A stretch of 46,776 nucleotides of DNA from a virus: positions 1-46,776 of IMG/VR virus record IMGVR_UViG_3300036832_001622. One strand, written 5' to 3'. A program made the position numbers and the translations under genes. This document shows, in pieces, positions 1 to 46,776 of the stretch. Numbering within the stretch: the stretch's first letter is position 1; every line of letters starts with the position of its first letter. The notes beneath the pieces were generated by a model that did no database searches, was not told where the DNA came from, and worked only from the letters and a program-made list of their open reading frames with translations.

Positions 1-12
1 GGAGCGAAAAAA

Positions 13-333
13 ATGACCGAGCTCGGTTTATCTGGAGTTGAATTCGGCAGACAGGGCGACACCCTGGTCTGCCCGGGCTGCGGCGAGGAATATCTGCATC
101 ATGGCCGCGTCGTCGTCTATTCCCGCGAGGAAGATAGCAGCCTGGTTGTGCGAACGACGATCGATGGTACTGCACTAGAGCAATTTCAAGTCGAGAACAG
201 TTCCGACAATCCGAGCTCGCGGCGCGATGGTCTAACAATCGCGTTCTGGTGCGAGGGTTGCGACAAGACGCACGAGCTCACCATCGCTCAGCACAAAGGG
301 TCCAGCCTGGTGCGCTGGCGGGAGACAAAATGA
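13..333 (+). CDS. Zinc-ribbon-like hypothetical protein
   Basis: 106 aa. GGAG lies 8 bases before the ATG. Two CxxC pairs (C20/C23 and C80/C83) flank a beta-rich middle, as in small zinc ribbons. Function is not recognised. It is the first of a tight operon: its stop overlaps the next ATG (ATGA). Zinc binding is inferred from the cysteine spacing alone. Confidence 0.75.
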   Translation: MTELGLSGVEFGRQGDTLVCPGCGEEYLHHGRVVVYSREEDSSLVVRTTIDGTALEQFQVENSSDNPSSRRDGLTIAFWCEGCDKTHELTIAQHKGSSLVRWRETK

Positions 334-689
334 ACCTTATCGATATCAAAGAACGAATCGCCATCGGTGAACCGTTGACACCGGAGCAACGCAACTTCGT
401 GCTCGAGTTAATAATCCGGGCCACTGTACGCGTCGAAGTCGAGCACCATGCCGACAACTATATGGGCCGCATCGAAACGCTGTGGGCATTCTTCTCGATC
501 GACGCAGGCGGTGAAGGTGTGTGCGCCGGGCCGCTCGGGCCATTCCCGGTCGTGCCCTATATCGCTGCCGACAAGGCACGGCTCGATGATCTGCGGCCGC
601 GCGCAGTCGCCATTGCCAAACGCTTCGGCAAGCCGGTGCGGCTCGCCAAGTTCACCAAGCGCGAGGATGTGGAGATCATTCAACCGTGA
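330..689 (+). CDS. Hypothetical protein
   Basis: 119 aa from the ATG that overlaps the previous stop. A longer in-frame start at 249 would run far into the upstream gene and is not used. The N-terminal half is predicted helical; a Gly/Pro-rich middle is followed by a basic C-terminus. No family recognised. Coupled by overlap to both neighbours. Confidence 0.7.
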   Translation: MNLIDIKERIAIGEPLTPEQRNFVLELIIRATVRVEVEHHADNYMGRIETLWAFFSIDAGGEGVCAGPLGPFPVVPYIAADKARLDDLRPRAVAIAKRFGKPVRLAKFTKREDVEIIQP

Positions 690-1348
690 CAACTGTATTT
701 GACGCCGATGCGAAGCCGACGCGCCGCTGCGGTGAATGCCAACTTTGCTGTAAGCTCTTGCCGATGCGCAAGCGGCCGCAGGACGACGTGCGGCATACGA
801 TCAATCTCCTGCTCGATCGCGGTCTGATCGATGTCGGTGAGTATTTCGGCGAGATGACGCCAGACTTCGATAAGCCGGCGGGCGCGCCGTGTCCGCACCA
901 GCGCCACAACAAGGGTTGCGCCGTCTATACCAAGCGTCCCTGGGGGTGCCGGCTGTGGAATTGTCGCTGGCTGGTCAATAACGACACCGCCGAGCTCCGT
1001 CGCCCTGACCGTTCGCGCTATGTTGTGGATCTGATGCCGGACTATATCACGGCCGTGGACAACGCGACCGGCGAGCGCCGCGACGTCGAAGTCGTCCAGA
1101 TCTGGGTCGATCCGCAAGATCGTGATGCCTGGCGGCGCGACAAAGATCTGATCGCTTTCCTCGAGCGCCGCGGCAAAGAAGGCATCGCCGCAATCATGCG
1201 CTATTCCGAGAGCGACGCGCTGGTCGTATTCCCGCCCTCGATGGCGACCGATCGACAATGGCACGAGCACTCAGGCGACGCCGTAGGCCGTTCGATCAGC
1301 GATCGCGCCGAGGGCATCGCCCGCGCACAGCAACAGCGAGGCGAATGA
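686..1348 (+). CDS. YkgJ-family Cys-cluster (zinc/iron-chelating) protein
   Basis: 220 aa, GTG start overlapping the previous TGA. The N-terminal half carries the cysteine pattern of the YkgJ/UPF0153 family: CGECQLCC (C15, C18, C21, C22), then C69, C78, C88 and C93 in a PCPHQ...GC...GCRLWNC arrangement. The family is thought to bind zinc or iron-sulphur; no enzymatic role is established. The C-terminal third is charged and unassigned. Such genes are occasional phage accessory genes. Confidence 0.75.
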   Translation: MTTVFDADAKPTRRCGECQLCCKLLPMRKRPQDDVRHTINLLLDRGLIDVGEYFGEMTPDFDKPAGAPCPHQRHNKGCAVYTKRPWGCRLWNCRWLVNNDTAELRRPDRSRYVVDLMPDYITAVDNATGERRDVEVVQIWVDPQDRDAWRRDKDLIAFLERRGKEGIAAIMRYSESDALVVFPPSMATDRQWHEHSGDAVGRSISDRAEGIARAQQQRGE

Positions 1349-1665
1349 TGATCTGGCGGCGAAAGAAATCCGAGCCCAAAAAAATCAAACTCGACAAGGT
1401 CATTTTCCGAGTCGGCCGGCTCACGATCCGGCCCGGAGATATCCTGGTTTTGCGCACCGATCTCTTCCTCAACAAAGAACAGGTCGAGTTCCTTCGCGAT
1501 CGCATGGATGAGCAGTTCAAGGATCTCGGCGTCAAGGTCGTGGTCTTAACCTCTGGCCTCGAGATCGCGGTGCTGCGCAAGGAAGTCGCGATCGCACTAT
1601 CTGAAGAGGGGCAGCGGTTTGGCCCCGATGAGCCGATTCTTTCCCCAGGTGACGCAGCACGATGA
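1345..1665 (+). CDS. Hypothetical protein
   Basis: 106 aa from the ATG overlapping the previous stop; a second ATG follows immediately at 1348. A Lys-rich N-terminus (about residues 4-15) is followed by an alternating alpha/beta region. No known motif. ATGA overlap with the next gene. Confidence 0.65.
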   Translation: MMIWRRKKSEPKKIKLDKVIFRVGRLTIRPGDILVLRTDLFLNKEQVEFLRDRMDEQFKDLGVKVVVLTSGLEIAVLRKEVAIALSEEGQRFGPDEPILSPGDAAR

Positions 1666-1853
1666 CCTACACCGCAGTCGACGCCGTTAAACGCGCAGAG
1701 AAGATGCTGCGCATCCTGCACGAGGCTCTCGACGAGCTCGAGACGATCGCCAGCGATCCCGCGATCGAGGACGAGGACAAGGTTGGAATGATGCTCGATT
1801 GCATCAAAGAGGCGCGCGAGCTCGCGCTCAATGTGCCGCAGGAAAACCAGTGA
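1662..1853 (+). CDS. Small acidic helical protein
   Basis: 63 aa, predicted almost wholly helical and acidic, with leucines spaced as in a coiled coil. Start and stop both overlap neighbouring genes (ATGA upstream, GTGA downstream). No family recognised. Confidence 0.65.
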   Translation: MTYTAVDAVKRAEKMLRILHEALDELETIASDPAIEDEDKVGMMLDCIKEARELALNVPQENQ

Positions 1854-2095
1854 GCAAAAAGATCACGATCGACGGTGTCCCGATCGAAGTCGTCTCCGAC
1901 AGTGAGGCTGAGGAAGCTGACTTCCATGTGTGCGTGCCGGCAGACAGTCCGTCGCCGTTCGACGATAACCTGACAGGCTTCTGCGCGCACTGCGGGATCA
2001 AGATCATATACCGCTGGCACGCGCCGCGGACGCCGCCGAAGATTTGCCTCGAGTGTGCCGCGAAGATGGCCGCGAAGCTTCCGAGCAAGCCATGA
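1850..2095 (+). CDS. Small zinc-ribbon-like protein
   Basis: 81 aa with a GTG start overlapping the previous TGA; an upstream ATG at 1799 is less likely. CAHC (C45/C48) and CLEC (C66/C69) form a probable zinc ribbon in the C-terminal half after an acidic N-terminal segment. Role unknown. Confidence 0.65.
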   Translation: MSKKITIDGVPIEVVSDSEAEEADFHVCVPADSPSPFDDNLTGFCAHCGIKIIYRWHAPRTPPKICLECAAKMAAKLPSKP

Positions 2096-2349
2096 CGCAA
2101 AAACTGACCCCGGTTCCCGACGACCATTGCATCGCCATCGCGCGAAAGATCAGCGATGTGCTCGATGGTGAGGAGCTCGGCGACGTCACCACGGTGCTGA
2201 CGTCGCTGCTCATCTTCGCAATCGGGTCGGGCTCGTCGTCTCTCGATGACAAACTGCAGGCGCTCGAGCGCACCATCGAGATCCTTCGCCGCCGGATACC
2301 GGAGCTTCATAACCAAGACGCCCCTGAAATTGAAGACTGGGTGCAGTAG
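2092..2349 (+). CDS. Hypothetical helical protein
   Basis: 85 aa from the ATG overlapping the previous stop. A hydrophobic stretch near residues 36-45 is too short and mixed to call a membrane helix. The C-terminal half looks like a coiled coil (DDKLQALERTIEILRRR). No family recognised. Confidence 0.6.
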   Translation: MTQKLTPVPDDHCIAIARKISDVLDGEELGDVTTVLTSLLIFAIGSGSSSLDDKLQALERTIEILRRRIPELHNQDAPEIEDWVQ

Positions 2350-2351
2350 CC

Positions 2352-2846
2352 ATGATGGGGCGCGGCTTCTATGCCAAGCTCGATCAATTCAAGCTCACAG
2401 AGGCCGACACAACCGCGCACGATCGGCACGAGTACAATTATCAGCAAGGCCGCGACCCTGGGCGCAATCAAACGCCAGAAGAAAATCTAGTGGAGCATGT
2501 GCTTGGCGCACGCTGCGAGCGCGCCGGCTGGGTCTTTTTTCCGACGCTCACATGGCATCGGTTCAAGACTGGCGCGGTCGATGACACCCCAGATCTCGGT
2601 GACTTCATTGACGTCAAAGGCGTGCGCTTCGATCATCACGAATTGCTGGTGCCGCAGGCGAAGATCAAGCGCGACTGGGCTTATCTTCTCATCTCGGCAG
2701 AACAGCATCCTTATTATTGGCTCGCCGGTTGGATGTGGGGGTCGTCGCTGATCGAGCGCGCGCCGCTCAAACACTCGCGGCCGGCCTACGCCATGCCAGC
2801 GCACGCCCTATTTTCGCTGACGGCCCTGCAGCGGATTGCGGGGTGA
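2352..2846 (+). CDS. Possible PD-(D/E)XK-like nuclease, hypothetical
   Basis: 164 aa. Residues about 40-115 have the order of a restriction-endonuclease-like fold: an N-terminal Glu (EENLVEHVLG), then DDTPDLGDFIDVKGVR with Asp and Lys placed like a (D/E)XK core, then a strand (LLVPQAKI) and DWAYLLIS. This is a weak structural guess, not a family match. Last gene of the left operon; it ends 4 bases from the convergent 2851 gene. Confidence 0.6.
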   Translation: MMGRGFYAKLDQFKLTEADTTAHDRHEYNYQQGRDPGRNQTPEENLVEHVLGARCERAGWVFFPTLTWHRFKTGAVDDTPDLGDFIDVKGVRFDHHELLVPQAKIKRDWAYLLISAEQHPYYWLAGWMWGSSLIERAPLKHSRPAYAMPAHALFSLTALQRIAG

Positions 2847-2850
2847 CCGC

Positions 2851-3648
2851 TCAGCTATTTTTTTCGACCTCTTTGGCCCGCGCTAGGACCGTGTTCTTTT
2901 CACCCCGGAACTCGTCGTGGCCCTTGACCGTACCGCGGATCTTGAACGGCTCGGCCTCGATCTCCCAGCGCTCGAGCTCGTTGTTCCAGTTGGCGGTGGG
3001 GGGAACGAACGCGCCCTTGGTGACGATCGCGTTGCCGTCGAGGGTCCGCATCGCGGCGATCCGCATGGTGCCGAACTGGGTCTGAATGCTGGTCACTCGC
3101 TCGGCGACGACCGTGAGCTCGAGCCGCTCGCCGATCTGGCCGACCCATCCGCTGGCGGCCTTCTTGGCATCGGTGGCCTCGATCCGGGCGATCGCGGCCT
3201 CGAGGGCGGCCTTCTGGCCCTCCGTCATGGCGGCATTCTTGCGCGCCTTCTCGGTGACATCCTTGACGAAGGGATTGCGCTCGGCAAAGGCCTGGGCCCG
3301 CTCGAGCAATGCGCCGTGCTCGGCCATGAAAGCGACGCGCCGGCTGTTGGCCTCGGCCTCAGCGGCTTCCCGCGCGGCCTGGGCCTCGGCGGCCTTTTTA
3401 GCGCCCCGCTTGGCCGCGGCGGCGTTGAGCTTCTCGAGCTTCTCGGCGGAAAACAGCTTGTGGGTCTTGGGCGCGCCCTTGCCGGAACCGCCGCAATCGA
3501 AGCAGGTCCAGCCGGTGTGCTGCCACTTGTCGCTGCCGCCTGCGCCGCCACAGCGGCCGCAAACCGACGGCAATGTCACGGCGAAGCCCTTGCCCATAGC
3601 AAAGGCCTGGCCGGTGAACTTCTCGCCGTGTCTAAAAAACAGTTCCAT
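2851..3648 (-). CDS. DnaJ-type zinc-finger phage protein
   Basis: 265 aa from the second Met; an in-frame ATG lies 9 bases earlier at 3657. The strong promoter at 3671-3699 would start transcription close to the AAAGGG that precedes the second ATG, so the first ATG would lack a ribosome site. CGRCGGAGG and CFDCGGSGKG (C30/C33, C49/C52) resemble half of a DnaJ CxxCxGxG zinc domain. A long Ala/Glu/Lys-rich helix follows (about 70-160), then a beta-rich C-terminus that could be OB-like. Function unknown. Confidence 0.75.
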   Translation of the reverse strand: MELFFRHGEKFTGQAFAMGKGFAVTLPSVCGRCGGAGGSDKWQHTGWTCFDCGGSGKGAPKTHKLFSAEKLEKLNAAAAKRGAKKAAEAQAAREAAEAEANSRRVAFMAEHGALLERAQAFAERNPFVKDVTEKARKNAAMTEGQKAALEAAIARIEATDAKKAASGWVGQIGERLELTVVAERVTSIQTQFGTMRIAAMRTLDGNAIVTKGAFVPPTANWNNELERWEIEAEPFKIRGTVKGHDEFRGEKNTVLARAKEVEKNS

Positions 3649-3670
3649 CTGGGTCATCCCTTTCGCCCCT

Positions 3671-3713
3671 TATATAGGACAGAATGACCTATAGGTCAAG
3701 ATGACCTATATCA
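3671..3713 (-). promoter_or_regulatory. Sigma70 promoter with palindromic operator
   Basis: Read on the minus strand: TTGACC (3699-3694), 17 bases, TATATA (3676-3671). The perfect 14-bp palindrome TGACCTATAGGTCA (3685-3698) overlaps the -35, and a degenerate second copy, TGACCTATATCA, starts 17 bp away at 3702. The geometry fits a repressor site covering the -35 of the zinc-protein gene. Confidence 0.75.
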
Positions 3714-3744
3714 CAAAATGTTGCAGGGCTCTCCCGTCTCCCCT

Positions 3745-3969
3745 TTAATCTTCGATGATCTCGATAAAGTCGCGGTGATATTGGCTCACGCTTTTGTTGC
3801 CATTCCACCGCACGCAGACCACGTCAGGGGAAGGTTTGTGTTTGCCGCGATCTGGACCGCTTGTGATATAGACCTGATGCGGGCCAAGATATTCGCCTTC
3901 GCGATTTTGCTGGCCGGGATTGAAGCCGCGTCTTTTCCCTTCCTGACTAAGGCGACAACGCACTGTCAT
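3745..3969 (-). CDS. Small hypothetical protein
   Basis: 74 aa, start overlapping the stop of the Xis-like gene (ATGA). Basic N-terminus, then beta-rich with a conserved-looking ending (VRWNGNKSVSQYHRDFIEI). A fragment resembling this ending lies at 6756-6806 on the other strand. No function recognised. Confidence 0.65.
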   Translation of the reverse strand: MTVRCRLSQEGKRRGFNPGQQNREGEYLGPHQVYITSGPDRGKHKPSPDVVCVRWNGNKSVSQYHRDFIEIIED

Positions 3970-4184
3970 GATTGATCCTCACGCGCTCGGCGCCAGTCCT
4001 GCTCGGCTTCCGGACTGATTAATATGCGGCGCGGACTGATCCGCGTCTCACGTGGTCCTTTGCCGGCGCGTTTGAGGGCGTAGTAAGTCCCGATCGAGAT
4101 CCTATTGGCCTGACAAAAACTTTCGACGGTGTGCATGTCACCGGGTTCGCGAACATATTCCTTCCGTCGCCGTCGCCGCGCCAT
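3966..4184 (-). CDS. Xis/AlpA-like DNA-binding protein
   Basis: 72 aa from the ATG at 4184, which has GGAAAGGA 7 bases upstream; an in-frame ATG at 4247 lacks a ribosome site. After a very basic N-terminus (ARRRRRKEY), residues about 18-65 form a MerR/AlpA-type winged helix: a helix-turn-helix (VESFCQANRISIGTYYALKRAG), then a wing (RISPRRILISPEAEQDWR). Position beside the integrase gene suggests an excisionase or directionality factor. Confidence 0.7.
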   Translation of the reverse strand: MARRRRRKEYVREPGDMHTVESFCQANRISIGTYYALKRAGKGPRETRISPRRILISPEAEQDWRRAREDQS

Positions 4185-4223
4185 TGCCGCATCCTTTCCA
4201 GCGAATCGCCCCGCAGGCCGAAC

Positions 4224-4237
4224 TGGCCTATAGGGCA
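4224..4237. promoter_or_regulatory. Second copy of the CCTATAGG operator
   Basis: TGGCCTATAGGGCA differs at two symmetric positions from the perfect operator TGACCTATAGGTCA at 3685-3698. It lies in the leader of the Xis-like gene, about 40 bp before its chosen start, so one regulator may act on both transcripts. Confidence 0.5.
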
Positions 4238-4271
4238 CATTGTCCATATAGCTAGAAAGGGCTCGTTGCAG

Positions 4272-5522
4272 TTATGCGGCTTTATTCACAGGCAGTTGCA
4301 CGACGTTGGGCTCCGTTGGGGAACTATCGAAGGCCAGTGCGGTATCATCGTGCGCGACGTCGCGGTGGTAGTGCTCTTCGATGTCGCGGACGCCGGTGAA
4401 ATGAATATCGGCGATTTCCTTGATCGGAACACCGGCCTTGATCATTCGGTCGATCGAACTGTGGCGCAGCGCGTACAGTCCAGTCGGCCACGTTCTGCCG
4501 CGGCGGATCTCGGTCGGGAATTTGAGCTTGCGCGCCAGTTTGCGCCATAGCCGATGATGATGATCGCCGACCAGTTCGTTCTTGCCCGGGACCTCGGTTA
4601 ACCATGGCTTGCCGTTCTCGTCCCGCAATAGAATGGTCCCTGCCGGCTGTCCGGCGGCCGCTGAGCGAAGTTTTTCGAGTAGGGCTGGCTTGACCTGAAA
4701 CGACCGCGGCTCACGGCTTCCGTTGCCCTTATTGTCTCCCGGGATCTCGACACGGTCGCCCTGCAGTTGGTCGACGATGATACGGGCAAGCTGGCTTGTG
4801 CGCGTTCCGTAATCGGCGTGCATCTGCACGAGCACCCCAAATTCGTCGCTTGTGTCGTAGGCGTCCGCAACGGCAGCGAGCACTTGGTCGTCGGTGAGCT
4901 TGATTTTGCGCGCGACCTTGGCCTTCTTGCCTTTGTAGCGGGTGAACCCCTTTTGCCAGGCTTTGCTATTGGCGTCGATGCGCGGATCGCTCGCGGCGGC
5001 CCAATCGAAGGCCGGCTTCAACTGCCCTATGGCCTTATTGATGGTCGACTCGGCCAGACCGTCGGCCAGGCATTTGCTCTGCCAAGTCTCACCGAGGTCC
5101 TTTGCGGTGACCTCGGTCAACGGGCGTTCGAGCTCCTTGTCACTGAACAAGCCGCGCAGCCAGTCCGCGGCTGCGACCTTCCTGCCGGTGATGCGCAGGC
5201 GCTCGCGGTAAGACGTCAACGCCTGGCCGATCGTCTGCGGCGGTTCTTTCTTCGCGGCTGCCGGGCTGAGCTTGCTCTCGCGCTGCATTGTGCTCGCGGC
5301 GGCGCACGCGGCTTTGAAATCGATCCCGCCCAGCGTGTCGTCAGCCTGGCCGATTTTCTTGACGATCTGGTCGCCCTTGCCATCGGGGATGCCGGCGGAC
5401 CAGGACGCGATGCCATCCTTACCGCGGCGCCAGATGAGGACGCCGCCACTGTCGAGCTTGTGGGTGTATCGCTTGCCGGTCTTGAGGTCGCGGCGGTCTT
5501 CGATCTTTTTCAGGTTGTTCAT
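4272..5522 (-). CDS. int: Tyrosine-recombinase integrase
   Basis: 416 aa, typical length for a phage integrase. Arm-binding-like N-terminus (1-75), core-binding SAM-like region (about 95-180) and catalytic domain (about 205-390). Visible catalytic residues: Arg241 (DYGTRTSQ), Arg353-His354 (LYALRHSS), His374 (DIHF) and the nucleophile Tyr385 (EEHYHR). Box II has Tyr in place of the first His, as in many phage integrases. It catalyses site-specific insertion and excision; the Xis-like gene lies downstream on the same strand. Confidence 0.93.
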   Translation of the reverse strand: MNNLKKIEDRRDLKTGKRYTHKLDSGGVLIWRRGKDGIASWSAGIPDGKGDQIVKKIGQADDTLGGIDFKAACAAASTMQRESKLSPAAAKKEPPQTIGQALTSYRERLRITGRKVAAADWLRGLFSDKELERPLTEVTAKDLGETWQSKCLADGLAESTINKAIGQLKPAFDWAAASDPRIDANSKAWQKGFTRYKGKKAKVARKIKLTDDQVLAAVADAYDTSDEFGVLVQMHADYGTRTSQLARIIVDQLQGDRVEIPGDNKGNGSREPRSFQVKPALLEKLRSAAAGQPAGTILLRDENGKPWLTEVPGKNELVGDHHHRLWRKLARKLKFPTEIRRGRTWPTGLYALRHSSIDRMIKAGVPIKEIADIHFTGVRDIEEHYHRDVAHDDTALAFDSSPTEPNVVQLPVNKAA

Positions 5523-6044
5523 GGCCGTTGTTTCTGTGTCGAGTCGTGTCGAGTTTTGGTCGTCTGAAGGTCGCTGACTCTGTATCGTCCTTCGTTTGAA
5601 CAGATAGCGCGGAAGGCCCGTAAAAGCAATAGTTCTGCGCAGTTCCTAGAAGGCTATTATAGCATCATCGGAGTTATCCCCTCCTCATCCTGAGGAGCGG
5701 ATTTGCCGGTCTATCTTCCTGATATATAGCGATAATCCGCCGCCACCCGATACCCGTGTCGAGCCAGGTGTCGGGCGCCACCCTCTCTGGCTTGGTCACA
5801 TTTTATTGCAGTAGGCCGCATCTAGCCATTGTGCAACTGGGATGGCATGTGTAATGGTATCAGGCGTCACCCCCGGTCCCGAGCGCCCTGCTCTCAGTCA
5901 GTCCGCTAAGTCAGTCAAAGAGGGGCGCCCGCGGCCGCCGGGGGTGGCACCCCCTTTCGGGCGGCGACCCAACCCACGAAAGGTCCGCCGCAAAGAGGGA
6001 AAGATCCGTTTAACCCAGGTCGCCCGCCCGAAAGCGAGGCTCCC
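5523..6044. other. 522-bp gene-free region beside the integrase
   Basis: No convincing gene. It holds three copies of GTGTCGAG (5536, 5546, 5756) that could be integrase arm sites, and a hairpin CTCCTCA/TGAGGAG at 5681-5697 of the type CCTCATCCTGAGGAG, which from memory is a common dispersed palindrome in Bradyrhizobium-type genomes. GC-rich hairpins occur at 5930-5960. A weak TGTAAT hexamer near 5840 could be a -10 for the 6045 gene. attP is the obvious expectation here, but no core can be identified without the host site. Confidence 0.5.
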
Positions 6045-6527
6045 ATGACCATCGTCGCCCTTGTCGGCTTGATCAAAGCCCGCAACGAGCGCCGGCTTGA
6101 GCTCATCCGCGAAGCTCTCGACGCCGACCTCGTGGATCTTGAGTCCGCCTTTGGCAATCCCGACGCCATCGCCGCGCTCGAGGCGCGGTGGAGCACCGAA
6201 ACCACCGCCGCGGCCAAAGCCGCCGACGACCCGGCACTGCGCGAGACCCTCGAGATCTGGCAGAAGGCCGCCGAGCATCACGCCCGCGACTATCATCCCC
6301 TCGCCGTCGACATCGAGCCGTTCGTCATCATGGCCGGGCTCAAAGTCAAACGGCGGCGGAAGATCCAAACTTGGCTCGAGACGCCCAGCGGCCGCGAGAT
6401 CCGCGTCACGTATAAGCGCCTGCATATCGATAATCGGATCGAACTCGAGGTCGACGGCGGCCCGCCGCATTATTTCGGCCCCGGCGACCAGGCCGCGATC
6501 GAAGCCTTCGTCCGGCCGCTGCTATGA
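6045..6527 (+). CDS. Hypothetical protein
   Basis: 160 aa; GAGG 6 bases before the ATG. N-terminal two thirds helical and Ala-rich; the C-terminal part is beta-rich with a basic KRRRK patch. No family recognised. Overlaps the next gene by ATGA. Confidence 0.65.
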   Translation: MTIVALVGLIKARNERRLELIREALDADLVDLESAFGNPDAIAALEARWSTETTAAAKAADDPALRETLEIWQKAAEHHARDYHPLAVDIEPFVIMAGLKVKRRRKIQTWLETPSGREIRVTYKRLHIDNRIELEVDGGPPHYFGPGDQAAIEAFVRPLL

Positions 6528-6772
6528 CCTACGCCGAGGCGCTCGAGCTCTTCCGGCTATCCCGGCAGATCGCCACGACGCCGAGCACGCGGACGGCCTG
6601 GTTCCAGACCGACGACGCCGGGCTGATCGGCTTCAAGCCGGACGGCACCCTGATCGGAAAAGTTCCGCGGCGGATCCTGCGCCAGGCGCGGTCGATCGCC
6701 GGCCGCGGCGGTATCGTCGCCGTCCTGGGCGACGACGAGATCCTGGTCGTCGACGATCGGCAGCTATCATAA
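6524..6772 (+). CDS. Hypothetical protein
   Basis: 82 aa, ATGA-coupled to the previous gene. Mixed alpha/beta. Its 3' end overlaps, in another frame, a fragment resembling the C-terminus of the 3745-3969 product, so its own C-terminus may be a mosaic junction. No function recognised. Confidence 0.55.
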   Translation: MTYAEALELFRLSRQIATTPSTRTAWFQTDDAGLIGFKPDGTLIGKVPRRILRQARSIAGRGGIVAVLGDDEILVVDDRQLS

Positions 6773-6806
6773 GGACTTCATTGAGATTTTAGAGGATTCG
6801 ACGTAA
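6756..6806 (+). pseudogene. C-terminal remnant of a 3745-type gene
   Basis: In the frame ending at TAA 6804-6806 the reading is GSYHKDFIEILEDST, against SQYHRDFIEIIED at the end of the 3745-3969 product. No start or upstream similarity is visible, so it looks like a leftover from recombination with a relative of that gene. Confidence 0.45.
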
Positions 6807-6814
6807 TGCACAGA

Positions 6815-7159
6815 TTAGGCCGAATCCGGCCGTTTCGGCCGCTTTCGACGCCGCGTTTTGATCGCTAACCACTTGCCTTTTCGATGTTTTCTCACCCTGG
6901 CCGCGTTCTCGTGACGGAGCTCGTCCAAGGTCTTCCCGATGGTGGCCAATTCGATTAACTGGTACGCGCGGCGACGCCCTAAATGACAGTATAGTTTGAC
7001 GATTTCCGGCCAGATCCCTTTGCGAGCCGCCCGGAGCTCGGCCAGCGCCTCCCCGACGTCGCGGTAGTAACCGGGCGAGCGCGGGTGCCGGTGAGCCAAA
7101 TACAGCATCGCGTTAACCCGCCGGACTAGGGCGGCATCGGCGTCATCGGCGAGGATCAT
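6815..7159 (-). CDS. DUF3102-like hypothetical protein
   Basis: 114 aa from the ATG overlapping the stop of the YdaS-like gene (ATGA); an upstream in-frame start would lie inside that gene. The middle (RDVGEALAELRAARKG...W...GRRRAYQLIELA) recalls DUF3102-type phage and plasmid proteins with a helix-turn-helix. Strongly basic C-terminus (KTRRRKRPKRP). DNA binding is likely; exact role unknown. Confidence 0.65.
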   Translation of the reverse strand: MILADDADAALVRRVNAMLYLAHRHPRSPGYYRDVGEALAELRAARKGIWPEIVKLYCHLGRRRAYQLIELATIGKTLDELRHENAARVRKHRKGKWLAIKTRRRKRPKRPDSA

Positions 7160-7356
7160 GACCCGCGCCGATATAAATCCGGTCGCAGGAGCTCCCGGCT
7201 GATGCCGGTCACGGCCTCGACCTGCAATAAGCGGTCGGCCGGAACGCGCCGCCATTCGGCAACTGATGTCTGTGAAATGCCGAGAGCTCGTGCCAACGGC
7301 CGCAATCCGCCGGCTTCCTCGATTGCACGTCTAAGACCTTCGTCAGGATCAACCAT
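7156..7356 (-). CDS. YdaS/Cro-like HTH protein
   Basis: 66 aa. Helix-turn-helix across residues about 17-50: GGLRPLARALGISQTSVAEWRR, then PADRLLQVEAVTGISRELLRPDLY, the typical ending of the YdaS family. YdaS proteins are Cro-like regulators of lambdoid-type prophages. It is divergent from the 7446 gene across a region with inverted repeats, which it may bind. Confidence 0.8.
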   Translation of the reverse strand: MVDPDEGLRRAIEEAGGLRPLARALGISQTSVAEWRRVPADRLLQVEAVTGISRELLRPDLYRRGS

Positions 7357-7362
7357 GGGCTC

Positions 7363-7413
7363 TTGACTTCTGTCCTGTTCGGTCTAACCTGACGCCGTCC
7401 GTAACTCACGGAC
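7363..7413 (+). promoter_or_regulatory. Promoter and inverted repeat before the 7446 gene
   Basis: TTGACT (7363-7368), 16 bases, TAACCT (7385-7390). Downstream is a perfect hairpin GTCCGT-AACTC-ACGGAC (7397-7413). Outer arms TCTGTCC (7369) and GGACAGA (7410) also face each other. The divergent YdaS-like protein is the likely binder. Confidence 0.55.
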
Positions 7414-7445
7414 AGAGAATGCCACAACGGACGGGAGAATGCCAA

Positions 7446-8057
7446 ATGGCAATCTCACTTTCAAAATATGAGGATGCCGCATTGGCTTTCCTCAAAGACC
7501 ACGCGATCGGCAGCATAGTTACGGCTGATCGGCTGGTGAATTGGGCACAGGTCACCGACGGCGAAGCTGCCGTGCTCAAGTCGGACCTTCTGGTCGATGA
7601 CCCTGCCAAGCGTCTCTCTGCTCTTCGTCGTCATCTTAATCTCGGCGGCGCGAGTCGCAATCTCGATGAGAGTCAGCGTTTTTGTCTCGTCATCGAGGAC
7701 GCCAAACGCAAGACCATGTCGGTGCGGTCACTGCAAGAGCACGTGCGTGATCAAAACGACGATGCCTTCGCTAAGTCTGTTCGCGGTGCGGTGTCACCAG
7801 TCAAGCGTCAGCAGAGAGCGCTTGATGATATCAAGCTCGAGGAAGTGTCCCCGGAAGTCCGCGAAGATATCGAAGCCAAGCTTCGCGCCTTCGTCGACTA
7901 CTATACTCCGCTGCGCAAATTTCTTTCTGAGGCAGTCATCAACCGTGAAGTGCAGCGGCTCATGGCGAAAGGCAATAGCGAGGCCACCGCGCGGATGATG
8001 CTCGAGATGGCACCATCCTTGTTGGGGTCACACAAGCTCTTGTCTCAAATCGAATAA
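7446..8057 (+). CDS. Hypothetical early protein
   Basis: 203 aa from the ATG with GGGAGA 9 bases upstream; an in-frame ATG at 7419 is possible. Mostly helical. The arrangement (HTH, divergent promoter, helical protein, terminator) suggests an early regulatory region. No family recognised. Confidence 0.7.
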   Translation: MAISLSKYEDAALAFLKDHAIGSIVTADRLVNWAQVTDGEAAVLKSDLLVDDPAKRLSALRRHLNLGGASRNLDESQRFCLVIEDAKRKTMSVRSLQEHVRDQNDDAFAKSVRGAVSPVKRQQRALDDIKLEEVSPEVREDIEAKLRAFVDYYTPLRKFLSEAVINREVQRLMAKGNSEATARMMLEMAPSLLGSHKLLSQIE

Positions 8058-8075
8058 ATCAAAACGAACAAACTC

Positions 8076-8099
8076 GGGGGCCGCAAAGGTCCCCTTTTT
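8076..8099 (+). terminator. Rho-independent terminator
   Basis: GGGGGCC-GCAAA-GGTCCCC followed by TTTTTC, 18 bases after the stop of the 7446 gene. Confidence 0.85.
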
Positions 8100-8108
8100 C
8101 TTTCTCCG

Positions 8109-8273
8109 ATGCGTCAGGAAATCAAGGCACAGATATATGAGCTTGCCCGCCAATTGCGGATTGCGGGCGATATCGCTCTGGCCGAGGCAATCATCAACAC
8201 ATTAAGGATGCACGACAATGAAGCTGCACTATGTTCCGCTCGATCAAATCGTCTGGAACCCATGGAGAGATAA
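8109..8273 (+). CDS. Possible 54-aa helical protein
   Basis: The reading starts MRQEIKAQIYELARQLRIAG and overlaps the first 56 bases of the ParB-like gene. There is no clear ribosome site, and it begins just after the terminator. Helical composition is the only support. Confidence 0.3.
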   Translation: MRQEIKAQIYELARQLRIAGDIALAEAIINTLRMHDNEAALCSARSNRLEPMER

Positions 8274-9372
8274 GAAATTGTTTCCGATCGACGCCGAGCA
8301 CGTCGCCGGCTTGCGCGCCTCGATCAAAGAACATGGTTTCTTTTCCAGTGTGAAGGGCCGCCGCCGCGAAGGCAAGGTTGAGCTCGGTTGCGGGCATGCT
8401 CGCTTCGAGGCCGCCAAGAAGGCCGGCGAGGAAACCATGCCGATCTTTATCGATGACATCGACGACGACCAGATGCTTGCCCTGATGAGCGACGAGAATG
8501 CGTTGCAATATGGCAACAACGCTGGCGCGATCATGAATGAAGTGGCGGCCGCCACAAGACGGGTGATCGAGGGACTTTTGGCGACATCCCCGACAATTGT
8601 CGGGGATCTCCCCGGCGCAGTTAGACGGGCTTTTGCATCAAAGATGGCAATCGATTCTGCGCGCACCAAGCTTCGCGGCAACAGCCCACATCTGGCTTTC
8701 GGTATCGATATTATCCACGCCTATCTCCGCGAGCATCGAGGCGAGCGGGCGATTCGCGAAGCGATGGCCGCGCTCAAACAATCCGGCGTCTATAACGAGA
8801 TCGTCGAGGAAGAAGTATCTAAGCATCCGGAACCGGTCGCCGACAAGCCAGCGGCGAAGACGACCGCCGTCATGAAGGCGAAGCCATCTCCGCCACCAGC
8901 GCCGCGCTTGCTTGATGAGCGCACAGCAAGCGTCTTCGAAAATGATTATCAATTCCATACTTTCCGCCAAGCGATAACGACACCGACGGCGAGAAAGGTG
9001 ATTCCTGTTAAAGAGCAACTGGCGCTCGCCAAATCAATCATGGATTCCAAGCCCGAAGGCGGCGGCCCTCGAAAACGTCTCACGGCTGGACAGATCCAGC
9101 GCCGTGTCCAGAATGAAGTTGAAACCGCGATCAAAAAACAACGTGAAATGGATAAAGAGGAACGGGAACGCTATCTCGCTGAGCAACGCGATGCCGTTAT
9201 TGATTCTCAATTGCTGATTGCCAACGGCGCATTGCGTGGGATGATTAGCGCCATTGCCAAGTTAATCGATCTCGCCGAGAAATATCCCCATCATCCCAAG
9301 CTCGGCGGATTCAGTGCAAAGCTAGATACGCTCGTTTCCGCTATTCAGCAATTCAGCAAGAAACTCAAATGA
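8218..9372 (+). CDS. ParB/Srx-domain protein
   Basis: 384 aa. N-terminal ParB-like domain (about 1-110): a start resembling other ParB proteins (VPLDQIVWNPWRDKK), LRASIKEHGFF, then GCGHARFEAAKKAG (57-70), the ParB box II region. An HTH-like helical middle follows, then a Lys/Glu-rich coiled coil (about 300-350). Family roles include partition, transcription control and CTP-dependent DNA binding; no ParA is seen in this window. A perfect 22-bp palindrome lies inside the gene. Overlaps the next gene by ATGA. Confidence 0.8.
   Translation: MKLHYVPLDQIVWNPWRDKKLFPIDAEHVAGLRASIKEHGFFSSVKGRRREGKVELGCGHARFEAAKKAGEETMPIFIDDIDDDQMLALMSDENALQYGNNAGAIMNEVAAATRRVIEGLLATSPTIVGDLPGAVRRAFASKMAIDSARTKLRGNSPHLAFGIDIIHAYLREHRGERAIREAMAALKQSGVYNEIVEEEVSKHPEPVADKPAAKTTAVMKAKPSPPPAPRLLDERTASVFENDYQFHTFRQAITTPTARKVIPVKEQLALAKSIMDSKPEGGGPRKRLTAGQIQRRVQNEVETAIKKQREMDKEERERYLAEQRDAVIDSQLLIANGALRGMISAIAKLIDLAEKYPHHPKLGGFSAKLDTLVSAIQQFSKKLK
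8586..8607. repeat. Perfect 22-bp palindrome inside the ParB-like gene
   Basis: ATCCCCGACAA is followed directly by its exact reverse complement, with AATT at the centre. It encodes SPTIVGD in the middle of the protein. A palindrome of this length is rare by chance and may be a binding site, for example parS-like. Confidence 0.8.
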
Positions 9373-9602
9373 AGCGGCCATTAACGCGTGCTCAAATTAT
9401 CAAGATGATCATCCAAGACCCGCCGAGCAACGTAAGCACATTTGCTAAAAAAATCGGCTGCTCTAGAAGAGCAATTGCGCATGTAATCAAAGAGCTTGAA
9501 GCAAGAGGTCTTATCGCGCCGCGCACGCGCATGGATCGTTTTCTTTGGGATCAAGCATTGGCAGAAATTCTCGACGAATTCGAAACCGAGCATGAAAACT
9601 GA
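9369..9602 (+). CDS. Winged-helix DNA-binding protein
   Basis: 77 aa, ATGA-coupled to the ParB-like gene. SNVSTFAKKIGCSRRAIAHV is a helix-turn-helix, followed by a second helix and a wing (IKELEARGLIAPRTRMDRF) as in MarR/IclR-type proteins. Probably works with the ParB-like protein or as a local regulator. Confidence 0.7.
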   Translation: MKRPLTRAQIIKMIIQDPPSNVSTFAKKIGCSRRAIAHVIKELEARGLIAPRTRMDRFLWDQALAEILDEFETEHEN

Positions 9603-9626
9603 CGGCGGGACCAGTTTATTACGAGC

Positions 9627-9654
9627 TTGACGGCCGTTGGCCCTGGGGCAAAAT
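9627..9654 (+). promoter_or_regulatory. Promoter with operator-like palindrome, probably leaderless
   Basis: TTGACG (9627-9632), 16 bases, CAAAAT (9649-9654). The palindrome variant GGCCGTTGGCC (9632-9642) lies at the -35/spacer. The ATG at 9661 is 6 bases after the -10, so the transcript would start at or next to the start codon. Confidence 0.55.
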
Positions 9655-9660
9655 GGGGCG

Positions 9661-10623
9661 ATGTTCCGCCAAGCGAATCCACGGCGCCAATTAAATGCGG
9701 AAGAGACCCGCGTCTATGCCGCCGGCATGGCAGCGAAACGCCGCGGCGAGAATACGCCCGCGCAACGCTTGCCGCCCGAGCTTTTCAAGTTTTGGCGCAT
9801 GGGCTGGAACCGCGCCGGCCGCCCGCTCGGCACCCCATGGACCTGCCGCAGCACTGATCACAACACCAAGAGCGAAGGCGTCCATATGGTCCGCACCGAG
9901 GTCGCCACCCTCGAGGAAGCGCTCGACGTCATTGCGATCCAGCAGCGGCGCGAGAAGGCTGCCGCCACTAATGCCAAACCGCCGGACTGGCACCGGGAGG
10001 TTCACATGCACAACATGCGCCAGCGAAGTCCCAAGACAAGCCCCAAAGCGCTTCGGGATATTGCGATCGCCAAAGACACCGTCGCCGATGCCGAGCAGCG
10101 GCTCGTCGAACGCATCGAGGGCATCATCGAAGTGCTCTCGTTCTCGATCGAAGAACTTTCCGCGGTCTCGGCCATGCGGCCGCATTATCCGCTGGTCTCG
10201 CAATCGAACCTCATCGACGTCATTCGCAAACTCTGTTTGATGATAGCGCGGCCGATGCCGGAATTCGGGGTTGGCCGCAAGCCACAGCAGACGGCGACGC
10301 GCCGTTGCGTGGAATGCGGCACCGAGCTTTCCAAGGACGAGGCGGGCGAATACTGCCGGCACTGCAATCGGCCGCCCGAAACGATACACATCGCCTCAGA
10401 ATTTCGCCGTGAGCAAGTACGCGTAAAGGAGGAAGTTCAGCGATTAGAGCGGGTGATTCGAAGAACCGAAAAGGTGATTGATGGCGACTATGAAAGACAC
10501 AGCGGACATCCGGGCGAGGATTCTGCACGTCTGGAAATTAGTGGACGACCGCAAGATCTCGACAACGGAAGCACGCCTGCAGATGCAGTTGGCGAGGACC
10601 ATTCTCGAGACACTGAAGGTTGA
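9661..10623 (+). CDS. Hypothetical protein with zinc ribbon
   Basis: 320 aa from the ATG at 9661; an upstream ATG at 9637 would sit inside the promoter. The N-terminus resembles small phage proteins with a GxxAA(K/R)RG helix; a long helical middle is followed by CVECG...CRHC (about residues 218-238), a zinc ribbon, then a coiled coil. The last 47 codons overlap the 10481 gene, and there the base usage fits the other frame better, so this C-terminus is probably not selected for. Confidence 0.7.
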   Translation: MFRQANPRRQLNAEETRVYAAGMAAKRRGENTPAQRLPPELFKFWRMGWNRAGRPLGTPWTCRSTDHNTKSEGVHMVRTEVATLEEALDVIAIQQRREKAAATNAKPPDWHREVHMHNMRQRSPKTSPKALRDIAIAKDTVADAEQRLVERIEGIIEVLSFSIEELSAVSAMRPHYPLVSQSNLIDVIRKLCLMIARPMPEFGVGRKPQQTATRRCVECGTELSKDEAGEYCRHCNRPPETIHIASEFRREQVRVKEEVQRLERVIRRTEKVIDGDYERHSGHPGEDSARLEISGRPQDLDNGSTPADAVGEDHSRDTEG

Positions 10624-10711
10624 GATCGCTGCCGCACATCTCGCGCAAGCTAGCGTGCCACCGATCTCGATTGTGGGGAAGGCCGAAGCGCTACCGGTCC
10701 TGCGCAGTTGA
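10481..10711 (+). CDS. Small hypothetical protein
   Basis: 76 aa. AAGGTG is 5 bases before the ATG; an inner ATG at 10490 is also possible. Helical, with GC-rich third codon positions unlike the overlapping frame. It overlaps the previous gene by 143 bases, unusual for this compact genome. Ends 4 bases from the convergent replication gene. Confidence 0.6.
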   Translation: MATMKDTADIRARILHVWKLVDDRKISTTEARLQMQLARTILETLKVEIAAAHLAQASVPPISIVGKAEALPVLRS

Positions 10712-10714
10712 AAC

Positions 10715-12877
10715 CTATAGCAGCGTCGCTTCGGGCTGCGTCGCCTGACTCGTCTTGCCGTCTTCCTCATAGAACTCGCTGACGCAGCGCGTGCGCTCGT
10801 GCCGGCTGCGCTTTGATTTGTATTTGGGCCCGTCTCGCAGGCGCTTTTTGTCGACGAGCTTATTGATGTACTGAGCCGCCTGGTTGAGCGATGGAAACTT
10901 GAAAAATTCCTTGGCAAAGTCACCGACATAACGCGACAGTTCGTGCTCTTTGGCCTTGCGCGTTTCGAACGTGTAATACTCGCCGGTCGAATTGCCGTCC
11001 TTGTCGAGCATGCCCCTGTCGACGGACTTCAAGAACCGAATGATGTCGACCTCGAGAAAGTTTTCACTCGAGCGCTGCAACTGCTCCGAAACGAGCGTGC
11101 CGACCTGGTCCGCGTCCTGACCGTCCTCATCGGCGTTGTCGAGTTTGATGTCCCTTTTTTTGAACCAGCGCGCGACGACCGTCGTCAAATTCAGATTGGC
11201 CTTGGCATCGTCATAGCGCAGATACAGACTGCGATCGTTGCGTTGCTGTTCGGTGAGCAGGAGCTCGCTTTCCTTTTCCGTCATCGGGAAAAGCGTCGAT
11301 ACGATGCGCGCGACGCCAATCAATGCACTAGCGCCGCGGGCGGCATCGACGTCGCCGGCCATTTGCTGCGCGTATTTTTTTGCGTGGTGAACGAGGCAAA
11401 CCGCAGCCCCGGTCTGCCGCGCGACCTCGCGCCACTGCGCGCCGGCCCACTTCAGATCCGAATTTGAATTTTCATCGCCTTCGAAAGTTTCTGCAAATGG
11501 ATCAACGAATACGATGTCGATCTGCGACTGTTTGATCTGTTCGACCAGGAGCGGAAAGAATTTTTGATCAGGCACGATCGTCCGCGTCTTCGGGTCGAAC
11601 TTCGCGATGACTGGCCGATCGGCCTCAGCGACGAAAAAGTTCTGTCTGAGGATCTCGCCATCGCAGGGCATATGTCGCATCGCCGCGGCCAGGCGCCGTC
11701 GGATCTCGTCATAGTCATCCTCGGCATTAACGAAGAGCACGCGATAGCCTTTGCGATCGCCGTTCTTGCGCGGAGCCCATCCGGCCCATCGGATGCCCTG
11801 GGCGCAAGCCATGCCGATCTGCAATGTCAGCAAGCTCTTGCCGGCGCCGCTGGGCGCGACCATCACCGTGACGTGCTTGCGAATGAGCAGCCCGGGAATG
11901 ATCCACTCGCGCCGCGGGAGCTCGCGCTCGACGATCGGGAACGGCGTGAGCAGCCGCAGATCTGGCAGCGGGCTCTTGTCGTGGCCGTTGACGTGCTGTT
12001 GCGGCGACCAATCGGGCGCCTCCTCGGCCAAGGCATAGAGCTCGCGCGCGGGATCCTCACGATTGGCCGCCATCGCCAGCCAGTCGGACACGTCGGCCTT
12101 GAGCGGCATCTCGTGCCAGTGCTTCCAGAGCTCGAGCACCCTAACCTTGACGCCGGCAGCGGCGAGCGACGCAGCAACATCCTGGGCGTGATCTTGGCCG
12201 GGCAAGATCGGACGCCCGTCCTCGTGAAACAGCGCCTCGTTCGTCTTTGGATCACGCTTCTGCGGATCGCGGTCCGGAATGACGATGACCTCGATCGCCT
12301 GGCGCAGACAGTCGGTGAGCTCGGGCCGCCACTTGCCCACGCCGCCGGCATTGCACGTCGCCTGTATGCCGATCGACCAGAGCCGGTCGCAATCTTTCTC
12401 GCCCTCACAAATGAAAAGGGTGTGATCAAAGTCGAGATCCGGCAGCGCATAAGGGACGGATCTCACCCCTTTGACCGACCAGGTCCAGCCGTCCGGCTGC
12501 GTTTTATCTGGCCGCCGCTGGCGAAAATCCTTCGGCTCGAAACGCACGACCTGGAATAGGAGCTCACCCCATTCGTCACGGTAGTTGTAGTGCGCGACCG
12601 GGACGCCGCGCCGTTTCTTCGGCCGCTGCTCGTCCTCATAACCGTGCTCGTGTAACCAGCGCGATCGCTCGGTCGCATCAAACCCGGTCAGTCGCGTGAT
12701 CAAATCGAGCACGCCACCGCCGACGTTGGCCTCGTGATCGAACCAAGTGTCTTGCTTTAAGTCGATGCACAACGACCCGCGGTTGCCATAACGCCATTCA
12801 GTCTTGGACGACAGACTTGGATTCGGATCGCCGAGCAGCGACCTTGCTATTGGTTCGATGCTCAGCGCGAAGCTCAC
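10715..12877 (-). CDS. Toprim / RecA-like helicase-primase (RepA type)
   Basis: 720 aa. N-terminus (25-60) resembles a primase zinc-region remnant (WFDHEANVGGGVLDLI). Toprim domain about 145-260: FICEGEKD (156-162) and IPDRD (200-204). RecA-like ATPase about 320-530: Walker A APSGAGKSLL (341-350), Walker B IDIVFVDPF (453-461), sensor-like VHHAKK (496-501). The C-terminus resembles a winged helix. Expected role: replication helicase, with primase-like function possible. Fourth gene of the ATGA-linked replication block, overlapping the RuvC gene. Confidence 0.85.
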   Translation of the reverse strand: MSFALSIEPIARSLLGDPNPSLSSKTEWRYGNRGSLCIDLKQDTWFDHEANVGGGVLDLITRLTGFDATERSRWLHEHGYEDEQRPKKRRGVPVAHYNYRDEWGELLFQVVRFEPKDFRQRRPDKTQPDGWTWSVKGVRSVPYALPDLDFDHTLFICEGEKDCDRLWSIGIQATCNAGGVGKWRPELTDCLRQAIEVIVIPDRDPQKRDPKTNEALFHEDGRPILPGQDHAQDVAASLAAAGVKVRVLELWKHWHEMPLKADVSDWLAMAANREDPARELYALAEEAPDWSPQQHVNGHDKSPLPDLRLLTPFPIVERELPRREWIIPGLLIRKHVTVMVAPSGAGKSLLTLQIGMACAQGIRWAGWAPRKNGDRKGYRVLFVNAEDDYDEIRRRLAAAMRHMPCDGEILRQNFFVAEADRPVIAKFDPKTRTIVPDQKFFPLLVEQIKQSQIDIVFVDPFAETFEGDENSNSDLKWAGAQWREVARQTGAAVCLVHHAKKYAQQMAGDVDAARGASALIGVARIVSTLFPMTEKESELLLTEQQRNDRSLYLRYDDAKANLNLTTVVARWFKKRDIKLDNADEDGQDADQVGTLVSEQLQRSSENFLEVDIIRFLKSVDRGMLDKDGNSTGEYYTFETRKAKEHELSRYVGDFAKEFFKFPSLNQAAQYINKLVDKKRLRDGPKYKSKRSRHERTRCVSEFYEEDGKTSQATQPEATLL

Positions 12878-13407
12878 AATGCGGCCCTCCGTCGACCAAA
12901 CATCGGCGTTACCTCGAGGCTGCGCCGCGGCACAACAAGCGAGCAGGCATAATGCCAGAGCGCGCAGGCGTCGCTCTCGTTGAGATCCTTAATCGGCCAG
13001 CCGAGCGCGTGGCATTTTTGGAACACGCCGTCTTTGCCGGCATGCCGATCGAGACAGAAGTGTTGCCGCACATCTAGCACCGATGCCGTCGCGATATTGT
13101 AGATCCCGCGCAGATGCGCGACCGAACGAGCAACGCCGTGCAGGCCGGCCAGGCGGTCGCGTGTCGCCGTGCTGGTCGCGCCAAGCTTGGCTGCCGGCGG
13201 CAACATCGCCTCGAGGACGAGCATCGTCACCCGCGGATCTTGCCGCAACAATTCTGATAGCCAGGTCAGCGCCGCGGCGAATACCGCATTAGGCGAGCTC
13301 TCGGCATCACCGAACCGAACAAAGCCCGAGACTGGGCAAGCGTCGGTCGGCGCACCGCGAGCCCAGCCGGTCGTCGTTGCAAGGTCTAGCGCCAGGATCA
13401 TCGTCAT
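12874..13407 (-). CDS. RuvC-like Holliday-junction resolvase
   Basis: 177 aa with the RNase H-like RuvC layout: Asp8 in ILALDLATTTGWA, Glu66 in LVLEAML, and Asp146 in NESDACALWHYA. This matches phage RuvC-like nucleases that resolve branched DNA during replication or packaging. Overlaps both neighbours. Confidence 0.85.
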   Translation of the reverse strand: MTMILALDLATTTGWARGAPTDACPVSGFVRFGDAESSPNAVFAAALTWLSELLRQDPRVTMLVLEAMLPPAAKLGATSTATRDRLAGLHGVARSVAHLRGIYNIATASVLDVRQHFCLDRHAGKDGVFQKCHALGWPIKDLNESDACALWHYACSLVVPRRSLEVTPMFGRRRAAL

Positions 13408-13688
13408 TGAATCGTCCTATTAAAATCGATGCTGCCATACGCCCCCAACGGACGGTCTGCCGCTTCGACACGTCGCAGATATTGGCTCAGCGCTTTGATC
13501 GCGGCGTTCAGCGTGTCGAAGATACCGAGAGATCGCTCACGCGCCTCATTGTCGGCCTCGTTGCGGATGCCATCGAAGAAATGTGTGGCTATCGCTTCGA
13601 ACTTGCCGTCGTCGTTGCAGCGAACATAGTCCGACGGCATCGTCCGCTCCTCGTCGAAGTAGCGCGCGGCATAAGCAACGCTTGTCAT
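13404..13688 (-). CDS. Hypothetical protein
   Basis: 94 aa from the ATG overlapping the stop of the methyltransferase (ATGA). Mixed composition with a central helical acidic part (NEADNEARERS). No family recognised; position suggests a replication accessory. Confidence 0.65.
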   Translation of the reverse strand: MTSVAYAARYFDEERTMPSDYVRCNDDGKFEAIATHFFDGIRNEADNEARERSLGIFDTLNAAIKALSQYLRRVEAADRPLGAYGSIDFNRTIQ

Positions 13689-14260
13689 ACGTAGTTCTTC
13701 CAATCGATCCGGCTGATCGTCGTCGAGCCGCTATAACCGCGGACCCAAACCATCCAGCAAAACGCCATCCCTGAATTCGCCCGCCGGCCCTCCCAGCCCT
13801 CTCGGTGCATCATCGGCAGCCGGCGCGAGAATGCGTGAATGCGCGCAAGGCCGGCGCCCTCGAGAATGTGCTTGCGCCGTTCGCTCTCATAGAAGGCCAA
13901 GCGCAAGAGCATCGCGACGATCGGCGCCCGCTCGAGCGCTTTCTCGACGAATTGCTGTGCCAGCGAAAAGGGCGGATTGGTTACGATCGCGTCGCAGGGA
14001 ACATTGCAGGGGAACAGGAAGTCGATCCGATCGACACTGTCGGGGCAGCCGCGATTGTTGAGGTCGGTAGCCACAACCTCATGGCCGGCTTGGCGCAGCG
14101 GGAGGACGATATTGCCTTTGCCGCAGGCCGGTTCCCAGATCCGGGCCGGAAGATCCTCGACCTTGAGCAGTGCCGTTACCGCGACCCGCGGCGTGTCGTA
14201 ACAATCGCCCCGATGCTCTTTGAGCGGAGCTCGATTGACTTGGCTGGAATGGTCGAGCAC
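13685..14260 (-). CDS. N6-adenine DNA methyltransferase
   Basis: 191 aa. S-adenosylmethionine site EPACGKGN (43-50) with ATDLNN (64-69), and catalytic NPPF (95-98) in DAIVTNPPFSLAQ. No separate target domain, as in short phage Dam-like enzymes. It would methylate adenines, perhaps to evade restriction or time replication. In the replication operon. Confidence 0.85.
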   Translation of the reverse strand: MLDHSSQVNRAPLKEHRGDCYDTPRVAVTALLKVEDLPARIWEPACGKGNIVLPLRQAGHEVVATDLNNRGCPDSVDRIDFLFPCNVPCDAIVTNPPFSLAQQFVEKALERAPIVAMLLRLAFYESERRKHILEGAGLARIHAFSRRLPMMHREGWEGRRANSGMAFCWMVWVRGYSGSTTISRIDWKNYV

Positions 14261-14357
14261 AGCCGCCCCCTCGAGAGGTCGGGCGCGGCAGGCGGGTTAT
14301 GAGCCCTCTGGCCGCGCCCCTTCGCTTCGTCTTGACGGAAAGGTTCGGCTTTCCGAA

Positions 14358-14741
14358 TCAGGGCGCAGCGAGATTGTCGAGGGTGGCGTCGCCGTCTGGG
14401 CGAGCTCGCCGGGCGGCAGCCTGGCCGAGGTCGGTGTCGAGGAAGTCGCCTAGAGCGACCTCGAGTTGCTCGAGCTCGGCCCGCTGGTCGTCCTCGAGTT
14501 TGGCCACGTTGGCCGCGACCTGCTTGTCCAGCCGGCGGTTCTTGACCAGGGTCCTAAACGGCTTCCTGGGAATGCCGGCGTCCTTGGCACGATCAAAAAC
14601 CCCCGCGATCGTCTCCCGGGGGCCTTTACAGTTCTGCATGTATTCGCCTTTGAGGCTGGCGAGGTCCTCGTCGGCCTGGTCGATTTCGGTCAACAGTTGC
14701 TCGAGCAGGCCCCGATCATAGCCATTGCTGCCGTCGGTCAT
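14358..14741 (-). CDS. Coiled-coil protein, possibly GapR/DUF2312-like
   Basis: 127 aa with a strong AGGAGG 7 bases before the ATG. The first half (LLTEIDQADEDLASLKGEYM, then DAGIPRKPFRTLV) has the helix pattern of GapR/DUF2312 nucleoid proteins of alphaproteobacteria; the second half is an acidic coiled coil. The GapR assignment is tentative. First gene of the replication block. Confidence 0.65.
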   Translation of the reverse strand: MTDGSNGYDRGLLEQLLTEIDQADEDLASLKGEYMQNCKGPRETIAGVFDRAKDAGIPRKPFRTLVKNRRLDKQVAANVAKLEDDQRAELEQLEVALGDFLDTDLGQAAARRARPDGDATLDNLAAP

Positions 14742-14992
14742 TATCTTACCTCCTGACGCGATGGGGTTTCCTCCCGCGGATCTGTGTCCGCGTGAGCACG
14801 CTAGGGATGAACCTGGAATTAATAGTCCGCCGAACTCAAGTCTGGTCCGTGACGCATTTATGACCCCGAACCGGGCCCTTGGTCAACGGTCTAATTTTCC
14901 ACAGTAGTTCGAAAAATGGGGATGGCGACGGCGGACGAAAAAGTTGACCAGAGGGCCAGTGGTCAGGCAATCTGCCGCCGAGGAATCAGCCG
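14742..14992. promoter_or_regulatory. Divergent control region between replication and recombination operons
   Basis: Minus promoter: TTGACC (14886-14881) with CATAAA (14862-14857), 18-base spacer; the variant operator GGCCCTTGGTC (14874-14884) overlaps it. Plus promoter: TTGACC (14944-14949), 16 bases, GGCAAT (weak -10), with the perfect operator GGCCAGTGGTC (14954-14964) in the spacer. A hairpin CGCGGA/TCCGCG (14775-14792) lies in the minus leader. Confidence 0.6.
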
Positions 14993-15931
14993 ATGGCGAT
15001 CGAAGTCCGCACCATCACTGACGAGAACGAATGGCTCGCGTGGCGCGGCCAGGACGTCACCGCCTCGGTTGTCGCGGCGCTGTTCGGCTTACACCCCTAT
15101 GAGACCGTTTTCGGCCTCAGCGCGCGAATAGCTGGATTGCAGCTTTCCGAGCCACGATCGAGTCCGGTCATGTCCCGCGGCCGCGAGTTCCAAGAGGTCG
15201 TTGGCCGCTACCTCGCGCGCGCGCATCCGACCTGGAAGATCATGCCGGCAAACGTCTACCTCCGCGACCCGGATTCGCGGCTCGGAGCCACGCCGGACTT
15301 TTTCTGTGAGACGGATGGCAGCCCACCGAGGCGCGGCATCATCGAGGCAAAGACGGTCGCGTCGGTAGCCTTTCGGCACCGCTGGGTCGAGGGTGTCCCG
15401 ACCTGGATCTCGTTGCAGGCCTTGACCTGCGCCATGCTGGCCGACGTCGACTTTGCGATCGTCGCCGCAATGGTGATCGATCCCTGGCACTGGCCGCCAG
15501 AAGTTCACGAGTTCCCGGTGCCTCGGCACGAGGCGGCCGAGCGAAGGATCCGCGAGAGCGTTGCCGAGTTCTGGGCCACTCTCGAGCGGCAGGAAATGCC
15601 GACGCCGGACTACGCCCGCGATGCCGCCCTGATTGCTGCCATGCACCCGCACGCCGTTTCCGGCAAGACGGTCGATCTCACCGGCGACAACCGCATGCCC
15701 GAACTGCTCGAGCAGCGGCGGCTGCTCAAGCTCGGTGCGGCAGAGCACGAGAAAGCACTGAAGGCGCTCGACGCCGAGATCAAGGCTAAGATCGGCGACG
15801 CCGAGATCGCGCTCGTGAACGGCTGGCGCGTCACACTCAAAGAGATCTCGTGTCCGGAAAAGACGGTCAAGGCTTATAGCTATCGGCAAATTCGGGCGAC
15901 GGCGGACAAGGCTGAGGAGACTGCAGCGTGA
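14993..15931 (+). CDS. YqaJ-type (lambda Exo-like) recombination exonuclease
   Basis: 312 aa; GAGGAA upstream of the ATG. PD-(D/E)XK motifs of the YqaJ family: SRGREFQEVVGRYL (61-74), GATPDFF with Asp102, and IIEAK with Glu118/Lys120. A C-terminal helical segment (230-265) follows. It should resect double-stranded ends for the RecT annealase encoded about 1 kb downstream. Confidence 0.88.
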   Translation: MAIEVRTITDENEWLAWRGQDVTASVVAALFGLHPYETVFGLSARIAGLQLSEPRSSPVMSRGREFQEVVGRYLARAHPTWKIMPANVYLRDPDSRLGATPDFFCETDGSPPRRGIIEAKTVASVAFRHRWVEGVPTWISLQALTCAMLADVDFAIVAAMVIDPWHWPPEVHEFPVPRHEAAERRIRESVAEFWATLERQEMPTPDYARDAALIAAMHPHAVSGKTVDLTGDNRMPELLEQRRLLKLGAAEHEKALKALDAEIKAKIGDAEIALVNGWRVTLKEISCPEKTVKAYSYRQIRATADKAEETAA

Positions 15932-16113
15932 ATATCAATTTGTCAGTCGGCGAGCTCATGCTCGCGATCGAGGCGCTCGAGGCGCGCGCCAGCCGTCACG
16001 AATCCATGGCGCGCTTTAATCCCAGCGTAGCCGGGCCGCACGATCGCAAAGCCGCCGACATGCGTAAGTTACGAGACAGACTGCAGCGAACGAAAGGATC
16101 TGCTGCAGCATGA
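15928..16113 (+). CDS. Small hypothetical protein
   Basis: 61 aa with a GTG start overlapping the exonuclease stop (GTGA). Two helices joined by a short loop (NPSVAGPHDRK). No family recognised. Confidence 0.6.
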   Translation: MNINLSVGELMLAIEALEARASRHESMARFNPSVAGPHDRKAADMRKLRDRLQRTKGSAAA

Positions 16114-16149
16114 TTTGCGGGCGCTCCCCACCACGGCTCGCTGCCGGCG

Positions 16150-16229
16150 ATAGTGGGTGCCACGAGATGCTCGCAAGGGGCACGGCCGTTGATCCGTGTT
16201 GGCAGGGTAGGCACGGCCCCACTATTTTT
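16150..16229 (+). ncRNA. Structured RNA-like leader / attenuator candidate
   Basis: Outer stem ATAGTGGG (16150-16157) with CCCACTAT (16218-16225), extended by TGCC/GGCA across a bulge. Inside are hairpins CGAG-ATG-CTCG (16163-16173) and CACGG/CCGTG (16181-16198). The outer stem runs into TTTTT (16225-16229). It fills an exceptional 134-bp gap in a compact operon. Alternatively the stretch is the N-terminus of the next gene, since an ATG at 16110 overlaps the previous stop. Confidence 0.4.
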
Positions 16230-16247
16230 CTAACCGAAGAGGCTGAC

Positions 16248-16556
16248 ATGAACGAGAAAAAACCAACCTTAACGCTGAAGCAAAAAACACCGAAGCCGCC
16301 GCAGCCTGTCATCGGCGAGGAGGCCTATGCCAAAACTATAAGCCGGATCGTTGTTGAGGAATGGGAACGCGCCGAACGCAACAAGACAGTTGCATTCGAG
16401 GCAACGATGGCGCGGATCACCGCGGATGACGCGCTGTGGCAGCGCTTGGCGACAATTTTTATCAGCAAAGAATGTCGCAGGCGGATCAAGAAACTCAACT
16501 GCGCAAACACAATGAGAAACGAAGCGGCATCAATCGAAGAGAAGAGGCTCACATGA
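16248..16556 (+). CDS. Hypothetical protein
   Basis: 102 aa from the ATG preceded by GAAGAGG. Lys/Pro-rich N-terminus, then helical. The in-frame ATG at 16110 would add 46 residues encoded by the structured element; both starts are possible. No family recognised. Confidence 0.6.
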   Translation: MNEKKPTLTLKQKTPKPPQPVIGEEAYAKTISRIVVEEWERAERNKTVAFEATMARITADDALWQRLATIFISKECRRRIKKLNCANTMRNEAASIEEKRLT

Positions 16557-16741
16557 AAACTCGGAAAAAAATCGCAAAGCGCCGACGCAAGCTCGGCCTG
16601 ACGCAATACAAGCTCGCCGACAAGGTCGGCTATTCGCGCTCGGCAATCTCAAACTGGGAAACCGGTGCTCGTCCGCTGTTCCCCGAGCATATCCGCGCGA
16701 TCGCCCGCGCGCTGCACACTCGACCAGGGGCACTGTCGTGA
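16553..16741 (+). CDS. XRE-family HTH regulator
   Basis: 62 aa from the ATG overlapping the previous stop. Classic Cro/CI-type helix-turn-helix: RRKLGLTQYKLADKVGYS, then RSAISNWETGARPLFPEHIR. Only the DNA-binding domain is present. Lies between the exonuclease and RecT genes. Confidence 0.85.
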   Translation: MKTRKKIAKRRRKLGLTQYKLADKVGYSRSAISNWETGARPLFPEHIRAIARALHTRPGALS

Positions 16742-17004
16742 ACCTTTATCAACTGGAAGTCATCCTGCAGGGAACGCCGATGGCGGTGCTCAAATCGCTA
16801 TATGAGTTTGTCGCCAGCGATGACGAAGACGCGCGGACGTGCGTCGGGTATTTCTCTCGCGTGACTCATCCGGTCAGTTGCGGACCGCTGATGTGTGTCG
16901 GCGAGAAAAAAGATTTCCAGGGGATCGAAGCAATCTACCGCTTTGAAAATGAGAGCGACTATCGTCCCGTGCCGCTCGAGATCAAGGAGCTAACCTTCCC
17001 ATGA
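16738..17004 (+). CDS. Hypothetical protein
   Basis: 88 aa, GTG start overlapping the previous stop. Mixed alpha/beta with three Cys. No family recognised; ATGA-coupled to recT. Confidence 0.6.
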   Translation: MNLYQLEVILQGTPMAVLKSLYEFVASDDEDARTCVGYFSRVTHPVSCGPLMCVGEKKDFQGIEAIYRFENESDYRPVPLEIKELTFP

Positions 17005-18173
17005 ACGCCACAACCCCAGCCAAGCGCGAAACCAAGCAGCAAACGCCGCAGGTCTCGCCGCTGCAGCACTTCAAAGAACTGCTCGACCGGCAGACGCCGG
17101 TATTCGAGGCAAGCCTGCCGAAAAGGATCGTCGAACGATTCAAGGCCACCATCATCACGACCTTGGTCGAAAGGCCGGACCTGCACCGCTGCAATCCGCA
17201 ATCGCTGATCAATGTCTGCCGACATGCCGCACAGGACGGACTGATGCTCGATGGCAGAGAAGCCGCAATCGTGCCGTTCAAGAAGGACGGCGTGCAGATT
17301 GCGACCTATATGCCGATGGTTCAAGGCGTCAGGAAGAAAGTCCGTGCGTCCGGCGAGATCGCGGATCTGAACTGCCAGGTCGTCTATGAGGGCGAGCCGT
17401 TCGACTATCAGCAAGGCGATGAGCCGTATCTGCGCCACAAGCCGGCGCTCACCGGCGGCAGCAATCGCAAGATCAGGGGCGCCTATTCGATCGCGACATT
17501 CAAGGACGGGACGCGGTCCTATGAGTGGATGACATTCGAGCAGATCGAAGAGGCGCGGAAGTCCTCGAACGCCGTGAAGGCTGGCAAGCCGACGCCCTGG
17601 GATCATTGGTATGGCGAGATGGCGCGCAAGACGGTAATGCGCCGCCACGGCAAATCGCTGCCGACCGCAAGCGACATCGAAAACATCTTCCGCCGCGAGG
17701 AGCTTTCCCGCGGCGATGACGATGACGGCGGCGGCAATGCTCCACCGTCGAACCGAATCACGTATGAACGCGGAACCGATTATTCGGTCGAGCATACACT
17801 CGACGAGTTTGCTTCCGGTCCTTCAGAATCCCTGCCGTCTAGTGATGGTTCGATCGCACGAAATGTCATAGACGAGCAGGGTGGCGGCGCGCAGAGCCAG
17901 GTCGTATCAGATAGTCCCTCGACCGCACTCGATGGCTCTCGCGCCGCCGACGATTCCGCACCACCGCAGGAGTCCGGCAATGAAGCCGCCGCCGTTCACC
18001 ATGATGACGAGGAGGTCGCCGTTAAAATCAAAGATGCTTGGCAGCGCGGCAAAACTGACCGGGGGAACGGCGCGCAACGAAAGGCAATCCCCGGAGAATT
18101 CCGAAACAACCCGAGACTCTTCAACGCCTGGCTCGACGGATACGACGGTATCGAGCCGAGGACGCGCGCATGA
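17001..18173 (+). CDS. recT: RecT-family single-strand annealing protein
   Basis: 390 aa. RecT core about 20-235 with typical segments: IVERFKATIITTLVERPDL, CNPQSLINVCRHAAQDGL, then REAAIVPFKK and ATYMPMVQGVRKKV, and WDHWYGEMARKTVMRRHGK. An acidic and low-complexity C-terminal tail (about 236-340) is followed by a conserved-looking end (AWQRGKTDRG...FNAWLDGYDG). Works with the YqaJ exonuclease in phage recombination. Confidence 0.92.
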   Translation: MNATTPAKRETKQQTPQVSPLQHFKELLDRQTPVFEASLPKRIVERFKATIITTLVERPDLHRCNPQSLINVCRHAAQDGLMLDGREAAIVPFKKDGVQIATYMPMVQGVRKKVRASGEIADLNCQVVYEGEPFDYQQGDEPYLRHKPALTGGSNRKIRGAYSIATFKDGTRSYEWMTFEQIEEARKSSNAVKAGKPTPWDHWYGEMARKTVMRRHGKSLPTASDIENIFRREELSRGDDDDGGGNAPPSNRITYERGTDYSVEHTLDEFASGPSESLPSSDGSIARNVIDEQGGGAQSQVVSDSPSTALDGSRAADDSAPPQESGNEAAAVHHDDEEVAVKIKDAWQRGKTDRGNGAQRKAIPGEFRNNPRLFNAWLDGYDGIEPRTRA

Positions 18174-18457
18174 CCCAGCGGCTCGGCGACGCCCCGATCC
18201 AGGGTGAACTGCACGGCTCGATGAATAAGCTCGCGCGCGTGCTCGACGAGGCCTTTAACGGCGACAAGAAAGGCAAGGATCGCAAGTGGGGCTTCGTGCT
18301 GATCGCATTTCCGTTTGAGGAAGCGGAGCTCGCCAAAGGCGGTGGCACCGGCCGCGCGAATTACATTTCCAACGCCAGCCGCGACGACGTCGTGATCATG
18401 CTCAAAGAGCAAATAAAAAGATTCGAAGGCCAGCCCGAAGTCGAGGGCCACGCATGA
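18170..18457 (+). CDS. Hypothetical protein
   Basis: 95 aa, ATGA-coupled to recT. Segment KWGFVLIAFPFEE, then NYISNASRDDVVIMLKEQI, resembles small phage proteins found near recombination genes. Role unknown. Confidence 0.65.
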   Translation: MTQRLGDAPIQGELHGSMNKLARVLDEAFNGDKKGKDRKWGFVLIAFPFEEAELAKGGGTGRANYISNASRDDVVIMLKEQIKRFEGQPEVEGHA

Positions 18458-18690
18458 CCGCGGTCAAGGATCTAACCGACAAAAAGTTCGGGCGTCTCAC
18501 GGTAGTGCGATTTGTTGGAATGCGCCGTTTTAACAGCGATGCGACGGCGTCGGTTTGGCAGTGTCGGTGCGAGTGCGGAAAATTGATCGAGATGTTCGCG
18601 AGCAATCTGCGCGTAAGCAAGAGTTGCGGCTGCGCTAGGACCGAACGCTGGATGACCTACCGTCTGAAGCGACGCAAGCGCTCAGCTTAA
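18454..18690 (+). CDS. Small zinc-binding phage protein (HNH/AP2-accessory type)
   Basis: 78 aa. DLTDKKFGRLTVVRFVG, then WQCRCECGK and SKSCGC, is the zinc-binding module found at the N-terminus of many phage HNH/AP2 proteins, here alone. Probably DNA binding. Confidence 0.75.
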   Translation: MTAVKDLTDKKFGRLTVVRFVGMRRFNSDATASVWQCRCECGKLIEMFASNLRVSKSCGCARTERWMTYRLKRRKRSA

Positions 18691-18959
18691 TGTCAAAAAA
18701 AATAGAATTGTTATCGGTCATTGAGCGGACTGGCCCGTGGCGAGTTGGTTTGCGTTGGTGGTTGGTGCCGTGGCGACGTCGATGGATTTACTATCGTATG
18801 TGGGCGGCCGAGAACATGAGCATGACCTACTGGAAGGAACGCGAATGGGCCGAGCACGAAGTAGATTTTGCTTGGATTGCAGTCGGCCTCATCGGTGGCA
18901 TTTCAATCGGCGCGTTCATTGGCACGATGCTCATCGCAGTTTTACAGGCCAAGCAATGA
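18690..18959 (+). CDS. Small membrane protein
   Basis: 89 aa. Basic, Trp-rich N-terminal half and a clear C-terminal membrane helix (about 62-86: IAVGLIGGISIGAFIGTMLI). Coupled to its neighbours by overlap. Confidence 0.65.
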   Translation: MSKKIELLSVIERTGPWRVGLRWWLVPWRRRWIYYRMWAAENMSMTYWKEREWAEHEVDFAWIAVGLIGGISIGAFIGTMLIAVLQAKQ

Positions 18960-19240
18960 TCCCGTTCACGCAATATCTGCGACCGGACGGTCGCAAGGTC
19001 GATGAGGGCATCGATATGCCCGCAGAGATCGAGGCGCTGGCTCAGCGCTTTCTGCGCGCGGGCGGACGCTATGAAGCCGAAGTGTTGCGCGAGGGAACCG
19101 TCAGCTTTACCGCCGTCTATAGGGTCAACGAAGAGCCGCAAGACATCGCGATCGAGCTCTGCCCCAACGGGCCCGACGTGCCGTATGCCGTCGAGATGCT
19201 CGTGCGCAAGTCGATCGCCTGGCTGGATCGTCGCATATGA
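18956..19240 (+). CDS. Hypothetical protein
   Basis: 94 aa from the ATG overlapping the previous stop; the longer in-frame reading from 18737 lies mostly inside the previous gene. Alpha/beta, acidic. No family recognised. Confidence 0.65.
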   Translation: MIPFTQYLRPDGRKVDEGIDMPAEIEALAQRFLRAGGRYEAEVLREGTVSFTAVYRVNEEPQDIAIELCPNGPDVPYAVEMLVRKSIAWLDRRI

Positions 19241-19569
19241 AGTTCTACACCGGACGCCGTTCGAAGGGCGGCCTTTGCATCGTCCGCGTGATCGAGAACG
19301 GCGATGCGCGCGAGCTCGATCCACGGCTCAATGACTGCAACAAGTCGCCGACCGGTTTCGAATGGGGTTACACCGGTTCCGGCCCCGCGCAGTTGGCCTT
19401 CGCTATTCTCGCCGATGCGATGCACGTCCAAGTGGCTCACGGGTTAATGCAAAAATTCAAGCGTGCGGTGATCGCTCTACTGCCACGCAACGAACCCTGG
19501 CAGATCACTGAGCAACAGGTCCTCGATTTCGTGATGGCGCAACTCAAGCAGGAGAAACTAAATGATTGA
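19237..19569 (+). CDS. DUF6166-family protein
   Basis: 110 aa. FEWGYTGSGPAQLAFAILAD (residues about 41-60) followed by a helical C-terminus is the signature of DUF6166, a phage and mobile-element family of unknown function. The N-terminus (FYTGRRSKGG) also fits. Confidence 0.8.
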   Translation: MKFYTGRRSKGGLCIVRVIENGDARELDPRLNDCNKSPTGFEWGYTGSGPAQLAFAILADAMHVQVAHGLMQKFKRAVIALLPRNEPWQITEQQVLDFVMAQLKQEKLND

Positions 19570-20032
19570 TCGTCCTGAAGCCGAACTACCGGGCGTTCGC
19601 AAGCTGGAACCCCATCAGAAGATGGAGCAAGACGCGCTAGACGCCGTGGCCAATGCCGTGCAGGCGACACGCGAAGCCACTGGCGAGGCGCCGACTGCTG
19701 ATGAACGGCCTGTCGTCGAGGACTTTGGCAATCTCAGCGCCGAACCATTGCTGAAGTTCTGCGAGGCCGCCGCGGTCCAGATCGAGCAGGCCGGCACGGA
19801 AATCGCCCAAGAGGGTGCTAGGCTCGAGGCCGATTGCCAGCGATTGGCTGAGGAGATCCGCCACGTAGCCGAAGCCCAGGCGAAAGCCATCCGCCGCAAT
19901 ACCGCCCGCACGCGCACCGCCGCGGTCGCAGTGACGCAGATCCGCGACGCATTCCGCGACGACCTGGCCAAGGAGCTCGCCGAGGTCAAGGCGATCGAGG
20001 ACGAGGTTAAACGGGCGGTAAGGGCCTCATGA
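19562..20032 (+). CDS. Coiled-coil protein
   Basis: 156 aa. From about residue 65 it is an Ala/Glu-rich continuous helix with heptad spacing. It overlaps the previous gene by 8 bases. A structural or DNA-binding accessory is possible; no family recognised. Confidence 0.65.
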   Translation: MIDRPEAELPGVRKLEPHQKMEQDALDAVANAVQATREATGEAPTADERPVVEDFGNLSAEPLLKFCEAAAVQIEQAGTEIAQEGARLEADCQRLAEEIRHVAEAQAKAIRRNTARTRTAAVAVTQIRDAFRDDLAKELAEVKAIEDEVKRAVRAS

Positions 20033-20505
20033 GCGCCACCGAGCTCCGCGAGATGATCGAGATCGCTTCGGAATCAGCCGAAGAGCAATTTGCGCGCAGG
20101 GGATGCGTGCCAGCAGTATGGTCAGCCGTCACTGCAAAGGGCGAGTATATGATCATCGAGCCGCCGCATCGTGACAAAGACACTTCGATGTTTCTGTTGC
20201 GCGTGTTGTTTGAAATCAAAGACGTGATCCGCTGCTTGTTTATCGATGAGGCTTGGACCGCGCGCGGCGGCGAGGCGCTGCGCCAATGGGTCGAGCAGCA
20301 CGGCGATATTCACACGTATCCCGGCCGCATCGAAGTCATCGCGTTCCTGGGCGAGGATAGCGAAGGCGGCATGATCAACGCACACCGTCGCATCATTCGC
20401 GGCGCCGGCAAGCCCAAGCTCGGCCCGCTCGAATATCTCGAGGATTTCACACAATCGGAGGGGCGGCTCGTCGGCATGCTACCGCGGCGATCGACCGTGC
20501 AATGA
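20029..20505 (+). CDS. Hypothetical protein
   Basis: 158 aa, ATGA-coupled both sides. Alternating alpha/beta; segments FLLRVLFEIKDVIRCLFID and GRIEVIAFLGEDSEGG suggest a compact domain. No family recognised. Confidence 0.65.
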   Translation: MSATELREMIEIASESAEEQFARRGCVPAVWSAVTAKGEYMIIEPPHRDKDTSMFLLRVLFEIKDVIRCLFIDEAWTARGGEALRQWVEQHGDIHTYPGRIEVIAFLGEDSEGGMINAHRRIIRGAGKPKLGPLEYLEDFTQSEGRLVGMLPRRSTVQ

Positions 20506-20699
20506 CGCAGTTTAGCAACATCGAGAAGGTGCGCGAGCTCAAGCTCGAGCTCGAGCACCGCGAAAAAGTGTTCAGGCGCCTGGTGGCCGATGGCCGGATG
20601 ACGCCGGAAGTCCGCGATCGGCGGATGGCCATCTTACGCGAGATCGCCGCGGATTATATTAGACTGGCGGCTCTGAATGAGCAGCCAACAGGAGAATGA
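20502..20699 (+). CDS. Small helical protein
   Basis: 65 aa, ATGA-coupled. KLELEHREKVFRRLVADGRM, then RDRRMAILREIAADY, is a helical hairpin pattern common in small phage proteins of unknown function. Confidence 0.65.
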   Translation: MTQFSNIEKVRELKLELEHREKVFRRLVADGRMTPEVRDRRMAILREIAADYIRLAALNEQPTGE

Positions 20700-20968
20700 A
20701 ATTGCCTAACCAGGACATCCAACAACTCAACGTCATCGCCTACGTGAACAAGATCAATGAGCTCTTGATGGGCACCGATCTGGCCGAAGCAGAGACGGCG
20801 TTGACATTAGCGGTCGTGTCGATGGTCGTGTTCAGTCATCCCGACCGCGAGGAGCGATTGCGCGCGGGCGCTGGCTTCACTCACCAGGTCCAGCGCTTTC
20901 TCGAGCGCGACGACATTGTCCGATGGATCAAGGCTGGCGTCATCCCGGTGCAAGTCGGCCACGCATGA
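20696..20968 (+). CDS. Hypothetical protein
   Basis: 90 aa, ATGA-coupled. Helical, with a hydrophobic helix (TALTLAVVSMVVFSH) likely buried rather than membrane-spanning. No family recognised. Confidence 0.65.
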   Translation: MKLPNQDIQQLNVIAYVNKINELLMGTDLAEAETALTLAVVSMVVFSHPDREERLRAGAGFTHQVQRFLERDDIVRWIKAGVIPVQVGHA

Positions 20969-21522
20969 AATCGCACTGGCCGCCGGGACCATGGCAGGAC
21001 GAGCCCGATCGGCTCGAGTGGAAGGACGAGCGCACCGGACTTGCGTGCAAGATCTTGCGCGAAATGCGGCTTGGCCAGTTGAACGGTTATGTCGGCGTGC
21101 CGCCGACGCATCCATATAGCGGCTGGCAGTTTAGCGACGACATCAAGCTCGCACCTGGCGACCTCAAGGACAGCACGATCAACGACGTCGGCATCTTCGA
21201 GGCTTTCATCTATGCGATGCGGGGCGCGGACGAGCGCGGCACCATCCCGCTCGGCATGACGCTCAAAACACACCGGGGCATCACGTTCTCCGGACAGATG
21301 ATCAATGACGCGGCGGCGTTATGGTGGTTCGGCTTCGATTGCGGCCATTGCGATGACCTCTCGCCGGGAATGTTATCGATGAGAATGAGCCTTCCGCACC
21401 AGGTCTACCGCGACTTGGACTATGTGAAAAAAGAAGTGACCGCGCTGGCGTTCCAGTTAAGGCAACTCGAGACCCGCGTCCTGCTCGACAACGGCATACT
21501 GAAATTTTTGAAAACCGAATGA
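20965..21522 (+). CDS. Hypothetical protein
   Basis: 185 aa from the ATG overlapping the previous stop. Contains a WWFGFDCGHCDDLSPG segment (about 129-144) of a type seen in phage hypotheticals, followed by a helical C-terminus. Function unknown. Confidence 0.7.
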   Translation: MKSHWPPGPWQDEPDRLEWKDERTGLACKILREMRLGQLNGYVGVPPTHPYSGWQFSDDIKLAPGDLKDSTINDVGIFEAFIYAMRGADERGTIPLGMTLKTHRGITFSGQMINDAAALWWFGFDCGHCDDLSPGMLSMRMSLPHQVYRDLDYVKKEVTALAFQLRQLETRVLLDNGILKFLKTE

Positions 21523-21719
21523 CGCCCCGCGAGCTCATGAGTCGCATTGTCTGGGGCAAACCGGATGCCCGGCCGCGGCTTCTGTGCGCGCTCTGTCACG
21601 GCGCGCTGCCTGAAGTTCCACTCATGCTTTGGAAGGAAGACGGATCCGGGGCCTCATTCTGCGACGCTTGCGCCGAGCAGGTTTTCCAGGTGCTCAAGCC
21701 AAGCCTACGGTCGCGATAA
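21519..21719 (+). CDS. Small zinc-ribbon protein
   Basis: 66 aa, ATGA-coupled. CALC and CDAC pairs form a probable zinc ribbon. Its 3' end overlaps the convergent ASCH gene by 15 bases; the terminator at 22067 may end this operon. Confidence 0.65.
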   Translation: MTPRELMSRIVWGKPDARPRLLCALCHGALPEVPLMLWKEDGSGASFCDACAEQVFQVLKPSLRSR

Positions 21720-22016
21720 CAGTTCGCTGTCGATGTTTTCCAACCCCAGGATGCAATAGCCGACGCTGAGCCCTTTGAGCGGCGCGACGCAGCCGAGGCC
21801 GGCACCACGCAGGACATAGGTGATACGTCGGCGGGCTGAGCGCCCGGTATAGCGCGCTGTCGCTCGGTCAGGATGATCACCCGGCTCCCATTCGAGGAGC
21901 TCGAGGACGTCGCCGACCTGATAGCCGCGATCGTCGCGCCGAAGTTCGAACGTCCTTTTTCCGTTTGCGATGTCTTGAAAATGCTCGGGCCAGGATTTGA
22001 GCTCGTGCCATTTCAT
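21705..22016 (-). CDS. ASCH / DUF3850-domain protein
   Basis: 103 aa. HELKSWPEHFQDIANGKRTF, then ELRRDDRGYQVGDVLELLEW, then YTGRSARRRITYVLRG, matches the DUF3850 type of the ASCH fold throughout. ASCH domains bind RNA or nucleotides; the phage role is unknown. It lies antisense to the run-out of the rightward operon. Confidence 0.8.
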   Translation of the reverse strand: MKWHELKSWPEHFQDIANGKRTFELRRDDRGYQVGDVLELLEWEPGDHPDRATARYTGRSARRRITYVLRGAGLGCVAPLKGLSVGYCILGLENIDSELLSRP

Positions 22017-22066
22017 CTTGCGAGCGCTCCGCGAATCGAATAAAAAGCCTGCACAGCCTCTTCATA

Positions 22067-22092
22067 GCCGCGTCTTCGGGCGCGGCTTTTTC
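22067..22092 (+). terminator. Rho-independent terminator
   Basis: GCCGCG-TCTTCGGG-CGCGGC followed by TTTTTC. Oriented to stop rightward transcription from the recombination operon after it passes the ASCH gene. Confidence 0.75.
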
Positions 22093-22096
22093 TTTT

Positions 22097-22300
22097 TCAA
22101 TGCCGCCGCCATAAGCTGCGCAAATCCGCGACAATGTCGTGCCGATCGCGCCAGAGCACATAGCAGCCGCCGAAGCCCAGAATGCCGGCAATGATCGACA
22201 GGAAGATTACCGCCGCCAGCGGATGCCCCTGCTTGGCGAGATTGTCTGCGCCTTGCTGCGCCATCAGGCCGATCAGCGGCGCGCCGCCGGCCGTCATCAT
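22097..22300 (-). CDS. Small membrane protein
   Basis: 67 aa with one membrane helix (about 28-50: LAAVIFLSIIAGILGFGGCY) and a basic C-terminus. Its ATG overlaps the stop of the HTH gene, so it is cotranscribed with it. Function unknown. Confidence 0.65.
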   Translation of the reverse strand: MMTAGGAPLIGLMAQQGADNLAKQGHPLAAVIFLSIIAGILGFGGCYVLWRDRHDIVADLRSLWRRH

Positions 22301-22518
22301 GCTCGCGCCTTCGCTCGAATCGATTCGATGGCAAAGCGGCGGGAGGCCTTGTTGCGAGTCAACATATCGAGGTAGCTGAAAACCGGCCCGGGGATCTCGC
22401 GCTCGTCATTGGCCCAACGCCGAGTCGTCCGCGGATGCACGCGAAGCAGTTGCGCCGCCTCGTGTTGCGTGATGCCGATCTTGTCGAGCGCCTTGGAAAA
22501 CTGAGTAGCGGTCATCAT
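22297..22518 (-). CDS. HTH protein, candidate operator-binding regulator
   Basis: 73 aa. QFSKALDKIGITQHEAAQLL, then RVHPRTTRRWANDEREIPG, is a helix-turn-helix of the XRE class. It is similar along its N-terminal half to the 30826-31053 product (shared AL..xG, AA..LR, RT(T/S)RR). Its promoter contains a GRCCANTGGYC-type site, so it may control itself. Confidence 0.75.
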   Translation of the reverse strand: MMTATQFSKALDKIGITQHEAAQLLRVHPRTTRRWANDEREIPGPVFSYLDMLTRNKASRRFAIESIRAKARA

Positions 22519-22558
22519 TGTCGTTCACCCTTAAAACCTCCTTCCGCACTCGGGCGAG

Positions 22559-22607
22559 AATGTAAGAGACCGCTGGCCTTGACACAAGCAGGGCCACTGG
22601 TCACCAT
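22559..22607. promoter_or_regulatory. Divergent overlapping promoters, each with an operator in its spacer
   Basis: Plus: TTGACA (22579-22584), 17 bases, CACCAT (22602-22607), spacer holding GGCCACTGGTC (22592-22602). Minus: TTGTGT (22587-22582), 17 bases, TACATT (22564-22559), spacer holding GACCGCTGGCC (22568-22578). The two -35 boxes overlap. The plus ATG at 22614 is 6 bases after the -10, so that transcript is probably leaderless. Confidence 0.65.
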
Positions 22608-22613
22608 CGCGCG

Positions 22614-22760
22614 ATGAGCGATCCTGATTGGACCGATAATCCCGCACCCTACCCATGGCGCACGTGGCCACAAGCCTTCGTCATGTACGGTCTGATGGCT
22701 CTCGCAACATGGGGCGTTATCGTCGTCATCATGCTGAAGCTCGCCAAGGCGCCGCAATGA
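22614..22760 (+). CDS. 48-aa membrane protein
   Basis: Starts MSDPDWTDNPAPYPWRTWPQ and has one membrane helix at about 22-41 (FVMYGLMALATWGVIVVIML). The stop overlaps the next ATG (ATGA). No Shine-Dalgarno; start is next to the predicted transcription start. Confidence 0.65.
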   Translation: MSDPDWTDNPAPYPWRTWPQAFVMYGLMALATWGVIVVIMLKLAKAPQ

Positions 22761-23044
22761 AACCGATCTGCGTGAACTGCCAGCGATTCTACCGTCCCAG
22801 AAAGAACGGCGTCTATTTCGTCGAGATGGCGCCGAAGCATCCTGGCGCCGCGGCCGGCCGCAAGGCACCGCACGCCTGGCGCCCCTATAAGGTCTGGTGT
22901 GGCGACCTCTGGCTATGCCCCGACTGCGGGCACGAGCTCATCATCGGCGTCCCCACGGTTGCGGTTTCTGAGCAATTCAAGCCGGACTTTCAAGACACTA
23001 TCGCCAACAGAGAGGCCAACTGGCTCGAGGTAAAGGATTGCTGA
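22757..23044 (+). CDS. Zinc-ribbon-like hypothetical protein
   Basis: 95 aa from the ATG overlapping the previous stop. CVNC near the N-terminus and CPDC in LWLCPDCGHELIIGVP form a probable zinc ribbon. Function unknown. Confidence 0.65.
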   Translation: MKPICVNCQRFYRPRKNGVYFVEMAPKHPGAAAGRKAPHAWRPYKVWCGDLWLCPDCGHELIIGVPTVAVSEQFKPDFQDTIANREANWLEVKDC

Positions 23045-23046
23045 TC

Positions 23047-23277
23047 ATGGGATACGCCTATTGCACGAGTGCCTGCTTCGGCTGCGGCCGGCTGTTTTCC
23101 TACAACCCGAACCACGTCCCGAGCATTCGCCATCCGCGCACCGGCAGCCGAGAACCGATCTGCCAGGCCTGCGTCGATCGATCCAACCCGGAGCGGATCA
23201 AAAACGGCCTCGAGCCGATCAAGCCGCACCCGCAAGCCTATGAGCCGTGTCCCGAGGATGAGCTCAACTGGGGATAA
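23047..23277 (+). CDS. Zinc-ribbon-like hypothetical protein
   Basis: 76 aa from the ATG 2 bases after the previous stop. CFGCGRLFSYNPNHVPS followed by ICQACVDR: two CxxC pairs with an intervening basic loop. Common type of small phage zinc protein. Confidence 0.7.
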   Translation: MGYAYCTSACFGCGRLFSYNPNHVPSIRHPRTGSREPICQACVDRSNPERIKNGLEPIKPHPQAYEPCPEDELNWG

Positions 23278-23280
23278 ACT

Positions 23281-23685
23281 GTGCGGGGGGTCGGCCTGGT
23301 CGTCCTGGCGATCGCCGCGATTGGCGTGGCTCAAGGGGCTGAGCTCAAGATCCGCTGCCAGGTGGCGCCGGCCGACAAGCGCTATTATGCCTGGCGCGAG
23401 ATCGACGGAAAAAAATGTTGGTTCAAGGGTTCGCGTGATACACCGAAATCGATGCTATTCTGGGGCCCTGATGAAAATGTCCGACGAGCTCGCAGCGCTG
23501 CTGACCGTGGCAGCGATCGCTTTCCTAACGCTGGTAGTGATTTTGCGCCCGTTAGCGTGACCGTACTGCCGTGGGCGCCCGAACCGATGCGCGCGATCGG
23601 CGCCTTCGAGCAGCGCTGGCGCGACCTGATGATCGACCTCAAGGCCGGCCTATTTACTGATCCGACCCCTTCCCGCTGGAAGTAG
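23281..23685 (+). CDS. Exported small protein with a nested gene
   Basis: 134 aa with a GTG start; signal-peptide-like N-terminus (LVVLAIAAIGVAQGAE). YYAWREIDGKKCWFKG resembles small secreted proteins of Bradyrhizobium-type genomes. From about residue 63 the reading looks like a shadow of a nested membrane ORF, and the final 42 codons (from GTG 23557) may be a separate coupled gene. Confidence 0.55.
   Translation: MRGVGLVVLAIAAIGVAQGAELKIRCQVAPADKRYYAWREIDGKKCWFKGSRDTPKSMLFWGPDENVRRARSAADRGSDRFPNAGSDFAPVSVTVLPWAPEPMRAIGAFEQRWRDLMIDLKAGLFTDPTPSRWK
23471..23560 (+). CDS. Nested 29-aa membrane micro-protein
   Basis: Different frame inside 23281-23685: MKMSDELAALLTV then AAIAFLTLVVILRPLA, a short acidic head and one membrane helix. 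Its TGA overlaps a GTG (23557) in the outer frame. No clear Shine-Dalgarno. Confidence 0.45.
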   Translation: MKMSDELAALLTVAAIAFLTLVVILRPLA

Positions 23686-23980
23686 GGCGCCGCCGTTGCC
23701 GCTGCCGTTGCTCGACGCGTTTTGTCGCCCAAGAGATGATTGCATCGGCCTTGCTCCAATCCCTGATAATCGCGGGATGGGGATGCTTCATTCCGAGCTC
23801 GGTGCGGATGGATTCGATTTCCGCTTCCGTGGTCGCAGCGATCAAGCGTTGATAAAGCGGTTCAAACTCTGGCGAGTCCGGACGCGGCATTCGCACTACC
23901 GAAAAAGAACGGCGGCGAAAATAGAAATAGGTGTGCCCGCGGCGATCTTGAAAGCTCACGACATAACGAGGGTTTTTCAT
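23654..23980 (-). CDS. Orphan integrase-N-terminus-like protein
   Basis: 108 aa from the ATG overlapping the stop of the 30-aa ORF (TGATG). RRGHTYFYFRRRSFSVVRMP followed by DSPEFEPLYQRLI resembles the arm-binding N-terminus of rhizobial tyrosine integrases (RxGxxxxYFRRPG..R.RLP). No core or catalytic domain follows; the C-terminus is basic. A remnant, or a small protein that binds integrase arm sites. Confidence 0.55.
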   Translation of the reverse strand: MKNPRYVVSFQDRRGHTYFYFRRRSFSVVRMPRPDSPEFEPLYQRLIAATTEAEIESIRTELGMKHPHPAIIRDWSKADAIISWATKRVEQRQRQRRRPTSSGKGSDQ

Positions 23981-24072
23981 CACAAGCTCGCAAGCACGAT
24001 AGCGATGAGCAGCGCGCCACCAAGCAATAGGGCGATCTTGGCCAGGTGGATCGTGAAGAATCGCGGCTTCAC
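23980..24072 (-). CDS. 30-aa membrane micro-protein
   Basis: GTG start overlapping the upstream stop (GTGA) and stop overlapping the next ATG. Basic head (KPRFFTIHLAK) and one membrane helix (IALLLGGALLIAIVLASL). Too short for most gene finders, but coupled on both sides. Confidence 0.6.
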   Translation of the reverse strand: MKPRFFTIHLAKIALLLGGALLIAIVLASL

Positions 24073-24281
24073 GCGAGCTCAACTGGAAAGTTCGTTTCCC
24101 AACCGCGCGGATCACTGTCTCGCTCGCGCATTTCCTTCACGCGGAACAAGCAATCGTTGTATTGCGGCTTAAAAAACGCGCTCTGCGTCCAGGCGACGGC
24201 GTCATCTTTATCGGCGAACGCCCCGATGACTTCAAAGTCGCCTGCGCCCTCGAGCGGTGTAACGATGACGATATAGCTCAT
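24069..24281 (-). CDS. Hypothetical protein
   Basis: 70 aa from the ATG at 24281, 11 bases after the upstream stop. Starts YIVIVTPLEGAGDFEVIGAF; alpha/beta. A longer reading would lie inside the upstream gene. Unknown function. Confidence 0.6.
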   Translation of the reverse strand: MSYIVIVTPLEGAGDFEVIGAFADKDDAVAWTQSAFFKPQYNDCLFRVKEMRERDSDPRGWETNFPVELA

Positions 24282-24292
24282 TTGTGCGCCGA

Positions 24293-24541
24293 TCACCACA
24301 TCCAGATCCACATCATTGCGAATAGCAGCACGCCGATGAAGAACCATCCCCAGCTTCCGTACCAGAAAGCTGCCATGACGCCGATCAGGATCCCGCCGAT
24401 CGCCACGGTGAGATCGAGCCGCGTGACGTCATAGCCGAATAGCTTCATGCCGATCGGCTTGGGCCCCGGCAGCCACGACGCGCACCAGTCCATCGCCCGA
24501 TTATAGGCGGTCGAGAGCCGGCGCTGTATCGTCATCATCAT
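24293..24541 (-). CDS. Two-helix membrane protein
   Basis: 82 aa with two membrane helices (about 44-60 and 64-81, the latter GWFFIGVLLFAMMWIWMW). Start overlaps the upstream stop; three ATGs in a row make the exact start uncertain. A holin-like size, but far from the endolysin. Confidence 0.65.
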   Translation of the reverse strand: MMMTIQRRLSTAYNRAMDWCASWLPGPKPIGMKLFGYDVTRLDLTVAIGGILIGVMAAFWYGSWGWFFIGVLLFAMMWIWMW

Positions 24542-24936
24542 CGGCCCTGCTCCTCTTTGCCGGACGCCATGACATTGCCCTTAGCATCGCGCGTGGTCGT
24601 CGTGCCGTCCGCGTCCCTGGTCGTGGTCGAGATGATGTTGCCATCGGGATTGCGCGTCGTTGCGACGTTGCCGCTGACGCTGGTGATGCCCATGACCTTG
24701 CCACTCGGATCATAGAGCGTGCGCGAGCCATCGGTGGCGATCTTGGCCGTGCCGGTGAGTTCGCCCTTGCCGTCGCGGTAATAGATCGTGTTGCCGGATG
24801 TGGTCGCCGTGCCGACGATTTGGCCTTCGGGCGATTTGATCGTCATGGTGCGCGTAGTCGGCGGCGACGGAGTCAATGATTGCGCCATCGCGGTCGGAGC
24901 GAAGAGCGCAACAGTAAGAAATAGCATCTTAATCAT
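24538..24936 (-). CDS. Exported YD-repeat-like protein
   Basis: 132 aa from the ATG with GGAG 8 bases upstream; an upstream start at 25071 is rejected. Signal peptide (MLFLTVALFAPTAMAQ) then tandem repeats of about 14-18 residues: YRDGKGELTGTA, LYDPSGKVMGIT, RNPDGNIIST and TTRDAKGNVMAS. Resembles the repeat style of 28484-28792. Predicted outside the inner membrane; function unknown. Confidence 0.65.
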   Translation of the reverse strand: MIKMLFLTVALFAPTAMAQSLTPSPPTTRTMTIKSPEGQIVGTATTSGNTIYYRDGKGELTGTAKIATDGSRTLYDPSGKVMGITSVSGNVATTRNPDGNIISTTTRDADGTTTTRDAKGNVMASGKEEQGR

Positions 24937-24956
24937 TTTGTTTGCTCCATAAAGAA

Positions 24957-24988
24957 CGAGCCCGGCGCAGAGGTAGCCACCGGGCTCG
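24957..24988 (-). terminator. Terminator after the 25035 gene
   Basis: On the minus strand CGAGCCCGG-N14-CCGGGCTCG is followed by TTCTTTAT. A 9-bp stem just after the VPGPIVG-tailed gene; the U-tract is imperfect. Confidence 0.55.
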
Positions 24989-25034
24989 CGCCGAACGGCA
25001 ATGATTTGCGACGGATCGTGCCGTCCGGTTTCCG

Positions 25035-25700
25035 TTACGCAGTCGCCAGTTTCTTGCGACGACGTTTCCACTGCCAGCCACCGAAGCCGAGCATGCCGAG
25101 AAGTCCCGGCAGCCCCGCGCCGACGATTGGTCCCGGCACCGCAGCGGCGGACAGAGCGCCGCCGAGATTGGCAGCCCCTTGTCCGTTCGTCACGATGTGG
25201 AAATCGACGCTGGCGTTGAATGTTGCCGGAAGATTGAACGCACCGAACGCGGCATCATGACCACCGGAGATCGGTCCCGTGAAGGTCGACGAGTCGATAG
25301 CCGTGCCATTGATGTCAGTCGTGATCGTCGCGACCCAACCGGCAGAGAGGCCGGTCGCATCGAAGCCGCTCAGCAATGCGGTCAATCCGGTCGGGCTGGT
25401 GAGCCCGATCCCGAGCACGTTCAAGTCCAGCGTATGAGCACCGGCAAGGGTTTGCTGGACCGAGATCGTGTTGCCTTGCAGAAGGAAGGGCGGCGGAACA
25501 CCGCCCGGTCCGTTGGTCGATCCCGTCGCCAGGATCGTGAAGTCACCGAACGCGACCGGACCAATCGATGCCGTAGCGGTCGGAGTCGGAACGGTTGTCG
25601 TTGCCCCACCATCCTCCGAAGCAGTGAAGGTGATGGTTGCCGCATAGCTGGCCACCGTCATGGCGAGCAGCGAGGCGGTAGCAAGTACAAGCTTTCTCAT
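25035..25700 (-). CDS. Exported protein with VPGPIVG C-terminal sorting-like signal
   Basis: 221 aa. Signal peptide (MRKLVLATASLLAMTVASYA), a Thr/Gly/Ala-rich beta body, then VPGPIVGAGLPGLLG, a hydrophobic stretch and a basic end (KRRRKK). This is the PEP-CTERM layout: short Pro-containing motif, membrane helix, Arg/Lys cluster. Family knowledge suggests surface or envelope sorting by an exosortase; none is in this window. One of three such proteins here. Confidence 0.75.
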   Translation of the reverse strand: MRKLVLATASLLAMTVASYAATITFTASEDGGATTTVPTPTATASIGPVAFGDFTILATGSTNGPGGVPPPFLLQGNTISVQQTLAGAHTLDLNVLGIGLTSPTGLTALLSGFDATGLSAGWVATITTDINGTAIDSSTFTGPISGGHDAAFGAFNLPATFNASVDFHIVTNGQGAANLGGALSAAAVPGPIVGAGLPGLLGMLGFGGWQWKRRRKKLATA

Positions 25701-25735
25701 TTCTTGTCGTCCCCAAAAATTTAGAGGGAAGTTTC

Positions 25736-25815
25736 CATCACGGCCGACTGGTCGTGATGGTCGTTAATGGCGCGTTGCGCCATATCGCGACGGCTTAGGC
25801 TTGTCGCCTAGGCCG
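25736..25815. repeat. Three hairpins in a row between two VPGPIVG genes
   Basis: CATCACG/CGTGATG (25736-25759), ATGGCGC-GTT-GCGCCAT (25767-25783) and CGGCTTAGGC/GCCTAGGCCG with a TTGTC loop (25791-25815). The last overlaps the stop codon of the upstream gene. No U-tract follows, so RNA stability or processing is more likely than termination. Confidence 0.5.
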
Positions 25816-26455
25816 CCTGATGCCGCCACCACGCATACCGCTTCTGGCGAACGCGAGCGAGCACAAGCACTCCCAAACCGAGCAGGCCGGGAATACCGGC
25901 GCCGACGATTGGGCCGGGGACCGGAGCCGCGACGTTGATGCGGTAATGCTCGTAATCGTTGATCACGCCGCCGGTATCGAGCAGCGTAAACCCCGAGATG
26001 GTTTCACCATTAACCGCGAGCAGCGTAAACCCGGATTGCGCGTTCGGGTCGATGGCACCCAGATTAAAGGTGAAGGTGCCGTCTGTGGCTGTCACCGTCG
26101 CAGTCACGGTGCCGGTGCCCTTTAGCGAAAAGACATCGGTCGATGTGTCGAGCAGTGTGCCACTACAGTTGGTCTTGTCGCTACAAACGACGACATTAAG
26201 ATCGCTGGTGTTGCTGATCTTGATGTCGTTGCCGTTCGACGCGCCGGTGAAGCTTCCGTTCCCCGACAGATCGGTGAACCGAGCAAAACCGGTATGTTGG
26301 CCGTTGAAGCTGCCAAAAGCGACACTGCCGCTGATGGAGTCAAAGACCACGTTATCGCCGGTCCCGCTCAACTGGTTGAGAAGGATCACGTCGGCGCTTG
26401 CTGGAGTCGCGAGTCCAAGCGCAAGTAAACTCGCGGCGAGTAGAAAGTTCTTCAT
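25808..26455 (-). CDS. Exported protein with VPGPIVG C-terminal sorting-like signal
   Basis: 215 aa; GGAGG 9 bases before the ATG. Signal peptide (LLAASLLALGLATPASA), a Gly/Ser/Thr-rich beta body with one Cys pair (CSDKTNC), then VPGPIVGAGIPGLLGLGVLV and a basic tail (RVRQKR). Same architecture as 25035-25700 but a different body sequence. Confidence 0.75.
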   Translation of the reverse strand: MKNFLLAASLLALGLATPASADVILLNQLSGTGDNVVFDSISGSVAFGSFNGQHTGFARFTDLSGNGSFTGASNGNDIKISNTSDLNVVVCSDKTNCSGTLLDTSTDVFSLKGTGTVTATVTATDGTFTFNLGAIDPNAQSGFTLLAVNGETISGFTLLDTGGVINDYEHYRINVAAPVPGPIVGAGIPGLLGLGVLVLARVRQKRYAWWRHQAA

Positions 26456-26671
26456 TTACCATTCCTCCCCTGTGGGATGAGGTTTAGAGCCGCACCCTGG
26501 CACCCTGGCAAAAATACCACTGGCCGGCAATGACAGTTTTTTGAATTTGAACTTTTTGGCCGCTGGCCCTCTTATTGACACATGACCAGTGGCCCGCTAT
26601 ATGAGCGGCTGTTCAGGGCGGGTTCACGCCCGGACGACTCAGGGCGGGTCCACGCCCGGGAATATAGGTTT
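26456..26671. promoter_or_regulatory. Divergent control region with three operators
   Basis: Plus promoter TTGACA (26575-26580), 17 bases, TATATG (26598-26603), with GACCAGTGGCC (26584-26594) inside the spacer. Further sites: GGCCGCTGGCC (26558-26568) and TACCACTGGCC (26515-26525), the last nearest the leftward VPGPIVG genes. This is the best-formed promoter of the accessory island. Confidence 0.75.
26613..26659 (+). repeat. Tandem 21-bp hairpin repeat in a leader
   Basis: Two copies (26613-26633, 26639-26659) differing by one loop base. Each forms GGGCG-N6-CGCCC. They lie between the promoter and the 26672 ATG. Confidence 0.65.
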
Positions 26672-26830
26672 ATGAAAGCCTTAACCGTCGTCCTCATCGC
26701 AGCCGCGACGCTGCTGGTGCCTGTGACCCTTTATACTGCACTGCAGCCGAAACCTCCCGACCAGGTCATCCGTTATCTGCCCGCCATCGAGGTCGACGCG
26801 CCGGCCGACTGGCAAAACGCTTGTGTGTGA
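26672..26830 (+). CDS. 52-aa exported or membrane protein
   Basis: Starts MKALTVVLIAAATLLVPVTL: a membrane helix or signal peptide, then a short polar tail. An in-frame upstream ATG (26582) sits inside the promoter and is not used. Stop overlaps the next ATG (TGATG). Confidence 0.6.
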   Translation: MKALTVVLIAAATLLVPVTLYTALQPKPPDQVIRYLPAIEVDAPADWQNACV

Positions 26831-27150
26831 TGGCTGACATGTTCATTTCCCCTCCTTTGAATGGCGTCATTTACGTCGCCGAGCTCCCGCGCCGTCGTGC
26901 TCGCCGGGCCAACGGTCTGCACTGGTCGCGGGTGACAGTTGAACCGATCGCCGATGGCGGGCGACGCATAGAGGCGGGCCAAGTGCCCAAACAGATACGC
27001 CGCGCCGCTTACCGATTATTTGCAGGAGATCAAATTCGTGAGTCGGACCGGACCAGACTGCCCCCCAGTTGTCCGGACCGTACTGGGGAGCCGTCTGGCT
27101 CGTCCGCCGCACAAAAGGCGGCTCCCCAAACCTTTCATCCGGAGCTCTGA
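26830..27150 (+). CDS. Hypothetical basic protein
   Basis: 106 aa from the ATG overlapping the previous stop. Basic N-terminal half (LPRRRARR). Its last 40 codons are encoded by an RNA segment with two competing hairpins and look of low coding quality, so the true 3' end is uncertain. Confidence 0.4.
   Translation: MADMFISPPLNGVIYVAELPRRRARRANGLHWSRVTVEPIADGGRRIEAGQVPKQIRRAAYRLFAGDQIRESDRTRLPPSCPDRTGEPSGSSAAQKAAPQTFHPEL
27063..27127 (+). promoter_or_regulatory. Mutually exclusive hairpins, attenuator-like
   Basis: CCCCAGT (27063-27069) can pair with ACTGGGG (27082-27088), or GGGGAGCCG (27085-27093) with CGGCTCCCC (27119-27127). The two pairings share GGGG 27085-27088. They lie just before the 27154 gene. 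Confidence 0.45.
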
Positions 27151-27153
27151 AAC

Positions 27154-27387
27154 ATGCCTATTCCCAACGAATCTGGACTCAGGTCGCTGATCGCCTCGCT
27201 ACGCGATATAGCCGAAGAAGGTTGCGGAGACATAGACGAAGACAGTGAGTACCGCGAAGCCTGCAGAACAGTCGCCGAGTTCTTAGAGCTTTGCATTGAT
27301 AAGGCCCACGCCGAAGCGAAGGCGTCTCCGTTTGCCGAGTTTGTGGAAAGCATCGAGAAGCAAGCACATGCGCCAGAAAACGAATGA
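27154..27387 (+). CDS. Small acidic helical protein
   Basis: 77 aa, GGAG before the ATG. Acidic (GCGDIDEDSEY) and helical. No family recognised; overlaps the next gene by 20 bases. Confidence 0.6.
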   Translation: MPIPNESGLRSLIASLRDIAEEGCGDIDEDSEYREACRTVAEFLELCIDKAHAEAKASPFAEFVESIEKQAHAPENE

Positions 27388-27565
27388 CCCGAATTCAGTC
27401 ATCCGCGACGTGCTCGCCGCGGTGTTGCGCAACGTCGATTTGCCGACGGCAAAAAAAATCGCCGCGGACCTGCGCGAGATCCACGGCGATCAACGGTTCC
27501 GGAACATGGTCAATGGCATCTGCGCGATCGTCGAGCTCGAGGCCGATCGACCGCCAGTGCATTGA
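27368..27565 (+). CDS. Small hypothetical protein
   Basis: 65 aa from the ATG at 27368. Helical, with an IRDVLAAVLRNVDLPTAKKI segment. No family recognised. Confidence 0.55.
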   Translation: MRQKTNDPNSVIRDVLAAVLRNVDLPTAKKIAADLREIHGDQRFRNMVNGICAIVELEADRPPVH

Positions 27566-27603
27566 AAGGGGAGGATAACCCTGAAGAAAGAAAGAGGCTT
27601 AAA

Positions 27604-28413
27604 ATGTATAAGTTAGCTCTACTTGCTACCGCATCAGCGCTGACATTGGCGACCGTCGCGAAAGCCGACACCGTCACGATCGGCTATTTCGACCCATCGC
27701 CGCAAGCAAACATGTCGGGGATTCAGATCCTCGGCACTAACACCGGCGCGTTTCCAATCGTTCAGTTGACGGGTCTGCCGATCTTCCCTAACACCCCGCC
27801 GCAATCGCCGCAGACGTCGTTTGGCTTTGATCACATCATCGCAATGGTGATTCCGCCAGGCGGCAATCAATTCAGCGGCGGACTTGGCGGCACATTCCCG
27901 ACGTTTGAATTTGCCTTCAATGATGGTTTCGCCCCGCCGCAAGGCGGCGTCTCATACCTGTACGCATCCTGGCGCGGCACGTTCACCGGCGGCACGGCGA
28001 TCACCATGCCAACAATGTGGGGCACCACGGAAACGCCTGCAGTTGGCACTCCTGGTTTCACCGTAACGTCGCAAGTGCTCGTCTGCTCGACGCCTAACCC
28101 GTTCTGCGGACCGTTCGTCGGCGGCACGTTCTCGTTCGGTGGGCAAGACCAGTTCACCAATACGCTGCGAACCGACTCAACAACTCTAACCGCGTTGCTG
28201 CCAGGACAGGACTTTCAAATAACGGAATTGTTCGCGTTCCAGGGTGGCAGCCATCCGCCGTTTGCCCAGGGTGACGTCGGTGCTTTCATCATGACCACGC
28301 TCAACGCGCCGACGCCCGTTCCTGGGCCGATCGTCGGCACCGGTCCGGTCGCTGCGTTCATGGCGCTGGGCATGGCGTGGCTCGCCCGTCGCAGGAGGCA
28401 GCGGTGTCAATAA
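27604..28413 (+). CDS. Exported protein with VPGPIVG C-terminal sorting-like signal
   Basis: 269 aa; GAGG before the ATG; an earlier in-frame start at 27562 would spoil the signal peptide. Signal peptide (LALLATASALTLATVAKA), a Gly/Pro/Thr/Phe-rich beta body, then PTPVPGPIVGTGPVAAFM, a membrane helix and ARRRRQR. Third protein with this tail, on the opposite strand from the other two. Confidence 0.75.
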   Translation: MYKLALLATASALTLATVAKADTVTIGYFDPSPQANMSGIQILGTNTGAFPIVQLTGLPIFPNTPPQSPQTSFGFDHIIAMVIPPGGNQFSGGLGGTFPTFEFAFNDGFAPPQGGVSYLYASWRGTFTGGTAITMPTMWGTTETPAVGTPGFTVTSQVLVCSTPNPFCGPFVGGTFSFGGQDQFTNTLRTDSTTLTALLPGQDFQITELFAFQGGSHPPFAQGDVGAFIMTTLNAPTPVPGPIVGTGPVAAFMALGMAWLARRRRQRCQ

Positions 28414-28487
28414 TCTGGGTTGAGCTCGCGGCTATCGCGTTGGGCGTCATTCTGTTGGGCATCACCGTGCGGATAACACTGCAATGA
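28404..28487 (+). CDS. 27-aa membrane micro-protein
   Basis: GTG start with AGGAGG 5 bases upstream, overlapping the previous gene's end; its TGA overlaps the next ATG. MSIIWVELAAIALG then VILLGITVRITLQ, essentially one membrane helix. The strong ribosome site makes it credible. Confidence 0.65.
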   Translation: MSIIWVELAAIALGVILLGITVRITLQ

Positions 28488-28792
28488 CCACCAGAGACAC
28501 AATCAACGCGCTCGAAATCGGCGTCGCCATCGTGCTTGCGGTGGCGATCGCCATCATCATCACCGTGGTCGCAACAACGCATCCGGCGGCCGCGCAGACG
28601 ACAAACATCTATGACGCCCGCGGCAACAAGGTCGGCTCGACCACCCGCAACGGCAATACGACAAACACCTATGACGCCCGCGGGACTCGAGTTGAGTCCT
28701 CGACCACGACCGGCAACACCACGAACTACTACGACCCCCGCGGCAACAAGCTCGGCTCGAGCTCGACGCCGACAACGGGAGGGAGACGCTGA
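28484..28792 (+). CDS. Membrane-anchored or exported YD-repeat-like protein
   Basis: 102 aa. Hydrophobic helix at about 10-31, AAAQT possible cleavage site, then three repeats: TTNIYDARGNKVGS, TTNTYDARGTRVES, TTNYYDPRGNKLGS. The unit resembles YD/RHS repeats. Similar in style to 24538-24936. Extracytoplasmic role likely; substrate unknown. Confidence 0.7.
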   Translation: MTTRDTINALEIGVAIVLAVAIAIIITVVATTHPAAAQTTNIYDARGNKVGSTTRNGNTTNTYDARGTRVESSTTTGNTTNYYDPRGNKLGSSSTPTTGGRR

Positions 28793-29478
28793 TGCCCGCG
28801 GACGCGTTTGTCATTCCCGCCGGACAGTCACGCCGCAAAGTGCGCGACTTTCTGCGCAGAGAGGTCAATAAGCTATTTACTCGCGAATTCGTTGCTGAAT
28901 GGTTTGGCAAGGACATAACCGATGAACTGATGGCCAAGGATTTGATCGAGCCGGCCAGGGAAAGACGTTACAGCAGAACCGACGACACCACTGATGGCGA
29001 GCTCATCCCCGGCTATTATCGGCTCGCTGAGCCAGGAAGGCGTTTCGCAAGCAAACTATTGCTCAAGCCGATCTCTCGCACCAAAGCCGACGAGCTTCTC
29101 GCCCATTTGATCAAGCGCGCTCGAGCCATCAATCGGAATTCAGAGTTGCTGTACTACGTTAGCTCAATCAATGTGATCGGAAGCTACCTCACCGATGCGC
29201 AAATCCTCGGCGATGTCGATGTTGAGGTTGAGTTCGAGCACAAAACCGCATGCTACCAAAAGCACAAGGAAATGGCGATTGCTCGCGCGCATACATTGGC
29301 ACCGTTTCGATATTTCTATCTAGCGTCTGACGAGCAAGATTTCTGCAGACACGAAGTCTACAAGATCCTCAAAGACCGCAACCCATATCTATCGGTGCTG
29401 AGTTCGCGCGTTGATACGCCCGATCGACGTTTGATTTTTTCCGCACGACGTCCGCGAGAGAGGAAGCAATGTTTGTAG
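28792..29478 (+). CDS. Nucleotidyltransferase-like protein with winged helix
   Basis: 228 aa, ATG overlapping the previous TGA. N-terminal half is winged-helix-like, ending YYRLAEPGRRFASK. Then INVIGSYLTDAQILGDVDVE (about 122-141), the GS...DxD motif of polymerase-beta-type nucleotidyltransferases. Some relatives are toxins or tRNA-modifying enzymes; the role here is not determined. Confidence 0.6.
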   Translation: MPADAFVIPAGQSRRKVRDFLRREVNKLFTREFVAEWFGKDITDELMAKDLIEPARERRYSRTDDTTDGELIPGYYRLAEPGRRFASKLLLKPISRTKADELLAHLIKRARAINRNSELLYYVSSINVIGSYLTDAQILGDVDVEVEFEHKTACYQKHKEMAIARAHTLAPFRYFYLASDEQDFCRHEVYKILKDRNPYLSVLSSRVDTPDRRLIFSARRPRERKQCL

Positions 29479-29591
29479 ACGAAGAGGAACGCGCAGTCGC
29501 CATCGCAGCCACACTTGTATCGATCGGCGCCGTGTTCGCCCTCGGTACCTGGGCGACGCTCACGCTCGTGATCTGGTATTTCGGGCTGTGA
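29469..29591 (+). CDS. 40-aa membrane micro-protein
   Basis: AGGAAG just before the ATG; overlaps the previous gene by 10 bases and the next by GTGA. Acidic head (MFVDEEERA) and one membrane helix (about 12-38: IGAVFALGTWATLTLVIWYF). Confidence 0.65.
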   Translation: MFVDEEERAVAIAATLVSIGAVFALGTWATLTLVIWYFGL

Positions 29592-29827
29592 GAAAAGAAT
29601 ACGTCCATATCAACTGGGGCGCATGCAGCGATTGGGACGCCGCGCGCTCGAAAATGGTGTTCCTCGGCGTCGTGCTTTACGGCAATCACTGCGACGTCGA
29701 CGGCGACTCGACAAACATTCGCCGCCAGCTACAGCGGCGCGGGCTCAAGGTGGTACGCGAGGACTTTCACGATAGCCACGGCACGCGGCCGCTGTTGCGC
29801 GTTTCTGATGAGAATGAAAAGCGATGA
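29588..29827 (+). CDS. Hypothetical protein
   Basis: 79 aa, GTG start overlapping the previous stop. Alpha/beta; FLGVVLYGNHCDVDGDS segment. No family recognised. Confidence 0.6.
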   Translation: MRKEYVHINWGACSDWDAARSKMVFLGVVLYGNHCDVDGDSTNIRRQLQRRGLKVVREDFHDSHGTRPLLRVSDENEKR

Positions 29828-30009
29828 CGAGCCTCAGCATTTTCCTCATCGCGATCGCACTGCTCTGGATCTGCAGGAAGCGCAGGCACGAGCTCACGCG
29901 TACCGAGGCCGGCGCGATCGCGGCCATCGCCCTCTATTCGCAACTGACACCGGAGCAGCGAGCTCAAGCCGAAGACTACGTCATCAACCTGGCAGCAAAG
30001 GACCGATAA
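29824..30009 (+). CDS. Small membrane protein
   Basis: 61 aa. N-terminal membrane helix (MTSLSIFLIAIALLWIC), basic stop (RKRR), then a cytoplasmic helical tail. ATGA-coupled to the previous gene and TAATG-coupled to the next. Confidence 0.65.
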   Translation: MTSLSIFLIAIALLWICRKRRHELTRTEAGAIAAIALYSQLTPEQRAQAEDYVINLAAKDR

Positions 30010-30185
30010 TGCGGAAGCCGAAGTCTGACGATCCTGAGAAGATCCAGCATTACAAGACGCAGCGCAAAGCTATCGCCGCGCGCTACTATCAACGCCATCG
30101 TGAGATCATCAAAGTCTCGATGATGCTCGACATCTCGATGAAACAAGCGCGAGCAATCGCTCGAAACCAGGGGCTCCGGACATGA
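30009..30185 (+). CDS. Small basic HTH-like protein
   Basis: 58 aa. Lys/Arg-rich; ends with a helix-turn-helix-like stretch (SMMLDISMKQARAIARNQGL). DNA binding possible. Confidence 0.55.
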   Translation: MRKPKSDDPEKIQHYKTQRKAIAARYYQRHREIIKVSMMLDISMKQARAIARNQGLRT

Positions 30186-30724
30186 AGTTCTTCGGAACCG
30201 TGATCGTCTTCGCTGCCCTCGCCTTGGCGGCGGCGATCGTTCACGCGAAGGCGCAAGGCATTTATATGGGCCGCGACGGCCGAGCTCATGCCCAGGTCAT
30301 CGTTGACCCGGACGGCCGCGGCTGGCCAGTGGCCCCGACGTTCTGCAGCCCCGGATTCGGACCTTGCCCGGTCGTCCTCGGCCCGCCGATCGCGCCGCCC
30401 TTGGCCTACGCGCCGCCGGCAGCCGAGGCCTTACCGCCGGCCGCACCCCCAGCGCCGCCGATCGGCTGGGTCTACGGACCTTATACAGTGTGCGGCGACC
30501 CGCCGGCTTGCACCACCGGCGCCGTGAGTGTGGCGGCCGATGGTCTCAACGTCCGCGCCGCGCCTGATGGGCCCCCGCTCATGGCACTGGTCAACGGTAC
30601 TCCGCTCATTCCGGTTGGACGCAGGGGGCGCTGGATCCTGGTCGCCGCCGGCTGCAATCTGACCCCGACCTTCGCCTGGTCATGGACGGCTGGCGTCCCG
30701 CTTAATCGTTGCTGGGTGTACTAA
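30182..30724 (+). CDS. Secreted SH3b-like protein
   Basis: 180 aa. Signal peptide (about 1-25), a Pro/Ala-rich linker (about 65-100), then an SH3b-like domain: VSVAADGLNVRAAPDGPP, followed by VNGTPLIPVGRRGRWILVAA. SH3b modules bind cell-wall or surface ligands. Last gene of the island's long rightward operon. Confidence 0.7.
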   Translation: MKFFGTVIVFAALALAAAIVHAKAQGIYMGRDGRAHAQVIVDPDGRGWPVAPTFCSPGFGPCPVVLGPPIAPPLAYAPPAAEALPPAAPPAPPIGWVYGPYTVCGDPPACTTGAVSVAADGLNVRAAPDGPPLMALVNGTPLIPVGRRGRWILVAAGCNLTPTFAWSWTAGVPLNRCWVY

Positions 30725-30727
30725 AAA

Positions 30728-30753
30728 AACCTGCGCCAAAAAAAGCGCAGGTT
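30728..30753 (+). terminator. Rho-independent terminator
   Basis: AACCTGCGC-CAAAAAAA-GCGCAGGTT directly after the stop of the SH3b-like gene, with T-rich sequence downstream and an A-run upstream. Confidence 0.8.
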
Positions 30754-30781
30754 TCCCATTGTTTACTTTTTAGCCATTTTC

Positions 30782-30806
30782 GACCACTGGCCCCCGTCCG
30801 TTGGCC
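30782..30806 (+). promoter_or_regulatory. Tandem operators before an HTH gene
   Basis: GACCACTGGCC (30782-30792) and the variant GTCCGTTGGCC (30796-30806), 14 bp apart, 20 bases before the 30826 ATG. No well-formed -35/-10 pair is visible around them. Confidence 0.6.
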
Positions 30807-30825
30807 CTGTTAAGCTGATCGCGTC

Positions 30826-31053
30826 ATGACCGGCAAAGAATACTGTGACGCGCTCGAGCTCCTCGGCTTGAACTTTGAGAGCGCTGCTCGGTTCTTGCGC
30901 ATGGATTCGCGCACGAGCCGACGCATCGGACAAGGTGATGACACCCTCGGATGGCCGCGAGCAGCATTGCTACGACTCATGGTCGCCCGTCGCATAAAGA
31001 CGCAAGAGGTCGAGGAGCTCATGCGTGATTTTAACCAGGAGAATGACGAATGA
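30826..31053 (+). CDS. HTH protein, second candidate regulator
   Basis: 75 aa. EYCDALELLGLNFESAARFL, then RMDSRTSRRIGQGDDTLG, aligns with the N-terminal half of 22297-22518. It lies immediately after tandem GRCCANTGGYC-type sites. Probably a DNA-binding paralogue. ATGA-coupled to the next gene. Confidence 0.7.
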   Translation: MTGKEYCDALELLGLNFESAARFLRMDSRTSRRIGQGDDTLGWPRAALLRLMVARRIKTQEVEELMRDFNQENDE

Positions 31054-31223
31054 AACGGCAGCGAAGTTTGCTTAATCTGTCAGAGCGAATCCGAGTTCTT
31101 GACGACGCAGGATTGAAGCCGGGAGCGATCGCCCGATTGCTTGACACCAAGTATCAGAACGTCCGCAATGCGCTGATCTATGAGCCGCGGCGCCGATACG
31201 TTCGGAGAGCTCGCCGCCGATGA
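31050..31223 (+). CDS. 57-aa HTH protein
   Basis: ATG overlaps the previous stop. NLSERIRVLDDAGLKPGAIA, then RLLDTKYQNVRNALIY, is a helix-turn-helix, with an Arg-rich end. Likely forms a regulatory pair with the 30826 product. Confidence 0.65.
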   Translation: MKRQRSLLNLSERIRVLDDAGLKPGAIARLLDTKYQNVRNALIYEPRRRYVRRARRR

Positions 31224-31239
31224 CAGAACGGAGGAACAA

Positions 31240-31509
31240 ATGAAAGAATTGTCCGGACACAAGCTAAACATTTCACCTACAGACCGCATCGCAAGATGCC
31301 AATGCAACGCTTGGCAATGGCCGTGCGGTTCTGATTTGCCGGAAGCCTACGCTGGTCATATCAAACAAGAGCAAGAAAGAGAGGCAGCGATGATCGCATA
31401 CAGCGAAACCTACAAGCCGCCTTCTCGTCTTGCCAAAGTTGGTCAGCTTGCCATTCTATTCGCTGCGTTCGCGTGCGTCATGTTCACCGTGCTGCACTTC
31501 ATCGGATGA
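31240..31509 (+). CDS. Small membrane protein
   Basis: 89 aa from the ATG preceded by GGAGGAA. A Cys/Trp-containing middle (CQCNAWQWPCG) and a C-terminal membrane helix (about 65-88: VGQLAILFAAFACVMFTVLH). Confidence 0.65.
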   Translation: MKELSGHKLNISPTDRIARCQCNAWQWPCGSDLPEAYAGHIKQEQEREAAMIAYSETYKPPSRLAKVGQLAILFAAFACVMFTVLHFIG

Positions 31510-31513
31510 GAGC

Positions 31514-31810
31514 ATGCACCACGATTTCAAATACGGCGTCTACGTCGCGGGCGAAGGCCATCGCCATTTTGCCACTTTCCGAGAAGCGAAAGCCTATAAG
31601 CAGACGATGCAAAAAGAACACTGGTACGTCTGCATGTATCAGGTCAACACAGAAGACGTTCCGCCGATGACCTATCAGATCGCGGCCGACGGATTCTCGT
31701 CGATCCTTTGCCTGATTTGTCAGAGGCGATCGTATAATCTGAACGACGTCAAATATCGCTACTGCGCGCACTGCAAACGATTCCACAACTGCGACCCGCG
31801 CGGCGGATAG
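31514..31810 (+). CDS. Small phage zinc-ribbon protein
   Basis: 98 aa. C-terminal CLICQRRSYNLNDVKYRYC, then AHCKRFHN, matches the common CxxC...NDV..RYC..C..FH ending of small phage proteins of unknown function. Start at the ATG 5 bases after the previous stop. Confidence 0.75.
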   Translation: MHHDFKYGVYVAGEGHRHFATFREAKAYKQTMQKEHWYVCMYQVNTEDVPPMTYQIAADGFSSILCLICQRRSYNLNDVKYRYCAHCKRFHNCDPRGG

Positions 31811-31876
31811 ATAGACGCCTTGATCACAGCGGCTAGGTTCATCCTGTTATTCAGGCAGATGATGGAGCAGGTCTAA

Positions 31877-32035
31877 ATGACCCAGAATCAAGTTGATGAG
31901 GCCCACGCCCTCGCCGCTCGCTTAACTATCAAGCTGCGCTCGCAGTGGGCTGTTGTCGAGAAGAACGTGCTTCAAGACATCTGTAACCATATGAGTGTAG
32001 TTGTAGAGGCTCTGCGCACTGCGAGGATTGATTGA
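31877..32035 (+). CDS. 52-aa helical protein
   Basis: Starts MTQNQVDEAHALAARLTIKL; two helices. AGCAGG-like site upstream. Unknown function. Confidence 0.55.
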   Translation: MTQNQVDEAHALAARLTIKLRSQWAVVEKNVLQDICNHMSVVVEALRTARID

Positions 32036-32063
32036 TGCCCATCTTTATAAAAGAGGAGCGCCC

Positions 32064-32246
32064 ATGGCTGAGTTTGATTGGTTTGACTCTTGGGCGACAA
32101 CACCGCGCTTTACGCGCAAGCTCATTCCGCTGAAACCCGGCGAGGAGGCTCCGGTCGATCTGCTGATTGGAGTTGTCGAAGGCTTCCGCTTGGAAACCGA
32201 TGCTGAGTTGCGCGAGCGCATATTGAAATCGAGCGACTCTCAATGA
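32064..32246 (+). CDS. Small hypothetical protein
   Basis: 60 aa from the ATG with AGAGGAG 6 bases upstream. Starts MAEFDWFDSWATTPRF. No family recognised. ATGA overlap with the next gene. Confidence 0.6.
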   Translation: MAEFDWFDSWATTPRFTRKLIPLKPGEEAPVDLLIGVVEGFRLETDAELRERILKSSDSQ

Positions 32247-32533
32247 GAAAAAAGGACTTCATCGACACCCGCGACCATCAGCCGATCGTCGACGCGATCA
32301 AGCCGCTACTGGCCGGAAAGTCGCCTATGATCCAGAGCTCCGTGCTCGCCGATCTGCTTTCGATCTGGCTCGCCGGCATCCGGCCGGATCTGCGGGAGGA
32401 ACTCCTGCAGGGCCATATTCGGCTCGTGCGCGAACTCATTCCGCTCGCCGAGCGTGAGCAGTTCGGAGCTCGAGGCCACCCCGGGCGCCAGCGGCCCAAG
32501 GCGATTGCCAAGAAGAACCCCTGGGCGCTGTAA
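32243..32533 (+). CDS. Hypothetical protein
   Basis: 96 aa. Helical middle (LLSIWLAGIRPDLREELLQG) and basic end. Type of small protein often found at the end of phage early operons; function unknown. Confidence 0.6.
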   Translation: MRKKDFIDTRDHQPIVDAIKPLLAGKSPMIQSSVLADLLSIWLAGIRPDLREELLQGHIRLVRELIPLAEREQFGARGHPGRQRPKAIAKKNPWAL

Positions 32534-32539
32534 AAAAAA

Positions 32540-32561
32540 GGCCAGCGACAGAGCGCTGGCC
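32540..32561 (-). terminator. Terminator of the HPIAPGG-repeat gene
   Basis: On the minus strand GGCCAGCG-CTCTGT-CGCTGGCC is followed by eight Ts. On the plus strand only an A-run precedes it, so it mainly serves the leftward gene. Confidence 0.8.
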
Positions 32562-32586
32562 CAAGGGGGGATGAAGTTCGGATCGT

Positions 32587-33159
32587 TTACTGCGGCTTCG
32601 GCTGTGCCGGCGGCTGGCCAGCAATCGGATGTGCAGGCGCAGGCGGCGGTGTCTCGATCAGGAACCAGACGCCACCAACACCAACGACGTAGACATGCAC
32701 CAGCGCCTTCTGCCCGTCTTCGACGCCCGGGGGTGGGGGGATGACGATCGGGTGCGTCGGCGACTGTCCGTTGCCTCCCTCGGGCGGCTGCTCGCCGGGC
32801 GGAATCGGAATGTAGATCGGCGGGGTCGGGAACGGCTCATTGCCACCGCCCCAAATGCCGGGCGGCTGACCACCGGGCGCGATCGGATGCGCGGGCCAAG
32901 CCGGCGAGCCACCCCAGAAGCCCGGAGGCTGACCACCGGGTGCAATCGGGTGCGCAGGCCAAGCGGGAGTCCCGCCCCAGAAGCCCGGAGGTCTTCCGCC
33001 GGGCGCGATCGGATGAGATGGCCAAGCGGGAGTCCCGCCCCAGAAGCCGGGCGGCTGACCACCGGGCGCGATAGGATGAGCAGGCCAACCGGGAACGCCG
33101 AAGCCGGGGTCGACCGGGCCAGTGCCGACCGGCATGATGTAGGCGAGAAAGCCATTCAT
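32587..33159 (-). CDS. HPIAPGG-repeat proline-rich protein
   Basis: 190 aa; AAGGAG 8 bases before the ATG. Residues 24-104 are about four 21-aa repeats of the form PAWPxHPIAPGGxPPGFWGG, then Pro-rich linkers and an end with LVHVYVVGVGGVWFLIE. This type occurs in rhizobial phages; role unknown, possibly virion surface. It has its own operator-bearing promoter and terminator. Confidence 0.75.
   Translation of the reverse strand: MNGFLAYIMPVGTGPVDPGFGVPGWPAHPIAPGGQPPGFWGGTPAWPSHPIAPGGRPPGFWGGTPAWPAHPIAPGGQPPGFWGGSPAWPAHPIAPGGQPPGIWGGGNEPFPTPPIYIPIPPGEQPPEGGNGQSPTHPIVIPPPPGVEDGQKALVHVYVVGVGGVWFLIETPPPAPAHPIAGQPPAQPKPQ
32848..33090 (-). repeat. 63-bp tandem coding repeats
   Basis: About four units of 63 bp encoding the HPIAPGG repeats; units differ by a few bases. 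Copy number could vary by slippage or recombination. Confidence 0.75.
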
Positions 33160-33228
33160 GGTCTGAACTCCTTGATTGTAGGGGGGGAAACTTCGCTTAT
33201 TGCCGCAAGTTGGATGCTAGGCCCGTGA

Positions 33229-33257
33229 TTGCCTCTCTGGAAAGGGCCAATGGTCAA
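33229..33257 (-). promoter_or_regulatory. Promoter and operator of the HPIAPGG-repeat gene
   Basis: On the minus strand TTGACC (33257-33252) with a weak GGCAAT 18 bases on; the perfect operator (GGCCAATGGTC on plus, 33245-33255) overlaps the -35. Confidence 0.6.
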
Positions 33258-33272
33258 AAAACGGTGGAAAGT

Positions 33273-33410
33273 TTAGTTTCGACTCAGGTCCGCATTCTCC
33301 CATGCCCCCGAGAAGTATCCGATCATCGCGAGAATAAGCAACACCGCGATGACAGCGGCCGCGATCCAGATCCAGCGGTGAGTCGAGGCATCAAAGCCGG
33401 CGCCGGCCAT
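33273..33410 (-). CDS. 45-aa membrane protein
   Basis: Starts MAGAGFDASTHRW, one membrane helix (IWIAAAVIAVLLILAMI) followed by GYFSGAWENAD. That last motif is shared with the 33915 protein. GAGG 10 bases before the ATG. Last gene of the lysis block. Confidence 0.6.
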   Translation of the reverse strand: MAGAGFDASTHRWIWIAAAVIAVLLILAMIGYFSGAWENADLSRN

Positions 33411-33417
33411 GGGGGGT

Positions 33418-33726
33418 CTACCTCAGCGGACGCCAGCCGAAACCGCCGACGCCGAGCAAGCACGAGAGCAGCGCAAAAATCACCCAAATGATGAAGATGA
33501 GAATCATCGCCCAAATCACTATGTTCAGCGCCGCCGCAACGAAGCCGAGCAGTCCAGTCGGGGAAGGGCCAGGGGCCATGGGATTGGTGACCGGCGGCCA
33601 GAAGGCAGCATTCGCACCGCCGCCGCTGAGCGCCACGATGAGAAGTCGCAGCAACGCGACTACGGCGATAAGGATCACCACATCGACCGCTAGATTTTCC
33701 CAAAATGCCAGAGAGAGACACGACAT
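33418..33726 (-). CDS. Membrane protein, holin candidate
   Basis: 102 aa; GGGAGG before the ATG. Membrane helices at about 14-33 and 58-90 separated by a Pro-rich loop. Size, topology and the nearby endolysin make it the best holin candidate, but there is no family match. Confidence 0.6.
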   Translation of the reverse strand: MSCLSLAFWENLAVDVVILIAVVALLRLLIVALSGGGANAAFWPPVTNPMAPGPSPTGLLGFVAAALNIVIWAMILIFIIWVIFALLSCLLGVGGFGWRPLR

Positions 33727-33738
33727 GACGACCTCCCT

Positions 33739-33918
33739 TTATTTGCCGGCCTTCGGCGGCTCGAGCTCCTCGGCTCGCCAAGGCCGGTCATGATACTTCG
33801 CCGGGTGCGGCTTCACTGGTTTCGGCGGCGTCTGATAGCGCGCGCGGATCGAGGCCGCCATGCGATCATAGAACTCGAGCGCGGCGCGGCGCGCCTCTTC
33901 ACAAGCTCGGCAGGTCAT
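33739..33918 (-). CDS. 59-aa MTCRxC protein
   Basis: ATG overlaps the upstream stop (ATGA). Starts MTCRACEEARRAALEFYDRM; a CxxC head, a helix, and a Pro/Lys-rich tail. The head is echoed by a micro-ORF starting at 36031. Confidence 0.55.
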   Translation of the reverse strand: MTCRACEEARRAALEFYDRMAASIRARYQTPPKPVKPHPAKYHDRPWRAEELEPPKAGK

Positions 33919-34337
33919 TTGCGCTGTTGCTCCTGTCCTTCCCGCATCTTCTGTTCCTCATCTAGCAACTCCCGCTCGCGTTTGTTAAGTGCCTGCGCGG
34001 CTAAGCCATAGGCGCGACGTGCATTGTTCATTCCGTTCTTGAATTGCGTCGCGTCAGCGGGAGCGCCAGTCGCAAGCCATACGCCCCACAACTTCAATAA
34101 CTGCGCTTGATAAGCTTCGCGGAGCGTCTCTCGATCCAGCCGCAACAAGGTAGCATCGAGCGGCGTATCGCCATAGAGATCGACCGGACGTAGCGACGAC
34201 TGCTGTGCATCGGCCTTGTCCCAACTTCCGCTGAAATAACCGTAGGCCGCGAGCGCAAACAGGATGATCACGACGATGACGAACGTCACCACGATGCGCT
34301 GCGGAAGAGTCAGTTCGTCGAGCGATTTGATTCTCAT
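33915..34337 (-). CDS. Membrane-anchored helical protein, spanin-like
   Basis: 140 aa. N-terminal membrane helix (about 15-34: IVVTFVIVVIILFALAAYGY), GYFSGSWDKAD, then a mostly helical periplasmic-type domain ending in a charged coiled coil. Inner-membrane spanin topology, next to the endolysin gene. No Rz1-like lipoprotein seen. Confidence 0.6.
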   Translation of the reverse strand: MRIKSLDELTLPQRIVVTFVIVVIILFALAAYGYFSGSWDKADAQQSSLRPVDLYGDTPLDATLLRLDRETLREAYQAQLLKLWGVWLATGAPADATQFKNGMNNARRAYGLAAQALNKRERELLDEEQKMREGQEQQRK

Positions 34338-34343
34338 CGCACA

Positions 34344-35957
34344 TCACGCCACTTCTGCGACCTCGAGAATTTTATCGACCTCGGCGAGCATCCTGTTTGC
34401 TTCCTCGGCGATCTGCACTTCCATGCGCCCGATCGGGCCCCAGTGCTGGCGCAGGTTGCGAATACCGATCGCCGCGCTCTCAACTGCGAAGGCCGGGCAG
34501 ACTTTGGTGAGCTCCTGAAAGTCGGCGCCGACGCCGCTGCCGTAATTTTCCCAATCGCTCGGCGAGCAATCGACTTCGCGCTCGAATGCTGCGAGTTGGC
34601 ACTGCGGTTCTGTCCCGCTCAGCGCGTGCCGATATTCGTCAAAGATCCAATCGGCGTCGGTGGCGCAGACATGATAATTGTAAGAGGTCTGGAACAGCCC
34701 GGCTTCGCAGGTTTCCGCTTCGACGTTCTCGGCGCTTTGATCGCGGCCGCAGCAATGCTCGCCCGAGCTCTCTCTCATTCCAAGACCGAGGAGAAATACA
34801 AAAACATGCCGCAAAGTGCGACGGCCAGGGCGGCTGTTATCCATGCCATGTTTTTGAAATTCCGAACGGTAGAGGGCGAGCGCATCCACGTCATCGTTTC
34901 CCGTGTCAGCCTTTGCCATCTCGTAAGCTGCGCCATCGCCGCGCTCGTATTTCCGCACGACGGTCGCATACGCTAGCGCCATGCCCTGGACATAGCCGAT
35001 CGGCGCGACGCCTCTGTCCTCCCAGAGCAAGTCTGCAACGTCACTGCTCGCGGCCGCATCTTCGATGTCTTGGATTGTCTCAGCGGCGAGCGGCGGCAGC
35101 ATTGCCGGCGGATAATCCGGCAGCCGGTATTCCTTACTGAGCGCCGCCCAGGTGTCAGGCCCGACCTCGCCATCGACCGGCTCGAGGAGCTCGCTGCGCT
35201 GAAATGCCTCGACCGCGTCCTCGGTCTTGGGCCCGAAGTCGCCATCGATCGGCGAAACCCGCAGACACTCTTGCACCATCCGCACCGCCGAGCCGTAGTC
35301 GCCGGCACTGATCGTCGGCGGCATTTGCTTGTCCGCCTCATCGGGCGGGCGCTCGGGTCGCGCTGGCCGTTCCGGCCGCTCTGGCCGTTCCGGCGGCTGC
35401 GGCTTTTCGGGCCGCTCATCATCATCATCATCGTCGCCGACAAGCGCCGCGGCGATCGCCGCACAGAGCCCTTGAAAGTTTGCGTTGTAGTGCTCGGCGT
35501 CGGTCGTCGAATCGACGAAGCAGACCTCGAGCAGGATCGCCGGCTCCTCGGTATTGTTCAGGAAATAGAGCCCATTCTCCTTGGCGCCGCGATCGGGAAG
35601 ATCCAGAGCCTCGGCCATCGCCGCCGAGACCGCGGCTGCGAGCTCGGGCTGCGTGGCATGCCAGACCTCACAGCCCTTCGGGTCATCGGTCGTCTCGCCC
35701 TGAGAAAGATAGGCGTTGAAATGCACGCTGACGTCGAGGTCGCGCGTCTGCGCGTTGTGGAACGACACGATGGCCTCGAGGTTCTCGTCCTGACTGCGGC
35801 TCTCGTTGTCATGAAACACGATGACATCGACGCCCAGCCGATCGAGATCACCGGCGACCGCCTCGACCACGCGTCGCGCCTCATTGACCTCGTCAAGAAC
35901 GCCCTCGGCGCCGCGGACATATTTGCCGTGCCCGGAACTGATGACGATGCTGGACAT
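34344..35957 (-). CDS. Two-domain endolysin: amidase, PG-binding, lysozyme-like
   Basis: 537 aa. Amidase_3 domain (1-172) with His10 (SSGHGKY), a Glu near 23-26, His79 (DVSVHFN) and Glu144 (LLEVCF). Linker rich in Pro/Arg/Glu (180-210). Peptidoglycan-binding domain (about 218-275: SAVRMVQECL, DGDFGPKTEDAVEAFQ). C-terminal domain (about 300-537) with GMRESSGEHCCG (Glu396) and EAGLFQTSYN, like goose-type lysozyme or transglycosylase. Should cut both peptide and glycan bonds. Confidence 0.82.
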   Translation of the reverse strand: MSSIVISSGHGKYVRGAEGVLDEVNEARRVVEAVAGDLDRLGVDVIVFHDNESRSQDENLEAIVSFHNAQTRDLDVSVHFNAYLSQGETTDDPKGCEVWHATQPELAAAVSAAMAEALDLPDRGAKENGLYFLNNTEEPAILLEVCFVDSTTDAEHYNANFQGLCAAIAAALVGDDDDDDERPEKPQPPERPERPERPARPERPPDEADKQMPPTISAGDYGSAVRMVQECLRVSPIDGDFGPKTEDAVEAFQRSELLEPVDGEVGPDTWAALSKEYRLPDYPPAMLPPLAAETIQDIEDAAASSDVADLLWEDRGVAPIGYVQGMALAYATVVRKYERGDGAAYEMAKADTGNDDVDALALYRSEFQKHGMDNSRPGRRTLRHVFVFLLGLGMRESSGEHCCGRDQSAENVEAETCEAGLFQTSYNYHVCATDADWIFDEYRHALSGTEPQCQLAAFEREVDCSPSDWENYGSGVGADFQELTKVCPAFAVESAAIGIRNLRQHWGPIGRMEVQIAEEANRMLAEVDKILEVAEVA

Positions 35958-36027
35958 GGAGGTTTCCCCTTTAGTTTGCGCCAGACGTGAACGACAACGC
36001 GGCGAGTTTCGTTACAAGTGCGGCAGG

Positions 36028-38754
36028 TCACCTGATCCGCCTCGCGCGCAAGGTGCCGAAGCCGTTCACATTCCCGGCCGCGCCATAACCTACAGACCCA
36101 TTGAGAAAGATCGTAGTTGGAGCAGCAACAGAATAGCGCTGCTCCATAATTGTGTATTTTACGGCGCTGATTGTCGAGAATACATCCGCGCCATGGAGAA
36201 ACGCATAGATCGTTTGCCCTGTATCCGGCATCGCCCCATTAGTCGGACTAATCGAACCGCCGACATAATTGACCAGAGTACCTGGTCCACCTGTGAAACC
36301 GATGCACCCCGATACATCCCAATCACCCTGGGACAATAATATACTGACAACGCCTATCGACCCTCCGTTCGGTATGCCGCTCGCGCTTGTTTGCGGGAGG
36401 CTAGCAAGTATTTGCTCACCAACAAGACCGACCCCCGCATTGCTACCATCAGTCTTGCCGACAATGCCACCAACCGGAAAAATTTGGCCATTGACTGTTA
36501 AAGCCGCTAAGGTCGTGCCACTACCTTGGCGATTAATCGTCAACGGAGAATCAAGGAACACACCTGCATCGTTGTAACGGCTAATAGCAAAATCACTGCC
36601 CGCACTGCTGCCTGTCTCAGTTGCGCTATTACCAAGGACGACGTCCCAGCGCGCGTTCGCGCCGTTAGCGCCGCGGAGGGTCGCGTTCTGTCCCGACGCC
36701 GCTTTGATGAGAGTGAATAATGGATTCGCGTACTGAACTGTCAGCGCCCCCGTGAGCGTCCCGCCGCCGAGCGTGAGATATGGGCCGCCGGTAAGATAGC
36801 CGAGCGACTTGACCCATGCCGTCGTTGCGATGGTCGCGTCGTTGCTGGCCGTTGCTGGCAATGGTGCTTGCGGCGTGCCGGTAAAGATCGGTGACGCTAG
36901 CGGCGCAAACGACGCAGTGACGAAGGCAGTCGTCGCGATCGACGTATCATTGTCACCCGGCGACGGTGTCGGCGCGGTCGGATTCCCAGAGAACGCTGGC
37001 GACGCGAGCGGCGCGAATGAGCCGGCGACAAATTGCGTGGTCGCAAGCTTGAGCGAATTGTCGGCTGCGGCCGGCGTCGGCCCGGTGGGGCTCTGCGAAA
37101 AAGATATGATACCGGTGGCGCGCGTGATGAGGAAAGGAGTGCCGAGCAGCGCGCCGCCGTCGTCGTATCTCTGGATCGAAAAGTCGTAGCCAGCGTTGCT
37201 GCCGCTTTCGGTGCCGGTGAACTGCCACTTCCAGCGCGGCTGGCCGACTGTCGAGTTGAAAAACTCGAATACTGTGCCCTGGCTAGTTACCGAGCTCCAT
37301 CTTTGAATCGCAAGGCCGCTTGGCGGATTGACGTTTAATTGCGGGGTGCTGCTGGCCCAGTTGATGGCGAGGCCGCCGGTGAGCGTGCCGCCGGTCAGCG
37401 CGAGATAGGTACCGAGGTTCGCCTTGACGAACGCGGTCGTGGCAATGCTGGTGTCGTTGTCGGCGGTCGCCGGCGTCGGGGCGCGCGGATCTCCCGTGAA
37501 CACCGGCGAGGCCAGGCCGGCAAAGCCGAGCGACGAGGGATTAATCCCTTGGATCGTTGTCGGGCCGGTCCATTGCGCAAGCTGACCGTTCGTCGGCGTG
37601 CCGACGTTTGAGACGTTGCCGGTGCCAGGACCCGACGGGCCGACCGGACCGACCGAACCCTGCGCGCCCGCGACATTGAGGTCCCAGTCAGCATAAGTGC
37701 CTGAACCGTTGACCAGGTCGATGTTAACGATCAGCGACGTCCCGCTGTAGGACGTGACCAGCCCTTCCATCCATGCCGTCGGCGCGCCCGCTGAAGAAAC
37801 ACGCACCCGAGCTCCCGCCGAATAGGCGAGGCCGGACTGCGTTGTGAGGGTCGCCGAGCCGAGAACGATCGGAAGCGAGGAGCTCGAGGTCGCCGCATAG
37901 CCCGGGCCCGATGGTCCCGCGGGCCCCACTGGGCCATTACCACCAACCGGGCCCGTTGGGCCAGCCGGTCCCGTCGGACCGGGGTTGCCTTGTATATTGG
38001 CGATGATCGAATAGGTGCCCGACGCTTTGAGGTAGACGTTGCTGTTCGATGTATCGAGGTAATAATCGCCATTGACACCGAGCGTGCTCGCGGGTGCGCC
38101 AACGCCATTGCGCCACACCGACCCGGGAACGCCTTGCGGCCCGACCGGACCAATGGCGCCGACGCCGCCGACTGGACCCGTGATGTTGGCGGTGATCGCG
38201 TAAACGCCCGCCGCGCGTTGGTAGACGTTGCCGTTCGAGTCATCGAGCCAGTAATCGCCGTTGACGCCGGTCGCGTTGTTGGGCACGCCGGTGCCGTTGC
38301 GCCAGACCGACCCCGGAACTCCCTGAGGACCCTGGGGCCCTGCCGGCCCGCCCGATGGACCTTGCGGCCCGACCGGACCGACCGCACCCTGAACGCCAGG
38401 TTGGCCGGCGCAGTTGATCTGCCAGTTCGAATATGCCCCGGTGCCCGACGCGAGATCGCCGTCGATCGTGACCATGGCACCGTCCCAAGCCGTGACGATG
38501 CCCTCGAGCCAGACGTTGGAAAAGTTAGCCGCGGTCGCACGCAGCCGCGTACCCGGGAAGAACGATCGATTCGTCTCGTTGATCAGAAAGCTTTTATTGA
38601 TGACTGTGTCGATCGTGTTCGGCGTGTTCGATGTTCCGGCAACAAGCGGACCAGCGGCCCCATAAGAGCCAGCAACGCCGACTGCGATCGGCACACCCTC
38701 GCCATTCGTAGCGAGGGCGGCATTGCGACTATTTCTGATGCCGGTGATCGTCAT
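36028..38754 (-). CDS. Tail fibre with collagen-like repeats
   Basis: 908 aa. N-terminal part has Gly-Pro-rich collagen-like blocks (GPVGPQGPSG, GPQGPQGVPG) alternating with a repeated module (GSVWRNG...GVNGDY.LD.SN.NVY). The middle has fibre repeats ending TTAFV (FTGDPRAPTPATADND type). C-terminal part is a globular tip. Likely receptor-binding fibre; no endosialidase-type chaperone seen. Confidence 0.82.
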   Translation of the reverse strand: MTITGIRNSRNAALATNGEGVPIAVGVAGSYGAAGPLVAGTSNTPNTIDTVINKSFLINETNRSFFPGTRLRATAANFSNVWLEGIVTAWDGAMVTIDGDLASGTGAYSNWQINCAGQPGVQGAVGPVGPQGPSGGPAGPQGPQGVPGSVWRNGTGVPNNATGVNGDYWLDDSNGNVYQRAAGVYAITANITGPVGGVGAIGPVGPQGVPGSVWRNGVGAPASTLGVNGDYYLDTSNSNVYLKASGTYSIIANIQGNPGPTGPAGPTGPVGGNGPVGPAGPSGPGYAATSSSSLPIVLGSATLTTQSGLAYSAGARVRVSSAGAPTAWMEGLVTSYSGTSLIVNIDLVNGSGTYADWDLNVAGAQGSVGPVGPSGPGTGNVSNVGTPTNGQLAQWTGPTTIQGINPSSLGFAGLASPVFTGDPRAPTPATADNDTSIATTAFVKANLGTYLALTGGTLTGGLAINWASSTPQLNVNPPSGLAIQRWSSVTSQGTVFEFFNSTVGQPRWKWQFTGTESGSNAGYDFSIQRYDDGGALLGTPFLITRATGIISFSQSPTGPTPAAADNSLKLATTQFVAGSFAPLASPAFSGNPTAPTPSPGDNDTSIATTAFVTASFAPLASPIFTGTPQAPLPATASNDATIATTAWVKSLGYLTGGPYLTLGGGTLTGALTVQYANPLFTLIKAASGQNATLRGANGANARWDVVLGNSATETGSSAGSDFAISRYNDAGVFLDSPLTINRQGSGTTLAALTVNGQIFPVGGIVGKTDGSNAGVGLVGEQILASLPQTSASGIPNGGSIGVVSILLSQGDWDVSGCIGFTGGPGTLVNYVGGSISPTNGAMPDTGQTIYAFLHGADVFSTISAVKYTIMEQRYSVAAPTTIFLNGSVGYGAAGNVNGFGTLRARRIR

Positions 38755-39194
38755 GGGTAAGTTACCGCGATACGTTTATTGACTGGCTGCTTGGTGACGC
38801 CCTCGATGATCGTCAGATCGATCTGCACTGCGACCCGCGAATTGTGCTCATCGCTGCCGACGATGTCGCCGACATAATCGCCGGCCGCATGGTTCTGCAT
38901 TTCGACGAGCGGCACTTGGATAATGAGAAAGCCATAATCCGGCGGATTGCCTATCAGCAGCGTGCCGTTATCGGTCGACGCTCCGAAGATGACTTCGGCA
39001 TCATCTGCCGTGCGTCGGATCTCCATGCTGAATCTGATACCGCGAAGATCGAGTTGCGGCATCTGATTAACATCCCCACTGGTACCATCGTCGATGACAT
39101 ATTTGATCGTGTCGACCCAGTCCTCGTTGTTGCTGGTTTGGATCTGGACCGCGACGACAGGCAGCGCGAGGACGTTGGTGACAGTAGCGGCCAT
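38751..39194 (-). CDS. Tail-associated hypothetical protein
   Basis: 147 aa, overlapping the fibre gene start. Beta-rich; RGIRFSMEIRRTADDAEVIF, then PLVEMQNHAAGDYVGDIVGS, resembles small fibre- or baseplate-linked proteins. Function not established. Confidence 0.65.
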   Translation of the reverse strand: MAATVTNVLALPVVAVQIQTSNNEDWVDTIKYVIDDGTSGDVNQMPQLDLRGIRFSMEIRRTADDAEVIFGASTDNGTLLIGNPPDYGFLIIQVPLVEMQNHAAGDYVGDIVGSDEHNSRVAVQIDLTIIEGVTKQPVNKRIAVTYP

Positions 39195-39196
39195 GG

Positions 39197-39685
39197 TCAG
39201 ACCTTTTTCGCCATCCGCTGCGGCCAGATCTTATCGCTCGAGGGATCGCGCGGCGCCGCTGTGCGCGCGTGCTCGAGACTCTTGCTGACGACGTCGCTGA
39301 CATATTTCCACCGCTGATCAAACAACGCTTTGCGATGTCGCACATCTTCCGGCCACTTCGACACGTCGGCACCGTGTCGCATGATCGCGTCGAGCATGTC
39401 GTGCAGCGCGCTGAGTTGCTCCGAAACCGGAAACGCATCATCGATCCGACGTCTTGCCTCGGCCTCGACCGGCATTGTGCCGGCACGTTCGCGCCAGTTC
39501 TTGGCGAGAAACGGCATCCCGCCGTTGAGCTCGATCCTCGGGCTCTCGATGAGCTCGCGCGGCAACGTCAAGACCGTCATGCCCGCGCCGTGCGCGTCAT
39601 CAGGAACCGCTTTCTCGTCGTCATAGCAGGCGACGACGATCGGCGTTTCCTCGTTCAGATCGTTGGTGCGTATAAACACCTTCAT
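39197..39685 (-). CDS. Hypothetical protein
   Basis: 162 aa. Strand-rich N-terminus and helical C-terminal half. Lies between fibre genes; may be a fibre assembly or adaptor protein. No family recognised. Confidence 0.65.
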   Translation of the reverse strand: MKVFIRTNDLNEETPIVVACYDDEKAVPDDAHGAGMTVLTLPRELIESPRIELNGGMPFLAKNWRERAGTMPVEAEARRRIDDAFPVSEQLSALHDMLDAIMRHGADVSKWPEDVRHRKALFDQRWKYVSDVVSKSLEHARTAAPRDPSSDKIWPQRMAKKV

Positions 39686-40083
39686 GAGATTCCCCCGGGG
39701 ATGATAGGCGGGAAATAATCGATCGCTTGGACCTCGGCCATCCGCGCGACGCAGTTGTCAATGTTGGCTGTCGTCTCGTCGATGGCGGTCGTTGCCGTGG
39801 CGATCGCGTCGCTATCTGCCGCCGTTATCGCCGATTGCAGCACATCGACCTCGCTGGTCAGGTCGGTCGCCAGATACAGGATCATCGTGTTGTCTGGCGG
39901 GATGTCGGTCGACGCGGCGTTGATCGTCGTATTGATATTTTCGGCATCCGTCTGCACCGCGTTCGCTGCGTTGGCGATGCCGGCGCTGTCGCTATTGGCG
40001 ACCGCCTGGTCGAGCGTCGCGACATCGGCAACGAGTTGGTCGGTTTGCTGCTGTAGCGTGTCGGAATAGATCGTCATCATCAC
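39682..40083 (-). CDS. Hypothetical helical tail-region protein
   Basis: 133 aa. Ala/Asp/Thr-rich amphipathic helices with repeated AIA.A..A patterns. Two or three ATGs in a row make the exact start uncertain. Role unknown. Confidence 0.65.
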   Translation of the reverse strand: MMMTIYSDTLQQQTDQLVADVATLDQAVANSDSAGIANAANAVQTDAENINTTINAASTDIPPDNTMILYLATDLTSEVDVLQSAITAADSDAIATATTAIDETTANIDNCVARMAEVQAIDYFPPIIPGGIS

Positions 40084-41789
40084 TATCCGTAATTGATCGA
40101 GATCGAGTTGAGATTGCCTTCGGTGTTAGCGGCTGGCGACATCGTCCCGATGCTCGCGTGATATTGCGCCACGATCCCCATGTTGAACGCGTACATGTCG
40201 ATATTGGCATTTTGAAAGGCAGTCGCCAGCCGGCCCAGAATGGTACCGGTTTGAGAACTGAATCCGTTGCTTCCATTGTGCGTCGATGAGAAGCCGAGCG
40301 ACAACGTCGTGATGTCGGTGGCGTCGGTGACCATCGCGCCACCATGCGACGCCTCGACTCCGTGAGTTGTGTTGCCGTAAGAGCCGCCGCCCATCATGGT
40401 CATTCGCCCGCCGCCGGTGGCGATAAAGCCGCGCGACATGCAACTGCAAACGTGACTATCCTGCGAATAGATATAGCCGCCGCCATCGCAACCGATGCCG
40501 ATGTCGCCTGATCCCCAGACGCAACACTGAACCACCCTGATCGCCGCATTGCCGAGCGTAGTGATGCCACGCTGACCGAGAGTTAAAGCGTTGGGCCCGG
40601 TAACGAGAATGTTCTCATAGATGATGCTGCCCGGGCCGGTGTGCGCTATGCCGAGGCCACCGCTCGGCGGGATCTGCACTTCCGTTCCATAGATCGTGCG
40701 CAGCATTCCAAGGTTGGCCGCAGAATCGTTCGCGCGCGCAGGCCCACTATTGCCAGTGCGTTGGAAATTTCCCGTCACCGGCGGCGACTTCCCCGGTTTC
40801 AAGGTACCGATGAGCGCAATCCGATCGGCGTCGGGATGGTACGTCGTGATCGTGGCCCCCGTGCCGGTCGGTGCCGAGAACACCGCGGCCGCCAGGATTA
40901 TGTTCACAGAGCCCGACGTCGAGATACGTTTGCGGCCGAGCGCGGCAAAGAGTTGATTGATCTGATCGACGGTCGATACGTTGAACGATATGTTTTGCGT
41001 GATCGTCGTGTTGGCGTAGATCCAGAACGCCGATCCGTCATAGACGAAGACGAGGACGTCGCCGACCTGCATGTCGCCGGGAAGTAATGGCCAGTTCGGA
41101 TGCCCGCCTTGGGCATAGATCGGCTTGAGCCCGAGGCCGTTGACGTTGATGTTCGAGAACGAGTTGTTCGTGTTCTTGATCTTCACCATGAAGATCTGAC
41201 CGGCCGAATAACCGGTGAGCGCCGGACTAAAATTAGCGATGACGGTATTTGCCGTCGGCGACGTGTCGACCGTGTAAGGGACGTTGGTGAGAAAGACGCT
41301 ACCGGCGCCGCCGCCAGCACCGCCAAAATTGACCATTTGAAAAAACGTGCCGTCATAGATCAGATGGATGAGGCCAGCGGCAGGCAGATCGCCCGCCGCC
41401 ATTTCCGCACCTGTCGGCTTGCGGATCGAAACGCGCCCGGGCCCAGCATCGATCGTCGATGGTCCGGTGTTGGTGTTCAAAACCTTGACATGAAGCGGAA
41501 GGCCGATCGTGTAGGCCGCAATCGGCGGATTGAGCGCAACCGACAGCGTGTTCACTGAGCCGGTATCTTCGACGTAGTTCATTCGCTGGGAGCGAATGCC
41601 TTTTGCGACCTGCTCGAGATCAGCGGGATCCGGCACCAGCGAACTGTCGGTGATGATGTGGACGAGCTCCCGCATCGGATGCTCGAATGCCTCGGCCGGC
41701 GGGATCGAGCCCATTTTTGCCTGGCTGGGATCGCCATTGATGTATGGCGCATCCGGATCGGTGATGCCGTAGGGTTGAACGTACTTCAT
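40083..41789 (-). CDS. Tail fibre / beta-helix protein
   Basis: 568 aa. N-terminus MKYVQPYGITDPDAPYINGD is typical of proteins attached to Mu-like baseplates. The middle is beta-rich; the C-terminal third (GGGRMTMMGGGSYGNTTHG) looks like a right-handed beta helix. Probable receptor-binding or spike-like fibre. Confidence 0.75.
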   Translation of the reverse strand: MKYVQPYGITDPDAPYINGDPSQAKMGSIPPAEAFEHPMRELVHIITDSSLVPDPADLEQVAKGIRSQRMNYVEDTGSVNTLSVALNPPIAAYTIGLPLHVKVLNTNTGPSTIDAGPGRVSIRKPTGAEMAAGDLPAAGLIHLIYDGTFFQMVNFGGAGGGAGSVFLTNVPYTVDTSPTANTVIANFSPALTGYSAGQIFMVKIKNTNNSFSNINVNGLGLKPIYAQGGHPNWPLLPGDMQVGDVLVFVYDGSAFWIYANTTITQNISFNVSTVDQINQLFAALGRKRISTSGSVNIILAAAVFSAPTGTGATITTYHPDADRIALIGTLKPGKSPPVTGNFQRTGNSGPARANDSAANLGMLRTIYGTEVQIPPSGGLGIAHTGPGSIIYENILVTGPNALTLGQRGITTLGNAAIRVVQCCVWGSGDIGIGCDGGGYIYSQDSHVCSCMSRGFIATGGGRMTMMGGGSYGNTTHGVEASHGGAMVTDATDITTLSLGFSSTHNGSNGFSSQTGTILGRLATAFQNANIDMYAFNMGIVAQYHASIGTMSPAANTEGNLNSISINYG

Positions 41790-41804
41790 TTTAACCGACC
41801 CTCC

Positions 41805-42512
41805 TCACGGTGTTCCCTGCATAGGCCCGCCGTAGGCGAGCGCGCTTGTGTCTGGCACGATCATCGTGTGCGCCGGCTTCCAGCGCTGCAGCAAACAGAT
41901 CGCCTCTTCGGGGATTGAGAATTCGAGATGATGATTGACGCCGGCTTGGCCCGACCCGGCGCGGAACCAGTTCAGGCCGACCTGACCGACTTCGACGGTC
42001 CAATAGAACCGCTGTTCTGGCGGTCCGATATACCAACGAAAATGCTTGCCCGCCTCGGCGTCTTCGCGCGAGCGCGTGTCGCCGACTGAGGAGATGCCGC
42101 ACTGGAAGGGCGAGAACTCTTGGATCTGGATGGTGTAGCCGAGCCACGCCATCAGATCGGTGAAGTATTTCCGCGACTGGCCGCCAAGCCAGGTCATCCA
42201 CAGCACGAGGATGCGGCGGCGCTGCTCGACTGTCTGCGGAGACGCGAAGCACGGATCCGGCAGACCCCATGCCCGTTCCCAGTCCGGCAGGAGCTCCACG
42301 GTCAATCGCGGATCGCTCTCACGCTCGAGCAGGTCCGCGGCACGACTGTCGACGTAGCCATAGAACTGGCAGAGGCCATCGATGACGCCAGCTTCCGTGC
42401 TGCCGCCCTCCCGCGGCCAAGCCTGGCCGCGCGGCAGGAGCTCCATAAACGCGTGCGTGTAGTCGTCGCCAGATCGACGGATGTGGCGATCACGGTCCTG
42501 GGGATTCGACAT
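41805..42512 (-). CDS. DUF2313 (YmfQ / Mu gp48-like) tail protein
   Basis: 235 aa. FMELLPRGQAWPRE, then RESDPRLTVELLPDWERAWG, then RRRILVLWMTWLGGQSRKYF is the DUF2313 pattern. Mu gp48 is a baseplate protein acting with gp47; here it directly follows the gp47-like gene. Confidence 0.88.
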   Translation of the reverse strand: MSNPQDRDRHIRRSGDDYTHAFMELLPRGQAWPREGGSTEAGVIDGLCQFYGYVDSRAADLLERESDPRLTVELLPDWERAWGLPDPCFASPQTVEQRRRILVLWMTWLGGQSRKYFTDLMAWLGYTIQIQEFSPFQCGISSVGDTRSREDAEAGKHFRWYIGPPEQRFYWTVEVGQVGLNWFRAGSGQAGVNHHLEFSIPEEAICLLQRWKPAHTMIVPDTSALAYGGPMQGTP

Positions 42513-42516
42513 GTTT

Positions 42517-43623
42517 CTAAGGCCTTGGCGGTCCGCCGCCGTAAACGATGTCGCCCAACACCGCCATGTGGCCGGGCGATTGCATCACGTCGTCGAGTGC
42601 GGTCGCCATCGAGAACGAGACGACTTCGGGGGTGTCTGAGATCGCCTGATATTTCCACGCCGCATAGATGGTCTGTCCGGGCGCCGCATAAGTGAGCAGC
42701 ATTTCCCGTAGGCTGAGCTCGATCGCGGCGCGGACTTCTGGGGTGTCTGGCGTGAGATCGTTGATGTAAGCCTCGACCCTTTGCTTCAGCGGCGCGAGGA
42801 CCCAAAAATCTTTGACCGCCACCGGCCGCACCGTATCGATGTAGCCTTCGACCGCGGCGAGGTCCTGCACGATCGGAAAACCGTCGTTGTCGACGCGAAG
42901 GTCGTCGAACATCACGCGGACGGTAACCGTCCCGATGCCTTGCTCGAGCGGCGACACCCATGCCCGGGTGCAGCCAGGAACCGCCTTCGCCCATCTGACA
43001 TAGTCGTGCAATGCGCCGCCTTGAGGAGGCTGTCGGATGCGTTCCAATACGCGAATCCGAAGGTTGTCATCATCTTCCTCATCGACGCCGCCGGTGACAT
43101 CGACAGAGACTACGCTGACAGACGCGATGCCCACGAGTGATAGTTCAGTGTTGGCCGGAAGATTGCCGGCGACGCCTGGGTCCAGCGCGCGGATCTCGCC
43201 GGGAACGGCCGTTCCGGCGAGCCCCGTGACGAGATCCTGCAATGTCTCATATTCGATATTTTGGCCGCTGATCTGGCTCGTCATCCGCGAGCCGATAGGA
43301 ACAACAATCCCCGACGCCAAGCCGGTAAAGTTTGCGGTGCCTTGGGCGAGCGTCGCCATCTTGCGGCCTGTCGTCCCGTCGGCGTTGACCAGCCAGATAT
43401 CGCCGTGCCGGTCGAGCCACTCGACTTCCGCGGTGTCGGGAAGTAGCTGCAGAGACAGCCAGTCAATGTATTGCAGCGTGAGATGACACAATGCGCCCTG
43501 GCAATCCGACATCACGCGCAGCACGCTGTTCGGAATCAGCGCATCGGCGCCCGGAAGCGCCCCGCGAATCTTGTCGCGGACGATCGAGCGCACGTCTTTT
43601 AAGGTCGGCGTGAACCAGGGCAT
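42517..43623 (-). CDS. Baseplate J / gp47-family protein
   Basis: 368 aa, usual length. Hallmarks of baseplate J: LASGIVVPIGSRMTSQI, then GEIRALDPGVAGNLP, then DNLRIRVLERIRQPPQGGAL. Baseplate wedge component of contractile tails. Confidence 0.92.
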   Translation of the reverse strand: MPWFTPTLKDVRSIVRDKIRGALPGADALIPNSVLRVMSDCQGALCHLTLQYIDWLSLQLLPDTAEVEWLDRHGDIWLVNADGTTGRKMATLAQGTANFTGLASGIVVPIGSRMTSQISGQNIEYETLQDLVTGLAGTAVPGEIRALDPGVAGNLPANTELSLVGIASVSVVSVDVTGGVDEEDDDNLRIRVLERIRQPPQGGALHDYVRWAKAVPGCTRAWVSPLEQGIGTVTVRVMFDDLRVDNDGFPIVQDLAAVEGYIDTVRPVAVKDFWVLAPLKQRVEAYINDLTPDTPEVRAAIELSLREMLLTYAAPGQTIYAAWKYQAISDTPEVVSFSMATALDDVMQSPGHMAVLGDIVYGGGPPRP

Positions 43624-43638
43624 AGCTGACTTTATGGA

Positions 43639-44193
43639 TTAGAGCGGCGCCGACAGCGGGTTTGCTATTCGGCCGATGTTGTAGCTGTCGTTCTGTCGTT
43701 CGATGTCTTTCCAGAGAATCTGGAAGCGCAAGTCGACCTCGAGCTCCGGTCCGCGATACATGCGAATGAGCGCGCTGATCTGCTCGCGCCCTGTGCGCTC
43801 GACCTGCACTTCATAACTCGAGGCGATGCGTTGATCGACAAACGGTTGGATTGCGTCGCGGATTTGATACTCGATCTTGATCACGCTCGAGCCCACCAGC
43901 GCCGTCGAGTCGGTGATCTTGTCGCGCTTGTGCAGCCAGAGCAGACAGCCGATGTCCCAGGCATTCCAAATCTCGCCGGCATCGAGATTTCCCCACCAGC
44001 CCATGCGATCGGTGGAATCGGGGTCTGGCAAAATATCCGAAACATCGGCGAGTGCATCAGTGCCGAGCGCGACGATCACCGCGGTCGCGAGCGCTTCGGT
44101 GATGTCGAGCGTCCCGTCGCCGAGCAGATTCCAGTCGCACGTTACCGAGTACTTCGGAAAGAACGTGTTTTGAACAATGCGGATATCTGGCAA
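43639..44193 (-). CDS. GP46-family baseplate protein
   Basis: 184 aa. DITEALATAVIVALGTDALA, then RMGWWGNL, matches Mu gp46, a lysozyme-less baseplate wedge protein. Beta-rich C-terminus. Lies just upstream of gp47/J in the Mu order. Confidence 0.88.
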   Translation of the reverse strand: MPDIRIVQNTFFPKYSVTCDWNLLGDGTLDITEALATAVIVALGTDALADVSDILPDPDSTDRMGWWGNLDAGEIWNAWDIGCLLWLHKRDKITDSTALVGSSVIKIEYQIRDAIQPFVDQRIASSYEVQVERTGREQISALIRMYRGPELEVDLRFQILWKDIERQNDSYNIGRIANPLSAPL

Positions 44194-44195
44194 AG

Positions 44196-45278
44196 CTATC
44201 CCCTCTTTGCTTCAGCCGCGGCGGTTTCCAATTGCTGCACGCGCGCCGTTAATTGCTGCACAGCACCGACCAGAGCGGCGATCATGCTGCCCTGGTCAAT
44301 CCCCCAAAACGTGAGCGCCGGCACATCATCTGGCGGCTTGATCGCCAGCGATGGTTCGATCTCGTAAAGCTCCTGCGCAATCAAGCCGATTGGATTTAGC
44401 GCGTCTGGCTTTTCCCGCCAGCGGAATTGATGCACCGGAATCCGCTCGATGAGCGCCAAGCAATCGGACTCGCTGGGCGCAATGTCTTGTTTTAGTCGCA
44501 CGTCGCTGACCACGCTGCCGAAGGGCACGCCGTTGGCGAAATCGGCGTAGATGTACCATTGGTTTCCTACCAGGAGCCACGAAGTGTTGTTGCTGTACCC
44601 GGCCGCCCACAGACACCGCACGCCGCTGAGTTGCGCTTCCCCGTTCGCAGTGGGTGAAGTCGCTTGTGTTGCTCTGAACGCAGCGGCACCGCTTCCGCTA
44701 GACACAACGAAGCCGGCAGTGAGTGAGCCGGCGATGTTGGCGCCAGCGCTGATTGTGACCCCACCGCCCGCGCGGTTGATCGTCATCGGGCTATCGATAA
44801 AAGTGCCGGCATCGTTATAGCGATCGATGGCAAAATCGCTGCCGGCGTTGCTGCCACTTTCAGCGGTCACATTTCCTAGTTCAATCGCCCAGCGGGCGTT
44901 AGTTCCGTTGCTGCCCGTAATTGCCGCAGTCTGCCCGGAAGCCGTCTTGCGTAAGGCAATCCCCGGAGTCGCATAGCTGATGACCAGGGCGCCGGTCAGC
45001 GTGCCGCCGGTGAGCGGTAGGAACGGCATCGAGGCGGTGGCCACGCCCTGGATATGCGTGGCATCAGTCCATTGCGCCCATTGGCCATTAGCCGGCGTGC
45101 CGCTATTCGATACGTTGCCCCCGCTCCCCGGACTATTAACTTGAACGACGCTGCCGTTGGACCTGCCAATGTAGAGCCCGCCGTCGATCTCGTTGTAGGC
45201 GAGTTCGCCGATCGCCAGGCTCGCCGGCGCACCGGCTGCACCCGACGTGCGCCGCTTGATGCGAAGAACGTCGGTCAT
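44196..45278 (-). CDS. Tail fibre with intramolecular chaperone (Peptidase S74)
   Basis: 360 aa. N-terminus IRIKRRTSGAAGAPASLAIG-type head (reads LRIKRRTSGA) shared with the next fibre gene. C-terminal S74 chaperone: SDVRLKQDIAPSESDCLAL and NPIGLIAQELYEIEPSL, which trimerises fibres and then cleaves itself. Ends in a coiled coil (QQLTARVQQLETAAAE). Confidence 0.85.
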   Translation of the reverse strand: MTDVLRIKRRTSGAAGAPASLAIGELAYNEIDGGLYIGRSNGSVVQVNSPGSGGNVSNSGTPANGQWAQWTDATHIQGVATASMPFLPLTGGTLTGALVISYATPGIALRKTASGQTAAITGSNGTNARWAIELGNVTAESGSNAGSDFAIDRYNDAGTFIDSPMTINRAGGGVTISAGANIAGSLTAGFVVSSGSGAAAFRATQATSPTANGEAQLSGVRCLWAAGYSNNTSWLLVGNQWYIYADFANGVPFGSVVSDVRLKQDIAPSESDCLALIERIPVHQFRWREKPDALNPIGLIAQELYEIEPSLAIKPPDDVPALTFWGIDQGSMIAALVGAVQQLTARVQQLETAAAEAKRG

Positions 45279-46687
45279 TAAAAAGTGCCCCCGTCCAGAG
45301 TCACGCCGTCGATCGTGCCGCCGGTGATTGCCACAGCACTAGCCGATTGGGTGGACATACTGCCCAAGCCTGAAATGTCTGTGTTGGGAATAGAAGAACT
45401 GGCCGTCATCGCCGACGTGCCGTTGCCCTTGACGTAGCCGGTGAGCGTGGCCGCGCCGGTGCCGCCGTAGGTGACCGCGATCGTTGCGCCGTTCCAGGTG
45501 CCAGTGGCGATCGTGCCGAGCGTGGTGATCGAGCTCTGGCCGACGTAGGTCGCCGCGATGTCGATTGAGTCGGCAAGGACAGTGATCCGGTTCGCCGTCC
45601 CGACCGCGTCGATCGTGTTGCCGGTCTTGGTGAGGCCTGCTCCCGCCGTGATCTGGCCTGCGCCCGAGAACTGGGTCCAGGTGACGTTAGTCGTCCCGAG
45701 CGTCCCGCCCTGATCGACGGTGCAGACGTAGCCGTTGTCGGCGTTCACCGTTCCCTGTTCAACGAAGACGTAAGCGGAGACTAGCTCGTTCCAGGTATCG
45801 GCATCGAGCGCGCGCGCCCAGGCGCCTGATGCAACGACATAGATGCCGTTTGCGGACTGGGTCGTCTGGTCCTTGACCAGGATGCGATCGCCCGCAATCA
45901 AAGCTATCCCGTCGACCGTCTGGGTGCCTGACAGGGTGAGATTCGCAGTCGATGCGGCCTTGACCGACTGCTTAGCGTCGAGCCCCTGCGTGGTGTTGTC
46001 GACGTAGGCCTTCGTCGCGGCGTCTTGCGCGTTGGTCGGGTCGAGCAGGCCGGTGATCTTGTGACTGTTCCAAGTGACATCGACGTTCGGTGGAACGAAC
46101 TGGTCGAGCCGCGTCGACATCACATACTGCGTCGTCGCGATCTGCGTCGTATTCGTCCCGTTCGTCGGGGTCGGCGCAGCCGGCGTGCCGGTAAACGTCG
46201 GCGAGGCGAGCAGGGCGCCACCGACGCCGGTGATATCCGACGCCAGGAAGGTGACCGCGCCAGTGCGCGTGTTCCACGATGCGACCCCCGCCGTTCCCGC
46301 CGACACCGCGGCGGTCACGAAAGCAGTCGAAGCCAACTGCGTCGTATTTGTGCCGGGAGACGCAGTCGGCGCCGCCGGAACCCCCGTGAAGGTCGGGGAG
46401 GCCAGAGGCGCGCGCGAGGTATCGGTCGGATGGACGTGATCAGAGCGCGACATGAGCGCGCTCGTTCCCGGCGCTGCCACGCCATCCATCAGCGGATTAG
46501 AACCAGAGCCGAGACCGCTGCCGCCTACCGGAACGACCGTCGTCGCAGTGCCGCCCGCGCCGCCCGTACCTTCGCCGTAATAGAGCGTGTGATCGACTTC
46601 GTTATAGGCGAGCTCCGCGTTGGCAAGGCTGGGTGGCGCGCCCGGGGCCCCGCTCGTTCTTCGCTTGATGCGAATTGTGTCAGTCAT
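45278..46687 (-). CDS. Tail fibre protein
   Basis: 469 aa. Head IRIKRRTSGAPGAPPSLANA is almost identical to the adjacent S74 fibre; then GTSALMSRSDHVHPTDTSRA and FTGVPAAPTAS...TTQLASTAF fibre repeats. The tail (TIDGVTLDGGTF) resembles the end of the upstream partial gene. Baseplate-attached fibre. Confidence 0.82.
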   Translation of the reverse strand: MTDTIRIKRRTSGAPGAPPSLANAELAYNEVDHTLYYGEGTGGAGGTATTVVPVGGSGLGSGSNPLMDGVAAPGTSALMSRSDHVHPTDTSRAPLASPTFTGVPAAPTASPGTNTTQLASTAFVTAAVSAGTAGVASWNTRTGAVTFLASDITGVGGALLASPTFTGTPAAPTPTNGTNTTQIATTQYVMSTRLDQFVPPNVDVTWNSHKITGLLDPTNAQDAATKAYVDNTTQGLDAKQSVKAASTANLTLSGTQTVDGIALIAGDRILVKDQTTQSANGIYVVASGAWARALDADTWNELVSAYVFVEQGTVNADNGYVCTVDQGGTLGTTNVTWTQFSGAGQITAGAGLTKTGNTIDAVGTANRITVLADSIDIAATYVGQSSITTLGTIATGTWNGATIAVTYGGTGAATLTGYVKGNGTSAMTASSSIPNTDISGLGSMSTQSASAVAITGGTIDGVTLDGGTF

Positions 46688-46776
46688 CAGAAGTTTCCGC
46701 CGTCCAAGACGTCATTCGTGTACGCGAGCGCGCGGTGCCATTGCGCGCTCTGTCGGCCGTACATCAGCCCATCGAT
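46687..46776 (-). CDS. Tail fibre protein, C-terminal fragment
   Basis: Gene enters from beyond the window edge; the last 29 codons are present (YGRQSAQWHRALAYTNDVLD then GGNF). The stop overlaps the next ATG. The ending is like that of 45278-46687, so it is probably another fibre of the same family. Confidence 0.6.
   Translation of the reverse strand: MDGLMYGRQSAQWHRALAYTNDVLDGGNF

Follow-up and report, generated by a model that had tools for sequence, protein, structure and literature searches.

A palindrome inside a phage parB-like gene is a candidate binding site for the gene's own product

What is a perfect palindrome doing within the coding sequence of a phage ParB-like protein? The window analysed here, a virus contig of 46,776 bp that makes up the whole IMG/VR record and all of this genome on record, carries ATCCCCGACAATTGTCGGGGAT at positions 8586–8607, and we confirmed this as the exact 11 + 11 inverted repeat of 22 bp that an earlier note on the sequence had described. 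It is the longest zero-spacer perfect palindrome of the window. From base composition, 0.017 palindromes with arms of at least 11 nt are expected per window, and 1 of 60 first-order Markov copies of the window held a comparable one, close to the rarity of about 0.01 per window claimed earlier. A second copy, for which the note had proposed searching the rest of the phage genome, was not found anywhere in the window, even when three mismatches were allowed; if the contig is a fragment, further copies may lie outside it. The features of the locus are as follows.

8218–9372, plus strand: ParB-like gene (384 aa) that hosts the palindrome; PF02195, with Foldseek matches to Noc, KorB and ParB
8224–8484, plus strand: coding region of the ParB_N (NTP-binding) domain, residues 3–89, from the PF02195 match
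8580–8613, no strand: imperfect 34-bp extension of the palindrome, with 15/17 pairs matched and two positions mismatched
8584–8613, plus strand: codons 123–132, the loop between helix 102–122 and the helix–turn–helix (HTH) helices in the AlphaFold2 model
8586–8607, no strand: 22-bp perfect palindrome ATCCCCGACAATTGTCGGGGAT, candidate parS/operator-like site, kept as a palindrome in orthologs
8614–8676, plus strand: first helices past the loop, residues 133–138 and 142–153, HTH-like and DNA-binding by fold match

That the palindrome lies inside a ParB-domain gene, as also claimed earlier, was borne out by a PF02195 (ParB_N) match of the window protein at E 4.5e-9, above the cut-off; the same domain was matched by 8/8 homologs. 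ATCCCCGACAATTGTCGGGGAT covers codons 123–130 (T-S-P-T-I-V-G-D). An AlphaFold2 model from the eight homologs placed a helix at residues 102–122, a low-confidence loop at about 123–132 (pLDDT about 60 for block 121–130) and the next helices at 133–138 and 142–153, and the loop region was hypervariable in alignments. The best solved structures found by Foldseek were DNA-bound Noc (7ol9), KorB of RK2 (8qa9 and 8qa8) and ParB, with alignments of ~200 residues at E about 1e-6, although the TM-scores were low (about 0.2–0.28 by query length). A Pfam search of the protein gave no HTH domain, and the positions of the CTP motif were partly altered, with GHAR in place of GERR and EN kept. What is shown here, as a predicted model, is a ParB/KorB/Noc-like fold of the 384-aa protein. 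Given the modelled loop and the placement of the Foldseek matches, the palindrome lies in the DNA for a flexible junction between the NTP-binding domain and the putative DNA-binding domain.

Scans of viral sequences recovered five distinct orthologs (L021, L020, L013, L003 and L002, all that were retrievable) with 56–82% identity, and an inverted repeat was found at the same place in 5/5. L021 carries ATCCCCAACAATTGTTGGGGAT and encodes SPTIVGD like the window; its two differences, CCG to CCA and GTC to GTT, are synonymous and together restore the pairing. In L020 the repeat is TTTCTTCGGACAATTGTCCGGAGAAA, with one mismatch, and the core GGACAATTGTCC is displaced one base from the codon register, so that it is read in another frame and gives a different peptide. 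The repeat is GACCACCGGGACA-AA-TGTCCCGGTGGTC in L013 (identical in L011 and L012), GGGACAATTGTCCC in L003 (14 bp, plus outer GCGAC/GTCGC) and GTTTAGCCG-agattc-CGGCTAAAC in L002, the weakest of the orthologs with 9-nt arms and a 6-nt spacer. Loss of the palindrome in close relatives that keep the amino acids, which the earlier note had named as the finding that would count against a site, was not seen among the retrieved orthologs.

Across five orthologs, arms were paired in 94.5% of cells compared with 71.5% in shuffles, and arm covariation was 0.682 compared with 0.210 (sd 0.070) in shuffles, a value reached by 0/500 of them; slid registers gave covariation of at most 0.21. Against a synonymous-codon null, the symmetry was significant for the window (p = 0.0045), L021 (0.0010), L020 (0.0007) and L013 (0.0022), with weaker cases in L002 (0.04) and L003 (0.09, not significant alone). 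The paired synonymous changes in L021 and the frame shift of the palindrome in L020 indicate that selection holds the symmetry of the DNA rather than the peptide, and pairing and covariation above the shuffled level likewise indicate that DNA symmetry is what the orthologs keep. Of the earlier proposal that this is the protein's own parS-like site or operator, the part that posits a DNA site under selection has strong backing from the sequence comparisons, and the protein partner and role stay putative.

The HTH region reads S-K-x-A-I in both the window and L021, and N-K-A-G-I in L003, which is closer overall; at half-site positions 6–7, the window and L021 have GG and L003 has CC. These few sequences are suggestive of HTH residues that change along with the outer bases of the half-site. 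L002, whose in-gene repeat is weak, has a further perfect palindrome of 22 bp, ATCCTTGACATATGTCAAGGAT, between genes (L002:572–593), with a half-site equal to that of the window at 8/11 positions. It is possibly a site of the same protein at another location. The pattern ATCCYYGACAWWTGTCRRGGAT had its sole match among the viral contigs in L002.

Linker repeats were also present in L009 and L024, more distant homologs with about 25% identity to the protein of the window; the two repeats (CGGTACCTC-g-GAGGTACCG and ACTTGTCCCTC-c-GAGGGACAAGT, respectively) agree at the centre and differ in the flanks. Beyond these, genome contigs scanned with the protein gave no relatives; tblastn against phage records gave no match for L021 or L024 and matched the window protein over the N-domain alone (24% of the query).

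For comparison with other ParB families, we used a control set of nine ParB loci from phage and plasmid matches, chosen before their palindromes were known. A linker palindrome was present in 5/9, from four cyanobacterial plasmids (among them L035, with a reading frame that breaks off ahead of the palindrome) and a single gut phage, and absent in 4/9, namely Listeria (chromosomal type), Clostridioides noc, Chlorohelix and Priestia. Six gut-phage ParB sequences (for example, AACTTCATCCCAAGTTGGGATGAAGTT and AACTTCGTCGCCAATGGCGACGAAGTT) were 96.2% paired with covariation of 0.528 compared with 0.140, and two gut relatives with a shorter linker, L054 and L055, had no palindrome. Six sites of cyanobacterial plasmid ParBs, built around AAYGTT, were 89.4% paired with covariation of 0.727 compared with 0.230. 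Among the 29 ParB genes scored, repeats occurred at 3.38 per kb in linkers compared with 0.18 per kb in the rest of parB and 0.18 per kb outside, the first value being inflated and not an unbiased rate, since plasmid and gut relatives were added from families already seen to have repeats.

On the near-relative plasmids p057_F and pn6, CCATAACGTTATGG occurs three times, always in the parB linker and nowhere else on the plasmid; on plasmid3 of Nostoc sp. HK-01, GGAGAAACGTTTCTCC occurs three times, solely within parB; and a Calothrix plasmid has copies both inside and outside parB. Cyanobacterial parB linkers were also seen to have grown by in-frame repeats (S-N-N-V-I-G-K or T-H-N-V-M-G; L043:3498–3832 and L037:2407–2548), the codons of which form parS-like palindromes, up to four per gene and the sole copies on some plasmids.

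The earlier statement that the palindrome fits no known parS consensus holds for the two compared, as ATCCCCGACAATTGTCGGGGAT differs from both the chromosomal TGTTTCACGTGAAACA type (also taken from the Listeria site) and the repABC consensus GTTNNNNGCNNNNAAC (PMC9040568). We considered its 18-bp core as a dispersed family and rejected this, because it was found in three viral contigs, without visible relationship to the window, which is about the chance level estimated for the collection. Separately, an apparently unrelated phage carries this core, CCCCGACAATTGTCGGGG, twice, 8 kb apart (L006:4895–4912 and 12987–13004; also L005 and L007), each copy in L006 being followed by GGCGAACGCC directly past gene ends. 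Elsewhere in the window, at 3672–3711, inverted units ATATAGGACAGAATGACCTATAGGTCAAGATGACCTATAT are repeated at a gene end in an operator-like manner.

The phage encodes integrase, primase/helicase, RuvC-like, RecE-like and RecT-like, endolysin and tail proteins. A ParA-type ATPase (AAA_31) was not matched in the window or in the record of L003, the most similar phage, in a search whose control was positive in 14/14 genomes. Set against the description of a parABS system, the locus thus has a conserved palindrome in parB as a candidate parS and no parA found beside parB. With a single site in the contig and no parA found, classical partition is unlikely. The palindrome lies about 1.15–1.24 kb from a divergent intergenic region, 7359–7445, which, judged by gene layout, should hold the operon promoter; a sigma-70-like promoter was not matched in 7359–7445.

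Several further elements were noted around parB. Directly 3′ of it is a gene for a 77-aa winged-HTH protein (window 9369–9602; a 78-aa counterpart is present in L003), which could partner the ParB-like protein as KorA does KorB. By reading of the sequences, small YdaS/Cro-like HTH genes stand divergent from the conserved gene 5′ of parB in the window (7209–7357, minus strand), with counterparts at L002:1020–1220, L003:3930–4232 and L013:837–1040. Between this conserved upstream gene of ~200 aa and the ParB gene are hairpins (window 8076–8094, terminator-like with a T-rich tail; L002:1920–1947; and L013:1778–1801), possibly a conserved attenuator.

We propose, with a probability of about 0.7, that the palindrome is a duplex-DNA site for a symmetric dimer, most likely the ParB-like protein of its own gene, and that this parS/operator-like site is housed in codons for a tolerant loop. 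Speaking against this are the single site and the missing parA match, the weak or short in-gene repeats of L002 and L003, the lack of a palindrome in L054, L055 and four control genes, the choice of plasmid and gut relatives from families known to have it, and the low TM-scores. ParB-family proteins dock by their HTH on palindromes and then form a CTP-dependent sliding clamp, and KorB silences promoters more than 1 kb away (PMC11790492). By this reasoning, the ParB dimer would dock on the palindrome through the HTH encoded immediately downstream. It would then close into a nucleotide-dependent clamp and slide off along the DNA, as KorB, Noc and ParB do, and might repress its own operon promoter, about 1.1–1.2 kb upstream, or bring ParB onto the phage genome, or both. 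We infer the binding partner, the nucleotide (CTP) dependence, the sliding and repression as the output; autorepression and/or ParB loading are favoured because ParB and KorB act from palindromes, KorB doing so over a distance similar to that from the promoter here.

Covariation between the arms would also be expected if selection acted on RNA, and an mRNA hairpin in the coding sequence, acting in translational pausing between domains, in autogenous control of translation or in mRNA stability, would accommodate both the L020 mismatch, which would be a G-U pair, and the L002 repeat, which makes a 9-bp stem with a 6-nt loop. However, in each of the three families most members have a spacer of 0 or 1, which is useless to an RNA loop, the 81-nt region folds no better than shuffles (z −0.87), and some cyanobacterial parB genes have several identical sites, in some cases also outside parB; we regard a hairpin as improbable. 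Symmetry that continues to the centre, where a hairpin loop need not be complementary, favours a dimeric protein on duplex DNA. Such a dimer could be another one, for instance the 77-aa winged-HTH protein (9369–9602), the repressor of the phage or a regulator from the host, with the location in the ParB gene incidental. One site per phage, the intergenic position of the similar palindrome in L002, as expected of an operator, and the small HTH gene adjoining parB are all in keeping with this, but we think it unlikely, as three ParB families with little in common in their gene neighbourhoods use the same linker, an argument for ParB as the binder. The recurrence of the site in ParB genes of separate families is likewise what leads us to favour ParB itself as the binder.

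Two further explanations concern how the palindrome arose. It could be a small mobile element of palindromic sequence, inserted in frame where a protein loop permits, like the Rickettsia palindromic elements; in the gut family it does coincide with extra residues, which are absent in L054 and L055, and it is repeated inside cyanobacterial linkers. Against this, the arms of the orthologs differ and covary, copies are restricted to parB on three plasmids and the window holds one copy, making such an element very doubtful. Chance or codon usage, with alignments picked after the fact, can draw on a lone 22-bp palindrome being a 1–2% event per window and on the codons for TIV, ACA-ATT-GTC, which favour the palindrome core, yet it is scarcely credible in the face of the synonymous-codon nulls, the covariation controls and the replication in other ParB families. 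The palindrome is probably the docking site of the ParB-like protein itself, on the evidence of these comparisons.

Intragenic parS sites are already known, in SCP1 parB1 and in Listeria parB. In Bacillus, too, the parB gene spo0J has parS inside it. In SCP1, ChIP-seq located a set of parS1 sites that are also bound in vitro, one of them normally lying within parB1, and the complementing parB1 allele was recoded to remove the internal parS1 (PMC13245405). The Listeria gene (L032) contains the canonical TGTTTCACGTGAAACA, outside the N-domain/HTH linker. What SCP1 parB1, Listeria and spo0J share with the window is a palindromic ParB site in a parB reading frame, the window's site being putative. 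In contrast to these systems, no parA was found in the phage, and whereas the canonical chromosomal parS is nearly invariant, the window-type site varies from phage to phage and sits between the N domain and the HTH. The palindromic parS of repABC is found on alphaproteobacterial replicons, with some sites at the 5′ end of repB, but is mostly intergenic and accompanied by repA, and its consensus is unmatched by the window (PMC9040568).

KorB of RK2 with its OB sites is similar in being a ParB-fold repressor at operator sites, some of them more than 1 kb from the promoter, and is matched structurally by the window protein (8qa9 and 8qa8); descriptions of the OB sites, however, place them upstream of the promoters they control, whereas the candidate site of the window is inside its own gene, and the CTP clamp and KorA partner shown for KorB (PMC11790492) can only be guessed by analogy for the window protein. 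Noc is a ParB relative with altered site specificity (PMC7383237), and its DNA-bound form, 7ol9, is the best Foldseek match of the window protein, but its NBS sites are described as conserved and chromosome-wide, whereas the window's site is single and variable. Because the locus departs from parABS in having no parA and from chromosomal and repABC parS in sequence, we class it as a putative ParB-type self-site in linker codons. The open-licence literature yielded no prior description of an N-domain/HTH-linker site whose arms covary in families of both phages and plasmids; in those papers, neither the constant place in the linker nor the covariation appears to be described, and nor does the presence of such a site in a ParA-less phage.

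A broader idea, which we offer tentatively and hold to be rather less likely than its opposite, is that site and reader form one cassette across several ParB families of phages and plasmids, the site staying in linker codons directly ahead of those for the HTH that reads it, and that ParA-less phages use this layout for a clamp-type autorepressor. If so, recombination or gene transfer would always move a matching site/HTH pair, and new incompatibility types could come about when site flanks and HTH residues change together. A practical warning is that an over-expressed gene that had not been recoded would titrate its own product, a concern also raised for SCP1 parB1. The binding site of an uncharacterized ParB-like protein may be predictable from its own gene without ChIP-seq in several phage and plasmid families, and these genes would offer a natural set of co-changing sites and HTHs for studying the divergence of ParB specificity and plasmid incompatibility.
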